A stretch of 64,000 nucleotides of DNA from Fragilaria crotonensis. Lineage: Eukaryota; Bacillariophyta; Fragilariophyceae; Fragilariales; Fragilariaceae. Shown here piece by piece: positions 1 to 64,000 of the stretch. Position 1 is the first letter of the stretch; every line of letters starts with the position of its first letter. The notes beneath the pieces were generated by a model. That model saw only the letters and a program-made list of their open reading frames with translations, ran no database searches and was not told the origin of the DNA. Location of the stretch: positions 62,001 through 126,000 of the forward strand of contig JAKSYS010000028.1 of NCBI GenBank assembly GCA_022925895.1. Direction: 5' to 3'. The position numbers and the translations under genes are program-made.

Positions 1-355
1 GAGTAGTCCGCTATACACCTTGCATTTCACAAGGAGATCCGTCATGTGAGTTACAACTACAGGTAGTAGGCTTGTGGGTGTGTGTTGTGGATCAGGAATC
101 ATCAGGTGGTGATCAGTTTTCCTTGAACGTTGACGCTGAATATGCTCAGAAACAGTTTCTCACCATCAGACTCCTTCACTGTGCTGCACTTGTGACTTTG
201 AAACTTTAGGGACACAACATCGTTGCGATGGAGAGCCCGTGTGGCTAAAACAACGACAGCGACGGCTCAATCGCCAAACTCGGAAACCAAGGACGGACTT
301 TTAAAAACGTCGTCGTTTAACGACAAGGACAAGGAGAAGCGATACATTCACAACA

Positions 356-1050
356 ATGGCTGCTTCGGGACTGGTTTATCCTGGTTGGATGGTATGGCGG
401 CGGGTGCTGTGGGATCCTCCTTACTGGCATGTCAACAGCGACATGTAATTCCCATTTTGACCCAAACAGCCGCCATTTCCACTCTGGTCATGGGCCCGTA
501 CGCCGCCTATCAGAACCGAAAATTGAGGGCCGTGGGAGGATTGCGGGCGGAACACAATCGATTGCGACGAGAAACCAATGAGTTTCAAATTCAGAATGAG
601 GTACTGCTGCGTCGCATGCAACGTCTGGATGGGGCAGTTTCCAGTTTGGAACGGGCGGAACGAGAATTGTCCGCAGTTGTTAAGAATCAGTCGGAACTGG
701 AACGACTCCAACGAGCCGTGGCGCGGCGGAATCAAATTTTGGGGGAAATGAAACAATGTCTAGTGCAGCAGGTGTTGCAAGATATTCTGGCCGTGGTTGT
801 AAAATCTGATCGGGATTCGGATTTTCAAATTGCACCGCAAGAGTTAGAGGTTTTGGTGTTGCGGATGAAAGCAATAGCGGGAGTGCAGTTCAATGAACGC
901 AATTTTAGAGGCATCATGGCAGCTGGTGATCGGAGAATAGCAAGTGTATTTGCCGTGATCCGATCTCTCATGAAAGATGATGATACCAGCAATGACGTAT
1001 TTACATTTCATCCTGAAGACTTGGTCTCGCAAGCGAACCATGTTGTGTAG
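356..1050 (+). CDS. Coiled-coil protein with one hydrophobic segment, function unknown
   Basis: I do not recognise a named family. After a short N-terminus there is a small-residue hydrophobic stretch (GAVGSSLL, then PILTQTAAISTLVMGPYAAY), which could be one or two membrane passes. A long Arg/Glu/Gln-rich coiled coil follows (about codons 545-760), then a C-terminal part containing an FNERNFRGIM segment. The long reading frame has no ATG before 394, only a TTG at 223. A good start in another frame (CAACAATGG at 356) would read MAASGLVYPGW and joins the main frame if one base is missing near 385-392. I therefore place the start at 356 as an inference; 394 is the conservative choice. The coiled coil suggests oligomerisation at a membrane. 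It lies tail-to-tail with eIF3c, with only about 120 nt between stop codons. Confidence 0.6.
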
Positions 1051-1169
1051 GTAATGTCGTTTCGAAATGCGTACTTTACGCTATAGTAGTTGATTGATTA
1101 AACTGTTGTTAAATGGGGCTTGTTGTTGGTGTGCACTTAGCAATTTCACGCTGCTGGACCTTAAGTTCT

Positions 1170-4100
1170 TCAATAACGAGATCGTCCACCGCCACCACCA
1201 CGGCCTCCATCACGGTTATTGGAGTTACCACCTCGCCCACGTCCGCCGCCACCACCACGACCTCGCCCGCGGCCGCCATCTCCACGACCGCCCTCTCCGC
1301 GGCCGCCACTGCCTCGTCCACCACTACTGCGACCACGTCCACCGCCCCCTGTGTTGCTGCGGAACCCACCTCGTCCACCACCACCAGATTGATTGCTCTG
1401 TCGCCCGTCTTGATGATGGTAATCGCCACCCTCCTTGTATCCGTACGACCCAGAGGCGGCATCCAACAAGCGCTCATTTGACTCGACCAAGGTCACTGCC
1501 TTCTCGGAGAATTGAAGAGCCATCAATTGCAACGACGTTGGCTCTACTTTGCGCATTACAATCGTTTCGGTAGGTTGATCCCAACTAGCGTACAGGTCAC
1601 GGTTGATGATCATCTTCGACACCACAGAGTGCACTTCATTCTTGGACATTTCAAACATGCCGCATAGCTGGGTCAGCGACAGCGACTCGTACTGATTAGA
1701 AAAAGCAAAAAGGTAGGTACGCAAGCCTTCCAACTTGATTTTCTCAAACAGCATCTTTTGAATCTGCGCAGCACTGCTTTCGCCGGGGACCAACTTCCAC
1801 ACATCCATATCCGTCAGGAAGTGTGCGCACGTTTTCCAATCTCCCGTGCGGAGTGCCTTACTGGCACGCATGACAAAGTCACGTGTCTGCTCTGGGGGAC
1901 CTGTAAAGACTTGACGTTGGTACATGTCATGATGCTTTCGGAACGTACGAGAAATGACCCGAGCACGGCGCTCTTCCGCGGCCGCCATGTTGGGAACCTC
2001 CAACAACATGGCCGAAATCAAGTGGCAGGCTTCCAACAAATCCAAATTGATATGCATGTGGTACGGCACTTGCCGACGTTTCTCTGCCTTTTCCTCATCG
2101 GGTGTCTTGTCGTTGAAACGACCCGTCGAAACGCCCTGCGCCAAGAGTTCACGGACGCGACCAGAACAAGTGTCAGCCAAGGCTTGATGGGCGCTCCAAA
2201 TCTTGCCCAATCGGAAGGCAGCCATACCCAATGTCACCATCATGCGATTAAACATAATCATGGTTGACACATCACCAGCATTGGCGATGGTGTCCTGAAG
2301 ATGTGACATGAGCAACAAATCACGGGCTTCCGTGAAGCGGTCGTGCAGGGCATGATGGTAAATGTGACAAATCATCGCCCGCGTCTTGGAACGATCCGTT
2401 CCGTGCTGGTAGACGAATGTAGCAATGTCGGAAATCAAATCAGCGGAGTTTATCGCTATCGTACTCTCTGGTACATTAGGCCTGGGGCCAACAGCAGCAG
2501 GGTGAGTGTGGGCAAAATTCGGTTTCTTAACAGCACCAGCCTCGTCGGACAAGCAGGCAGGATGCAACAAGTCTGCCTCTCCGTATTTGCGGTAGAACAT
2601 ATTAGCTTTGTCCACAGCTTGACCAATGGAATCGTGTTGGTAGTAGATGTGCTCGAAACGAAGCTGAGCCAATAGTGCAGCGTCTTCAAGAGCATTTTCT
2701 CGCTCATAATAGGCTTGGCCTTTTGTCAACAGCTCAACCAAGATGGATTCGTCACGAAGGCGGGCAATAAACTCTTTTGTATGAGGAGAAATTTGCTGCA
2801 CGCTTTTGACATACTCTTGTTCCAAAGTCGAAAGGAATAGGGAATACGATCCAAGGACGTAAATTGTTTTCTTCTCTTCTTCTGTCATATTCTCCTCTTT
2901 CTCCAGACGGAGGCGTTCGGCACGTTCATCCTCAGTCTCAGCTTCGCCAGTGGTAGGATTGACGAGCTTATCATCGGCAGCGATCGCCGCCATGGCTCCA
3001 TCAGTGGACGATGCAACCGCCTTCATTTTCTGCCCACCAGCGATTCCGATCAATTCGACTTCCTCGATTGAAGCCTTTCCAAGTGTGTATCCCTCGTCCA
3101 GGGTATCGGTAGTACGCGACAAGTAGTTCGCACAGGCCTTCCAGGTCTTGGTGGGCATGTAGTCATCCATACTACGCTGCAAATCAAACTGAGCAGTGAT
3201 GACATTCATCAAGATCGGAATCTCAACACGGGGTCCAAACTCAAGGGAGAGTTTCGCCAGTGCTTCCAACTGTCTGAGAACCTGGCGCATGTCGGTTCCA
3301 CGACGTCCACGGGAAGCAATCAACTCCTTCACCTTCTTGTTGATCATGCTAGGAGTCAAATTTTCAGCCGGTAGGACGGACTTGGAAGCCATGCTGGATT
3401 CTGACGCCTGAGCAGCGGCTTCAGCCGCCTTCTTGGCCTCGGCACGACTCTTGGCGCGTTCATCCTTGTTCTTGACAACTTTCTTTGTGGTGACAGTGTT
3501 CTTCTTGAGCCAGCGGGCACGACCCTTGAGCTCCGCGTACGCGCCCTGTTCTTCATCGTCGGATTCTTCATCGCTGTCACTGTCAGACGCCCACTCATCG
3601 TCGTCATCATCCTTGTCGTCGTCGCTGTCAGCATCATCGTCGCTGTCCGAATCCTGTGTGAGATGAAAGCAAAATGTTGGTTAGTGAGGTTGAGCTAGCG
3701 GAAGCGTCCAGAAATGCGGTCTCAAAATGTCCACTCAAAACATGGTTTATACTTGGTAACAAGTTTGTCTCATCTACCCCGCACAACTGCCTCCCGCACT
3801 GCTTTGTCAGCAACGCATCAGAGGCATCATCCGGGACAGAAGTCAGAAACGAGGAATTCAGCTCTCGAGAGAGTGAAGGGCATCCCTGTGGATAATAAAT
3901 AGCCGGAAACGATTGATCGAGCGATCGACGAACAAAAAATGAGGGGAGTACGTACCGAATCGCTGCTGTCACTGCTGCTACTGCTGTCACTGGACGGCTT
4001 TTTCCTAGCTGCTGGCTTTGCAGGGGCGGCGTCACTATCAGATGAGGAGGAAGAGCCAGAATCATCATCGTCGTCATCGTCCTCATCGTCGTCGCTATCT

Positions 4101-4627
4101 CCATCGTCTTCATCAATAATTGGATTCTTGCGATAGTGATCCATAACCACCTGGAAGGGTTTGTTGTGCTTCTTGAGCGTGAGCTTCATACGATTCAAGG
4201 CGCGTCCCTGATTCGGAGTTAGCTTCTTGAATGCCACCTTATCCTCCAGACATTCCTTGACAAAGTCTTCCAATTCTACTAGAGTGCGAACCAATTGACG
4301 AGGAACTCCAGCCGCCAGAACTTTTTTCGCCTTGATCATGGCCTTGCTGAGTTCATCAAACTCGCTCTGAATTTTCTTGAAATCCCTCTGTTTCATAAAT
4401 CCCCTTATATTCTTAATATGCGACGTGAATGCCTCGAGAGAGCGCTCCTTGGCAGATTTCACGACGCGAACATCATCTTCGGAATCGGAATCATCAGAAA
4501 AGTCCACCCAACGGGATCCGTCCTTCCGATTGTTGTTATCGACAATGGACTCGTCCGAGGAGTCCGAGTCGTCAGAGGCGGAATCTGAATCATCCGAACT
4601 ACCGCCGGCAGCCCAAAAGCGAGACAT
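1170..4627 (-). CDS. EIF3C: Eukaryotic translation initiation factor 3 subunit C (eIF3c/NIP1)
   Basis: Core scaffold subunit of eIF3, which binds the 40S subunit and recruits eIF1, eIF5 and the ternary complex. It has two exons: 4627-3956 (224 codons) and 3653-1170 (827 codons plus stop). A 302-nt intron begins GTACGT and ends CACACAG; both splice sites fall in phase 0, giving 1051 aa. The N-terminus carries the eIF3c signature around MSRFWAAGGSSDDSDS and two Ser/Asp/Glu-rich acidic tracts that flank the intron. Next come the conserved eIF3c N-domain (KNIRGFMKQRDF) and the helical PCI/winged-helix region, with LTQLCGMFEMSKNEVHSVV near the end. The last roughly 80 residues are an RGG/GRGG-repeat tail, of the kind used for RNA binding and arginine methylation. 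The Met at 3392 is internal, because the frame is open through 3653. The gene is intact, with no frameshift over 3.4 kb. Confidence 0.95.
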
Positions 4628-5075
4628 ACTTGAGAGTGGTTTGTTTGTTTTTAGAAAGAGGTCTGAAGTTGAGCAAGATCTACCTCACCAACACCGAGGT
4701 TGCTGATCTTGATTTGGTTGTGTCGGTGGTACCGGGTGTATGCGGCAAGGGGAAAGCAAGGATGCGGCTGCGGCTCTCATGGAGGACGTTCCGTCCTAGG
4801 TTATGAGCTACAATATTTCCAGACCCGGAAAATCACAGTGCATGGGATGATGCTGTTGCCCCTACCGGTAGTGCAGTACAGTACTTGTACGTACAAATGC
4901 CTTAGCACCGTCTTCTCCAAAAACCCGCAGACGCAGAAAATCTCGGATCCCGGATTCTCTCATTTTTCTGACACCACATCTCGGATGGATTGATCAACCA
5001 CCAAAATACTTGTACCAGTACCTCGTCAGTGGAAAGAGAGCAGACTGCAGATTGCAGATCGAGCATAGACCGATC
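4628..5075. promoter_or_regulatory. Divergent promoter region between eIF3c and the GNAT gene
   Basis: About 450 bp separate the two divergent start codons, so this stretch must hold both promoters. I see no clear TATA box. A TACTTGTACGTAC segment near 4881 belongs to the GTAC-rich motif class found between genes throughout the window. Confidence 0.4.
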
Positions 5076-5918
5076 ATGACGATGGTGAATTGCTGTCTGT
5101 TCCTCCTCCTGGCGACACTGCAACTTTCTACATGCAAAGCATTCGTGATAACTACCCGTGCGCAAGCATGCCCATCGCACCTCTTTTCCACCGCAGCAGA
5201 CAGTGTCTCCATGGGTCGAATCACGTCTGAAGTCGACATTCAGCTTGCGGCAGCGTTCATGGTAGATGCCTTTTGGCTGAATTCACCCCAAGGACTTGTG
5301 CTAGACGAATCTGTCAATGATGGCACCAAGAAAGGCTTAATCGAGCATCAGGTCGATGACTTGCTAGAAAAGTACGGCGAGCGCATGGGAAAACGATCTT
5401 TGGACACGGTCTTAATTCAAGCCGTTGACTCTTCGACAAAGGAAATTCTTGGATTAGTGGGATTGGAAGTATCTCTCTTGAACAAAGATATTGGCGACAC
5501 CTTATCTACTACAAAGAGTGACAATTTGCTTAAAAACGCCGTTGCATCGCTCGGGCCCAAGGATCGACGTCTCTACAAGAGCGCCTCGGTCCAACAGATT
5601 GCCACCGAACTCTTGCCTCCCGAATTGGAAGCCGTGGCCGTTTTGAGCAACCTGGTCGTGTCGCCCACCGCACGACGTCGGGGAATCGCACAAATGTTGT
5701 GTGCCCAAGTCGAACGTGTGGCAAATGACGAATGGGGTTACCCATCCCTGTACTTACGAGTCGAACAAGACAACGCTGCGGCAAGGACACTTTATGAAAC
5801 TAAATTGGGATTCTCCGAAAAATACGTGCTGCCGGGAGCCATGGGAGTACGTATTCAGGATGGCAGCTTTTCAGTGATCCAGGCGGATACGTTGGTTCTT
5901 TGCAAGAACCTTCAGTAA
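5076..5918 (+). CDS. GNAT-family N-acetyltransferase, predicted plastid-targeted
   Basis: Acetyl-CoA-dependent N-acetyltransferase of unknown substrate, about 280 aa. The ATG at 5076 is chosen because it starts a textbook signal peptide (MTMVNCCLFLLLATLQL) followed by CKAFVITTRA, resembling the diatom ASAFAP junction; the upstream in-frame start would be a TTG. The GNAT core is clear. Motif A near residues 190-215 reads LVVSPTARRRGIAQMLC, with the Arg-x-x-Gly-x-Ala pyrophosphate-binding loop. It is followed by LYLRVEQDNAAARTLYETKL, the usual motif B Asn/Ala/Tyr segment. Residues 75-180 are less conserved. The targeting signal suggests acetylation of plastid proteins or metabolites. No frameshift is seen. 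It is transcribed divergently from eIF3c. Confidence 0.85.
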   Translation: MTMVNCCLFLLLATLQLSTCKAFVITTRAQACPSHLFSTAADSVSMGRITSEVDIQLAAAFMVDAFWLNSPQGLVLDESVNDGTKKGLIEHQVDDLLEKYGERMGKRSLDTVLIQAVDSSTKEILGLVGLEVSLLNKDIGDTLSTTKSDNLLKNAVASLGPKDRRLYKSASVQQIATELLPPELEAVAVLSNLVVSPTARRRGIAQMLCAQVERVANDEWGYPSLYLRVEQDNAAARTLYETKLGFSEKYVLPGAMGVRIQDGSFSVIQADTLVLCKNLQ

Positions 5919-6368
5919 GAGGGACCGCGATCTTTCCAGGTTTTTCGACCTTTTGGTAGAGGTGATCCCGCTTTGTTGTACTCCAAATACTCCTTGTCGC
6001 TTACAGTGTAATTGTCTGTCTACACTCATCTAAGCATCGCTTGCCTGTCTACTTTATTTAATTTCAGCCAAGGTGCACTTCAGATTGCTCTGATTCGTAC
6101 ATCACCATCAGTCTCAGTGGCAAGTGGCGAGGTGTCGTCGGACCTTATTTTGTCTTGCATTTATTAACTACTGGCACTTCAACACTGGAGTACCAGGTAC
6201 TGGCGTATTTCGAGTCACGTATCACATTCGTGACTAATTCCCCCTACGTCTTGCTCTCGCCAAAAAAAAATTGTCGCGACGGCGCGTTCAATGCACTCAC
6301 AAATTCGATACTCGGACTTTGGGTGATACAACGACCTTGGGGAAAAAACGAACGATCCGGACTGAACG
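5919..6368. other. Intergenic, no gene seen
   Basis: About 450 bp between a stop codon and the next start on the same strand. It holds pyrimidine-rich stretches and an A9 run near 6263. I see no conserved element. Confidence 0.4.
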
Positions 6369-7085
6369 ATGGCTGCTGTGATTGGAAGAGGTGTTCAGCG
6401 AGGAGTCGGAGGCAGTGATCAGCAGTGTTTGAAATCGCCCTTCATCGCCTACTATATTGTGGTGGTTTCGTTGAATTCGGTCGCAGTCATAGGCGGTGCC
6501 ATATCCCAGTTTGACCTTCATCGAGGACAATCATCATGGTACAATAACTACGATCGGTGTGATGCATGGCTCTTTACGAATGGTATCTTTGGGGTACTTC
6601 ATATATTGGGAGCACTGTATATAGTCCGAAAAATTCAGGAACCTGAAGATGCGATTGAAGCCCATCCAATGGACTATCAGCTACAACAACATCATCATCA
6701 TCAGCAGCAGCAGCACGCCAAGGGCAGTGGAAACACTGTGTGGTGGCAGGGCAACAAGGTTCATGTGCAACCAGTTCACGTGCAACCAGTTCAACTGCCA
6801 CAATTCCAATCAAACAAGCCCGTCATTTCAGAGTATGCCCAAAAATCTATTGGAGCACCACAATCATGGGTCCGCGTGAAACACGTTTTGATGGAGAACG
6901 TTGTGGTCGCCATTTATTTTCTGGTCTATCTTGTGTATTTGTTTTGGCACATGTTCGTTGAAATGAACCCCTGCAATGATGGTATGAGGTTTACGCAGCG
7001 GGCCGCGGATATCTTTGTTGTGGCATCTCCATGTGCCTTTGTCTTCTCCGTGGTTACAATGTTGATGGACAGGCGACAGATATAA
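6369..7085 (+). CDS. Four-helix membrane protein, function unknown
   Basis: A 238-aa protein with four predicted membrane segments: IAYYIVVVSLNSVAVIGG, LFTNGIFGVLHILGALYIV, VVVAIYFLVYLVYLFWHMFV and IFVVASPCAFVFSVVTML. Segments 2 and 3 are separated by a hydrophilic loop with a HHHHHQQQQQH tract and a repeated VHVQPV. The layout (2 + loop + 2) resembles MARVEL-type proteins, but this is only topological. The start ATG GCT GCT has good context and no competing upstream ATG. Cys and Trp residues in the first loop (YDRCDAW) may be structural. No function is assigned. Confidence 0.7.
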   Translation: MAAVIGRGVQRGVGGSDQQCLKSPFIAYYIVVVSLNSVAVIGGAISQFDLHRGQSSWYNNYDRCDAWLFTNGIFGVLHILGALYIVRKIQEPEDAIEAHPMDYQLQQHHHHQQQQHAKGSGNTVWWQGNKVHVQPVHVQPVQLPQFQSNKPVISEYAQKSIGAPQSWVRVKHVLMENVVVAIYFLVYLVYLFWHMFVEMNPCNDGMRFTQRAADIFVVASPCAFVFSVVTMLMDRRQI

Positions 7086-7697
7086 CGAACATAGGCCACC
7101 TCGTTTTTTTACTCGAAATTTGAGTGACCCACGTTAGCGCCATGGTTATACTTTCTCTTGGCTGAATGCTTCCTTGCATCTTCATGGTTCGTGGTCGTGG
7201 TGAAGCTGGAGAGGTGGGTGGATGGTGCATGTAGGGGTCTACGGGTACGAGTGATTACTGGAGTACTTTCAGTACTGGATACTAGCTAGCTAGTACTAGT
7301 ACCCGAGAACCGGAGTATTGAGCAAACTGCAAACTGCAACACTGCAACACTGCAACACTGCAACTACAGACTACGACAGTACGTACTACGTACGCCATGC
7401 AAACATGCAAACCAGCGATCGGCTACGGAAAAGGTACTAGTACAAGTACTTGTAATACTCCAGTACTGTGGAATCTTCTTGTAAATGAGGCTCATTGTTA
7501 TATGGCGTCACATTTCCCTGTCAAGTGTGAAGACGAGCTCACCCAGTACAAGTACCTGGTAGGCGCTGGGACACGTCCCACGTGCCCGTCATGTATGAGA
7601 TGGCATCCTATTCAAGTTCTGGGATTTCAGCTCACATCGGGGGTGCGAGTGAATCTCCACAATCTCTTGAGGATCCGCGAGATCACCGTTCGTTGGC
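7086..7697. other. Intergenic region with GTAC palindromes
   Basis: About 610 bp without a convincing gene. From about 7255 to 7470 it is dense in AGTACT, CTAGTACTAG and GTACGTAC palindromes and includes a short minisatellite. A 119-codon frame at 7397-7756 has no recognisable content. Confidence 0.5.
7334..7364. repeat. 8-bp minisatellite (TGCAACAC)n
   Basis: Three to four perfect copies of TGCAACAC, preceded by two CAAACTG units. It lies in the intergenic stretch upstream of the histone-fold gene. Confidence 0.8.
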
Positions 7698-8081
7698 ATG
7701 GACCTTGCAGCCGTGTTTCCCACTGGCAAAATAAAGGCGCAATTGCAGAGTCATAAGGATGTTGGAAAGATCCCAAAACCAACCGAAGAATTCATCGCTT
7801 GCTGTTCGGCTCTCATGCTCGAGAAACTTGTCCACAAGGACAACCCAACTTCGGAATCCGTTGTGACACTCGAACAGATCAAAGCGGCGGCCTCACAGTA
7901 TGCATTTATTCAATTAGATGAAGTGCAAAACCAGAACGCTCCCAGGGCAACGAAAAAGAGACGTACGACAAAAACCAAGGAGATTCAGGCTGTGCAGCAA
8001 GTGGCAGATGCGGTAGCAGTGGAGCCTTCTATCGAGCAGAGTGTGCGTGTGATTCACGATGAAGACGACTATGACTTGTAA
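7698..8081 (+). CDS. Histone-fold protein of the NF-YC / NC2-alpha / POLE4-CHRAC class
   Basis: A 127-aa nuclear protein. Residues 6-75 match the CBF/NF-Y histone fold: FPTGKIKAQLQ (helix 1), KDVGKI then EEFIACCSALMLEKLV (the long helix 2), and VTLEQIKAAASQYAFIQLD (helix 3 and C-terminal helix). This pattern is seen in NC2-alpha/DRAP1, NF-YC, POLE4 and CHRAC1, which pair with an NF-YB/NC2-beta-like partner to bind DNA. A basic RATKKRRTTKTK segment follows, likely a nuclear localisation signal, and the tail is acidic (HDEDDYDL). Which family member it represents cannot be settled by eye. The short length fits POLE4/CHRAC better than NF-YC. No intron or break is seen. Confidence 0.75.
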   Translation: MDLAAVFPTGKIKAQLQSHKDVGKIPKPTEEFIACCSALMLEKLVHKDNPTSESVVTLEQIKAAASQYAFIQLDEVQNQNAPRATKKRRTTKTKEIQAVQQVADAVAVEPSIEQSVRVIHDEDDYDL

Positions 8082-8146
8082 AAACAAAAAGCATTGGATC
8101 CCTGCTTTTCCTGGTTGGATGATCTCCATCGTACGGCGTTTAATGG

Positions 8147-9165
8147 CTACAGAGAACCATCCGATTTCCCTTGAATTCTTGAGAGAATGGCATCCATAAC
8201 TTGATCATACGCCTGTACAGCTCCAAGCTGATGCAGATTTTTCAACGCCTGTTCATTTAATCCACCACGTGTCTGCTCCGAGATTAAATCATCAAGGACA
8301 GAGTCGTTCCCATCCATGGCTCCATCCACAGCATCTTGTACCATGCCTCGGTATTGTTGAATGACGAGTCGCGACGCATCATGTTGTGACAATCCTCCCC
8401 GATCCATCAGCCAATCGCGATTACGTCGCATCGTCCCGTATAAGGGTCCCATGTACACGGTCGATATCATGCAGGCCATGAGTTGATCCTCGGTTTCGCA
8501 ATGGATGACGCCTCCCATGGCGTCCAACAGGTCGACGACGAGAGCATTGGGAGCGGGAGAGTGATAGAGAGATATGCCTTGGTGACGACTGATGGATGGT
8601 AGACAAATTAGTTTGGATACCTGCGACGATGGCAATTTGGAAGCCGTAACGAGTTCGGGAAGTTTCGCGGTGGACTTTTTTAGATTTGAAAATTCGATTG
8701 AGTACGACCGTGAGCTTAGTCTTGTAGTGCAAAAGTGCAAACTGTGGATCACGAACGCGATAAAATACGTACGACTAAAGAGATCAAATTGTGCCTCGAT
8801 TTGTCGAACGAAACGCCTTGCAGAACCTCGCTTGTGAACTTCGGTAACACGCATAAAAACAATAGATCCGACTTGTCTAGAATGTCTTGGTTGTCGTCAT
8901 ATATCGATACAAGAGATGGAAAGTCATTTAAAAGCTTCAATGACTTGCTCTCTGACCGTTTCGTAACCGCAATAGACGAAATCGGGACTTGAGTTTGAGT
9001 GGCGATGCCTCTTGCTATTGCCGATGCTATTGTACCGCATCCAAGAAAGCCGATTCTGGCCCCGTCCAATCGAATTTTGCTTCGTTTGGTTGGTTCTTGA
9101 GGAAGCCATGCTAGTGACACGTCAAAACGAACGAGGGATAACAGCAATGCATTCAGAAAGTTCAT
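8147..9165 (-). CDS. proC: Pyrroline-5-carboxylate reductase
   Basis: Last step of proline synthesis: reduction of 1-pyrroline-5-carboxylate with NAD(P)H. It has two exons, 9165-8773 (131 codons) and 8674-8147, around a 98-nt intron (GTACGT...AAAAAG, phase 0), giving about 306 aa. The Rossmann motif is ARIGFLGCGTIASAIARGIA, followed by the LLFLCVLP strand and the SLVSTAKL segment that spans the splice junction. The C-terminal dimer domain contains LMACMISTVYMGPLYG, RGMVQDA and EQTRGGLNEQALKNL; family members usually have a PGGTT-like segment here, so this end is somewhat divergent. The N-terminus MNFLNALLLSLVRFDVSLAWL looks like a signal peptide with an aromatic residue at the cleavage point, hinting at plastid import. 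It is convergent with the histone-fold gene (66 nt apart). Confidence 0.9.
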
Positions 9166-9633
9166 GATTTCGTGACTGATTCATGAGTATATTGAATCAT
9201 GACATCGTGACTCGTACTCCACCAAGCATGTGAAATAACAACAGCACGATAGGTGAGTAAAGCGTAAAGCCAAGTATGATACTACTGGTACCGGAGAATT
9301 TTGTTCGAGTACTCAAGAACCAGGATGTATCGAGCCGCGAACCGCGAAGCACATCTTCATTATTGCATGAAGGAAGCCTAATACTACAGTAGCTTATAGT
9401 GTCTCCAATGCAACCAGGTTCATGGTTTCATGGATCATCGTCATGGAAAACTTTTCTGAGTTAGTCCTCGGAATCCGAGAACAAGCAATCGACTTCCCAG
9501 CTCGATAAGTATTCGATATCAGGATCAGGTGAGATACCCGGACAATAAGACTCATCGACCCCGCTTTGTTTGAAAGAAGTAGATCACTCACGTCATCAAG
9601 AGTACGCTTCTTGACGGAGCTCAGCTTCCAGCG
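9166..9633. other. Intergenic, no gene seen
   Basis: About 470 bp between the P5CR start and the stop of the next minus-strand gene. A few GTAC-type motifs occur near 9285. Nothing else is recognised. Confidence 0.4.
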
Positions 9634-11220
9634 TTACAGGAACGACCCACAGGTCTTGAATTCAGCTTTTGTCCTTTTCAACTCCTCCAGAAATCTCAGC
9701 CCATAAACATCCGAAGGCTCCAGTGCCATTCCTTCTGCCCACTCATTCCACGCGTTTATGAGCACAAATTGGTCAACCCCACCATCTGTGTAGCAGCAAG
9801 CTTGGTAAAATAGAGTTGCCCGCAGACTCCCTCGGAACTTATCGAGGTGTGCATCTGGTCTAGTATTCTTGGCCATCCAAATAACTGCCTGGTCGAACTC
9901 ACGTCGTGGAGTATTGTCAAAGGATGTAACAACCCCGATAAATTCCTTTCGAGGAGGCTTCACCTTGGTGTCGCGCTTCGTGCACCAAGGAGGAACTCGA
10001 AAGCTTCGTCCTTTTGTCCATTCAAACGCATATGGGTAACTTGTCAATCGGTCAAAGACGACATTGTCTCCTTCCAATTTTTCATCCGACCCCTGGTTAC
10101 GACCCAATGGAAAAAGATCATTGTTGGTTGCGTATTGACCAACAGTGCAGAAAAGTCCGGGGAAGCCGTCTTCTATTGCTAGCTCCTTGAGCCGAGCAAT
10201 GACTAAGTGGACACCAGGAACTGCTTGGAAGACCATGAAGATGGGCTTTCCTTGCACTTTGATGTAATTCTCGTGATGGAAGAATTGCCGCAGCCATTGA
10301 TAGTGGGCAGTAATTCTATCATCGTAGCGATTTGTAGGGAAAAACTGAGTTTGTAACAGTTGATCCACCTTTCCAGATTCACTATCAGTCATATTCTCAC
10401 GCTTTCGATGCCATGTCGACGTCCAGCTCTGCGCAGCCCAATGAAGGCAAAAGGGTAGATTGGGGTGGCCATCCTGCAACATATCCGTCAGTGGCGCATG
10501 CAAGGTCGGTCCAGGGTATCTTTCATCATAAAACCAATAATGATGATATACGAACCCATCGACACCATAATCTCGTGCCAGTTCCCCCTGCATTTTTCGT
10601 ATTGTCACGTTTCTCAAATCATAGTAGCCAAAGGTGCTGGTTGGTCGGATGATGTCGTGTCCCAATCGATTCTTTTCCGGTGCATCCCTAAGACTATTCC
10701 AATCCGTGAATCCTTCACCCCAAAGCCGATCGTTAAGTGGATCCTGATGGAATTGCGGGAAGTAGAGAGCCAGAACTTTGGGAAGCGTCAATGGAGCATT
10801 ATTGTCAGGGTATTGGTACAACTTGCCGTTGTGCTCAATTGCCTCGAACTTCGGCTCCACTGCACGGACGCTCGTAGCTGAGACCGACGTTACCTCCATG
10901 CCGCTGACTTCTGCAATGATTGTCTTGCCTTTTGAATGAGTGGGAGTGCCGTTGGCCCTATAATTTCTGTGTGCATGTCTTTTGGGTGACTGGTGAAACT
11001 CGCTGTTGCTGTCCACCACCTCGACTTTTGATTCCATGGGACGGATGCCTGTTTCTGACATCGGTACCATGCTGCCGTCTGCCATGCCCAGAGCCTGGTC
11101 AATAGGACCAGAGATAGTGACACTTGCACGATAACAAAGAATGAACAAAGACAGCGCAGCAAAAGTGGCAAGGAGAGCCATTGTCGGCATAAGAAGCTGC
11201 ATCCGAAACTTGAACACCAT
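9634..11220 (-). CDS. WbsX/GH99-like glycan enzyme, type II membrane protein
   Basis: A 528-aa protein with a short cytosolic N-terminus, one signal anchor (LLMPTMALLATFAALSLFILCY), a low-complexity stem to about residue 145, and a WbsX-type domain related to endo-mannosidase GH99. Hallmarks are LALYFPQFHQDPLNDRLWG, EGFTDWNSL, YGVDGFVYHHYWFYDERY, LPFCLHWAAQSWTSTW and the near-terminal NAWNEWAEGMALEP. WbsX domains occur in bacterial O-antigen and capsule clusters and in rhamnan synthesis proteins. The anchored eukaryotic form suggests a Golgi role in trimming or building secreted glycans. In the FCLHW.. motif, Ala-Gln replaces the more common Asn-Glu, which could alter catalysis. The gene is intact and intronless. 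Confidence 0.85.
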   Translation of the reverse strand: MVFKFRMQLLMPTMALLATFAALSLFILCYRASVTISGPIDQALGMADGSMVPMSETGIRPMESKVEVVDSNSEFHQSPKRHAHRNYRANGTPTHSKGKTIIAEVSGMEVTSVSATSVRAVEPKFEAIEHNGKLYQYPDNNAPLTLPKVLALYFPQFHQDPLNDRLWGEGFTDWNSLRDAPEKNRLGHDIIRPTSTFGYYDLRNVTIRKMQGELARDYGVDGFVYHHYWFYDERYPGPTLHAPLTDMLQDGHPNLPFCLHWAAQSWTSTWHRKRENMTDSESGKVDQLLQTQFFPTNRYDDRITAHYQWLRQFFHHENYIKVQGKPIFMVFQAVPGVHLVIARLKELAIEDGFPGLFCTVGQYATNNDLFPLGRNQGSDEKLEGDNVVFDRLTSYPYAFEWTKGRSFRVPPWCTKRDTKVKPPRKEFIGVVTSFDNTPRREFDQAVIWMAKNTRPDAHLDKFRGSLRATLFYQACCYTDGGVDQFVLINAWNEWAEGMALEPSDVYGLRFLEELKRTKAEFKTCGSFL

Positions 11221-11931
11221 TTTTCTGATGAAGGATTAGCTTCCAGGTAGCAGTCGAGCAGCAGTGGGAATGTGTCTGTTAACCCGTTGGAGACGATGCA
11301 TCAATGCTCAATGCATCATAGATGGTTGTAAGATTTGAATGTGGGATTGCGATTTGACATGTCATTTGTCCCACGAACATCATACGTAGTCCATGTACCG
11401 CAACGCCTAACAGTGCGAGTACTGCAGCGTATAGTCCGAAGTCGAAACTCTACTGTAGTACTACTACCTGGTAACAGGTTACCAGGTACTGCATCGGGTA
11501 GCACTAAAGTACTCCAGTACTCGAATATCCCTATACGCTTGTGTTGTACGATACGGTCATAACACAGGTTGAGTGTACTGGAGTAGTAGCTGGAATCTCA
11601 AAACACTCCGCACTGGTGTATGCATACAGTGTATACTACTAGTACTTGGTATTCTGATGAGCTTTTATTTGTGTACCAGTACTCCACTGCACAGATACTT
11701 GTACGGTGGTACCAGGTAGTGTATTCTGTATTCTGAGTTCGGATTCCCAGGTGCTATCACATCCTACGCGGAGTTCATACCTCGCGCAGTGTCGACTGTA
11801 CGCTGCACGCTGCACGATGCACGATGCACGACCAAAGCGAAACGCATCAGCGATCGGCAAGCGAAGGGGAGACCTGCTCTACATTTGTGCATTGTCATTG
11901 CCTATCGCATCACTACGCTAAACCTTGAAAC
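11221..11931. promoter_or_regulatory. Divergent intergenic region rich in GTAC palindromes
   Basis: About 710 bp between divergent genes. From 11390 to 11720 it is packed with AGTACT, GGTACC, GTACTAGTAC-like and CTGGTAACAGGTTACCAG palindromes. A series of TGCACGATGCACGATGCACG repeats lies near 11805-11830. No gene is supported. Confidence 0.5.
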
Positions 11932-13508
11932 ATGACCACCGTTTCAGTCAAAGGGAACAATGGCCGCGCAGCGAGAAAACTGTTTGTCAGGCGGCTCACA
12001 ACAATTCTGCTTGTTTTTGCAGTGACTGGCTTTGGTCTTTTTCTTCTTGGTGTTGGTCAAGGAAAGCATGGAAATAGTGTGAATCCTCCTCCTCCTCGAG
12101 AGAGTAAGTGCTTGACGGTGACTTGATTCTAGCGAGTCTAGATCTCGCACCTGATTCTCATGTGTGCCTCGCCCTCGCTTTGGCGACAGGATCAGGCAGA
12201 TCCGCACTGCCGAAAGGAAAATGAAAGTGGAAACAAGGAAGAAGCCGAAAGTCGTTGCCGAGGAAGAAGACCCTTCCGAGGAGGAAGATCTCATGATCGA
12301 ATTGAGCCTTGAAAATCCTGAGGAGAACAAGCCTCTGCTGTCGGGGAAATATCACCTGATAGATCTTGAAGTGGACTATGACGAATTAGACGAAGCTGAA
12401 GATGATTCCTACGCAGGAATCACCGCCGAGTTCTGCATGCTTGACTTCTCGCTCCATAAGAAGGATCCCTCTTCTGGTGAGTCGCGTACGAATATGGAAA
12501 TGACAATTTCCCTTGAACACTGTCTGATCTTTGTCTTTGCTCGTTTTCCGTTCTTAGTACCCATGTTCAGGTTTCTTGTGGAGGCGAGCCCTGGTTGCAA
12601 AGATGGCGTTCATTACAAGGCGGACCTCAAAACCTTTGCGACTCTGGCAAGATTACACGACTCGATGAGCAACTTTGTCAGCGTCTTGGACTTATCGGGC
12701 GTCGTGTTTCATGAGAGTCGCTGCGGAAGCACTCTTGTAGCGAATGCTTTGGCGGCAATGAATCCCGCCCAGAATCGTGTCTACAGTGAATCCGCCCCTC
12801 CGCTAGCAGCGCTCAAGACCATTTGTGGTGAAACTTACAGCCACTGTTCCTCGAGCAAGCTGCACAGATGCTTGCAGATACCGTCTACTTGATGAGTCGC
12901 ACCACGGATCCTGTGGAGTCGCGAGTCTTTTTCAAGATTCAGTCGATTGGAACACGCAACATTGAAGTCTTTCAACACGCCTTCCCGAGCACTCCTTGGA
13001 TATTCGTGTATCGAGATCCCGTCCAGTGATGATGTCGCAGCTTGCAATGGGTCCCAGGTCTGCCAACTGTGTCCGTCCGCGGAAATTTAAGAGTGACGTT
13101 GCGGCGGACCTTGCACACGAGAAAGGAAAACGGATCGTTGATTTGTCGGATGAGGAGTACTGTGCTCTACACTTGGCGACCATTACCGAAGCTGCAGTCG
13201 CAGCCATGCAGCGAGAACCTCATCTTGGAACGCCAGTAAATTATGTGAATCTTCCGGATATTCTATACAAGGACATTATTCCGAACAAGTTCGGGGTCGA
13301 ACTTTCCCAAGAGGAGATCGACAATATCATTCGGGTATCTTCGGTGTACAGTAAGGGCACGGGTAACCGAAAAGGTGAATTCAAGGATGACAGTAAGAGA
13401 AAGGAGAAGTTAGCGACTGCCGAAGTGCGTGCTGCGTCGCACCTCTTCTTGGATGAGTCATACGCTACATTAGAAGGCGGTGGCCTCGCCGGAGCAACAG
13501 CGCGGTAA
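11932..13508 (+). CDS. Sulfotransferase-like P-loop protein, type II membrane, frameshifted
   Basis: Exon 1 (11932-12103) encodes a signal anchor (RRLTTILLVFAVTGFGLFLLG) and ends at a perfect GTAAGT. The next block starts after GGCGACAG (12190). A second intron, 12477-12557 (GTGAGT...TTCTTAG, 81 nt), is in frame. The protein has an acidic stem (DPSEEEDLMIEL), then VVFHESRCGSTLVANALAAM, which matches the PAPS-binding 5'-phosphosulfate loop, and later RVFFKIQSIGTRNIEV and TPWIFVYRDPVQ, which match the 3'-phosphate-binding strand. Three places need a one-base correction: the exon 1/exon 2 phase, about 12843, and about 13027 (GTCCAGTGATGATG, where PVQ meets a stop and MMSQL continues in another frame). 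It is therefore either a decaying copy or contains sequence errors. Sulfation of secreted glycans or proteins in the Golgi is inferred. Confidence 0.65.
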
Positions 13509-13605
13509 TAGGCATGTCTTTGAGTATCTGTTTAAAAAAAACTCACTCATGGAGGAAATATGTTTACACGACATACTAGAGACTACATTCGCTGCATTGC
13601 CCATC

Positions 13606-14293
13606 TTATTCCATCTTCTCCAATAGTTTCACTCGATCCAGAATCTCCTTTTTGCTCGTTTCTTCAATCTCCCCAGCCAGCATGAATTCATCAAGGATCG
13701 AGTACACCTTGTTAAAATTGAAAACAATATCAAGCTCACAAACATTCGAAAAGAAAGAATCCAACAATTCCACAAACAAATGAACAGTCTCCAAGTAACT
13801 CAATTCGTTGTCAGTAATGTCCACCGCAATGGTGAAGAAGAGTCCCGCATATCGTCGGTAAATGAGCTTGTAGGAATTGTATTCAATAAAGTTTGTGTAC
13901 TTCTTGTCGCGGGCTGTCACGAGACGGTGCACTTCGGCCTCAATGCGCGCCTTTTCGGCTTCGGGGGACGAGGTGCTACCGGCTTGTTGCGACGGAGGAG
14001 GCACATACCATTTAGAGAGACGAGTCTTGCCTTGTCGGTTTTGAAGAAGAAAGAAGCGAATCTGCGGAACAATGTTCGAGGGTAGTTGTGAGTTGCGAAG
14101 TAATACAAAACGATAAAAGTCGTCGCGCCAACAATCACTCGGCATGTTGTGCGAGGAACCCACGTACTGAACTCCTACGGTTTTACATAAAAATGCAAGC
14201 GATGCTACTAGGACATTCAACTCAGCTTGTCCCAATGACTCCTGCAATTTACAATTCAAGACACCAGCTTCATTCTGGTAGCTCACTCACCAT
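13606..14293 (-). CDS. AP2S1: AP-2 adaptor complex sigma subunit
   Basis: Small subunit of the clathrin adaptor for endocytosis. Exon 1 contains only the start codon (14293-14291), immediately followed by GTGAGTGAG. After a 229-nt intron ending CCGCAG, exon 2 (14061-13606) begins [19 protein letters not shown], exactly where AP-2 sigma normally continues after Met. The rest matches the family: [58 protein letters not shown] and [10 protein letters not shown]. The predicted length is 152 aa against about 142 in animals; the extra residues are a Ser/Pro insert after SKWYVPPP. The open frame upstream of IRFF is intron sequence. AP-1 sigma is an alternative, but the [15 protein letters not shown] segment fits AP-2 best. 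Confidence 0.9.
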
Positions 14294-15010
14294 GTTAAGA
14301 TTGCTCTACTGTATTGATAAAGCTTCGATGACTTGAATGTACGCACGACGAGCAATGAACTCCAGGACGATTGCGACTGTTGTAAAGTCTTCGAGCCATT
14401 TTGTGCTGCTTGCATCCAAGAGCTATGTCGCTATGTCCAGCGACTACAATGTACCGGTAGACCGAAATGTACTCGACTACGACGTACGGTAGACTTGAGC
14501 GTGTGGCTTTGTGGTTGGTTGGTTGGTTGGTGAAGCACAGACAGATGATGGTATTGCTTACGGTACGTCGTGACAGTACAGTATATCAGTAAAGCCGAAA
14601 TTCCGGTAATGCCTCAAAGAGGTGTGAACACTGTATGATAGCTGTAGTATTCGGTGCACGCAAAACAAGTCCATTGGTACACTATTCTATCATAATTGTG
14701 CTTGTGGACAAGCTGATGAAGCAAAGCTGGGGCTTGGCGCTAAGAATTGAAATCAACAATGATCACGGTGATTGCGTACGTCTAGGCGGAAACCTGCCTC
14801 ATGAATCATGAACTGCCCCGGAGCTCCACAGGTACGAACATGACTTGTCACCCTGAAACTCAACTCTTTTTTCTCATTCAAGGCGTGGCATACGAAACTA
14901 GCAGCGTGCACTCAAGGCTGCGTTGCCAGCCAAAGGTCGAGGATGCTTTTGAGAATCTCGTAACAGTAAAGAAGGAGAGCTCTACCGACGCCAATCATTC
15001 CAAACCTGGA
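14294..15010. other. Intergenic, low-complexity and GTAC-rich
   Basis: About 715 bp. It contains a TTGG microsatellite (14513-14532), several GTAC motifs (14440-14590) and no convincing gene. Short plus-strand frames here are unsupported. Confidence 0.4.
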
Positions 15011-16354
15011 CTAAGCACGCTGTGGTGTTCTATTCTTCGCCGCAGGAAACCGTACTTTCAAGCCACTGACTGGAAACAATCCTGGATTGTAGTGGAGTTT
15101 CAGGTTTTGCCTTTTCTTCAGTTCCCAGTCCATCATGACCAACATTCGACCAAAGGACACCAGCTCTTGGCTCGCCAGAAACGACCAGGACAACGACGTG
15201 GTCCACCACCAAATGCCCACGACGCCACGTTGCGCTCCAATGTGAGCCAATCTTCTGGTTCAGTGTCGTGTAAGGCACCTGCCAGTCCGTATAAAACAAA
15301 CCAATCAGAGGGAATTGTGTAGTCGCCAACTTGCATGTCTTCCTTCACCTGTCGCATTCCAAAGGGACCTGGCGGGTAAGTTTGGAGAATATTGCTAACA
15401 AAGTAGGTATGCACTGCGGATACGCTTTCAAGTCGGCCTTGACTTCGGGTTCCAAGGAAAGCACTTTCCACATAGAAATAGCCGCGCTCGTGGTGGCGTC
15501 TGCACCGACAAACACTGTTGTGAGCATGCGATCGATAATCTCCTCCGTGTCCAGAATGTGTTTATTCTTCTCCATCTTATACAGCAGCTTGCCAATAAGT
15601 GTAACCGGCACTTCTCTGCGGTCTCGTTCGGCAATGTCCACTAGCTCATACAGTATCCGTTTTCTTGCTTTCTTTGCTTTTGCCGCTGTCCGCCAAGGCA
15701 ATATCGCGATCGGATGAGCGATTGAACTTTGTGCCCAAGAACGAATATTCTCCATTAATTCTGGATCCATCGGGAGTGTGCCCATGAACAGTTGCAAGTT
15801 CATGGACAAGAAGAGTGCACGCACCAGCGGGACTGCAGACACAAACTCTTTGACATACGTTCGTTTCAAATCAGTCAAAAAGTTATCCACCGTCAATTCC
15901 ATGGTCGTTTCATGTGTTGCTACCTTGGACGCCGACAAACTGGGTTTCATCCAGCAACAAAATTGGGCATGAGCCCCTGATGATGAGGTGGAACCACAGC
16001 CAACATGGTGTTGTTGTGTTCGTGGCGAAAGACTTGGCTCATTGCACTTTTGTCGGTAACAACTACCGCCGGTTTGCAAAAGAGATTTGTGCGAAAGATA
16101 CATCCATTTTTCTGCGTCATCTTTACTTGATAGGACCCCATTCGTTTCGAATGTAGAAATCCAAATGTGTCATCAAAGAGAAGGGATAGGAATCTTCCAA
16201 CCGGTCGACCCGGAGGCAAGTTTTCTGTGACGGTATCCTTGACTGACAAGAAAAGGCGACTCGAAAATGCTTTTCTCGGCGTGGTCAAGCCAGCGGCCGA
16301 GGCCAGCAACGTCATGGACAGTATCAGCCGAATCATCATAGCGGTTGTATGCAT
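15011..16354 (-). CDS. Cytochrome P450, frameshifted, atypical K-helix
   Basis: Heme-thiolate monooxygenase of unknown substrate. The ATG at 16354 opens a signal sequence (MMIRLILSMTLLASAAGLTTP), so the protein enters the ER or plastid. Recognised parts are LPPGRPVGRFLSLLF (proline-rich hinge); VVPPHHQGLMP (helix C); TVFVGADATTSAAISMW (helix I, with the usual A/G-G-x-D/E-T-T pattern as GADATT); ILQTYPPGPFG (K helix and following strand); WAFGGGPRRCPGR (Cys-ligand loop, a complete FxxGxRxCxG); and LVMMDWEL. Single-base losses break the frame near 15951, 15405-15411 and 15177. The normally invariant Glu-x-x-Arg of the K helix reads Asn-Ile-Leu-Gln. That unusual change plus three breaks allows a pseudogene reading, but the heme loop is perfect. 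Confidence 0.75.
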
Positions 16355-16693
16355 AGTTTCCAGACTTGCAGTGATGGCAGATGGCAGAAATCCGATCACC
16401 ACGATCAACAATTCTGAGAATTTTATTGGTGGCAGGGTCTCAACGTCTCGACTCTCGACATCTCGACAATCCACACTTCATGTACGACAGTATCTGTAAT
16501 CGGTACCTTGTACTGTAGAACTGCAGTACTCCGAGTACTTTAGATCCAGAGTACTGTAGTACCTATGCTGGTCCGGGTCTTCGACAGTGTCAAGATACAC
16601 GGGATCCGACATCCGACTCAAAAACTCCCCAGAACCATGCTACTCGTATGTTTTCGTGCTTTGTTACACAAGATTCACCCTCCCCAGAAAACA
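16355..16693. promoter_or_regulatory. Divergent intergenic region
   Basis: About 340 bp between the P450 start and the next plus-strand start. It has an AGTACTCCGAGTACTTTAG-like GTAC cluster near 16525-16562. An ATG at 16565 in frame with the downstream gene would add 43 residues ahead of its signal peptide and is probably not used. Confidence 0.45.
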
Positions 16694-17344
16694 ATGACGA
16701 TATGGTTACTTCCTCTTCTTCTCCTTCTTGCTGTCGTTCAAGTCAATACCTTTGCTCCGTCGGCGCGTGTACACTCCTCGACCGCAGTCTCCGTGAGTCC
16801 CATTATGGCCGAACTCGAGCAGGTTTGGAGCGACGCTGCCAGGTCCGGAGTTGATGCAGTCCTGACAACTGCTGACTTGGTCAAAGATCGTTCCTTCGAT
16901 TACAAAAGAAGAGCTTTCGATCGTATCCACACCATTTTGGATAAAGGTGACGTGGAACATGAAGCGAAATACGATGCCGACTACCGGGCAGAATTGGCAC
17001 AGGCTGAGGTACGCTTCTTGAAAGCCGTGTCAAAAGCAGAAGAACAGCTTGCACGTTCCATTCAACGAAGCGAGGCAGACTATGATCGATTTCTAAAACA
17101 GGAAAAGCACTGGACTAGTGATGTCGTTCTACGAGCGAAAACTCATTTTATTCAATCGACTGCAGCAGCAGAAGAGCTCTTTCTAATCGCGGTGGAAAAG
17201 GCGGAGCTAGGATTTGAGGAAGCAAAAGTCAAGGCGGATAGTGTCAGAGATCGGCAAATGGAGTATTTTCTAGATTATGGAGAAGACATGCATGACATAA
17301 TGGCATACCTTTCAGTTGATTTCAGCAACTTGATTGCTTTCTGA
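16694..17344 (+). CDS. Predicted plastid coiled-coil protein, function unknown
   Basis: About 216 aa. The start at 16694 is chosen because it begins a strong signal peptide (MTIWLLPLLLLLAVVQ) ending in VNTFAPSARV, very close to the ASAFAP junction that directs diatom preproteins into the plastid. The mature part is almost entirely helical and rich in Ala, Glu, Lys and Asp, with repeated segments of the type AELAQAEVRFLKAVSKAEEQ and AAEELFLIAVEKAELGFEEAK. This suggests a long coiled coil or an apolipoprotein-like amphipathic protein. I do not recognise a family. Membrane-shaping or plastoglobule-type roles would be guesses. No break is seen. Confidence 0.7.
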   Translation: MTIWLLPLLLLLAVVQVNTFAPSARVHSSTAVSVSPIMAELEQVWSDAARSGVDAVLTTADLVKDRSFDYKRRAFDRIHTILDKGDVEHEAKYDADYRAELAQAEVRFLKAVSKAEEQLARSIQRSEADYDRFLKQEKHWTSDVVLRAKTHFIQSTAAAEELFLIAVEKAELGFEEAKVKADSVRDRQMEYFLDYGEDMHDIMAYLSVDFSNLIAF

Positions 17345-17580
17345 AGGCAAAGACGAGTATCGCGGTTGCCACCGGCAATGGACAGCAATAGCAGGAAGCT
17401 GCGCAAGAATGCTCCTTGTTTTGTATCCATGAGATGCACTCCACATTCATGCGAGCAAGTTGGATGCCGACTCTACGACAATCTGGCAGCATAAAGGCGG
17501 TTCAGCGGAGCTCTTAGGAGACCGTTAGGAGTGCATGTATGCATGTAATACAGTTTATTCCTTTATTATCGACCGATTGA

Positions 17581-19704
17581 TTAAAGCGCCAGGAGCAGGC
17601 TCATCAGGAGCGGCTTTGCCAAGCGCTCGTGAGTTGCCTCCGCCCCGGCGTCTTCCAAAAGTTGTTCCTTTTCGGTAACTTTCGCAATAGTAACCAGCAT
17701 TCCAGGAACTCGAGCCATCATAGGGCGATTTTTCGGTTCAGTAGCCAAGCGTTCCAACGCCACAATGGCGGATTCAAAAAAGGCAGTCCACTTTGTTCCC
17801 TCACTATTGGCTCCAACCATCAAAGCGTCAAGGACTGTCTTTTGGCACATTATCTCACGATTTGTATCTTCGTTCGTCAGATGCATAAGCGCACGCATTG
17901 CATTTTCACGATCTTTAAGTGTGTTTTCGGAAGAAACACAGATGTCGCATAGAGTGTCGATGACTCCGGCATGGCGAGCCATGGACGCTCTGTTTTCTGG
18001 TTCTCGCGCCTTAACTCGCAGAACGTGGCTGACACTAGTTGCTGCATTCGACAGCGAAGCAACAACCAAAGCGTCTATCAACGACTTGTAGCATGGCATA
18101 TGGCACGTAATGCCAGAAGAAATCTTTGCCAATGCCATGGCTGCCCTTCCTTGAACGTCGGAATTCTCATCTTTCGACGCGACAACGGCTAGCGCTTCCA
18201 AGAGTCCCTTGTGGTTGCCCATACACTCTGCGGTCTCTTCACAAGCCAGGTTCGTCAAAGCTCCAGCAGCCCGACGTCTGGCCTTAACATTTGCATCCGC
18301 TGACAGCGTCTTCCTCAACGCGTCGAGAACAACTCCATTTGAAAACGTGATGAGACGAAGTCTCACTGAATAACAGAATGCCAAATTCTGCAATCCCGAT
18401 ATCGCAGCCTCTCGCGTCTCAGAAATTGTTTCTGTTACTGCTAGCTTAACCAAGGTTGCGAGCACTCGATCGCTGTTTGCCATTTCAACTTGATTATCAG
18501 GGCACGAAGCCAAATCCATCAGTGTTGAACTGGCACTTTCTTTCACTTTTTCTGTTGCATCAATTACCGCTGTTCGTAAAATACTCTCAGAAATCCATTC
18601 GTTTGCACGAGGAGCGCCTTATTCTCATCGGCATTCGCCAGGTTCGAAATGAGTGACATCCGGACCTCCTTCGCATCAGGGTTTGCCAAGGTCGAGACTC
18701 TAGTCAGCATTTCCACCATACCAGGATGCCTTGCAAGCGACATTCGCAACTTTGGAATTCTGGACCAGTAAAAAAATCTTGGCAATGTCAATATGATGTC
18801 GCTTGCGTACTTCAGTTTTCCTTCCTCAGCTTTAGTGGTCACGCCCAATAACCAAGGAACGATGGATACCTGAATTGCGTCGTAGGCATCAGAAACTTGC
18901 TTCTGGGATGCCCGAAACACCATCTCAAGTGAAGCACACACCATTCTTAATTCGTCATCGCTTTTTGCCAGAGTTAGTGCCATGGAGAGAACATTTGCAG
19001 CGCCAAAGAGCAGTTCAGCGCCGTGGCGAGCGTCATCCCAATGGTCGAACTCATGAACCGCTTGGGTAAGTTTTATGTGCCTTTTGGAATCATTCAAATG
19101 TTTCCTTAGTTCTGTAGCAATTTTGAAACCAAACGATGAGAATGGTATTCAGACAAGCAATTTTGCTAGCATAGGGGTGACACGTTCAATGTGACACCTC
19201 AAAACAAGCAGCTGTTTTCACAAACAAAACGAACTCACCTTCAACCACCCTTTGTATCACCACCACCCTCTCACTGGAAAGCTTGCTAGCAGAACCCTTG
19301 CTGATGGATGGCCTCTTTCCAGGAGAATCATCCCTGAAGGATCGTTCCGATCGAGAGGACCTACCTGGCTGTCGCCTTTCATGAGTGTTCAAATTCGAGT
19401 CTGAGGAGACGGAACCAAGATCGTTGTCGGATTGAACTGAACGTGCATATTGTTTAACTATAAGGGTGTTTCGGTGCGGAGGGGTTTTGCTTGTAGATCT
19501 GTGCTGCGAAAGGGAATATGCTCGTCTGGAACTAGAGGGGCGGGCATCTGATGACAACTGGCGCCCACGCGACTGCACTTGACTAGTCCCTAGCTGTCGC
19601 GAGCTCGATACTTGCTTGCGTAACGAAACTCGTCCATTTGGTGTGCCTTGAGGTTCCATCCTTTGACTCTGTGATCGCCCTCGTTGCTGTATTCCGACTG
19701 GCAT
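17581..19704 (-). CDS. Armadillo-repeat protein with disordered N-terminus, one frameshift
   Basis: Exon 1 (19704-19239) encodes a Ser/Arg/Gln-rich disordered region (RGRSQSQ, SKTPPHRNT). A 127-nt intron (GTGAGT...GCTACAG, phase 1) joins GAA to CTA AGG at 19111. Exon 2 carries helical ARM/HEAT-type repeats such as ISGLQNLAFC, RRRAAGALTNLACEETAE, GRAAMALAKISS and AMRALMHLTNEDTNREIM. One frameshift near 18605 splits exon 2. Adding a base in CTGAGAGT restores GFLESILRTAVIDATEK across the gap. Total is about 660 aa. ARM proteins of this style are numerous in diatoms (recollection, not tested) and act as protein-binding scaffolds; the partner is unknown. Confidence 0.75.
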
Positions 19705-20347
19705 GGTGAAGGAGATGTTTACGTTTGAGGTGCGGTCCTGCTTTCCACTGTGGAATTGTTAAGTGTGTGAAGGTAACGACAAACCAGCGACGAAGAGAGG
19801 TTGGGCATGCAGCTTATGTCATGTTTAAACAGATTGTTACAGATGTCACGAAATAGAAAATATACGTGTTTGTTTACATTTAAAGTAGACATGGCGTTAT
19901 GCCGGGCCTAAAAATGAACTTCAATTACCTAAAAGGTACTTAAAAACGTCGTTCCCGCCAACATCCAACGGTTCGTGACGACAGAAAGACGTCATGTACC
20001 AGGTACTGCAACATCCATGACCACCAACAGTGAAGGCCGAGAAAGCCATCTTATGCCACTCGTTAAGTGATTTCCTTGCGTGACTTAACAACAGAGGGAT
20101 AAGCTGATACTCTGTTTCTTGCTATTTACGTGGTTCGAATGAAGGGTGCTCGAAGCCCTTAACAATATCAGTCGGATTGACTCGTGCTTCCTTTAAACAC
20201 ACAATGTCACCATGTGTTGGAACTCGCTTTGGTAGCTCGGAAGAACGGTCGTTATGTTCCGCTGCTACTGTGCTTTCTCGACGCGTCCGCATAAAAATGA
20301 GGGTTGACTATTATGCCATCACACGCTACTTTGACGACGCACTTCAA
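19705..20347. other. Intergenic, no gene seen
   Basis: About 640 bp between two minus-strand genes. It contains an AT-rich patch near 19850-19900 and a GTACCAGGTACTG motif near 19996. No gene is supported. Confidence 0.4.
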
Positions 20348-23300
20348 TTAGCCACGTGGTCCGCTCGTGCGTGACATCAACTGCTTTGAATACTCCCAGA
20401 TGCAGATGGCGCCACTGACGTGGACGTTCAGTGACCGAATGATTCCTAGTTGAGGAATTTCGACGCACTGATCTACAACCTGGAGGAACTCGACGGGGAT
20501 GCCTTCCTTTTCTTTGCCTAGCAAAAGGACTGTCTTGTCTGGGAATGTGAAGTTCTCGATCGAAACGCTCGACGAGGTTTGTTCCAATCCGACAATCGTA
20601 TAGCCGTCCTCTTGTTTCTTGCAGAGCCAAACCAGCAGTTTCTGTGGAGTAGAGTGGTGAGAGAAGGGGAATGGACCATCGCAGGAACTCGCTGATGGAA
20701 ACGACATGTCAACCCTAGTAAACATAACCCTCATGGAAAATCGAGTCATAAGTTTTTTTCATTCATGTCAAGCGAGGAAGCTGCCGTCATTATTTGGGTC
20801 AAGATAATCACGAGGTGCTCATAACAGATCTTGGTAAAAATGACAATAATCATTCGACAGCAATATAAAATCCAACGACATGACGGCAACTGCTTTACTT
20901 ACATCTTCTTTGCATTCTTCAATATGGATCCAGTCACCTGCGCCAACGCTTATACTTTTGAAGTTGTCCATTCGGACGACGTTCAAGTCGGGAATAACCA
21001 GTCGGTCAGCTGCAAAGATTTCAGCCGTTCGAGCAAGGCCTCCTAAATTGGGAATCTTGTCAATCAAAGTGGCACAAATAACCAGGCTTTGTCGCTTGCG
21101 GCCAGATGCATTGCGGAGGCGCAGTTCACGCGATTCTTCGACACCGAGATCGAGCGCATCCAGTGGTATGATTTTCCGTTGAAAGTTAGCGAATGCGTCG
21201 CCATCACTAGCTGCCGGTCGTTGAACCGACTGGTCCAAAAGCATTTGTTCCACTTGCTTCCACTGTGGTGCATCATTTTCATGCGCGTCCAGGTAGACGT
21301 CCTCAAGGCACTTCTTTACTAGTTCAATTATATGAACAGGGTCAGCTTCGTCACTTTCGTCCACTTTGGTGCTGAGAAGCCCCTCAACAGTGCACGTGTG
21401 GTCCGCATCATAGCGTTCGAATGCCTTCAGCTGCTTGTTACGAAGGCGCTTCATCTCGGGGTTCTGGTCCAAAAAGTGGTATAAATTGCGAATGTACCAA
21501 TCGTTACCAGCATCGCTTTCGGGCTTTGTCTTGATATCAATCACCAAAGGAATGAGCTCATGCACCAGAAGTTGTGCAATTGCGCGGCTGAAACCTTGGG
21601 TGGAACTCAACCAGGGAATGACACCGCTGAGCACTTGGTGCAGCGTCAAGCTCCCATTTTCGCCTGTTTCAAATTGACGGAAGAAATCTAGTTTGTACCT
21701 TCCGACAATCAAGTTACCACCAATACCATTAAAGATGATATCTGCTGCAGGGTTAAGTCCGTGCGTTGGATCTCCTTGACAAAACGTTTCCCAAAAATGG
21801 TAGGGTGCTTTCGGGAGCACTGGATTGCGAAAATCTCCATGAAGTAACGAATTTGGCCATGCAGATTCTGATTCAACGATTCGTACAATCGATCACAAAC
21901 GACGTCAGCGATCTCCTCCGTAACAAATCTTGATAGAATACATAACGCTTGCCAGCTTCGGATGCGAATGGAATAGTCCTCCGTTCCCGTCATCAGAGAT
22001 GACCCGGATTTCAACGGAGCATAGCATACATCGTGAAGCAAAGTCAAGATCACTGGATGGACAAAATCTTGCAGCACCCTTACGTCAAGGCCTTGGTCTG
22101 GTCCTGGCAATCTAGAAAAGAATACCAATACAAATCCGCGGGCTATGCTCGAGGTGTTGGTATCCGGAGGGAGCGTCAAAGCTGTGTCATCCGCTTGCCC
22201 TGACCCAGCCAGTGTACTCTGATTAGTAGACGACTCGTCCAGCTTAGCCTCCTTATGCACAAGGAGCTTCACAACTTCATTCTTGTATGGAATTGCACCA
22301 AGTCCAGGATGATTCTCGCCGTCAGCCCCAGCCATCCGGCGCAAATGTGACACAACGCTGCTTTCAAGAAATGAGAGCGTAGGCATCCGGCAATCTTCAT
22401 CAATTTGCGAAAGGCCGCGCGGACTGGCGCCTGGTAGTCAGGGTCCACTTGCAGCCGTTGGTATTCGTCCAGAAGTATGGCTGGTCTGAAGATGAGAGCA
22501 CAGATTCCGTTCAGCATAAATGTTGCAGTCGAAGAGGTCGACATGTCACTCATCGCGGCGAACATGACAGTTATAATGTTTTCTAGATGACTCGGATAGG
22601 AAGCTTTTTCACCCTTGAGCTCCATCCAGCTAGCAGCTGCAGTCCGGACACTCTCAAAAAGCGGTAGGAGCGCATCCATGGGAGTCGCCTCCGCTAATTC
22701 GAGAGCGCGAGAAAACACCTGCTCCAATAATGGAGCGATGTCATCGCGAGCCTCGTTTTCCACCAGTTTTGGTAGCAAGGCTGACAAGCACCCCCACCTT
22801 GCATAGTGGAAAACCGATCGCGCTGTTTGTTCTTCCTGTTTCATCATATTGTCCCCAGAACCAATAAATTCAAGTCGCAACAGCTTTTCACATGCCGACA
22901 CAGTCGAAATACCATCCCAAGTAAACCATGGGTCGGCGCCACACGAAAGCGCTGCATAAGACAGGGAGGTACACGTGACAACGTCAATCGAATCCTCGTC
23001 TTTCAAAAGCATCATCGCTTTGACGGCAGTCTCCAGCATTCGTTCCGATGCACTAGATACCGCCATACTCGACGGGTATGACTCCGCAAGAACCTTGAGC
23101 TGCGCAATGACAAGCGCAAATGTGGTGGAGATGCGATGGGTGGTGCCTGAACGAGTACTCCCAGCGGTGGCAACATCCGCTCCTTCCGCCGCCACTTCAG
23201 CTTGCTCTTTGCGCAGCGACGACAAGGCGCGCGCGTGATTAAGCAGGAAGTCAACGGCATTCGAGAGCAAGCCTTCAATGTTGGGTGGTGGTGGCATCAT

Positions 23301-25589
23301 TTGTTGAGTTCCCCTTTGTACGACTAAATCCCCGTTGCCGAGTCCACTTACAACCTCCAATCTACATCCATTCTCCAGTAGAATCATGGCCCGTGACGCT
23401 TTCTCTGCATTTATCCACTTTAATTCAGCCGATGGCGTCGTCGATAGGCCCTTGTAAATTGCAGGCCACAGGAGTGAGCTGGTAGCAGCAGTGGCACTGG
23501 ACAAGGTAGCCAGGAGAACAATGGCGGCACCCATAGCGCGCTCGGCATCCGAGGTGGCAGCTGCAATGGGATCCCACGTTTCATTATGCAACAACCCTAT
23601 CATCAATCGCGACTGAACGAACGCGGATGCGCACGTCGCAGCAGTTGTTGACCCCCAAAGGGGCGAGTCACCTAGAGTCGCGATCCACTGTTGCAGTGCC
23701 TTGTAGGTGGCGTGGTCCATGCGATTGTCACTGTCGACAGGAGCAAGATCCAGTGGATAAAGAGTCAAGACGCGAAGAACAACTTTTGGATCGAGTGCCC
23801 CTTGGAGAGTTGATGCAGCAAGTATCGTGGCATAACCCTGAAGCAATCCGAGTCGAAAGGTGACTACAATAGATCCGCTGCTGAAGAGTTGCTGGAAACT
23901 TCCCACTGCCGATGACAACACGTCTTCTGTGATAAGTACTCGGACGTGCGCTGCATTAGCCTCTGCTGCCTGTGAAACGGCCCTCAACATGTACACCACT
24001 GTCTTGGGACGTAAGCGAAGGAGTAACTCGGGACTGAGAATACCAGCGACGAAGGCTTGTAACCGCGTCTCGTCCAAACATCGAACGTAGGCTTGAAGGA
24101 ACTCGATGAACTTCGGCGTAATATCTTGCACTTTGATTTTACCGCGTTCTTCGTAATTCATATTTGTACCAATAGATGCGGCGAGGGTGTCATAGGAAGG
24201 AATAACAGCTTGCAAAACAAAATCTGTCGAAACTAGACTCAACGGAGCTGCTGGCAGTGCATTCTGTTTTGATTTAATTGCATGCTTCTTTTTAGGAAGC
24301 CTTTGCAACGCCAATCGACGCTCATCAAGCACGGAGGGTTCATTGTCGTTCGAAACGACTTGCACACCGGCTCGACCATTAAGGAAGCGGAAGAGGACAA
24401 GTTTTCGCAAGACGGGCGTTTCTGATAGGAAAAGACGACACAACATGGCTGCAATCCAATTCCACGTCATTGGTGGTGGGCAAGCAGTTTCTTGGGAAAG
24501 AATTTCAGAACCAGCATTCGCACAGGCTTCCAGACACACTTCGGTTACTGTATCCCACACTTGATCCATCAAATGCTGTTCTTGTTCCATTTCCAATGTT
24601 TCAAAGCACATGAGATATTTTGCCCAAACACTCTGCTGTTGCATCGTCCCACTCTCAACTAAAATCCTCAGTAAGTACAATCCTCGTCGCCGCATTCGTT
24701 CTTGGTTGGCGGTATCTTTGTATTGAAAACTGCCACCCTTGACGTCCACGTGAGCACCACGATGTAACAAATTGGAAATGAACATCCAAACGAGCGGTTC
24801 GAGAAGTGGCGCGAATTGAGCATGAACAGTGGTATCTTCCAATCCGCTACTATAACTAATCACATGGGGAAGAACGGAGCACAAAACTGCCGATGTCATC
24901 AATGCCTTGTCACTTTCTGGATTTGCCATGTCGTTCGTCACAACGAGTGCCATGAGTTCCAAACAAGCATTCCAGACACGAAGCAACGGTGATGGTGTTG
25001 TCTTCGTCGTCGTCGCGTCACATAACAGGGGCACCAACCACAATGTGATGGGTCGAATGGTAGCGGGCGACCCTGTGGCCAATCCTTCAAGTATGTGATG
25101 GACAATCAGATTCGGAACTTGGCAGATGGGATGCAATCGTACTAATATCCGACAAGTCCAAATGTGGGGTATTCCTTGGAGTAAGTGAAGGGTGTTGTCC
25201 AAGGAAGTCGTCGTCGCATCGGCAATGGTGAGATCGCCAAAGACAGCATCCAACAAGGCCTCCCGGAGTTCATCATTGCAGAGAAGAGGTGATTCCTGAT
25301 CGTGTTGTTGTTGGAGCAGAGGGATGAGGATCGCGATCAATCGATCGATCGATGTAATGTTGTGCAAGAGGTATTGAATAGTCAGTAACTGGAGAGGCGG
25401 TTCTTGTTCCTGTAAGGCGGCATCAGGCAAGGCTGTGAAGTTCTTTGCAGTCATCTCCGTTGGAGTGACTCCATCATGGCAGACGGCCCGTATGAGAGCG
25501 GCATGAATGGGAACTAACTGACGAAGAGGCAGCGTCGAGTGTAAGGCTGATGAGAGCGTCACAAGTCTCTGCCATGGCGCATCCGTCAT
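20348..25589 (-). CDS. TRM3: tRNA (guanosine-18-2'-O)-methyltransferase, Trm3/TARBP1 type, two frameshifts
   Basis: Very large SPOUT methyltransferase that 2'-O-methylates G18 in the tRNA D-loop using S-adenosylmethionine. About 1,250 residues of helical HEAT-like sequence precede a C-terminal SpoU domain. SpoU motif 1 is LIDKIPNLGGLARTAEIF, with the catalytic-type Asn and Arg. Motif 2 is VLLLGKEKEGIPVEFL and motif 3 is VEIPQLGIIRSLNVHVSGAI (SAM-binding knot). A 261-nt intron (20902-20642, GTAAGT...CCACAG, phase 0) falls between them and joins ECKED to KLLVWL. Frameshifts lie near 22327 (a G4 run that should be G5) and 21727 (ATGGTATTGG); restoring them gives about 1,660 aa, close to human TARBP1 and longer than yeast Trm3. 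The ATG at 25589 is used; the frame upstream opens only with TTG. Confidence 0.9.
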
Positions 25590-27618
25590 GACTGCGGCGA
25601 GTATGGATATCAACCTGACCTGTGGTGTCCTGGAAAGTTCGTCCAGTTTATTTTGATTGGCTTCGATCAGAGTGGACGAAGACGGACGCCCTGTGCTAAC
25701 GTGCTAGTATGACATAGCGTGCTATCGTGCTGACCTAAAGTTTACGAGTACTACTAGTACTCAGTGCTCAGTAATCTACTACCAGAATCACAGATACTGT
25801 AGTTCCCAGTACGAGGTGCCGGTACATCTACCTACAGCCTAAATTGGACGGATGTGGATGGAATACAGAAAATAGTTTCTGATAAGAAGCTTAGTTGGGA
25901 TTGCTCTCTTTTTTTTGACACATTCAAGGTGGCAGGTATGCTTCCGACAAGGATCAGAGATTGGATACGTGATCAATGCTCTTGAAAGTTTTGGCATGCT
26001 CTTCCACCAAAGGATTTTATCAACACGACCAATTGCAAATAGATCGCAGCAATCAATGGTGTTCCTCTGTTGAGGACAAGGGAAAAACTCTATCATGAAA
26101 CATAATTGTGTGAGTGGCTGATGATGATGATAACGGTTGTACAATTGCATTTGTCACCATCATAGTGCTACCATAGCAACTATTTTTAATCAACAAGGAA
26201 GCAATTACAGGTACTAGCTTCAAGTTACCACCTTCTGAGCATGTCGAGAATTACAAAGCAAGTCATCATCGTAGGATTAGTGCACCAATCATAGAGGAAT
26301 GCAAAGAAATGAGATTATGATTGAACTAGCTAGTATTGGCAAGTCATCATGAAAAGTGTTGACCGACAAGGCACAGAGGATCCCCTAAACGTACCTTAAT
26401 TGTGGTTATGATTAGAAGCTTATCAGGCTATTACCAGATATAGGTCTGCATGCCAAGACCTCCTGGGTAGATAACAGTCTGCCTGATTAACATTGCAAGG
26501 CTCTCCTGGAGTAGTCGTACATATGAGCTCAAAGGATTTCGAACTCAGAAACATTCGGTATGAGACTTCTGAAGATTTTATTGTTGTGGCTAGGATCTAT
26601 GATAGCTATGGTACCAGGTAGTAGTGCTAACTTGGAGGACAAGCATACCTGGTACATTTTACCAAGTATGGAGTACGACGTTGTACTCGAGTTCTTGTAA
26701 GCCATTGCGCTACTGTAGAGTTCAGTATGCATACCGTATATGGAACACATCTGTGCATATATGTTAAAGCCTACTCCAGTATCATATATACATTTTAATG
26801 TCGTACTCCTCGAGTACTCCAGTATATCGTGTAGTACTCTACCGGGTAGTATCATACAAATTCCCGGAGCACATGTACTCCGTACTCAGTACTGTCGTAC
26901 CGGTACGAGGTACTCGTGGTACTCCAGTACCTTACGTATTTATACCAGAAGGGCGTACCTGGTACTACGGTAGGTACAATTCCTTCGGGACGTCTCGTCG
27001 CTCGTCGCTCGTCGCCGAGAGGTCGACTTGACAGCGAATCACCTACTGGTCGTTAAAACTTAAAACAAGCTGAGGTGTTCGGAGTTCGGACTCAAAACCC
27101 AATTGAAGTACAAGTTGGACTCACAACCCTTTGGAGGTAAGAAGAGGGACCATGTCCTATTACATACTTTTATTGTAGCGACTCGGTGTACAACTTGGCC
27201 TCTGGACATCGGCACGGAAGACTTCGAGCTGTGGGGAGCAGAAGGGAGAAGGAATTGAGATTTGACACTATACTCCGGAACCCTGATATCGCGAGCAACT
27301 CCAAGTACCAAATCTTGAACCATGGCCCTGTCGCCCTCGTCCGAGAGGTGGTCGTTCTCGTTCACGTTGCATATGCTAAAATGGCTCACATCATGAGTTC
27401 CTTCTTCATTGCATGTCCGCCATTCGCTCGGAATCACACAGCACCATCTTTCCTATCCCACCGATTGCCGCTTCTCAATTCTGTCTTTCTTCGCATCACG
27501 GCAGCAGAGGCACAGTACATTCTGAGAACTGAGATACTGGATTCGATAGGATACTCCAGTGCTCGTCTACCGTCTTTCTCCGGCTCGTATCAAACCTGCA
27601 TTTACAATACATCACACA
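25590..27618. other. Two-kilobase intergenic region, GTAC-rich, no gene recognised
   Basis: The region divides into three. 25590-25830 has several AGTACT motifs. 25840-26520 is AT-richer, with a 103-codon minus-strand frame (25839-26150) that I cannot identify and which may be a transposon scrap. 26590-26960 is one of the densest GTAC-palindrome clusters in the window (GTACTCCAGTA, GGTACC, GTACTCGTGGTACTCC). 26985-27618 has no convincing gene. Confidence 0.5.
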
Positions 27619-28551
27619 ATGCCCGGTCCCAAAATGGGTCCCCGCCCTGCTGACTTTGATGAAGTGATTGTTCGTCAAAGTCCCACATATCAAAAATGGG
27701 AAACCCTTGCGGTCGGTGCTAGCCTTCGGTATGCCTGTCGTGATTTCGTCAAGGGTCATGGAGACGATGAAGAGCGTTTGATGCGACGCATCATGATTGC
27801 CCGACGAAACAATTTACGCGACCATGATGCTCTGAAACGAGCCAGGGCTGTCGTCACGACATTGACTGCACCTGCTGCTGTAGCAGCAGCCGCAGTAGCA
27901 CCAACAACAACAGCAGCAGATGCAGTTGAGGTGCCTGCTCCCAAGGATCCTGACGTGCCAGTGGATGCTGTGGATCAAGAGAAAAAATTTGTAACAGTCA
28001 AGGAGGAAGACGGAACCAACGACGATACTGACAATAACGACAGTCAGAATCAAGCAAGCGTCGTAGAACGTCGACTGTGCTGGAGAACGTCGTACAAGTG
28101 GACCGCAGTCGAAGCCACACGATCGTACAAAACTTGGCAGGCACTCGAGGAGGGGAAGGAATTTATATACAATCAAAAGTATGTCAAGGGAAGACCAACG
28201 CACGATTGGCTGTTGCGAAAGAACATTTGGAGGCGCATGCGGTACCGACGTGAAAATAAGAAAATGGTGCAGGCCGTGTTGTCGGCGGATGGATTGACGA
28301 CAGCACCATCTGCGATCGTGGCGTTTAGTAGTGTTTCGGCAGGTGACCGTGAGGATGATGATGATGACGACGGTGCTCATGACGGACAAGGAGGTGTAGG
28401 TGCGGGCCTTGTGGACGACGCATTGTTGGCCAGTGCGGCGGCGGCTGTGGACAAAGTGCAGCACATTCACAAATCGGTCGTGGATGCTGCTGTGGCAGCG
28501 GCAGAATCCTATGTCAAGAGCAATGTTGACACGGAACAGGTCAGCGTGTAG
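27619..28551 (+). CDS. Protein with a duplicated Lys/Arg-rich domain, function unknown
   Basis: The ATG at 27619 (CACACAATGCCCGG) is preferred; the earlier in-frame start is GTG. About 310 aa. Two related blocks of about 55 residues are visible. The first contains SPTYQKWETLAVG, FVKGHGDDEERLMRR and IMIARRNNLRDHD. The second contains TRSYKTWQALEEG, YVKGRPTHDWLLRK and NIWRRMRYRRENKK. Both share the order S-Y-x-K/T-W, VKG, a basic RR helix and a final R-R-x-N. They are separated by an Ala/Thr/Val-rich linker and an acidic NDDTDNNDS segment, and the tail has a DDDDDDGAHDG acidic run. The basic helices suggest nucleic-acid binding. I do not recognise the domain. Confidence 0.7.
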   Translation: MPGPKMGPRPADFDEVIVRQSPTYQKWETLAVGASLRYACRDFVKGHGDDEERLMRRIMIARRNNLRDHDALKRARAVVTTLTAPAAVAAAAVAPTTTAADAVEVPAPKDPDVPVDAVDQEKKFVTVKEEDGTNDDTDNNDSQNQASVVERRLCWRTSYKWTAVEATRSYKTWQALEEGKEFIYNQKYVKGRPTHDWLLRKNIWRRMRYRRENKKMVQAVLSADGLTTAPSAIVAFSSVSAGDREDDDDDDGAHDGQGGVGAGLVDDALLASAAAAVDKVQHIHKSVVDAAVAAAESYVKSNVDTEQVSV

Positions 28552-28689
28552 TGTGATGCAGGAGCGTTGGGAAGACATCTATTTTTTACATCGTTTTACC
28601 AAGTACTCGCGATTGGCTGTTGCGCAGAAGTAATGCGATTTGGACGGGAGAACTCATTATCGCTGGTCGATCCATTGTGAGGCACCCGC

Positions 28690-29640
28690 TAGTTGCACAG
28701 AAAGATACGTGCCTACATGCCCCTGTCGTTAGTCAAAGTCAATCGCCCCATTCACTCGCATGCACACACGAAGCGCAAACTGAATAAATTCTCCGCAAAC
28801 CACTCCGTAGATCACAGCAGATGGAAACAAGAAGAGGATGGTACAAGGCAATAAATACTGCATAGAAAGATATATGCCCCTTTGTTAGTTCAAGAAGAGT
28901 AGACGGGATTCCAAGTCCCAAGATCGATTGCTCGATGCTCCATACGTACAAGGCGCGAACTGAACGAAATTCTCCGCAACCCACACCGTCGCTCACAGCG
29001 GATGGAACAGGTAAAGGCTGGTGCAAGGTAATGCTACATGAAAAGAAGAGTGCACCGGATTCCAAGTTCCAAGATCAATCGCGGTATGCACCATAAGCCC
29101 AGACGACGCGCGAACTCAACGACATTCTCCGCAAACGGCATTGTCGATCACAGCAGATGGGAACAGGTAAAGGTTGGTGCAAGGTAATACTGCATGAGAA
29201 AAAGATATACGCCCCTTCGGAAAATTCAAGAAGAGTAAACCGGTTTCCATGTCCCAAGATCAATCGCTTTTACTATGCTTCACATTCACATACGACGCGC
29301 GAACTGAACAAAATTCTCCGCAAGCCACACCGATGATCGCCGCACATGGGAACAGGTATGTCGTACGTCATAACGGTTGGTAGAAGGTAATGCCACATAG
29401 AAAGATATATGCCCCGTCTATAATTCAAGAAGAGTTCACTGGATTCCACGTCCCAAGATCAATCGCTGTATGCACCATACGCACAGACGACGCGCGAAGT
29501 GAACGACATTCTCCGCAACCCACGCCGTCGCTCAACGCGGATGGGAAAAGGTAACTGTTGGTGCAGTTGGTACAAGGCAATACAGTATAGAAAGATTTAT
29601 GCCCTTTCGTTACTGTAGTTAAAGAAGAAGCTCTAGAGAG
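28690..29640. repeat. Degenerate tandem repeat, about 155-195 bp unit, five copies
   Basis: Five diverged copies run head to tail. The shared core TTCTCCGCAA begins at 28789, 28970, 29125, 29314 and 29509 (spacings 181, 155, 189 and 195). Each copy also has variants of AGAAAGATATATGCCCC, TTCAAGAAGAGT, CCAAGATCAATCGC, ACGCGCGAAC and CACAGCGGATGGGAACAGG. Frames on the minus strand inside it echo the repeat (for example LHQPLPVP) and are not taken as genes. The unit is too diverged to be recent. Confidence 0.85.
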
Positions 29641-29805
29641 ATCGAAAGACTCAGTGGTCCATATTCGAAAAACCGCAAAGGAAAGCTCACAATCCTGACA
29701 AGAGGAAAAAGCACGCAACTTCCTCTCGACCCTTGCAGACCGATCTACCATCTGTAAACTGGGTTTGCTCAAGAAGCGTATTTCCTCAAGTGACAAGGCT
29801 TGATT

Positions 29806-31614
29806 ATGGGCGAACCTAATCCACCACATTGGCCGGACAGCGTCAAGGTGTTTCTTCCACCGACGCTTGATGACAAGGACAACAAGGTGGAAGAGATTAA
29901 GGCAATTTTGAAGTGCACAGAAGATTCTTGGAACAAAGAACATGGCTGTTACACTTCTGATCACCATTTTTCCAAACGTCGACTTGCTCTCTTGTTCGCC
30001 CCCGGGGACTATAAAGGCATTGATGTCGAAATTGGATACTATGTGCAGATCCTAGGTCTTGGTGCACAACCTGATCAAGTGCGATTCCTCGACTGTGAAC
30101 TCGGTCCACACGTACCGGCCCTGAACAAGCACCTCCCGGAACACGCCGGAAGCTTGGATACCTTCTGGAGAAGTGCGGAGAACTTTAGCACCTTCCCCAA
30201 GTCAGGGAATATGCTCTGGGCCGTTAGCCAAGCATCTCCCCTCCGTCGTGTTCAGGTTGAATGTGACCTTAAGCTTTTTGATCAGGGCTTTGCAAGTGGC
30301 GGTTTCATGGCCAACTGTCACGTCAAAGGAAAAACAGATTTCGGAGGGCAGCAGCAGTGGTTGAGTCGCAATTGTGATTTCGTTGGAGGTGTCGAGGGTG
30401 GGGCATGGAGCCTTGCTTTTGTCGGCTGCTCGGGAAACATCCCTGCTGAACACATGGGGAGTGATAAACATGCATCGATATCCATTGAAAGCAAGACTCC
30501 GGTTCTGGTGGAAAAGCCATATATTGCTATGAAGGCCGACATGGAAAGCTTCGAGTTGAGAATTCCTAAGGTTTTCAGAAAGGACAATGAGGCTGGATCT
30601 TGTTTTGAAAACACGAAGGAGCAAGCTCATGATTTTTCACATGTCTTTGTCGCAAAAGCAGAGGAGGCTGATGTGGCGACAAAGATACAAATGGCTTTGG
30701 ACGACAGGAAGCATGTTGTCCTTGCTCCAGGAATCTTTGCGCTTGACAACACACTGCACATCCGTCATGACAATCAAGTCCTGCTCGGTATTGGACTTGC
30801 TACACTCACTGGGCCATCAAACGGCTCGCCTTGTATCACGGTGAGTCCCAAGACACACGGAGTGCGTATTGCCGGTATCATGTTGGAAGCATCGAAACGA
30901 ATTGATGCACCGGGTTCTTCTTCGTTGCTCGAATGGGGGGCTGCTGATGAAAAGGACGAAGGAGATCCCGCGAATCCAGGTGGCTTGTTCGATGTTTTCT
31001 GCCGAGTCGGAGGAGACACTGACGGTGATCGCCCTCATTATTACATAGATTGTATTATGAGAATTCACTCCGGAAACGTGATTGGCGACAATATCTGGAT
31101 TTGGAGAGCCGATCATGCCAAACTCATGCCGGGTGAGAAACCGAACTTTGAACCGATTCCTGCGTATCACCAAACCGAGGAAGATGAATATCATGTCCGG
31201 AATGGAATTCACGTGACTGGTAATGACGTGATCATCTATGGGCTGGCGGTCGAGCATACAAACGAACACCAGACCGTGTGGAGCGGCGAGCGAGGTCAAG
31301 TTTTCTTCTATCAGTGTGAATTGCCTTATGATGTGTCTCAGGCATCCTTTGGCGACATGGACTACGTTGGATACTTCATTGACGACCACGTTGAAAATCA
31401 CAAGGTTGTTGCACCGGGAGTATACTCAAACTTCCGGAACGCAAAAGTCGTTGTCAAAAGTGCCGTGAAGCATCCGAAAAGAAACACCATCTACTGCGCG
31501 AATCCTTTTACTGTCCACCTCGACAACAACGGGTGCATCGAGTCAGTTGTGAATGGAAGAGGGGATCCGGCTCGCGAGCAGGGCATCCCTTCGAGAGTCG
31601 GATCTGATATCTGA
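29806..31614 (+). CDS. Beta-helix (pectin-lyase-fold) protein, bacterial-like; annotated in bacteria as coagulation factor 5/8 type domain protein
   Basis: Single-exon gene of about 602 aa. The order of motifs matches a family of large right-handed beta-helix proteins common in actinobacteria and some fungi: RRLALLFAPGDYKGIDVEIG, YYVQILGLGAQPDQVRF, FWRSAENFS, LWAVSQASPLRRVQV, GGFMANCHV, QQQWLSRNCDF, VLAPGIFALDNTLHIR, VLLGIGLATL, NVIGDNIWIWRADH, DVIIYGLAVEHTNEHQTVW, GERGQVFFYQCELPYD. The substrate is unknown; a carbohydrate-active role is inferred from the fold. The ATG at 29806 is preferred over the TTG at 29800. No signal peptide or intron is visible. The match to bacterial proteins and the single-exon structure suggest horizontal transfer. 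The frame is intact. Confidence 0.8.
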   Translation: MGEPNPPHWPDSVKVFLPPTLDDKDNKVEEIKAILKCTEDSWNKEHGCYTSDHHFSKRRLALLFAPGDYKGIDVEIGYYVQILGLGAQPDQVRFLDCELGPHVPALNKHLPEHAGSLDTFWRSAENFSTFPKSGNMLWAVSQASPLRRVQVECDLKLFDQGFASGGFMANCHVKGKTDFGGQQQWLSRNCDFVGGVEGGAWSLAFVGCSGNIPAEHMGSDKHASISIESKTPVLVEKPYIAMKADMESFELRIPKVFRKDNEAGSCFENTKEQAHDFSHVFVAKAEEADVATKIQMALDDRKHVVLAPGIFALDNTLHIRHDNQVLLGIGLATLTGPSNGSPCITVSPKTHGVRIAGIMLEASKRIDAPGSSSLLEWGAADEKDEGDPANPGGLFDVFCRVGGDTDGDRPHYYIDCIMRIHSGNVIGDNIWIWRADHAKLMPGEKPNFEPIPAYHQTEEDEYHVRNGIHVTGNDVIIYGLAVEHTNEHQTVWSGERGQVFFYQCELPYDVSQASFGDMDYVGYFIDDHVENHKVVAPGVYSNFRNAKVVVKSAVKHPKRNTIYCANPFTVHLDNNGCIESVVNGRGDPAREQGIPSRVGSDI

Positions 31615-32058
31615 TGTACGAGTGAACTAGACGGGCGATGACCAGAAGAGGGACCGAGAGAAGAACAACAACATCAGAACCAGTCACATATATGATAAAT
31701 GATCAATCCCATTATGTAAGTATCGTGCATACTCGAGTACTAGTACATCAAAACGACTGAGGAGAAATGTGAACGAAACCATTCGTTTTGTCCTATGTCA
31801 TACGCTTTTTTAGTTCAGATACAAATGTAATTTGTGTTTTTTACGTTGTTAAGAAAGCAATTGGACTCCAGCTATGCACGACTGAAATCGCTATCGGGGG
31901 TACGTCGAAATCGAGGTCGCCCAACCCCCAGTCGTACAGTAGTGTACTCGAGTACGGTACAAATGTCGTACAATCTTCAAGGGACTTCAAGGTATGCATA
32001 CACTGGTACTGTACGTTACAGGGCATTTGAAACTCCGCAGAGGAGCAGCCTGAGATTC
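31615..32058. other. Intergenic up to the left end of the DIRS element
   Basis: About 445 bp. It contains CTCGAGTACTAGTAC near 31731 and a further GTAC cluster at 31940-32020. No gene is supported. Confidence 0.4.
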
Positions 32059-32239
32059 GCGGGACATTCCCGCTTCCGACAGGATCTCCGGCTCTGCGGC
32101 AGCTGCGGCGGATGTGTAATCATGTAATGTAGAAATGTAGAAATGCTAAGGAGGTTGGCGAAAAGCGGCGCGTTTACTATGCTGCCGCACGCGCCTACCT
32201 CGGTGCTCTCCCGTTGTTACGGGGGTTGCACTTCATTGG
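32059..32239. repeat. DIRS split repeat A, terminal copy (A1)
   Basis: 181 bp, nearly identical to A2. The only differences seen are one C in a CCC/CC run and one G in a G5/G4 run. It starts with the inverted repeat GCGGGA-CAT-TCCCGC, which sits at the element's outer edge and again at the internal joint. Confidence 0.92.
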
Positions 32240-32252
32240 GCGGGCGGGCGGG
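32240..32252. other. G-tract linker between repeats A1 and B1
   Basis: Together with the last bases of A1 it forms GGGCGGGCGGGCGGG (32237-32251), a perfect four-run G-quadruplex motif. It is the only sequence between repeats A1 and B1. Confidence 0.8.
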
Positions 32253-32488
32253 TTAATTGAAGCTAGGGACTAGTTCCCCCTGTCTCGCTCGTGCTCGCGA
32301 CACTGATCCGGGCCGCGCTACACTTCGTAGACTAGATGGTTGATTCGAGAATCAACCGAAGAATGGCAGTTGCTTCGTTGCGTTTCAAGGCGTCGGTGAC
32401 GCTGCCGAATTCTGACAGCCGTAGGCTCCGTGGAGTGCGTGCTGTTCGGCCCGTCTGGCTGCCGCCCGACTGCACTCCCGTCGAACAG
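32253..32488. repeat. DIRS split repeat B, internal copy (B1)
   Basis: 236 bp, differing from B2 by a single T insertion (GCCGCCCG against GCCGCTCCG). It contains the near-palindrome GGTTGATTC-GA-GAATCAACC at 32338-32357. Confidence 0.92.
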
Positions 32489-32666
32489 CGGGACATTCCC
32501 GCTTCCGACAGGATCTCCGGCTCTGCGGCAGCTGCGGCGGATGTGTAATCATGTAATGTAGAAATGTAGAAATGCTAAGGAGGTTGGCGAAAAGCGGCGC
32601 GTTTACTATGCTGCCGCACGCGCCTACCTCGGTGCTCTCCGTTGTTACGGGGTTGCACTTCATTGG
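32488..32666. repeat. DIRS split repeat A, internal copy (A2)
   Basis: 179 bp. It abuts B1 with no spacer, forming the sequence expected of a circle junction. The recombinase ORF stop codon (32660) lies just inside it. Confidence 0.92.
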
Positions 32667-33848
32667 CCATTGGGGCCAGGAGGGCTGGAAAGGGTGGGCC
32701 ACCGGGCGGAGCGCCGGGGAAAGGGTGGGAGATTGAGGCGGAAGTCGCCGCCGCGAAGCATGGCGGTGGCAACGCCAGCCATGATAGGTTGCGCCTGCAC
32801 GTGTAAGTAGCGGTAGACTTCGTCCGATCGCCAGCGGCCGATGAGGCGGAGGCGATCGGACCCAATGCCGGCACATAAGAGGGCCATGGCGCCGCCCGCA
32901 CGAGTGCAGCGGGCGGAAAAATCGGCAGCAACCAGATCGGGCAGGAAAGAGACGGCGTGCCGGATGAGGGTAGTGATGTGCGCGGCGAGGACAAAGCGCC
33001 ATACGTCCCCTGGAGTGCGATAAGCATTGAGGGGGGTTGTGGGCGTAGCGCCTGCGGCGCGAAGTTGGGTGATGCGGCGGATCAAGGCGTGAACAGGACA
33101 ATTGGTGGGGTGGCCACTTCGCCCATGACCGATGGTTTCCCCACGCACACCGTTCTTCTGAGTGGTGAACGTGAGGGTAACGAAAGTAGCGGCGTGGAGG
33201 TCGGCGAGCGGACAGGTGAGGGGAGCCAGCCGGCGGTGACCGATCGAGACACCAATGTCCTGGAGGCGGAAGAGATCATCAGCCTCCGTGCGTGGAATAC
33301 CGCTGTATTCACCAGGGCGCAGGAGAAAATAGTACGCGAGGAGAAGGCAGTCCCCGGAGGCGGAAGCACGGGACCCCGGCGGGTGCGCCATGGCGTGCAT
33401 GTGGGCGTGTCGCAACACCGAAAATGGCATGGGCTTGACACGTGTCGGGGGGGTGTCTATGCGTTTCCACGCGGCAAACAGGGACTGAAGGCGGAAGTCG
33501 ACGGCACCAAACGAGTTCAGGCGAGGGTCGTCGGCCCCACCCGGGTGAACGCCTGCGCGACCTGGCGGACGGCGTCCTCCACTGTGCGAGATCGAACAGG
33601 CCGGTCGCTGGGTGCGATGCGACCGGCGCGGTATTGTTGGGCAAAGAGCATGAGAACGGGGACTGGGTCGCCGTGTATGTCATCAAGGCGGGGTGGATCC
33701 CATGCGTGGTACAGAAACGGTGCCAGGCACGGACCGCGGAGGAGGCCGAGGTGAGCCGATGCGCAGACTGGCCGGAACGGAGCGTTGCCGTAACAACGCC
33801 CCAATCACTGCAGAGTGCATCGCGGGCTCGAGGTGGAGCAACTTCCAC
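32660..33848 (-). CDS. Tyrosine recombinase ORF of the DIRS element, frameshifted
   Basis: It replaces the integrase of LTR elements and is thought to insert the circular cDNA. The core-binding part is RSGQSAHRLTSASSAVRAWH and VEDAVRQVAQAFTRVG. The catalytic part is open from 33430: YYFLLRPGEYSG (first Arg), TFTTQKNGV (candidate Lys), ARCTRAGGAMALLCAG (second Arg; the usual His three residues earlier is Arg) and LIGRWRSDEVYRYLH (Trp and nucleophilic Tyr). Two frame changes lie between 33790 and 33520. The first about 165 nt overlap the RT/RNase H ORF, as is usual in DIRS elements. The stop codon lies inside repeat A2. Confidence 0.85.
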
Positions 33849-35831
33849 GAGGTGGCCTGAGGATAAACAGTATTAAAATGAGTGAGAAAGGCGGAGTCCG
33901 ATAAATCCCAACGCCGACTTGCATCGTCGGCCATCACATTGGCGGTGCCTGCAATGTAATCGTGTTGTGGTACGTAGCGGTGATATCGCTGGTGCAAGGC
34001 ATTGAGGCGGAGCAGGTAGGCCCTGGCAGTGCTGGCGGTGGCAGATCCTTTGGTCGCCCAGGCCAAGGAGGCGCGATTGTCACCCGCAAGCCAGATGGGG
34101 CGCTCAGCCACGGAGGTGGCTTGCGTGAGGACGTGCTTATGCGCCATGGTGCCAGCGAGCTCAAGGTCCGAAATTGATACTGTGCCGTGGCGATTGTCAC
34201 TGGTGACAAGAGTCTGTTGGAGGGGGCTCGGAAAGGTCGCGCGCCAGACAAAGGGCCCCGAGGTTGAGAGAAACCAAACCCCCCCCATGCCTCGTTGGCA
34301 AGCATCGCAAGCGCCATAAGCAAGCGGGGCACCTACTGGTATGAGCTCTCGAAACCGTGTAGGACGCACCCGGAGTGAGTCGGCGATAGCTCGGAAATCC
34401 GCGAGGCTGTCAAAGATGCGACGGCTGAGACGCACGCGATGTCGATCGCCGTGTCGAAGTGCGTCCTGCAACGTGGAGAACAGGCCGCGAGCACCGGGTA
34501 AGGCGGCGGCCATAGAACGCAACTCCCCCAAGAGTTGATGCCAAGCCGGCAGGGGGACGCGCTTCCGTGTCGGGGGAAAGGCGTCGAGGAGAGTGTAGAG
34601 CCGCGCCAGACGGTGCGGAGGCAGGTTGAGCGTGCCCGCCACCGTGTCCAGGTCCCACCCGAGAATTGTCTTCTGAGTTGCCCAAGATGCGTCGCCTTGA
34701 CGGAGCTTCTTAATCGAAACGGGCTCCTTCCGACTACCACGATCCGAAGGTGCCAGTGGGCGGAGGACGTGGTCGATCGCGTGCAAGGCGGCGCGCATCA
34801 CGCGACGCCGATGGCGCTTCGTCTGCGCCGCCAGGATAAAGTCGTCAACGTACACGTCCCCGTAGGTAATCGGAGGGGTGCGTTGGACGGTCGAGCCCTC
34901 CCGGGCCAGGCGCGGCGCGTCTCCTCCTATCGTGGGCGGCACGTCGGCTGGTGGAGTCGCCGCTAGGGACTCCAAGTGGTGTGGGGGCAATTGGGCCCCC
35001 CGGCGCAGAGCCCCATTCAGCAGATCACAGGCGGTCTCGGTGACCGACGTGAAGTACGGCGGGCTCTCGACCCAGCCCATGGGCAAGGTGAGGGGAAGTG
35101 CCACCAGAGGAGCACCGCCGTCCGTCGGGAGAATCACGCCCAAACGAGGGATGTCATGAGGTCGCAAGGAGATACGGTAGAAACCGTCGGCAATGTCGAT
35201 CTTCGCCAGGAAGACCGGCCCGTAAGCTGGGTTGGCGTTAACCAATTTGGTGAGGAAACGGCGGAGCGCCCTCCCAAACTGCATGGCCTCGGGGTGCCAG
35301 CCGGGCGGTGTCGTCGTTCACCCCGGGTAGGTGTAATCGACGATGAGGCGCGGACGGCGGTTGCGTTGGGGCACAACGCCCAATGGGGATAAGCGCAGAT
35401 TGGGTAGTGTCAGCGCCACCTCCAGCGGGAGTACCACCCAGAAGCCTTGGTCGCAAAACTCCACCATCTCGGTGCATACGAACTCTACTTCGCCCTTCGC
35501 CGACTGATGGGAGCCCCGTGCTGCTGCGCGCTGCAGTTGTTCCTCCGACCAAGGGCCCGTGTGCAAGGGAACGCCCGCGCCTCGCTTTCGAAGGTGCTCC
35601 AGCAGGCGAGCAGCCTTATGAGGCAAAGTGCCTACAGTGGGCGTGATGTCTGCCTGACCTCGTTCAGTTGCCACAAACCATTCCCAATTGACACTGTTAT
35701 CTAATTTAGCCGCTGCCTGTTCCGCATACTTACGCAAAGTGATCTCTGCACGAGACAAACGGGTGTCATCCCCATTTACTCGTGCGCGTGTCGTTGCCCG
35801 CCTGGATCCGTCGTCGAGTTCGCCGGGCCAT
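33683..35831 (-). CDS. Reverse transcriptase / RNase H ORF of the DIRS element, frameshifted
   Basis: The likely start is the ATG at 35831 (MARRTRRRIQ), 57 nt downstream of the gag stop. The RT domain begins near EFCDQGFWVVLPL and SPLGVVPQRNRRPRLIVDYT, continues with AKIDIADGFYRI and GWVESPPYFT, and has the catalytic YVDD box (ITYGDVYVDDFILAA). RNase H follows: AYGACDACQRGMGGVW (Asp), SISDLELAGTM (Glu), WLAGDNRASLAW (Asp) and MADDASRRWD (Asp), so all four acidic positions are present. Frame changes occur near 35780, near 35325 (CGGGG) and near 35290 (CACCCC), all consistent with single lost bases. From 35284 to 33683 the frame is open for 533 codons. Its end overlaps the recombinase ORF. Confidence 0.88.
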
Positions 35832-35889
35832 GGTGGTGCTTGTAAGAGCCAGGAGCAGCAGCTGTCGCTTCCGATCCCTGGCCCCAGCG

Positions 35890-38037
35890 TCAGGTGCTAG
35901 CAGCCGCCGCTGCAGTGGGTGCGACCAGGTGCGCCCTCACGTGCGCCAAGAGTCGTGTGCGTTCCCCTGGATTGGCAAATGGGCGATGCGTGGAGGCCCT
36001 GCCGCAGTTGGTGTAGCAACCGCCCCGCCCCCACCAGGATACACAAAATGCATTGCCGGCGTCGTTGGCTGGCGGTGGATGCGCACGTAGGAGGTCGCGC
36101 ATCTGAGGGCGCAACTGCAAAGTGTCAAACTCAGGATCCCGTGCTGGGTTGGCGACGTAAGTTCCCTGGGGCGCCGTCGCGCCACTGGCACCACTGCTAG
36201 CGCGGCCCCCGCCTGTCGAGGCCGTCAGCCCTGACGTGGTAGAGGCGGCAGTCGAGGCCCGAGTTGTGCGGGTGCCAACTGTGTTCGCCTCGCCCCGGAA
36301 TGCAGTGCTCGCGTCGGCCGTCACCGCAGCCGGGAGTGGCAGCCATGAGGACGACATGTGGAAGCAGCCGCGCTGGAGATCGCGGAGTAACTCGTGAAAT
36401 GAAGGAGGCTCCGGTGCATCCATATCTGCCCCGACCCCCCCACTCACCTGCAGTGCCTGCAAGTACTCAAACACGTTAATCTGGACGTGCCGGAGGACGT
36501 GTGACGCGTACACGTCCCACCATGGGGTGCCCGCTAGACCTTGGTGGTGCCCGAGGTAATGCGGGAGCCGCTCGTGGAACTTGTTCCCAAGCAACCACAT
36601 GCTCTTCACGAAAGGGTTCGAGTCGCCCGGCCCTTGAAATAAGGTATGGGCAAGGATGGCGAAGCGCCGTAGGGTCAAGCTGACTTGATTAAGGTCACGG
36701 GGCAGCTTGACTTTCTCCTTGTCGCGAATATCGCGTATATCGGCCAAGGATGCGCTGGCCGTTCCTTGGTCCAATTGATTTGCCACGTTCGCTTCGTCGA
36801 GCGCCCGGTAGTGCTCCGCCTGGCTGGTGTAGACGACCAAAAATGGTTGGCAGCCCGCTCCGAGGTCGTCGGGACCGTTGCCGACAAAATTCAGACTGGC
36901 GATCATCTGCTTGAGGCTCGTGGTCACCGCGGGACAGTATAGATCCGGTGTGAGTCCCCGATCCACGCATACTTTAGTCAGCTCCTGTTGGATGATAGAT
37001 TGTTGTTCCCCTTTGGAACCACGGGCTAGGCGATTCCATAGGGGTGCAAGTTCGTCAACTGAGTTCACTTGGCAATAGCGAAGCAACACTGGATACGTCT
37101 CGCGGTACGCATCCATGATGCCTTTAGGCTCTCGAGTAGTGCGACCACCAACTTCCCCCATGGTGGCTGTCAATTGTTGGACAGCCGTTACCATCGGGTC
37201 TATGCCGCCTCGTACTGGTGCTCCCCCCCCGAGTCGATGGCTCGGCAACTCGCCGGTCACTTTGGCCGCCACGTAGTCGCTCACCGCTGCCGGGAGGAGC
37301 AGCAATGGGAACGAGAGCGCGACCGCTGGTACAGCGGATAGATCCCCCGCCCCCCCTCGAGCGGTGCAAGCGACTCGAAGCCAGGAGAGGACATCCGCGC
37401 AGGCTTCGTCCACGCCATCCGCTGCAAACTGCCCTGTCAGTTCCTGATAGGCTGTGGCCGGACTCACACCGTCTCGGTGGATCAACGTGGCCGCATATTT
37501 TGCAGGTATGACCTGGGTCAACCGAGGCCTGATTACCTCCGTATTTGGCGTGCCCGCCGCGTACGGTCCTAGGGCCGTGCCGGGAGGGGCTGCCGCCAGA
37601 CGATCTGGCATTGAGGCCATGGTGGGTACTCGGACCCCGGCCAGGATGAGTGAGAAGTGGGAATTATCAACTTCGACCACTGGCATCTGGGTGGCGCGAA
37701 CGTCACCTAGTAACCCCATGCTGAGGTCCACCAGGCCGCCCCCATCTCCCGGCAGTTCAAAATATCGCATCATGCGATGAAGTACCCGAACCTCGACTCC
37801 GGTGTTGGGCTTCTTGTTGAGACAGAGGAACGTCATAGGACGACGCTCACTCAACACGAAAGTCTGTTCCTTCAGGTTTGCCGGTGTAGGGCGCTCTCCG
37901 CCCCCCACAGCGTCGGTGAATCGGTAACTCGACACGAGGCGTGCAGGCTCCGGCTCACCGTCTTGATAACCGACTGTCGAGTAGAACTCCCGGTAGCTAC
38001 CGGGTTGGGCGACGTCGTTAGGAAACTGCTGTGCCAT
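35890..38037 (-). CDS. Gag-like ORF1 of the DIRS element
   Basis: About 715 aa from the ATG at 38037; the frame extends only to a TTG at 38049. It is intact. The N-terminal half has no recognised domain. The centre is helical with WLRVACTARGG and MDAYRETYPVLLRYC segments. The C-terminus is Thr/Ser/Ala/Gly-rich, then has a Cys/His cluster FCVSWWGRGGCYTNCGRASTH (Cys-x8-Cys-x3-Cys-x5-His), a zinc-knuckle-like motif typical of the first ORF of DIRS elements. It probably forms the RNA-binding capsid-like particle. Unlike pol, no frameshift interrupts it. Confidence 0.8.
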   Translation of the reverse strand: MAQQFPNDVAQPGSYREFYSTVGYQDGEPEPARLVSSYRFTDAVGGGERPTPANLKEQTFVLSERRPMTFLCLNKKPNTGVEVRVLHRMMRYFELPGDGGGLVDLSMGLLGDVRATQMPVVEVDNSHFSLILAGVRVPTMASMPDRLAAAPPGTALGPYAAGTPNTEVIRPRLTQVIPAKYAATLIHRDGVSPATAYQELTGQFAADGVDEACADVLSWLRVACTARGGAGDLSAVPAVALSFPLLLLPAAVSDYVAAKVTGELPSHRLGGGAPVRGGIDPMVTAVQQLTATMGEVGGRTTREPKGIMDAYRETYPVLLRYCQVNSVDELAPLWNRLARGSKGEQQSIIQQELTKVCVDRGLTPDLYCPAVTTSLKQMIASLNFVGNGPDDLGAGCQPFLVVYTSQAEHYRALDEANVANQLDQGTASASLADIRDIRDKEKVKLPRDLNQVSLTLRRFAILAHTLFQGPGDSNPFVKSMWLLGNKFHERLPHYLGHHQGLAGTPWWDVYASHVLRHVQINVFEYLQALQVSGGVGADMDAPEPPSFHELLRDLQRGCFHMSSSWLPLPAAVTADASTAFRGEANTVGTRTTRASTAASTTSGLTASTGGGRASSGASGATAPQGTYVANPARDPEFDTLQLRPQMRDLLRAHPPPANDAGNAFCVSWWGRGGCYTNCGRASTHRPFANPGERTRLLAHVRAHLVAPTAAAAAST

Positions 38038-38078
38038 GATGTGGGCCAAGACTCCACGGTTGCGCCAGCTGGTTCGGC

Positions 38079-38315
38079 TTAATTGAAGCTAGGGACTAGT
38101 TCCCCCTGTCTCGCTCGTGCTCGCGACACTGATCCGGGCCGCGCTACACTTCGTAGACTAGATGGTTGATTCGAGAATCAACCGAAGAATGGCAGTTGCT
38201 TCGTTGCGTTTCAAGGCGTCGGTGACGCTGCCGAATTCTGACAGCCGTAGGCTCCGTGGAGTGCGTGCTGTTCGGCCCGTCTGGCTGCCGCTCCGACTGC
38301 ACTCCCGTCGAACAG
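38079..38315. repeat. DIRS split repeat B, terminal copy (B2)
   Basis: 237 bp right-hand end of the element, lying 41 bp upstream of the gag-like start codon. Beyond 38315 (CGAACAG) the sequence departs from B1. Confidence 0.92.
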
Positions 38316-38921
38316 TTATTGTGCAATTTAACAATTTAACTTGTGTATTATAAAATCAAAAGATTCGATTTTTTAAGAAACGCGATCGGCTCGATTAGGG
38401 GACGCAAACAAACACGCATTCCACTTTCGAATATACGAATATGAAAAAGCACGCGGCATGCTCTACCGTGTGTACACCCTTGTTTCGTACTACAGTACCG
38501 GCATACATGTAATTTCATACTGAGTACAGGAGATCTATGGAGTATGGAGTCAAGCCAACACAGGAGACGAACAAATATCACACAAACGATTGTCATCATT
38601 CTCATTCCCTACTTTGCCAGCATGGAGATTGAAGACAGGGATACAGGTTGCAATGATGACATGAAGTTCTTCTTGTTCTTTGTAGTTGCTCAATCATAAA
38701 CAACAAGGTTGTGGTGGTGATCCATTATCTTTGTTGTATCCGTTGAGAACAACAGTGATTCCATCACCTGCCTGCAGGCTGTTTAGCAAATCCCTTTCCT
38801 TATCTTTGTCGTATCCGTTGTGAACAACAGTGATTCCATCGCCTGCCTGCAGGCTGTTTAGTAGCAAATCCTTTTCCTCCAGATCACAGACATCCATCTT
38901 TCAGCTCCAAGAGGCATTTAT
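38316..38921. other. Intergenic right flank of the DIRS element
   Basis: About 600 bp of AT-richer sequence with one GTAC cluster (38490-38530) and a tandem duplication (listed separately). No gene is supported. Confidence 0.4.
38726..38875. repeat. Two-copy 75-bp tandem repeat
   Basis: Units start at 38726 and 38801 (TATCTTTGT-T/C-GTATCCGTTG...). They differ at a few positions only. Because 75 is a multiple of three, the minus strand reads a repeated SLQAGDGITVV-NGY peptide, but no start, context or homology supports a gene. Confidence 0.8.
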
Positions 38922-39630
38922 TTGTATCCAAAGGGACTACCTGGAATCCCTGGTGATTTGACATCTCCCATATTCAAAGACCAAACGTTTCCAAATGATG
39001 TTCCAACTATCAGCAAGGAGTCGTGTCCAGAAAAACTTTTGAAGACATTCGTATGCTGGCTGAAAGCATCCTTTATATGCACCTCAACTGTTGCAACTGG
39101 TCAAAAGGGGGCATCTTTGGAAGCAAAAGTCCTGTTGCCTTTAAATGCCATTGCATACTATGGAGTTGCAACCCACAAACCACATTCACTAATTTGTATA
39201 TCCAGATGGTGCCAGGACTTGCAGAAGCAAAATGCTCTGATGAATTTGCTGCAATGACTTCTTTACTATGAGGAATGATATCTCCGCATCCCCAATGCCA
39301 CTGATATGAAGATGTTGATTTTACTTCACAACAAGGTTTGTTACCAAAATAATGGAATGTTTGGCTTGTCATTGGTTTGCATTCACCCAGGATAAAAATA
39401 TTGTCCAAAGGGATGGTAGTCAGCAGCATCCTTGAAGAGGGAAAGGAGAGTGGCAGACTGACAGTTGGTGTGCTTGAAGCATATGTCATTCCAATTTTTG
39501 GTTCAAGCATGTGTCATTTGGATGTGCTGGGTTGCTGAATGATCTGAATATTCTCGATCCAGTGCCATTTTGGGAATCTTTGCTGGTTGACGATAAAACA
39601 TTTGCAGAGCTGGAGGAGAGCTGCTAGTTC
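38922..39630 (+). pseudogene. Decayed PIF/Harbinger-type DDE transposase fragment
   Basis: Pieces of a Harbinger-like transposase are readable in shifting frames: LLPLNAIAYYGVA followed by FTNLYIQMVPGLAEAKCSDEF (cf. the LKxIAYGV...DYFQMSxSLA...CDEF block), then LRIPNATDM, then FWFKHVSFGCAGLLNDLNIL with DPVPFWESLL near 39497-39570 (the FWHASFGxxGxxNDLNIL block of the family). Frames change repeatedly and at least one stop interrupts it, so it is a relic. The catalytic Asp-rich GSLDC segment is degenerate (FGLSLVCIHPG). No terminal repeats were found. Confidence 0.65.
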
Positions 39631-41429
39631 ACTGGAGTGTGGTACAACCTGCAGACTTGCTCTCTGGCCTTTTGTTGTCATCATCATCTCCAATCTTCTC
39701 CGTCATGCAGCATCTCCGGCTAAATTGGACTGCAGATTTGAGATTCAAATCTACGATAGGATCCAAAAATCAGGAGATTTATTGTAAGTTCCATCTCAAA
39801 AAATTACAGTGTTCCAGCTCTGAACCGGCCAGAACCACCGGTTCTGAGCCGAGGTATTGTGTGTGTTTACTCTTAACAATAAAAACAACTCTATTGTCCA
39901 TCGGCAGACGCTCAGCAGTTATATATATGTAATATGTATCATTGCATTACACAAAAGAAAGCAAGATGGTGAATGTAGTTAATCAGGAGAATCTTATATA
40001 AATGGTGGATTAAGCATGAGCTAGAATTGATTGGGATGGGGCATGTTCATCAGCACACCATTCAATTTACCAGTTAAGTTGGGCACAAGGACTATACTAG
40101 AGATTGAATCTGTTCATTATAGTGAGCTTCAAGTTCAGAACTAAGTTGAAATGGACATACGTGACATGGCAGACAAATACACCCAGACAGATGGTTCCAC
40201 TGATGCAATGGCTGCATGGTGGTGGATTCAGGTTCATGCCAATCATAATTTGTCATATCTTGCTAGCAAGCTCAAGAAGGAAAATTGTTTGTTGAGGCAC
40301 TGAACCAAGCCCAGCAACAGATAGATCTGGATGTTGGACATAGACAAACTTGTGACAAATGGTCATGGTGGGGAAAGCATTCGGAATTTTCGTGAGGGAT
40401 CCTTTGAGTGTGTGGAACACTTGAATCAAGTGTGTCAAACTGCAGAAAATGTGCCAAGCCAAATCTGAGAATTTTGCTAAACTATCGTTTTTTAGCTTTC
40501 TTTACTTCTGACACTTCTGACGCATGGCGAATTCCAAAACTGTGACCGAAATTCTGGTGAGACCACCTGGTGCTGTAGCTGGTTTTCTCTTGCTAAAAAA
40601 TAAGTGAGTCAAGCTAGCTCAAGACTCCAGCCATGCCGACATGCCTTATAAATGCTCGCCTAGCCATGATTTGCAGGGGCTTTGTAAACATCATAAGCGT
40701 AAGTGATCCATAATCCATATAACATATACTGGTACATATGTATGTCACACATGTCACATGTATGATAATTATCATTCGAACCTCTTCTTCTAATAACCGT
40801 AAGTTTTGTAACGCTCATTTTTCGGTTTCAGGAACCTCCAGGAAAGCCGCACCACGTCTTCAATCATCCATTTTCAGTCGGCAGTCCGTTTTCGGTCGTA
40901 TGCTCGCATGCATACCAATTCTATGCATGTACTACGTGGTATCCCTGTGTACTGTACTTGAATGAGGTATGCACATGTCATACTACTACTTTGTACTACA
41001 AGGTACTGCAGTATTGGACACGGAGTACGAGTACGGATTACGTAATGCAATGTTCGTCACCTTATTCGAATAAAATACTGCTACTAGTACTACGTAGTAC
41101 ACACATCGAGTCCAGACGTCCAGAAGAGTCCTTCCCGAGTACTATAGTACAAGTACTTGTACTACTCCAGTCGTTGGGAAGTCTCGATGTGCTCGCCTTG
41201 GTGGGATGGTGGTGATAAGTTTTGATGTGACACGCAGTCGCCGCCCTTCGTCGGCTCACTTTTTTGTCGTCGTGGGAATCGGCTGTTTGGCGATACTGAA
41301 TTTCTACAGATCATTTGATTCATCGTTCAAGAGGAAGCTGGATCAATCCTGCAATCCCCTGCCACTGGTTGTCTCTACAATACTCGTAACTCCGACCACG
41401 CACTGGACGAGTACCAAGCTGCATTAAAG
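39631..41429. other. Intergenic and transposon-relic DNA, GTAC cluster at 40.7-41.2 kb
   Basis: About 1.8 kb. 39.6-40.5 kb may hold further relic transposase sequence, but I cannot align it. 40725-41170 is a dense GTAC cluster (AGTACTACGTAGTAC, AGTACTATAGTACAAGTACT). A short plus-strand frame at 41206-41427 directly before the CRAL-TRIO gene has a hydrophobic stretch, but nothing supports it as a gene. Confidence 0.45.
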
Positions 41430-42742
41430 ATGAGAGCTCCATCGCAAGAACCAAATCCTGGCAGATTTCATGTGGCGATTGCGGTTGTGGCTGTATTCCT
41501 CACAATGATGATTGGTGTTGTGTCCTCACAAATGTGTGGCACGGCACGTCCGTCTTCGGCACACACGACATCCCCTCTCTGTGTTTCTATCTGGAATTTT
41601 CAACAGCTTGCTCAGCCGCCGATGCAGCCTGTAGCAATCGAGCCTTCAGGGGTCGACCTGCACATTTTCAATGCACGCCAAGGCGAGCCTGCAAAACCAG
41701 AAGAACAAGAAAAACCACGAGCGCGCAAGAAAGGGAATTTGCTCTCCAAACTGACTCCATGGCGTCGCTTCAAACAAAAAGGAAAGTCAGGCATATCACA
41801 ATATCCAAAAGCCTTCTCATCGCTGGACTTGAACCTTTCCAGAAACGAAGACGCCTTGGTCAAAGAACTGTCACGCCGTGTTCGAGATGCAGTGCCACAT
41901 TTGGAACGACGAGCCACAACCGTTCCTTGGGGAGGACCTGGAGGAAGTAGCTGGTGGCGGGGTGATGGAACGCACTTATTGCATGCATACCTCAAGATAA
42001 TGAAATGGCCCCAAGATTTGACCACAAACTTTCCTTTCGGGTTGTGTTCGTCCACGGGATGTAACGCGGAAGTCAGTGTCGGGCATACCTTGGAGTGGAG
42101 AGAAAAAATATAAACCTTGGTGCATTTCACCATCAGCGATACAGGAGAATGCACAAGGATTTGTCTACGCGAGGGGTTATTCTCCATCTTTGACAGTCAA
42201 CAGCGCTGGTCACAGCATCGTATGGCTCCGTTTGTCCGCCAGTCGTGTAAAAGATCCAGTGCAATGGGTCCGGGCAATTATGAACTCGTTAGAAAGAGCC
42301 GTCGCTGACTCCTTGTATCGAACCGGTGGCAAGGTGGGGCGATTCAATTGTATTGTAGATGGCCAAGGCTTTAATCTGGGGATGTTGATGGGTATGGGGG
42401 GCTATAAAACGTATGGTTGTAATGTTGCAAGATCACTTCCCAGATCGTATGGGCGTGCTGTTAATGACGAACTTCAGCAAGCCTGCGCAGATGTTCTTGG
42501 GAATAATCAAACCACTTCTTACCAAGGAATTTTGCGAGAAATTGCATGTTTTACCAGATGATCCTGAAGCGCGTGAGGTCGCCTTGGACGCCCTAGTTGA
42601 GAAGCAGTTCCGCCCCGATTTTCTCGGAGGCGATGACGAGTGGAAATTCAACGCCAAGGAATATTACTCTTCTCGTAAGCATCAATGTACGGATGCAGAA
42701 AGTACGGAGTTCTTGACCAGTATGCCATATCACGCCAAGTGA
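41430..42742 (+). CDS. CRAL-TRIO (Sec14-like) lipid-binding protein with N-terminal signal, two frameshifts
   Basis: Predicted phospholipid or retinoid-type lipid carrier. The N-terminus has a hydrophobic signal or anchor (FHVAIAVVAVFLTMMIGVVSS), then a basic Pro-rich linker and a CRAL-TRIO N-like helical part (LKIMKWPQDLTTNFPF). The CRAL-TRIO domain is in the last 250 residues: FVYARGYSPSL, RFNCIVDGQGFNLGMLM, VVMLQDHFPDRMGVLLMTNF, PAQMFLGIIKPLLTKEFCEKL. This is the standard order ending with the L-x-x-x-FPxRxG...NxPxxF...hKPhL block. Frames change near 42105 (A6, one base short) and near 42405 (AAAACG, one base too many). Restored length is about 435 aa. It is most likely a secretory-pathway or plastid lipid-transfer protein. 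Confidence 0.75.
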
Positions 42743-43294
42743 GCTTTTCCATGTTCTACTATTTGTCGGCTCCAGCAGATCAAGAATGACGGGCTTGTGG
42801 AGATTTTGCTGCGTGTTCGAGTCATTCATGGTATCACAGCAAGCTGGAGCAACTCGTCGTGGTCATCACCATGACAGCAATCTGCAACATCTTTCTGTCG
42901 CCTGTAACATGTGTCATGGAATGTCAATTTGCCTTTTCCAATTGTTTGTTTGAATCCTAAACCCCGTGGTACTTCGTCGAAGCAACCTGTACACTTTAGA
43001 ACGAGATTTGAAGGAATCGGATCCTTAGAAGTCTAACATGCAAAAAGCAAAAGTGAATCAGAAAAAGTTACAGAAGTGAATCAGAAAGAGTTAATTCGAA
43101 TTAGATCATAGAGCTGGTGTAGGTCTAGCAGAGCACCTATTCCCAACAAGCAGTCGATTCCAACAAGTTCCAACTGGTAGATTATTGTCCGTCTCAACGA
43201 GGATGTGTCATGATGATGTTGCAATGGAACTGATGCCCACACACAACTCTTGAGACATCCTTCACTGCAACCACATGCTCCCTCGTTGTGTACA
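42743..43294. other. Intergenic, convergent 3' ends
   Basis: About 550 bp between two convergent genes. A 23-bp tandem duplication (AAGTGAATCAGAAA...) lies near 43048-43094. No gene is seen. Confidence 0.4.
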
Positions 43295-44853
43295 TTACAC
43301 GTGAGGATTAATTATCCAAACATGATCATGTACACCTTCCGTCGTCGTTCCATCACGAACCCAATTGAAATGAGAATGAGTCGCGTTTTGAACAAACCAG
43401 TTTCCATAGCCGTATTCAAAACGATCTCGTTTTGCAACCCACTCTTCTGGCTCGGGATGTAAGTATGCCCGCGCATGGAGCTCCCGGTTGCCACCGGCAC
43501 CGAGCGTCATGTAAATGGGCGCCTTGTCGTTCGGGTCTCGCTTGTCGAAGGCAACTGGATAGGATCGGGAATAAGCGTGGTCATGACCAGCAACAATCAA
43601 GTTAACTCCGTACAAGACGAAGAGAGGTTCCATATGCTCCTTCATTTGTGTCGTTTGATGCTCACCATTGTGCCCCAAAAAGGTTGTATACAAAGGACAG
43701 TGAAACCCCACCAGAACCCAAGGCGTGACGCTGCGATTAATTCCTTTTAAAACACCTTCCAACCACTTGTATTGCATTGATTCCGGTCGAGTGTCACTGT
43801 ACGAGCTTAGAACAATGACTTGTACCAACCCATGCTGGAATTGATAAAAGGCGTTTCCAAAATTGTAACTCCCCACGAAGGCCGACGGTGTCGAACATGA
43901 ATGATTCCACAAAGTCTGGCGATAGTTCGGATCGATCGCAGCGATTTCCGCTGGTCCTAATCGATTTGCGTTCCGAAAGTAGTGCTCGTAGGGCAAAAAG
44001 GGTATCTGAGTGGCATCGTCGCATTCGATTTCGTGATTGCCTGCGGCAACTTCAACGGGTGTTGATCTCAGCAATGGTTCCATGAGTTCGAACCAGCTGG
44101 GCCAGCGATGCGGATCGGAATCGGCGTATGACATATCGCCAACAATCAACACAAGTGATACGGGGTGTGGATTGAAGGATGTTTTCTGTGCAGCCTTGTG
44201 AATGTGTGACATGGTTTTCGTGGAGTTAACAGTCTGGCCCAAATCTCCAATCAAGGCAATAGTCGTGGGGCTTCCAGGTGTCGGTGGGGTTGTAAAGTGT
44301 AAAGCTGGAGTCTCCTCGGGCGATGACATGCGTCGAAGTAGGCGACTGGTTCTTGCGTTTGCACCCACGGCCGGTTCCACACTAATGCGATACCAGTATT
44401 GCACACTGCCGGCTTGTAGATCGGGAAGTGTCACATGGTAAATCCAATTGCTTTTGTAATACTCCCCAGTAAGCGAGGACGTGAAGTTGAACTGCGTTTT
44501 CTCACCAGATGCAGATTGCTCTGGATGCCATTCGTGTCCATATACCACATGAGGAGTAGCATCTCGGCAGTGTCGGTATTCGAGTGTGAACGATATGGTC
44601 ATGTTAACTTTGTTGTGCTCGTCTACATTCGATGCTTGCGATACATGTATATGCCGCGGCAGGCAAGCGAAGTCACGATATGGAGCTTGAAGTTGATGAT
44701 ATAGGTTGGAATCGAAAGCAGATTCATCAAGATTCGACGGGATGTCGTGTCGAGAATCCTCATAAATGCAATGTTGAGGACCTCGGACCAGCGCTACCGC
44801 AGCAAGGGACGCCCAAGAGCGGCACGACCAAGGTTCCAACCTAACGAACTCAT
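43295..44853 (-). CDS. Purple acid phosphatase (metallophosphoesterase)
   Basis: Binuclear-metal phosphomonoesterase. A fibronectin-III-like N-domain (VVYGHEWHPEQSAS, DLQAGSVQYWYRISVEP) precedes the catalytic domain with all five metal motifs: ALIGDLGQT (Asp), VGDMSYADSD (Asp and Tyr), EVAAGNHEIEC (Asn-His), VLVGFHCPLYTT (His) and NLIVAGHDHAYSRS (His-x-His). The C-terminus WFVQNATHSHFNWV is also typical of the family. The main frame has no ATG before the conserved part. An ATG at 44853 starts MSSL and would run into SWASLAAVALVRG, a plausible signal peptide, if one base is missing near 44838; I use it as an inferred start. Secretion would fit phosphate scavenging from organic esters. Confidence 0.88.
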
Positions 44854-45545
44854 ATGGCGTGAGAGAGATTGAGGATATGAACGGATGTTTTGATGCTGTG
44901 GCGAGTTGATGTGTCTTTTTTGTTTTGCTGGGGCGAAGAATCAAGGGAGAGCGCAAAGCACTTGCAGAATCTCCACATACGTTTTTGAAGATACCACATG
45001 TCTAGAGAAGCAGGTACTAATACCTGGTGTAAGTACTGTATGGGGTATGGGGTACCAGGTATGGGGTATGGGATATGGGATATGGGCACGCTGAGTACTA
45101 CAGTACTGTGTACTGTCGCAAGGACTCGTGGTGCTACGTCGTAGTACAGTATGACATATCTGCAAGCACATACGAACTATGCATACGTAGTAGCGACTGT
45201 CGTATGATTTTACGATGACTCTTCTTTATACAGTACCAGTACTCCTAGTACGTTGTAGGTCGTAGTAGACGTTCAACGGAAGAAAATTGCGCGCTTATAT
45301 ATCGTATCATGCTGGCAGACTTCCAAATTGACCCAAAAGCGAACCCAACCGAAAACCCCATCAAAATCGATCATGCTATCTAGATTAGATCATACCTGGT
45401 GCATTTTATCACCACGATTGCAACTCATTCATTTTTATATTCCTGGTCTGGGGCTTTTCGTGAAAGGACGCATACCAATCCATCATATTTATCATTTATT
45501 CGAAGGCATAGGCACATCGTACTTCATCAAACGTGCAGTAACGCC
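44854..45545. promoter_or_regulatory. Divergent promoter region between phosphatase and cupin protein
   Basis: About 690 bp between divergent starts, with GTAC palindromes at 45015-45260, a G-rich minisatellite, and a TATATATCGTATC stretch near 45296. A TATA-like role for the last is speculative. Confidence 0.45.
45038..45088 (+). repeat. G-rich GTATGGG / GATATGGG minisatellite
   Basis: Six runs of three or four G separated by TAT or ATAT, interrupted once by GGTACCAGG. It could form a G-quadruplex. It lies about 460 bp upstream of the cupin gene start and 185 bp upstream of the phosphatase start. Confidence 0.75.
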
Positions 45546-46925
45546 ATGAAAAGCATACTCCACAACCTTCAACTTCTGTCGACGAAGACTATCGGCATCC
45601 TCATACTGGTCGGCGTTGGATGCTACACAGCGGTTTCATTCGTAGCTCATAGCTACATCGTGTCATTGGAGGCAGCCGACCTGAATGTGTTTCAATTTGT
45701 GGACAATGCGCGAGATCGTCACATACAAGCACCCGCCAACCCACACAAGCTGAGGCAGTCTCAACTCAACCTGCACCGCAAACGACCACAAGCAGGGCCT
45801 AAGCGCCTGACAGCGGCATCCTTCCAAGAACAAAACGCACGCGCAGCGAAGCTTAAACAGCACTACGAGCTTGTATATTCTCCCAAAAAGACCGATCGAA
45901 TTCGCGATTACGTCTACAAGCACCTGCGACGACCTTTTGAATACAAAACGCAACTCGATCTACCGTACGATGTATACAATTGTCCTCGTAAGGGACCACC
46001 TCCCAACTATCCTTTTGGTTGGAATGTCATGGATGTTATTGGACATTGGAATCCGATGAATACGTCAGAGCCCGAACGGATCCATCAATCGCTCTGTGTA
46101 TTTGATTACGATGAGGACTTGAGTGTTGCTGCACTATATCGAAAAGCCGAGGTACCATTCCTACTGCGCAACACACCTGTTTTGCTTCAAACTGCTGAAC
46201 GATGGAACCGAAATCCTGGCTACCTTTCGTCCTTGCTTCAAGACTACGTGGAAAAAACTGAGCATTCTCACAACAATCATTTCATGTACTTTAATGTGAA
46301 AAGTCCGAGACTGCGCATTCCCGACGGATGGAAACCACCGATGGAGTTGACGGAATTGTCCTTTGACGCCTGGCAAGAACTCTCTGGTACTGTCACGACA
46401 GACGAACCCAACCAAGAACGCTACTACTTTCGTGTCAACGGCGTCAAGGGCGGTCCACATGAATATCTTTTTCAAGAATTGCCAATTTTCCTACCTACTC
46501 ACAATAACTTCTTCATGGTCGATCCCAAGGAACAGAGAGGAATCAATTGTCGCTTTGGCATGAAGGGTATCATAGCCGAAACGCATTTTGATGAAAGTCG
46601 GAATTTCATCGTATTGCTGGGAGGCCAACGACGATATATTTTGGCACATCCCAGAGAATGTCAAAACCTACAGCTTTACCCCATTGACCACCCAAGTGGA
46701 CGGCACTCGGCTGTCGACTGGACGGATCCAGATTTGAAGAAATTTCCAGACTTTAAAAAGGCTCAAGTTCACGAAGTGGTCTTGCAGGCGGGAGATGCCT
46801 TGTACTTGCCCACCATGTGGTTTCATTTCGTTGTGTCGCTCAATGTCAACTATCAATGCAATGCTCGATCGGGAAAGACCTTTGAGAACGTTGATTTTAT
46901 TCGTAAATGTGGTTTTTTGGGATGA
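45546..46925 (+). CDS. Cupin-8/JmjC-like 2-oxoglutarate oxygenase, membrane-anchored (copy 1)
   Basis: About 459 aa. The ATG at 45546 starts just before a signal anchor (STKTIGILILVGVGCYTAVSFVAH); the longer upstream frame lacks merit. A basic stem follows, then a conserved region beginning YDVYNCPRKGPPPNYPFGWN. The C-terminal oxygenase domain contains GMKGIIAETHFDESRNFIV, in which His about 347 and Asp about 349 form the HxD iron motif; GQRRYILAHP; SGRHSAVDW; and LQAGDALYLPTMWFHFVVSL, in which His about 427 is the distal ligand. Such proteins hydroxylate proteins or bind metal in the secretory pathway. The substrate is unknown. It lies tail-to-tail with a paralogue at 47283-48806. No break or intron. 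Confidence 0.85.
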   Translation: MKSILHNLQLLSTKTIGILILVGVGCYTAVSFVAHSYIVSLEAADLNVFQFVDNARDRHIQAPANPHKLRQSQLNLHRKRPQAGPKRLTAASFQEQNARAAKLKQHYELVYSPKKTDRIRDYVYKHLRRPFEYKTQLDLPYDVYNCPRKGPPPNYPFGWNVMDVIGHWNPMNTSEPERIHQSLCVFDYDEDLSVAALYRKAEVPFLLRNTPVLLQTAERWNRNPGYLSSLLQDYVEKTEHSHNNHFMYFNVKSPRLRIPDGWKPPMELTELSFDAWQELSGTVTTDEPNQERYYFRVNGVKGGPHEYLFQELPIFLPTHNNFFMVDPKEQRGINCRFGMKGIIAETHFDESRNFIVLLGGQRRYILAHPRECQNLQLYPIDHPSGRHSAVDWTDPDLKKFPDFKKAQVHEVVLQAGDALYLPTMWFHFVVSLNVNYQCNARSGKTFENVDFIRKCGFLG

Positions 46926-47282
46926 GGAAAAGGAAAGAACAATCTGTGCTCCGTGGCGGTTTCGTGACGACGTCGGTAATCGTTTATTCAAAGAAAAGGA
47001 AGGTAGGGAATGTTCCATAGTCTCTCCAACAGTGTGGAGACAAATCAGCAAATGCATCCATTCCCAGAAAAAGAAGGCATATCGATCATAAAAGTCTACA
47101 ACCCATTGGAATTTCGCTAAATAGTTCTGTAATTGTCATTTCTAAATGCACAGGTCACTTCTATCTTAGCCAAAAGACAGATATTCAGTTCATCACAGTT
47201 GTAAACAACTTCCCACGCGTTCCAGATAGTTCCACATGGAAGTAAGTTAAGAAAGGCAGCAACTCAAACCGCGATTCACTTC
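46926..47282. other. Intergenic between convergent cupin paralogues
   Basis: About 355 bp of shared 3' flank. No hairpin or gene is recognised. Confidence 0.4.
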
Positions 47283-48806
47283 CTAAAATCCACATTCGTG
47301 AATAGGTGACATGTATTCCGGTCCAATGCCGCTCCTCGTGTTGCATTGAAAATTGAGATCCAGTGAAATGATGTAGTGAAACCAATTTGTGGGCAGGTAC
47401 ATAACGTCTCCAGCTTGGAGGATGACTTCGTTCGCCTTGGCGTGAGCGAATTGTGGATAACTCTCTAGATCTGGATTGCTCCAATCCACAGCCGAGTGAC
47501 GACCCGACGGATGTTCCTTGGGAAGAAGCGCCAGTAACTCGCATTGATCAGGGTGGCTCAGGATATACCGACGCTCGCCGCCAAGGACCACGATAGCATT
47601 GCGCGATCCATCAAAATGATTTTCGGCGATAACACCCTTCATTCCGAAGCGACAATGAATACCTTTTTGCTCTTCAGGTTGTACCAAGTACAACTGCTTC
47701 TTTTTCGGTTGGAAAAATGTTAATTCATCGAAGAGATATTCTGATGATCCAGTGTCACATTCTCCCATGTCACCACACCCAATCAATCGATAATACCAAT
47801 GCGGCATATTCGGGCCCAATTTATCGTCCGTGACATTGGCATGTTCTAACCAGTCCATGTATTGCATTCGCATCATTTTGGTAGGTTCAGACCAATTCGC
47901 TGGCATTTCAACATTGTATACTCCCCAAAATTTATTCTTTTTCTTTTGAGGAGGCGGTTCACGTTTGTGCTGTTTCTTGGGTTGACTAGGCTTCATCCAA
48001 TAAAGAAAGTGATTGGAGCCTGAATATTCCGCTCGGTGCGGCACAGTATTCATGAGTTGTTCCATGTATCCAGGAGCATTCCAACGCTCGACCGAAGCCG
48101 CCACTTGAGGGTCGCCGCGAACAACAAAGGGCAGTTCCTGGTCACGGTAATGCATTGCCTTGTCGTATTCGGTTGCATAGTCAAAGACGCACCAACCTTG
48201 ATGAATTTCTGATCGTGGGGTAGTGTCATCAGGAGGCCAGTGGTTCAAGAGATCCAAAATGTTCCAGGCGTAAGGATATCCTTCTGGTGGTTCGTAAGGA
48301 CAATCATAGATGTCGTAGTACGACTCTTCAGGGATCCTAATGGGACTATAAGTGTTCTTGTGAAGGGATTTCGTGAACGACAGGCTGCGTTCGTCGTCTT
48401 TTGGCAGCATGGCATCGTACAACTGTCGCAGCAATTGATATTGTACACTCTTGTCACCGATGCGTTTCATACTACCAGGAATATGGTAGAAGGGTTTGGG
48501 CACAAAGTATTGCATTCTTGGAAGAGATTTGCCTCCACCAGCCAACTTCCAGCTTGCGTATATCCCTGCCATGAGGAGGAGCACCATCAAGAGAACAAAT
48601 TGAAATTGAGATTCCCAATCTGGGCCGTAGTACGTCGAGAATGCCGTATTCTTAATCTTCTTGGAACGACGAGGGCGACGGGAGTCGTTGGCTGGTTGAG
48701 GTCCATGATTGTGGTCGTGGCCATTGCAGCAATCCGAGGTTTGGGATGCATCTGGCGACAATGCGCCGTTTGCAGGGGCGACACGAGCACGTAGTCCTGG
48801 CATCAT
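47283..48806 (-). CDS. Cupin-8/JmjC-like 2-oxoglutarate oxygenase, membrane-anchored (copy 2)
   Basis: 507 aa, paralogous to the convergent neighbour. The N-terminus is cytosolic with CCNGHDHNHG, a possible metal-binding patch, and a basic SRRPRRSKK, then a signal anchor (FQFVLLMVLLLMAGIYAS). The shared body runs from YDIYDCPYEPPEGYPYAWN through HQGWCVFDYATEYDKA to the oxygenase domain: GMKGVIAENHFDGSRNAIV (His/Asp near 397-399), GERRYILSHP, SGRHSAVDWSNPDL, LQAGDVMYLPTNWFHYIISL (distal His). It differs from copy 1 by a Lys/Gln/Pro-rich insert (KPSQPKKQHKREPPPQKKK) and a Cys-containing loop (GCGDMGECDTG). The two probably arose by inverted local duplication, since they meet tail to tail with about 355 nt between stops. 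Confidence 0.85.
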   Translation of the reverse strand: MMPGLRARVAPANGALSPDASQTSDCCNGHDHNHGPQPANDSRRPRRSKKIKNTAFSTYYGPDWESQFQFVLLMVLLLMAGIYASWKLAGGGKSLPRMQYFVPKPFYHIPGSMKRIGDKSVQYQLLRQLYDAMLPKDDERSLSFTKSLHKNTYSPIRIPEESYYDIYDCPYEPPEGYPYAWNILDLLNHWPPDDTTPRSEIHQGWCVFDYATEYDKAMHYRDQELPFVVRGDPQVAASVERWNAPGYMEQLMNTVPHRAEYSGSNHFLYWMKPSQPKKQHKREPPPQKKKNKFWGVYNVEMPANWSEPTKMMRMQYMDWLEHANVTDDKLGPNMPHWYYRLIGCGDMGECDTGSSEYLFDELTFFQPKKKQLYLVQPEEQKGIHCRFGMKGVIAENHFDGSRNAIVVLGGERRYILSHPDQCELLALLPKEHPSGRHSAVDWSNPDLESYPQFAHAKANEVILQAGDVMYLPTNWFHYIISLDLNFQCNTRSGIGPEYMSPIHECGF

Positions 48807-49244
48807 GTATCCGTAGACTACCTAGACTCTGGTTTGGAAGAATACAAGAGGGCACCACGAAGAGGAGGAAAGTGAAGAGAGTACTTGCTGATGTGAGGTG
48901 GTCTTGGAATCAGTTGGACAATGGTCGGTTGTTGGAGTACATGGCCGGAATCCGAACGCATCGAACCCCCTCTGTAGGTTCGCGTCCTTTATGCATACGA
49001 GTCCTACTTCAAAACGAAAAACATGTATTTTGAAGGTGCGTTGAATCCTACTGGGATCGATGTACATCAAGGAAAGAATGCGGGAAACTACTGGTACTGT
49101 CGGAGTAGACTTCGTTACACAGTACACAGTGTACTATACTGGTACCATGTACTAGTACTGGTAATTACCAGAATCGTGGAACCGGAGAACAAGTATTTGT
49201 ACAAGTACATACCGCCACGCTCGATCGATGACGAAGGGGATAGG
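48807..49244. other. Intergenic, left flank of the Copia element
   Basis: About 440 bp upstream of cupin copy 2. GTAC palindromes occur at 49090-49215 (GTACACAGTGTACTATACTG, GTACTAGTACTGG). It is followed by the target duplication GATAGG. Confidence 0.45.
49239..49244. repeat. Target-site duplication, left copy
   Basis: GATAGG directly before the LTR, matched by GATAGG at 51910-51915. Six bases match; Copia duplications are usually five. Confidence 0.75.
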
Positions 49245-49627
49245 TGTCAAGATGTACTGTGCTACAAGTACTGCTCAAGATGTGTCAAGTAATACTGTGT
49301 CATCCGGACACTACTCGAACAACGACAGTACACCAGTATCTAGTATCTGTTCCGGTGATCACGGCAGTGTTGATGGTTGGACTGTAATCCAGGCCAAGGC
49401 TAAAGCAAAGAAGACTAAAGAAGCTCCACACAGAAGGAAGACTGAAGAGTCTATTATTGGTGTGAATGGGATTCACAAGGTGGTGAATGGGAATGCAATT
49501 GCAGCTGATGGGATTGGAGTCTAGAAATAGAGACTAACAGTAAAGCTCACAATACAGATAAAGGAAATTCAATACGGTTGTAATATCGTACTGGCTAGTG
49601 TTATACTGTATCAAGGATTATTTAACA
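49245..49627 (+). repeat. Copia 5' LTR
   Basis: 383 bp, TG...CA ends, apparently identical to 51527-51909. It has an open frame throughout its middle (QAKAKAKKTKEAPHRRKTEE), the same in both copies. Confidence 0.93.
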
Positions 49628-49669
49628 CGTTTATAAACGGTCAGTTTATATTTTGAAGTCTCAAGCAAC

Positions 49670-50755
49670 ATGGTCGACGAACAGTCTGAGTCCGGGTATG
49701 GTACTACTGTTCGTGCGTTTGCGTTTGATGGCGACGAAGCCAAGTACCGTTCCTGGGAAGGGAAGACGCTTGCGCTTGCCGGGTCGAGGGGATTTCTACT
49801 TGCACTAACTAAAGCAGCTACCGGGAGGGTACTTACTGTGGAAGAGTATGAGTACGGCGAGGTTGAGGTGCCTGGTATGGATGTCACTGGTGGCGCGGCT
49901 ACCGCTGCAACGACACGTCCTACGACAGCTGCGGAGAACCGCAAGTACCTCGCGAAGGCTACAGCTTGGACATATTTGGTTGCAAGTTGCACCGGTACAG
50001 CCTACGCTCTAATTGAGAGGTGCGAAGGTGATCCGTTTAAGGCTTGGGCCATACTTCAGGAGAAGTACTGTGCCACTGACGCGGAAGAAAACTACCCTGA
50101 GCTGGATCAAGCATTTAGCGAGTGCAAGCTCGATGGGACAAGCAAGGATCCGGAACTCTGGTTCAATGACTTGGACCACTTGAACATGAGGCTCGCAAGA
50201 ATTAACTTGAAGTACGAGAAGGACGATCTGCAAATGAAGAGTAGAATGATGAAGGCTATGTCGACGGACTATGACAGCGTCATCGTCAAGTTCCGCGGTG
50301 ACTTAAGCGATACGCCTCTCGCGAAGTTGCGCAAGGAAGTGGTACTCCAATTCAAGACCCTTGTCAAGGATGGTCGTGGAAGGGGCTCGGAATCGGTACT
50401 CAGTTCCAGCAACACATTTAAGGGAACATGCAGGAATTGCGGCAAGATTGGCCATAAGGCACATGAGTGCAGGTCGGCCAAGGTCGAATCTACGGAGGGT
50501 CCAACGAAGGATGCCAGTACTGCCGACGTCGATAAGTCAAATGTGACATGCTATAATTGTCAAGGGAAGGGGCATTATGCGAACGAGTGTGCGGCGCAAA
50601 GAACTTCAAGTCTGACCCTACAGCTGATATGGCAATGTTTGTCGGAGCGTCATGCGTGGATACTATGCCCGTCTACAAGGGCTATGACTATTGTGCAGAT
50701 GTGGAGACAGCTTCTTCGACAACATGTCCGATTCAGTGGCTTTTGGCGAGGTTGA
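49670..50755 (+). CDS. Copia Gag with two zinc knuckles
   Basis: Starts 42 nt after the 5' LTR. It has a capsid-like helical region (KAWAILQEKYCATDAEENY, ELDQAFSECKLDGTSKDPEL, LWFNDLDHLNMRLARI), then two CCHC knuckles, CRNCGKIGHKAHEC and CYNCQGKGHYANEC, which bind the element's RNA. After the second knuckle, near 50605, the true frame seems to shift to one reading NFKSDPTADMAMFVGASC and then (50691-50927) an acidic tail. The last part of the listed frame (to 50755) is therefore probably spurious. Confidence 0.88.
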   Translation: MVDEQSESGYGTTVRAFAFDGDEAKYRSWEGKTLALAGSRGFLLALTKAATGRVLTVEEYEYGEVEVPGMDVTGGAATAATTRPTTAAENRKYLAKATAWTYLVASCTGTAYALIERCEGDPFKAWAILQEKYCATDAEENYPELDQAFSECKLDGTSKDPELWFNDLDHLNMRLARINLKYEKDDLQMKSRMMKAMSTDYDSVIVKFRGDLSDTPLAKLRKEVVLQFKTLVKDGRGRGSESVLSSSNTFKGTCRNCGKIGHKAHECRSAKVESTEGPTKDASTADVDKSNVTCYNCQGKGHYANECAAQRTSSLTLQLIWQCLSERHAWILCPSTRAMTIVQMWRQLLRQHVRFSGFWRG

Positions 50756-50981
50756 TGACACTTTGTTTGGTCATTTGATCCCGGCCGGTGGTACTTGTAC
50801 TAAGAACGATACTAAAACTGCACGCATTGAGGACACTGCGGCGGAGACTGAACCAGTTGCCATTGAGGTTGAGTTGGTTGAAGAACAGGAATCAAATGTG
50901 ACTTGGACGTTCTTGCACCTGACATGAACACCCTATCATGGCTACCAATGAAACTACGGACAAAATGATAAAGTCATTGTC

Positions 50982-51526
50982 ATGCCAAGCGCTTGTGTCG
51001 GATCAGCAGTTACGCTAGTACTTGCGGAGGAATGGCTACTTGATGATGGCGGCGCTACTGGTGGCGTCGCATACGACAACAAACATACGACAGATTTGAC
51101 GGATTCGAATCGTGACGTCACTATCGGAAATGGTGGCGAAGTTCCAGAAACCATGTTGAAGGACCTACCGGATGACAAGTTGACATTGGAAATGCCTGGA
51201 CTTGTTGAGATCGCGGAGGATGTCCCTGCTACTATGGCTGTTACTGGTGTTGCACCGTTGGTCGCAACGATGGAGTCATTTTCTAAAATTCTGAAGTCAC
51301 TTGGGCTTATTCGCCAATGCAAGACCGATCCATGCCTTTTCTACCTATTTGACAGGTACGGAAATTTACAGGCAATCGTGGTTGCGTGCTGCGATGACTG
51401 CATTGCTGTTTTTACTGGACACGAGAAATGGTGGGTCACGAAGCTCAAGACTGGAATATCGGGAGGAATGACCATGCCGGAAGGAATTTCGGACATTTTG
51501 TATGATCCCCAGAACACGCCGGAGGA
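50982..51526 (+). pseudogene. Copia pol remnant: protease joined to a late RT fragment
   Basis: Protease-like sequence EEWLLDDGGATGGVAYDNK, then DVTIGNGGEVPET, resembles the Copia protease; the catalytic Asp-Ser-Gly-Ala box reads Asp-Asp-Gly-Gly-Ala-Thr. From about 51270 the same frame continues as an RT piece, RQCKTDPCLFYLFDRYGNL then AIVVACCDDCIAVFTGHE, where the YxDD box reads CCDD. Everything between (integrase, RT fingers and palm) is gone, marking the deletion near 51200-51270. The frame runs on into the 3' LTR. Confidence 0.8.
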
Positions 51527-51909
51527 TGTCAAGATGTACTGTGCTACAAGTACTGCTCAAGATGTGTCAAGTAATACTGTGTCATCCGGACACTACTCGA
51601 ACAACGACAGTACACCAGTATCTAGTATCTGTTCCGGTGATCACGGCAGTGTTGATGGTTGGACTGTAATCCAGGCCAAGGCTAAAGCAAAGAAGACTAA
51701 AGAAGCTCCACACAGAAGGAAGACTGAAGAGTCTATTATTGGTGTGAATGGGATTCACAAGGTGGTGAATGGGAATGCAATTGCAGCTGATGGGATTGGA
51801 GTCTAGAAATAGAGACTAACAGTAAAGCTCACAATACAGATAAAGGAAATTCAATACGGTTGTAATATCGTACTGGCTAGTGTTATACTGTATCAAGGAT
51901 TATTTAACA
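51527..51909 (+). repeat. Copia 3' LTR
   Basis: 383 bp, identical by eye to the 5' LTR. The frame of the pol remnant runs into it and ends at 51806. Confidence 0.93.
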
Positions 51910-51915
51910 GATAGG
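51910..51915. repeat. Target-site duplication, right copy
   Basis: GATAGG directly after the second LTR. Confidence 0.75.
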
Positions 51916-52297
51916 GACCTCCACATTCGGCCTCCCCATCTGTTGGTAAATTGGGCATGCAGCATGCATCAAACAGGAGTCAGAGAAGGTTAATGCACAT
52001 CATCTGAACCAAGGTGGATTTAAGAAACCTACGGTGGACCTATATTTGCTGCATAGATCAACGTCATGAAGTCTCCAGGATGTACCACTGGGGTCAAGTG
52101 CCGAATCAAACCAAGCGCGGACCCACCACAGGAAGATTGGTGATCAGTTATCAGCCATGAGGCCTCACACTGCGAACAACTCCTCGACGTGGACTCTTGC
52201 GCCGCAGAGAAAACGGTAATGGATTAACGTCATAGAAACAAAATCCAAAACAACTCTCCTTCCATGGCGAGTGCGCGACTCGGCCACCCAGAGTCGC
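51916..52297. other. Intergenic between the Copia element and the myosin 3' end
   Basis: About 380 bp. No gene recognised. Confidence 0.35.
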
Positions 52298-55200
52298 CTA
52301 GAAAAATGAGCTGACAATACTATTCCCCGAGCCTCTGCGTTTCTTTTTCTTGTGTTTGCGTTTTGTTGTCATCATGATCTTCCGTATATCTTCATCCACT
52401 TGGTCTAGTTCCTCTCCAATTGGAACGTCAGCGGAAGGACTCGGCTTGCTGCCACCCATCAAGTCAATACCCCAGAAACGATGGGGCTTACTCGTTGCCA
52501 GCTTCTCTGCAGCCACGTGCTCAAAACGTTTTCCCTCAGCCTCGATCATCTTCACTGACTCCTCCAATTGGCCATCAAAATCATCGACGACCTCGTCGGT
52601 GAAACCGCGTCCAGCAGAGCCTCGGCGACGGACCGGTGTGTGGCTCTTGAATTGGTTCACCTGACGACTCATACTCTCAGCAGCGCTTCGTAGCTCATCG
52701 ACTCCTCGCAGAGTTCGAGCGAAGGACTCCAACTCTCGCTTGGAAGTCTCTTTCTCCTCTCGCAAGTCATTCTCCAAATCTTTTATCTTCTTTCGTGACT
52801 TCTCAACGTCCTGCCGAAGCATTGAATTCACTTCCTTCAAGGCTTCTGTTTCATCTTCTAGGTCGTTGATTCGCTTCTCGACATCATCGGGCTGGTCATG
52901 GACTGGAGGCCCGTGGCTTGAGGCGCCGTGGATCATCTTCGACAATAGGCTACTTCTCTTTCCGAGATTATGTGAACCTTTATCGCTGCTCTCCGATTGA
53001 TCTCGCAGAGCGGCGTCCTCTCGCAGATTGCTGATCTCTTTTGAAGTTCGTCGATGTAAAGACGGAGTGCCTCCCCTCGTTCGTGTGGTTGTTATTGTTG
53101 TTGTTCTGTTCTGTTGTAGGAGACTCTGATTCAAGTTGCTCGATTCGGATTCTCATCCTCTCGATTTCCCGGTCCTTCTCAATCCAGCTTCCGCGAGTCG
53201 TCGGAGCTCCTCGTATCGCTGGGCAAGAGCGGCAGGGGAGTTCGGGTCGATTTCTCCAGCGGACTGCGAATTTTTCAGAAAGCTCGTGCTTCAGTCGTTG
53301 GATTTCCTCCTTTAGAAAGGGCGACCAAAGCACTTTCTTCGTCATTGACAGAGCAGGAGGTACCATTTGGTGCTGTTTTCATAGCTAGAGCGAGCTCCTT
53401 TTTGAGACTGGCGATCTCTGAATTTTTCCTCTGCAAGTCGGCAGCCGCCTTTTCCTGCACGTCGGAAAGCTCCTCCTTCAACGAGTCCCATTCGTCTTCG
53501 GAGACGCCACTGTTAGCTGTCGCAAGCTGTTCTTCTAGGGCTCGAATGACTTCTTTGCATCATTCAGTTCTGCAGAAGATACGTCTGCCGCAGCGGTGCT
53601 CTGGTGGGAGGATGTTGCCTCCAGTTCAGCCGCGAGAAGGTCGCGCTCGTGTTTCACGCGATTTAGGTCCTTGAAACGTCCATTGCCAGAAGATTGGCAA
53701 CTGCAAGATCATTTTCAGCTTTTGCAAGATTGCCCTCGAGGGCTTTGCGCGCTGCCCTTTCAGATTCAAGCCTTCCACTCCTTCACGGTTCGCCACCTCA
53801 ACCTGATACGCAAGTCATGGACTTCCCGTTCGTTTTCGATTCCTCTTCCTTGAGCTTCTTTACTTGTTCGTGGTATTCGATGAATCGTTTCTTGTACTTT
53901 TCGGCTCTCAATAGCTGCTCTTCGGCCTTCGCTTCAGTCTCCTTCATTGCACTTTGCGCACTAGCGACTTGACTCTTGTGTTCGTTGTTCTCAGCCTTAA
54001 TTTTTTTCAGTTCCTCATTCATCAATTCAGCATCTGCCAATAGCTGCTTGATCTGAGAGTGAGCTGCTTCAAGCTCTTCGCTTGTGACATTGGAAATTGA
54101 GTGTGCAGCCGAATTTTCGACAGCGCTTCGTGCCTCCTTCAGCTGTTGTCGGAGCAGTTGGACTTCTCGTCGTAAATGATCCCTCTCGGAAACAGCAGAA
54201 TTTAAGTCTCGAGCTTGAAGTCGAAGATTCTTTACAGTACGACGAGCAATCCGACATCGAATTCTGCATTGAATCGCAACGGCGGCATTTCTCGCTCTAT
54301 TGAAATCCTTGCGTGCGACAAATCCTCTCCAATATCTCTGCAGGAATATCGCCTTTCTGTTGCGATTCAGAGTCTCATAACGGCGACGGCCTTCCCGTCC
54401 TCGTTGAAATCGCTGTACCCATTTCACGATAGCGCGGGTTGCGACGTATCGCTCGTGTTGGACACCTCTTCGCCACACGCTCTGAATCTGCGTCGAGCGA
54501 TGGTTTAATCGCAACTCATGAACCAACGCTTTCGCTGCTTTCATCCTGGCAGCACATTGCAATGCAACTATTCCGCGACGAAAATGAACGTACTCCCTGC
54601 GACTGATGTATCTTCTTGCATGCTTCTGAATCAAGACTGCCGACTCAGCATTTTTGCCACTCCGCAGCTGTTCGAGAATCTCATACGCATTTCTTCTCAG
54701 AAATACTTTGGTTTTTCCAACTTGAACGCCGACAGAAATCAAATTTGGTGGTTCGTCTTCCTTCTTTCCTCCGATGGTGTCACCATCCCCGGCGTTCTCC
54801 TTCTCGCATTGAATCCTCCAAATCTTCAAGGCTATAACCTTCACCACTACATCAACCGGTTTGGTTCTCTTTGCCAAGCGTTGAGCCTTCTTCAACTCCG
54901 CCAGAGCAAGTATACGATAACGTGTCACGAAAGCATTGTGTGGGTATCGATGAGGATATCCTACTCGAGAGACGCGAACCGCCTCGATCACTCCAGCGTA
55001 TCGAAGCTGGTCTGAAATAATCAACGGGTTGAAATGATCAGGCAGAAGCAAATCGTTTGGTTTCAGACAACGCACGTAGTGTGGAGACGTGAGATCGATC
55101 TTCGCACGAAGGTCGCGCAATTGTTTGCTAAACTGACTTCCAACCGTCACCTTCACAGTAGTTGCGCTAGGACGGCTGGGTGAAATAGATCTCGCCCTCG

Positions 55201-57513
55201 CGTCGCCTCCGCTTCCGGTCGGGTCGTTCAGAATGGATGCAAGTTCTCGGACTATTTCTTTGGTCGAGCCAAGTAACAAGTCGGTCGCCTCCTTAGGAAG
55301 TTCGTCTTTGTTTTTCTCAACGAAGCCCTTGGTATCATATTCCACTGGCCCTGCATAGTGCCTCACACCAAATTTCTGCGCTCCCACCTGACGAAAGTCC
55401 GCCTCAAATCGAGGGTGCCCAGTACATTTCTTGTAGATGTCGATGCAGAAGGTCTTGTCCGTCGTTCCTGGAGCTCGGCATTGGTCATCCAAAATGTTGA
55501 GCATACCACACCCCTTCTTGTCGATCAAGTCTAGGACATCCTGGTTATCCGGAAATGATATGAAAGACCAGGCGATTCCTTCTTTGTCGTATTCGGCTTG
55601 CTCATTTTAAGAACGAAAAGGTTGAACTGCTGTTGCAAGGCCTCGTTACAGTAGTTGATACAGAGCTGTTCGAAGGAGTTATGTTTGAAACTTTCGAAAC
55701 CAAAATATCGAGCACACCGATTGTGGCCTCGTCAGGATTGGCTGGGGCTGACCCTACCCGTCGACGTGTGCCGGAGGATTCCTTAACAGTGATACTGCTA
55801 TTTATTTGACCGACCAAAAAGGTGAAGAGGGATCCGTAAAATGCCTTTATCAAAGCCTCCATCCCCTTCTGGGCCTTTTCCTTCGGAAGCGTTCGCATAT
55901 GATACTCTCTTCCGGCTTTGATCTGTAAAAAGCAGAGCGACGTTTCCAGGTCTTGCTTTGAAAGACCCATCAATTCGAGGAATGGTTCAAGATGCGGATT
56001 AGAAGTATCTAATTCGCTTTCATCGCTTGACTTGGCAATGAATGTGACATTAGAAGCATGCATGGCGGCAGCAGGTATGGTAAATATATTGTGCTGCATC
56101 TCGTCGGTCAATCCAAGAATTGTCATAGCCTTTTTCAGATCATCGAACGTTTCAAAGTCCTCGACCCCATCTCGCCTATCATAGGTACCAGATCGATTGG
56201 TCATGTTGAAATCCTCGGGGTTGTATATTCCCATATGAAAGTGTTCCAGTTCTTCGTCGCCCATGCAGAAGAGTTCATAGAAGATATGGTAGTTTCGCTC
56301 TCCTTCAGCCTGTGATATGAGGCGCACTTTTTCTAACAAGTATGTCTCAACAGACGCTCCCACCAGTGCACCTTTATTGAATTTTATCTCAATAAACTTT
56401 CCAAATCGACTTGAATTATCATTGCGAATGGTACGCGCATTACCAAAGCTCTCTAGAATCGGGTTCGACTGTAGAACTTGTTGTTCTATCGTCTGGCCCC
56501 CACCCTCTGTATTTGAAACTTCACCACCGGTCGATCGTTGCGAAAGAGTTGCCAAGTACTGCATGATAAACTTGGTTGTCACTGTTTTGCCAGCGCCAGA
56601 CTCTCCTGAAACCAAAATGGACTGATCCGACAACGTGGCCTTGCCTGGTCCGCGTTTCGTTGTGCCGCCTTTGTTTTCCTCCAGAGTTTGCATCATTATG
56701 CGAAAGGAACGATCCGCGATGCCGTACACGTGTGGTGGTAGAGGATGTTGCTCGTCAACAACTCCCTTGGAAGAGTTCGCCTCGAGCCCAATACTCCTCC
56801 ATGACTTTATTGCTGTACAGTTGTTTGCAGTTCTTAAATGGATTCAGAGCTAGAAGAATTGGCCCGGTCGACGTATAGATCTTGTCGTATGTATACCGCT
56901 TCCTGAGACAATGCACAACTTCTGCCTCATGCAGATGTGTCAAAATAATAAGGTCGTCTGGATAGTGGCCTTCCTCATTGCCTTCATCGAAATCATCTTC
57001 GTCGTGATATTTGTTTCCAGGTAGTACATCTCTCGTCGAAAGACTATCCGGTGGTAACTTGACTGTCGCACCGTGATGCGGGGAGTCTTCATCCTGGATG
57101 AATATTTCTATGAAATTCTCATTTTGTTGCTTGAGCGTTGCATACGCCCAGCCCCAGTCGACAACCTCATCCTCCTCGGCGGTAGGCAAACCTCGTCGGA
57201 TTTCTTTGGCGGCTTTTCCAGTGATGGCCTTTTCCAGGGCAGCCGTTCGGACCCATACATTCGTTGTTTCCGCCATAACACCGACAAGGGTGCAGTTCTC
57301 TTGTCTTTGGGTGAGAGCTAGGTCTTCGGTGCTATGCAGTTGTTGTTTTGGCGATGTGTTATGTCTGTAGATCGTGCTATTGATGAACAGTGGTGTGGTC
57401 CGAGTAGTACGGGAATAAAGTGCTCCCAATACTGAATTGTTCTCGGAGAGAAGACATAGCGTCAGGTCATTAATCCCTAGGCGACTTCGGCCTTCGGACA
57501 TTTTCTGTGACAT
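52298..57513 (-). CDS. Unconventional myosin heavy chain, heavily frameshifted
   Basis: Actin-based motor. The likely start is the ATG at 57276 ([12 protein letters not shown]), although the frame is open to 57513. The motor domain contains [34 protein letters not shown], the P-loop [20 protein letters not shown], switch [14 protein letters not shown], switch II (DIFGFE once a T4 run is read as T5), [16 protein letters not shown] and a converter. Five or six IQ motifs follow ([45 protein letters not shown]), then a long coiled coil (52300-54250). Frame breaks: about 56765 (one G too many), 55703, 55603, then at least seven between 53840 and 53050. Restored length is about 1,650 aa. It probably moves organelles or vesicles. 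The class is not determined. Confidence 0.85.
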
Positions 57514-57642
57514 GTGCTACCGTAGATCTCATATATTCTAGCGTATATGGTATGAATATTGATTATCTAGAGTTCTCGATCCAGTACTGGAGTACGGTAT
57601 GACTATGGGAAGTGAAAATGCTAAATTTATCGGCTTAAAAAT

Positions 57643-58953
57643 CACCCTAACTACTGAATTCAGTAGTTGCAAGAACGTCGCTATCGCAACTACTAAACAC
57701 ACTCTGGAGGTGATCGAGGGCTCATTTTGTGCATTGTTACATGCTTTTAAATCAGGTAACAAGAAAAATGGATGTTACTTGTGTGGGTGCTGAGTTATTG
57801 ACTGTTGTAACTCGAGCAAAAATCGACATTTTCTATTTCGCTGAATTCAGTCCTCAACTACAATGTCGTTATCTCTCGATGTAATGCGTCTTCTGATAAA
57901 TACCAGGCACTTCCAATACCCTGCCTTGCAGCTGCAATACGTTTTGATGTCTTTTTTTTGCAATTCAATGTCGTACAGATGAGTTGTGGGTATGATGTGT
58001 CCAATCTGCAAAAGTCGCGTGCACCGCAGACTTTAGTGCCATTTCCTCACCACAGAGCGATCAACTGATGAAGTTTTCAGGCCTACATTTTCTCTCTTGT
58101 GCCTCAAATGAAATGTAAACAAGTGCTGTTGCGAGAAACGGTCTGAATTCGATTTGGGTGATGCGTCGCTTGCCATCAGCTCTAATCAGTGTCGGTTGGA
58201 CATCATTACCACCACAAAAACCACGATCACAGTATGGAACAGAATTCCACAACTGGTTTATGCATTCATTGGGATTTCTTCTTGTAAGAGATGCAACATT
58301 CTCTGGGGATGGGTCATTATCATCGTCAAAAACAGAAACCCAGAGCTCAGAATTTTGACGCATCTCCATCGTTCAAAACTGTCGGGATTTCAAGAGCTTC
58401 GTTTGCTTGTTCCTCCACAGCCACAGCTCCCCCACCTTCAAGATAGTCTTGTCGATTATCTTGACGACGTGTTCAAGCGCTCCTTCTTCCGCCACATGAG
58501 TGTGATGGTATGGAGGAGGTGCCCATCGTTAAAATCATCATGACGCCTAATTATACACGACTGCCTAGTCGTCAAAGCCGTTTTCTGCTTCTGTCACACC
58601 GCAAAAAGCTCATGGAGCACATCTATATTGCCTTCATTTACGTGCTTTGCAGCTGCAAGTGTCTGGGGTTGTAGAAACGTCGTGTACACCGAGATGTTGG
58701 CACCGTCGCCATTGCGAGGCCGTTTTTTTTTAATTCTTAACGATGAAAAATTTCGTGCTTCAACGCAACTTCAAAATTTCGTATCTCAACAACTACCGGT
58801 CCAATAAAGCGCATCTTGATATCGTGAATTCTACGAGATTCCTTCTGTATTTGTTCACGTGGACACATTCGCATACTTGCACTGGTTCAAAAGATATCCT
58901 ATTTTTGAGTTGGAAACTGAATTCAGTTAATTTCAACTGAATTCAGTAGGGTG
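57643..58953. mobile_element. Candidate non-autonomous TIR element with CTGAATTCAG palindromes
   Basis: The left end reads CACCCTAACTACTGAATTCAG. The right end, inverted, reads CACCCTACTGAATTCAGT, so the two look like imperfect terminal inverted repeats about 1.3 kb apart. Palindromes: AACTACTGAATTCAGTAGTT at 57649-57668, CTGAATTCAG at 57841, AACTGAATTCAGTT at 58915-58928 and ACTGAATTCAGT at 58936-58947. No transposase is readable inside; short frames at 58061-58543 are not recognised. I see no target-site duplication, so the call is tentative. Confidence 0.45.
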
Positions 58954-59027
58954 GTCCAATATCCGTTATCTTTCGCCGGACCTTCCAGGTCCAGTGATTT
59001 TCTCACAAATCTCATCATCCGAAAACC

Positions 59028-60580
59028 ATGTCGTCGTCGTCTCCTTACATGCAAGCAGCGCTCATGCTATCGCAGATCTGGGAAACAAGGAAGTCCATCA
59101 AGACCCTGGCGTACGACAAGTCCGGGGAGCTGAAGATTAACAAGTCGGCGTACGCGCAAGTGTGCCATGTCTTGGAACATCAAAGAACGCTTCAGGAGGT
59201 GCTGAAAGCAGTGCCTCTTCCGTGTCGTAACGAAGGCCTCCTGTATGTGTTGCTCTACGAGCTGCTCCTAGGACCAAATCAAAAGATTCGAGGCGGAGGA
59301 GCTGTGAAGCGTCAAATTGTTAATAAAGAAGTGCAACTACGGGAAGTGTTGCAGACAATCCACAAAGATTCCGCGACGGCACGACCATCGTTTCCTCGCT
59401 ACGTTCGAGTCAATACCTTGAAATGCACCCTTGACGAAGCAGTCGCCGCTTTAAAATTGCAGGATCTCCAAATTTATGTTGATGCGAACGTTCCAAACCT
59501 CCTGGTACTCAAGCCTGATGCTCAAATACACAATCACGACTTCGTTAAGGATGGGAAATTCATTCTGCAGGACAAGTCGTCCTGTTTTTCAGCTCTCTGT
59601 CTCATACACGGCAACAAAGTTCCTCTCGATGGTGACTGCTTGGACGCATGTGCCGCTCCTGGGAACAAGACTAGTCATTTGGCTTCCTTGACAGATTCCA
59701 AAGTGTTCGCTTGTGACCGCAGCGAGAAACGATTAGAAATGTTGGATCGTCGCATGAAGCTCCTGGTGACGAACAAGCGCGTGGTTACCAAGCATGTAGA
59801 CTTTTGAAGACAAAACCTACAGATTATCCCAATATCAAGGGCATACTCTTGGATCCTTCGTGCTCTGGCAGTGGGATCTTCACTTCCCTGGATCGCTTGG
59901 CGGATGACGATGATGGGGCCGATCGCATTGAACATTTGTCCAACTTTCAGTTGACTGCATTGCAACATGCAATGACGTTTACCTCAGTTGATAGGATTGT
60001 CTACTCAACATGTTCGCTACACGAACAGGAAAATGAATTGGTGGTGAGGGAAGCCCTTCACGGAAACCCCACCTGGCAGCTCTGTGCTCCCTATTGTTTA
60101 CGACAATGGAAACGACGAGGACATGAGGTCGAGGGGCTGACCACGGAGCAGTCGAAATGCCTGATTCGAGCTGATCGTGGTGATGAAACGAACGGTTTCT
60201 TTGTTGCTTACTTTGAACGACGAGATAAAGCCCCATTTCGAAACGGAACAACTAATGCAAGTGGAAACGTTGTCGTTCCCAAGGGTTTATCTTCGTACCT
60301 AGGTGAGTTCTCCATCAAGTGTGGCGATGGCCCGGTTGAGGGCACGGTTCAACATCGTAGCCAAGTTCATGCAGCAAAGTCCGTTGTTAGCACCAGAACG
60401 GCTGATGCGAAGTCCAAGACCGTTGTTTCAACTCCGAAAAAGGTTGCAGTGGAGATCAAAGACCCTATCCGAAAAGTTGTTGCGAAGAAACAAGCTAAGA
60501 AACTTGCTTGGAAGCAACAGCAAATAAAACAAAAGAAGGAGCGATTGCTCATGAAGGAGAAATCCAATGCCCTTGTCTGA
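59028..60580 (+). CDS. NSUN5: NSUN5/Rcm1-type rRNA cytosine-5 methyltransferase, one frameshift
   Basis: Methylates a conserved cytosine of large-subunit rRNA with SAM. About 517 aa once a single break is read through. The N-terminal helical region includes LLYVLLYELLLGPNQKI, as in NSUN5. A PUA-like part has PRYVRVNTLKC. The Rossmann methyltransferase has motif I LDACAAPGNKTSHLA, motif IV LLDPSCSGSGIF (with the releasing Cys) and motif VI IVYSTCSLHEQENE (with the nucleophilic Cys). The C-terminus is Lys/Gln-rich, a likely nucleolar signal. The frame breaks at about 59803 in GTAGACTTTTGAAG: one more T in the T4 run gives HVDFLKTKP without interruption. A conserved housekeeping gene broken only at a homopolymer argues for a sequence error. 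Confidence 0.92.
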
Positions 60581-60789
60581 CAAAGAGGTTGCTAGCAAGA
60601 ATCAATATGCTTTTCGAGACTTCGGCGGTTGTAGAGTCTGCAAATTGCATTCACGATTCCTTTCAGCGTGTGAGCAAGACCAACAAAAACACGTTTCCTA
60701 TTTGATAATCTTCCATCGAAAACTTGCCGTCATAATTTGTTGCTCAACGTCGTGTTGAAGGGGTCCTTTTTGTGCTCACCGTAGCTGAC

Positions 60790-62117
60790 ATGCTTGGAAG
60801 GAATGGATTTGTTGAGTTCTCACCCTTGCTGAGCATGGCACATTTATGTGAATTCGCCACCTCTTGGAATCCTACTGAAATCTCCTCTCGTCGAAGCAAC
60901 GGCACCAGAGCCCCTTCATCCAGCAATGGAACGTCGCAAGTACTCTGTCAGATTCCAGCGTCATTGGGCAAGCGCAGCCGACGTGAGTCAAAGTTATGTC
61001 GTCCTGCGCAGGCTCCGTGCCAAGGAAAGTCAGATTCAGCGACCAGTTTCAGCAGCAAATCGAACGCATTCATGAACGAGGAGCGATCGTCGAAGAGGAG
61101 AAATTCAGTGTCGTATCGTGATCTCTGTGGTGTTACACCATCATGCTCGACAACTCCATATCAGCCTTTTAAGGACGGCCTATCAGACGAGCATCCTTGG
61201 GAACTCCATCTCCCTTGGGAACTTGACGACGATATCACTTTCTCTCCAACAGCGTCACAGGATCGCGAGCAGTTCTCATTTTTCCATGAAGTCTATTCCT
61301 CCAGCAAGTTACAACACGTGAAGGAAGACGGAGACCAACAACACTACACCCGTCAGCCATCGACAAACGTACACCTGCTGGAAAGCAACTCAGAGCCCAG
61401 TGGAGTTGAGGTCATAGAACCGGATAAGCCGTTGAGAAAGTTTCTCGCTGCTGCAACCCTTCTTGTACCTGGTACAGCCCCACATTGCACCGAATCTGCG
61501 AACAGGATGAGTGTTGATGAGCTCAAGTTGTTCCCGTCCAGTACTGAGCTAGCGTCTGCAGCAACTTCTCGATCAATGGAAGCTCTTGTTGCTTGGTACC
61601 AAAGGCTCCGCGAGCTCATCGAGTTCGAACGACTCTACGGGCATCAGAACGTGCCGCAGAAATCTCATTCGTTCCCCAAACTTGGCACATGGGTCAACAA
61701 GCAGCGATATCATCGCCATGAACTTACAAGTGAGAAAGTTGCTGTACTGGAAGCCGTATGCTTTGATTGGGAAAAGTTGGGAGAGACCAGATGGCGTATG
61801 AGGTATAAGGCCCTCGTTGCCTACCGAACGAAGAATGGCGATTGTAAGTGCTGGTGTGATGCCATGACGAACTGAAGTAGTATGTGATCTAATTCGGATG
61901 CGTTCTGAAAGGTCGTGTTCCAACAAGATGGGAGGACGATCGCAAGCTCGGTCGGTGGGTCTCATTGCAAAGATGCCAGTACAAGGACTTCATGTCGGGC
62001 CGCAAAACAGTCATGACGAAAGAACGAATCGAAATGCTGCAAGATTTAGGTTTTGAGTGGGAGATATCTTCACGTGGATTTTATCATTACAAAAAGGGAG
62101 TCAGCAGTCAAAATTGA
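60790..62117 (+). CDS. Protein with two helicase-associated (HA) domains
   Basis: Two exons: 60790-61843, then 61912-62117 after a 68-nt intron (GTAAGT...CTGAAAG, phase 1, joining GAT T to GT CGT). About 419 aa. The N-terminal half is Ser-rich and unrecognised. The C-terminal half has two HA repeats. The first is WYQRLRELIEFERLYGHQNV with FPKLGTWVNKQRYHRHELTS and CFDWEK. The second spans the intron: RYKALVAYRTKNGDC, RVPTRWEDDRKLGRWVSLQR and LGFEWE. HA domains (W...L..F...hGH..VP...LG.WV..QR) are abundant in diatoms and some bacteria, usually next to a helicase. Here no helicase core is present, so a stand-alone DNA-binding or regulatory role is inferred. The exact start is uncertain; ATG 60790 is the first in frame. 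Confidence 0.75.
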
Positions 62118-62219
62118 ACTTCGAAACAAAAATGCTAACTATTTCGGAAGTGTTAATAGTGACGTAGTGATTCCATAACAACATGAAGTCAATTGCACAT
62201 TCGCCGTGAATGCTCACTC

Positions 62220-62826
62220 TCAAGAGCAACAATCTTCCTTAGCAATGCGGTAATTGCAATGGGCACAGTAATGATGCGTACTCTTGCAACCTGGAATGAC
62301 AAGGGGCAACCAAAAGAGCGGCCAGAAGAGTAAAAGCAAAGCGATTACTGCTACAATTGTACCACCGTCGACTAGGTGACGGACGCGAGTGCGGACCTGT
62401 TGATGACAGTTTGGGCAAGTGGTCGCGCAGGATTCGCTGAACGATGAAAACATCATAAGTTAGTCACAAAAGCAAAGCTACACAATCATGTACATCACTT
62501 GCAACGTACCGTCCAAATCCGTTCGGTTCACCGACGCCACAGGTCGTGGAGGAGGCGGGACCTGGTGGTGGTCGTCGTGCTAATTTTTGCAGCAGGTCTG
62601 GCGGGTGGAGCGGTGGCGGGAGGGTTTTGCGGAATTACAACTGAAGTGGCAATCGGCGCATTGAGATCAAATTCAGGCTCGGCAGTGGCATACGACGCAT
62701 GCACTAACGGTGGGTCGGCTCCTTCTGTGAAAAAAATCGTAATACGTTGAGAACGACGCTGACACTCATTCATGTTAACCACGAGCTAGAGCAGAATACG
62801 ATAGCTACTCACCTTTCAAAGTCATA
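62220..62826 (-). CDS. LITAF-domain membrane protein, three exons, one homopolymer frameshift
   Basis: Exon 1 is 13 nt (62826-62814, ATG ACT TTG AAA G) before GTGAGT. Exon 2 (62724-62510) follows a TTTTTTTCACAG acceptor. Exon 3 (62436-62220) follows a 73-nt intron (GTACGT...GTTCAG). The protein has a Pro/Ala-rich N-terminus (ADPPLVHASYATAEPEF, then PPPGPASS) and a LITAF domain. The domain holds CATTCPNCHQQVRTRVRH, a hydrophobic membrane hairpin (IVAVIALLLLFWPLFWLPL) and CKSTHHYCAHCNYRIA, i.e. the two CxxC knuckles that form a zinc site on either side of the membrane segment. Summed exons are one base over a multiple of three; an A5 run near 62602 with one A too many explains it. LITAF proteins act on endosome and lysosome membranes. 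About 147 aa. Confidence 0.85.
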
Positions 62827-64000
62827 GTTTTCTTCGATATTGGCAAGGTGTAATGTGAAGATTGAATGGTGCGAGCCACGCTCAAATGATGTACTCAGTA
62901 ACGATTAGCTGGCCGAGGGGAAGTGGCAGAAGTGAACGCGCGGATCCGACTGAAATGTACTTCGTCGACAAAGCAAAACAGAGAAAATGAGAATTGTCAT
63001 GCGCATACAAGACTTGACAAGGGAGGCAATACATACGCGATCAACGATTTAGGCCGGTACAACTTGTACCGAGTGTAGTACAAGTACTACTTTCTAGAGT
63101 TACCTTGAACGCCGAAACTGCATGTACTCGCAGTATTGTACTACAGTCACAAGTTCCAGGAAGTACCTGGAATCCATATCACACACCAGTTCATACGCCA
63201 AACTCCGAGTAGACTAATACAAGAGGGTGCCTCGTAAACTGAATGGCCAAGGATGCATGTTTCAGTTTTGATTGATTCGTGGAACCCCAGGTTCAATTGA
63301 ATCTTGACTAGAGTGCATGTCTGCATGTCCGTATCTGCGTCAGTCCGGCGCACATTTTCGATGTCATTCTTTTGCCTGGATTCTGGATGCTGGGGAGGTC
63401 CGAGGTCCGCAAGACGGTATCTAACTCGAGCAAGGTGGCTTACCTCTTGCCGGACCTTCCTGATGTATCATACAACTTATGTAGCCTAACCTAAGGCATA
63501 TAAAGTCAATTTGTTGTGATGGTGGCATAGAAGTGTAGTAGGAAGTCAACTTTGTTCAGCCAGCACTGGCTCCGTTGCTTTAATGGGGATTCAGGATTAG
63601 AAGTCCATTACACATCCATGTGTTTCTTTGAACTTCCAAAATAGTTAATCCAATGCAACAGGACAATTCTTCTAGCAGTCTTGCTAAATTGCATCATTGA
63701 CTCATCTCACAAATTTTCAAATCTTTTTGAATTGATTGTTGAGCACCTGTCAAAAGCTTTGTTCCCTTCATTTTCTTCCAAGGCCAGATTGTGATAGGCA
63801 CCTTTGTTTCACGTCCACAAGTATTCTGGGATGCCTTCATAGCCAGACACTTTTGTTGTGCAAAGACTTGGGAGTCAGCATGACTTCCACACATGAGCAT
63901 GATAAGAGCATGCAGCTCACCATAGCTCAAAGCTCATACTGCTCCTGTAGTTCATGCGGGTATATGTGTCTAGTAGTAGCATAAATGTTCAAGAATGCAA
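62827..64000. other. Terminal intergenic region, no gene recognised
   Basis: About 1.17 kb. GTAC motifs cluster at 63056-63170 (TTGTACCGAGTGTAGTACAAGTACTAC). Short frames near the end (63694-63930 minus, 63736-63984 plus) show no domain. A gene beginning beyond the window cannot be excluded. Confidence 0.4.

What the first reader, a model, noticed from the sequence alone, without database searches (positions are those of the whole stretch)
32059..38315. Complete-looking DIRS-order retrotransposon with PAT-like split repeats
The arrangement A1-B1-A2-genes-B2 with near-identical copies, a B1/A2 joint that equals the predicted circle junction, YVDD reverse transcriptase with RNase H, and a tyrosine recombinase with Arg, Trp and Tyr in place together define a DIRS-order element of PAT-like structure. 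Copies of both repeats differ by only 1-2 homopolymer-type changes, so it is recent. PAT-like elements are known from other eukaryotes (established), but I cannot say whether this diatom family has been described. It would be a good model for recombinase-based retrotransposition in algae.
Basis: partly seen in the sequence, partly recalled or inferred. Interest (0 to 1): 0.85.

Follow-up and report, generated by a model that had tools for sequence, protein, structure and literature searches.

The report
Ngaro-like retrotransposon of a diatom
This is a real, recently inserted kind of jumping gene in a diatom that encodes a recombinase instead of a retroviral-type integrase, and most of its relatives carry a conserved stop codon plus RNA hairpin that looks built to let ribosomes read through from the coat gene into the copying enzyme.

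Summary
Window 32059-38315 is a 6257-bp element on the minus strand with canonical split direct repeats A1-gag-RT-RH-YR-B1-A2-B2. A second full copy has the same two ends in different flanks; two partial copies share the 3' end. The host is a diatom (silicon transporters).

One correction: "PAT-like" describes only the repeats. PAT elements belong to a group defined by a methyltransferase; none lies between RNase H and YR, and PF05869 has no match in the assembly. By published features the element is Ngaro-like. No RT tree could be made.

The main new result lies inside. In 28 distinct relatives with a readable gag end, the gag stop is UGA (28), followed by C (26), with a GCCAGG stem arm starting 7 nt downstream (27). 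The hairpin covaries, and pol continues in the same frame in 27. This is the layout of UGA-CGG stop-codon readthrough, my best explanation for Gag-Pol synthesis. Three capped searches of an open-access library listed no report of it for this order.

Readthrough is inferred, not shown. In three of four copies of the window's own family pol is out of the gag frame as assembled, and all four copies have broken frames, which I read as mostly assembly error.

The parts
38075..38315 (-). A1: left terminal repeat in the sense direction (241 bp), contains palindrome GGTTGATTCTCGAATCAACC
   Evidence: terminus identical in copy C733
35890..38037 (-). ORF1, gag-like, from ATG to UGA (715 aa); C-terminal cysteine/histidine cluster (CCCH-like, recalled label); no Pfam match
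35890..35892 (-). gag stop codon UGA followed by CGC; proposed readthrough codon
   Evidence: TGA in 28 of 28 scored relatives
35848..35882 (-). stem-loop 3' of the stop codon (arms GCCAGG 35877-35882 and CCTGGC 35848-35853)
35318..35896 (-). ORF2 first open piece: N-terminal part of reverse transcriptase, ends at an in-frame stop in this assembly
33683..35317 (-). ORF2 second open piece: reverse transcriptase (YVDD) and RNase H
   Evidence: (RVT_1 E 0.033, below cut-off)
33857..33859 (-). invariant CAG codon of the Tyr-Pro-Gln motif near the start of the YR frame; possible 3' splice site
   Evidence: CAG in 25 of 25 rows (24 distinct relatives) against 44 of 83 Gln codons in RT/RH
33309..33872 (-). 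ORF3, N-terminal piece of tyrosine recombinase, overlapping ORF2 in the -1 frame
32660..33679 (-). ORF3, C-terminal catalytic piece of tyrosine recombinase (Arg ... Arg-x-x-Arg ... Gly-Arg-Trp ... Tyr)
32488..32666 (-). B1 repeat
32249..32488 (-). A2 repeat; B1/A2 joint at 32488 equals the predicted circle junction (TCCCG-CTGTTCGA-CGGGA)
32240..32248 (-). C/G-rich spacer between A2 and B2
32059..32239 (-). B2: right terminal repeat in the sense direction
   Evidence: terminus identical in 3 other copies

Best explanation
It is a recently inserted tyrosine-recombinase retrotransposon of Ngaro-like anatomy in a diatom genome. Genomic RNA is translated into Gag; at the gag UGA codon, set in the context UGA-CGG (CGC in this family) and followed by a stem-loop whose conserved arm begins 7 nt downstream, a fraction of ribosomes reads through and makes Gag-Pol with reverse transcriptase and RNase H. 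The YR is encoded in an overlapping -1 frame. Reverse transcription uses the internal B1-A2 block to restore the ends and gives a circle joined at B2/A1; the YR then inserts that circle at a site with about 1 bp of identity and makes no target duplication. Shown: repeats, ends, copies, hairpin conservation and covariation, open same frame across the stop in 27 of 28 relatives. Inferred: readthrough itself, the circle, and YR-mediated insertion (from the published model for this order, recalled).
For: Split repeats and exact joint; a second full copy with the same ends and different flanks, two partial copies with the same 3' end; the same layout in diverged relatives L015/L016, L018, L020, L026. 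No methyltransferase. Among 28 distinct relatives with a readable gag end: UGA in 28, C next in 26, CGG in 21, GCCAGG starting 7 nt after the stop in 27, pol in the same frame in 27. Of the fetched junctions, 15 were chosen by YR match alone and all 15 show the UGA. A 17-base motif taken from the junction has 11 matches in 62 Mb, none for the reversed control, all on contigs with YR matches. Hairpin: mean z -3.57, 26 of 29 below -2; covariation 0.235 against 0.114 +/- 0.020 (0 of 500 shuffles), at most 0.149 when slid; RNAalifold finds the stem unprompted.
Against: No copy of the window family has all frames open as assembled; in 3 of its 4 copies (window, C733, C204) the gag frame after the stop does not run into pol. 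One relative that covers the junction, L012, has no such UGA as assembled: its gag frame runs straight into RT and the motif is absent. L044 has UGA but other stem arms and no APPW motif. In one search two of five measures (pairs with double change 7 against 6.7; pair types 21 against 20.0) do not exceed shuffles, and one stem pair is mismatched in 10 of 17. After GC correction the junction window ranks 1, 15, 9 and 3 rather than 1, 2, 9 and 1. No empty site was found for two insertions. No RT tree, transcript or translation data. The YR reaches Pfam only through relatives 25-32% identical.
Confidence: 0.76

Rival explanations
1. It is a PAT-lineage element that lost its methyltransferase, so the first reader's label is right by descent although a defining part is missing.
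For: Such a loss is proposed for a Caenorhabditis briggsae lineage, and YRE features are described as homoplasious (PMC4157794, passages). The repeats alone do not separate PAT, Ngaro and VIPER.
Against: The relatives read across the RNase H/YR boundary have no room for the domain and no PF05869 match exists in the assembly, so no methyltransferase-bearing sister was found in this genome.
Confidence: 0.2
2. Pol is not made by readthrough but by frameshifting or by termination and re-initiation at the UGA; the hairpin stimulates that, or serves packaging or reverse transcription.
For: In three copies of the window family pol is in the -1 frame as assembled. A similar gag-UGA-pol layout in the LTR element Tca2 did not direct readthrough in yeast (PMC2194720, passages).
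Against: Pol is in the same frame in 27 of 28 relatives. The codon after the stop is CGG in 21 of 28 and the stem arm starts 7 nt after the stop in 27 of 28. I searched for no frameshift signal at this junction by program.
Confidence: 0.17
3. The YR is made from a spliced RNA whose acceptor is the invariant CAG at the Tyr-Pro-Gln motif (supplementary to the main explanation).
For: CAG in 25 of 25 rows, 24 distinct relatives, although CAA is nearly as common elsewhere in RT/RH (44 CAG, 39 CAA in 5 elements); the overlapping-frame residue varies (Gly, Asp, Glu, Val) while its first base stays G; no ATG shared by the families opens the YR frame.
Against: No conserved GTRAG-type donor in the first 420 bases of 8 elements (the rest was not searched); in the -1 frame the base starts a Gly or Asp codon in most rows, so overlapping coding could explain part of it; YR frames overlapping other ORFs are known (PMC3783388, passages).
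Confidence: 0.35
4. The element is a dead relic: the broken frames are real mutations.
For: Frames are interrupted in all four copies.
Against: Among the 4 copies 31 of 34 variable segments involve indels, 24 of the 31 touching a run of at least three identical bases, while mismatches to the window copy are 1 in 6267, 2 in 6169 and 2 in 5207 aligned positions; repeats of one insertion are near-identical.
Confidence: 0.2

Closest known systems
Ngaro retrotransposons of Cafeteria burkhardae (stramenopile; PMC8547959, passages)
   Same: About 6 kb, GC-rich, A1-[ORFs]-B1A2B2, Gag-like ORF1, RT/RH, YR; the word methyltransferase does not occur in the main text
   Different: Those YRs are assigned to PF00589 and keep His-x-x-Arg; here the window clade has Arg-x-x-Arg and no direct Pfam match. 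The word readthrough has 0 occurrences in that paper (search listing)
PAT elements (Panagrellus and relatives; PMC4157794, passages)
   Same: Split direct repeats; zinc finger in Gag (Pat1)
   Different: PAT elements are grouped by a methyltransferase domain; none here
VIPER/TATE of kinetoplastids (PMC6681497, passages)
   Same: Split direct repeats A1 ... B1 A2 B2; no methyltransferase (per PMC4157794)
   Different: Stated to be known only from kinetoplastids (abstract of PMC3783388); RT relationship not tested here
DIRS/Ngaro-like elements named in heterokont genomes (Ectocarpus siliculosus in PMC3145265; 14 'DIRS' copies tabulated for Phaeodactylum in PMC5859163)
   Same: Same order in related hosts
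   Different: Named in surveys in the passages read; no structure or recoding signal described in those passages
UGA-CGG type stop-codon readthrough (leaky contexts listed in PMC11166343, passages; Firth et al. 2011 recalled, not held)
   Same: UGA followed by CGG and a 3' stem-loop a few nt downstream
   Different: Described there in RNA viruses; here a cellular YR retrotransposon at the gag/pol boundary, and no readthrough has been measured

Membership tests
DIRS order (tyrosine-recombinase retrotransposons) | RT and RNase H together with a tyrosine recombinase instead of a DDE integrase | tested here: met
   RT YVDD, RNase H residues and YR Arg/Trp/Tyr conserved; RVT_1 matched by 4 of 4 proteins, best E 0.0015 (below the cut-off for the window protein); the YR itself has no Pfam match, 4 relatives match PF00589 at E 0.002-0.11, below cut-off
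Ngaro-like | Split direct repeats A-pol-B-A-B downstream of a forward YR | tested here: met
Ngaro-like | No methyltransferase domain | tested here: met
   No room between RNase H and YR; PF05869 absent from the assembly
Ngaro-like | RT/RH phylogeny inside the Ngaro clade | not testable with these tools
   No reference DIRS, PAT, Ngaro or VIPER sequences held; one IMG/VR scan by RT gave no relative
PAT-like | Split direct repeats | tested here: met
PAT-like | Methyltransferase domain (DIRS group) | tested here: not met
DIRS1-like | Inverted terminal repeats with internal complementary region | tested here: not met
   The ends are paired by direct repeats; the inverted pairs listed are 20-27 nt and not terminal
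UGA-CGG stop-codon readthrough (type II) | UGA followed by CGG (or CUA) | tested here: met
   CGG in 21 and CTA in 1 of 28 relatives; other codons in 6, including CGC in the window family
UGA-CGG stop-codon readthrough (type II) | Stem-loop starting about 8 nt downstream (spacing recalled) | tested here: met
UGA-CGG stop-codon readthrough (type II) | In-frame coding sequence after the stop | tested here: met
   27 of 28 relatives; for the window family only copy C179 of four is in frame as assembled
UGA-CGG stop-codon readthrough (type II) | Measured readthrough product | not testable with these tools
   needs reporter or mass spectrometry

The most novel reading that the evidence does not exclude
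A whole radiation of diatom YR retrotransposons (28 distinct relatives scored in one genome) makes Gag-Pol by programmed UGA-CGG stop-codon readthrough driven by a covarying stem-loop, a recoding route not listed for this order in the searches made, and makes its recombinase from an overlapping frame that may be reached by splicing at an invariant CAG.
Probability: 0.65. Interest if true: 0.65.

Novelty: new variant of a known kind. Interest (0 to 1): 0.55.

Why it matters
How YR retrotransposons set the ratio of Gag to Pol is, as far as I know, little studied; a recoding signal with strong comparative support gives a directly testable mechanism, in a host group where some species are transformable (recalled). 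It also corrects the label of the element (no methyltransferase, so Ngaro-like by features). A family with near-identical copies at different loci is a practical subject for studying recombinase-based retrotransposition in algae.

Tried and rejected
Empty allele: the flanks of the window insertion and of the C733 insertion have no near-identical second place in the assembly; the C108 hit is only a paralogue of the neighbouring gene. Solo A-B repeats of this family: no full-length one, only the four copies and diverged pieces. Relatives in IMG/VR by RT: none in one scan. PDB by sequence: none for RT or YR profiles. -1 frameshift signal for the YR: no slippery heptamer seen by eye. 5' splice donor: none conserved in the first 420 bases of 8 elements. 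Structure prediction of YR and Gag: not obtained. RT tree against reference clades: not possible, no references held. Rfam: nothing in the window at gathering scores; tRNAs: none.

Rows and bias. The covariation count uses 3' arms chosen from each sequence's own fold and is biased; I rely (17 of the 28 relatives, those whose 3' arm is the first CCTGGC, chosen after seeing the folds); one search covers 9 more; L019 and L044 are in neither alignment. Of 38 loci searched for a gag end, 3 do not reach the junction (L014, L021, L023), and 3 that reach it were not scored because the gag frame is broken or runs on: L012 (no UGA, motif absent), L015 (same insertion as L016; motif with an altered base) and L020 (motif present). 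L033 and L034 were scored through the pattern and not through the gag end. For the counts over 28 I left out L009 and L011 (same family as L010), L049 (same as L039) and L025 (related to L024); one search has 29 rows because L025 was kept. By the 80% rule the 32 junctions fall into 29 clusters, L025 being the 29th. The window family is represented in these counts by C179 (L010), the only one of its four copies with pol in the same frame; with another copy the in-frame count would be 26 of 28. One search counted 22 of 22 CAG with a stricter motif; the recount admits three more rows, and one of 26 (L084) does not cover the place.
Full report
The thing itself. The window is bases 62001-126000 of contig C219 of a 62.1 Mb assembly in 881 contigs. 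The host is a diatom: the silicon-transporter family PF03842 gives 19 matches, 18 over the curated cut-off, with three units in one open frame on C97. The element lies on the minus strand. In its own direction it reads A1 (38315-38075), gag, RT, RNase H, YR, B1 (32666-32488), A2 (32488-32249), a 9-bp spacer, B2 (32239-32059). The internal B1/A2 joint is ...GGAATGTCCCG-C-TGTTCGACGGG..., what joining the outer ends would give if they share one C.

Copies. A DNA search of the host assembly gives a second full copy (C733), one lacking its 5' end (C179) and one cut by a contig end (C204), 99-100% identical, followed by relatives at about 64-80% nucleotide identity. The second full copy has both termini identical and different flanks; the two others share the 3' terminus. 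Differences among the four copies are mostly indels: 31 of 34 variable segments contain gaps and 24 of these 31 touch a run of at least three identical bases; mismatches to the window copy are 1 in 6267, 2 in 6169 and 2 in 5207 aligned positions. I read this as very recent spread seen through an assembly with residual indel errors; the sequencing method is unknown to me, and which indels are real cannot be told here.

Relatives. L015/L016 (one insertion present on two contigs with identical flanks), L018, L020 and L026 show the same A1 ... B1-A2-B2 layout with near-identical repeats. L021 has B-A-B-A-B, as repeated recombination at the joint could give. In the window family, L013, L015/L016 and L020 the joint reads TCCCG-CTGTNCGA-CGGGA, two short inverted arms round 8 nt, like a small recombinase site (inference); L018, L021 and L026 fit this less well. 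The base before the left terminus is A in 8 of 9 distinct insertions, and no target duplication was seen by eye in the six with both ends (window, C733, L015, L018, L020, L026). A YR search gives 106 matched stretches in the genome, often several per element, as a lower bound.

Classification. There is no methyltransferase: the YR frame already overlaps the end of ORF2, and PF05869, the profile reported to detect the DIRS methyltransferase (PMC3783388, passages), has no match in the assembly, while among 14 control genomes it rings in E. coli. PAT elements belong to the methyltransferase-bearing DIRS group; Ngaro and VIPER lack the domain and have split repeats (PMC4157794, passages). So the features say Ngaro-like. 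The same paper warns that such features are homoplasious, and I could not build the RT tree. The YR keeps the first Arg, the second Arg, Trp and Tyr, but the His of His-x-x-Arg is Arg in the 8 of 9 window-clade sequences readable there, while all 6 distant ones have His. That the tetrad residues are catalytic is recalled.

The gag/pol junction. In the window family gag ends with UGA-CGC; in L018 and L026 the stop lies in the same frame as RT. I fetched 20 more junction pieces: 5 by a pattern from the first junctions and 15 by distance from a YR match alone; all 15 of the latter show a UGA after the gag cysteine cluster. Over 28 distinct relatives (80% rule; dropped rows in Tried and rejected) the stop is UGA in 28, followed by C in 26 and by CGG in 21; the fourth codon after it is CAG in 27 and the third ends in GC in 27 although its amino acid varies (Gly 19, Arg 6, Ser 1, Cys 1). 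The 17-base pattern occurs 11 times in 62 Mb, the reversed pattern never; all 11 lie on contigs that also have YR matches. Pol follows in the same frame, up to the APPW motif, in 27 of 28. Against this, L012 reads from gag into RT without a UGA as assembled.

A stem-loop follows the stop. In 28 of 29 rows GCCAGG begins 7 nt after it with all six bases paired in the minimum-energy fold; in the 29th (L044) other arms form a hairpin near the same place. Energies are lower than dinucleotide shuffles by 3.57 standard deviations on average, 26 of 29 beyond 2; the weakest is -0.98. Within four whole elements the junction window ranks 1 of 1219, 2 of 1226, 9 of 1279 and 1 of 1231 by energy, and 1, 15, 9 and 3 after GC correction. 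On the 17 relatives whose loops align, 79.9% of cells pair (71.1% shuffled), 31 cells have changes on both sides (15.7 shuffled) and the covariation score is 0.235 (0.114 +/- 0.020); none of 500 shuffles reaches these three, and slid versions reach 0.149 at most. Two other measures of the same call, pairs with double changes (7 against 6.7) and pair types (21 against 20.0), do not exceed the shuffles. Related sequences can exceed such shuffles without structure, as the tool notes; the slid control and the unprompted RNAalifold results are the safeguards. UGA CUA and UGA CGG are listed among leaky contexts in PMC11166343 (passages); the class of UGA-CGG with a 3' stem-loop is recalled from Firth et al. 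2011, which was not held. A caution is Tca2, where a gag-UGA-pol junction did not direct readthrough in yeast (PMC2194720, passages).

In the window copy, C733 and C204 the 3' arm region is shorter than in C179, so as assembled pol is there in another frame. The hairpin still forms. Three of four copies agree, so a true shared deletion is possible.

The recombinase frame. The YR frame overlaps ORF2 in the -1 frame in the elements read, by 355 nt of open frame in L015 and L016 (187 in the window copy, 406 in L020, 796 in L013), without a shared ATG; in L018 RT, RNase H and part of the YR read as one frame. The Gln codon of the Tyr-Pro-Gln motif where the conserved YR begins is CAG in 25 of 25 rows (24 distinct relatives), while RT/RH use CAG 44 and CAA 39 times. 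Splicing at this AG is a possible reason; no donor is conserved in the leader. I hold it at 0.35.

Prior art. Searches of the held open-access library: DIRS+Ngaro+diatom, YR retrotransposon structure, readthrough with retrotransposon, DIRS or Ngaro terms, diatom DIRS and diatom Ngaro since 2015. DIRS/Ngaro-like elements are named for Ectocarpus (PMC3145265, passages) and 14 DIRS copies for Phaeodactylum (PMC5859163, table passage). The readthrough searches listed only 10 of 26, 10 of 23 and 10 of 136 papers; no paper on DIRS, Ngaro or VIPER elements in those lists held the word readthrough. Subscription papers, notably Poulter and Butler 2015 and Goodwin and Poulter 2001 and 2004, were not read, so absence from print is not established.

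Odds. On recount I lowered the main confidence from 0.78 to 0.76 and the novel reading from 0.70 to 0.65, because L012 and the GC-corrected ranks had been left out, and raised the frameshift/re-initiation rival from 0.15 to 0.17.

Noticed in passing
window 38075-38315 and 32249-32488 (A repeats): A palindrome GGTTGATTCTCGAATCAACC in the A repeat whose two arms appear to change together between relatives (L012, L015, L018, L020, L023, by eye), next to a conserved GTCTACGRGTGTAGC; a second structured element or a protein-binding site.
   Followed up: partly
L086:4394-5539 (around C548:117602-118705): A 382-aa open YR frame with His-Ser-Leu-Arg sits behind an RNase H-like tail between host-like genes; similar open frames about 30% identical to the C733 YR occur on C9, C186, C155 and C622. 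A second YR lineage or retained YR genes.
   Followed up: partly
L021 (C326:40825-41869): Tandem B-A-B-A-B array at the 3' end of one element, as repeated recombination at the B/A joint would give.
   Followed up: no
L010:7971-8900 (C179): The 5' end of one copy gives way to a tandem repeat of about 60-bp period.
   Followed up: no
window 49637-50755: ORF with two CCHC zinc knuckles, like gag of an LTR retrotransposon (recalled).
   Followed up: no
window 45384-46925 and 47283-48821: Two Cupin_8/JmjC-like proteins of about 510 aa on opposite strands side by side.
   Followed up: no
window 38725-38878: A direct tandem duplication of about 75 bp just outside the element.
   Followed up: no
G000:C97:29749-33762: Three silicon-transporter units in one 1456-aa open frame.
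   Followed up: no
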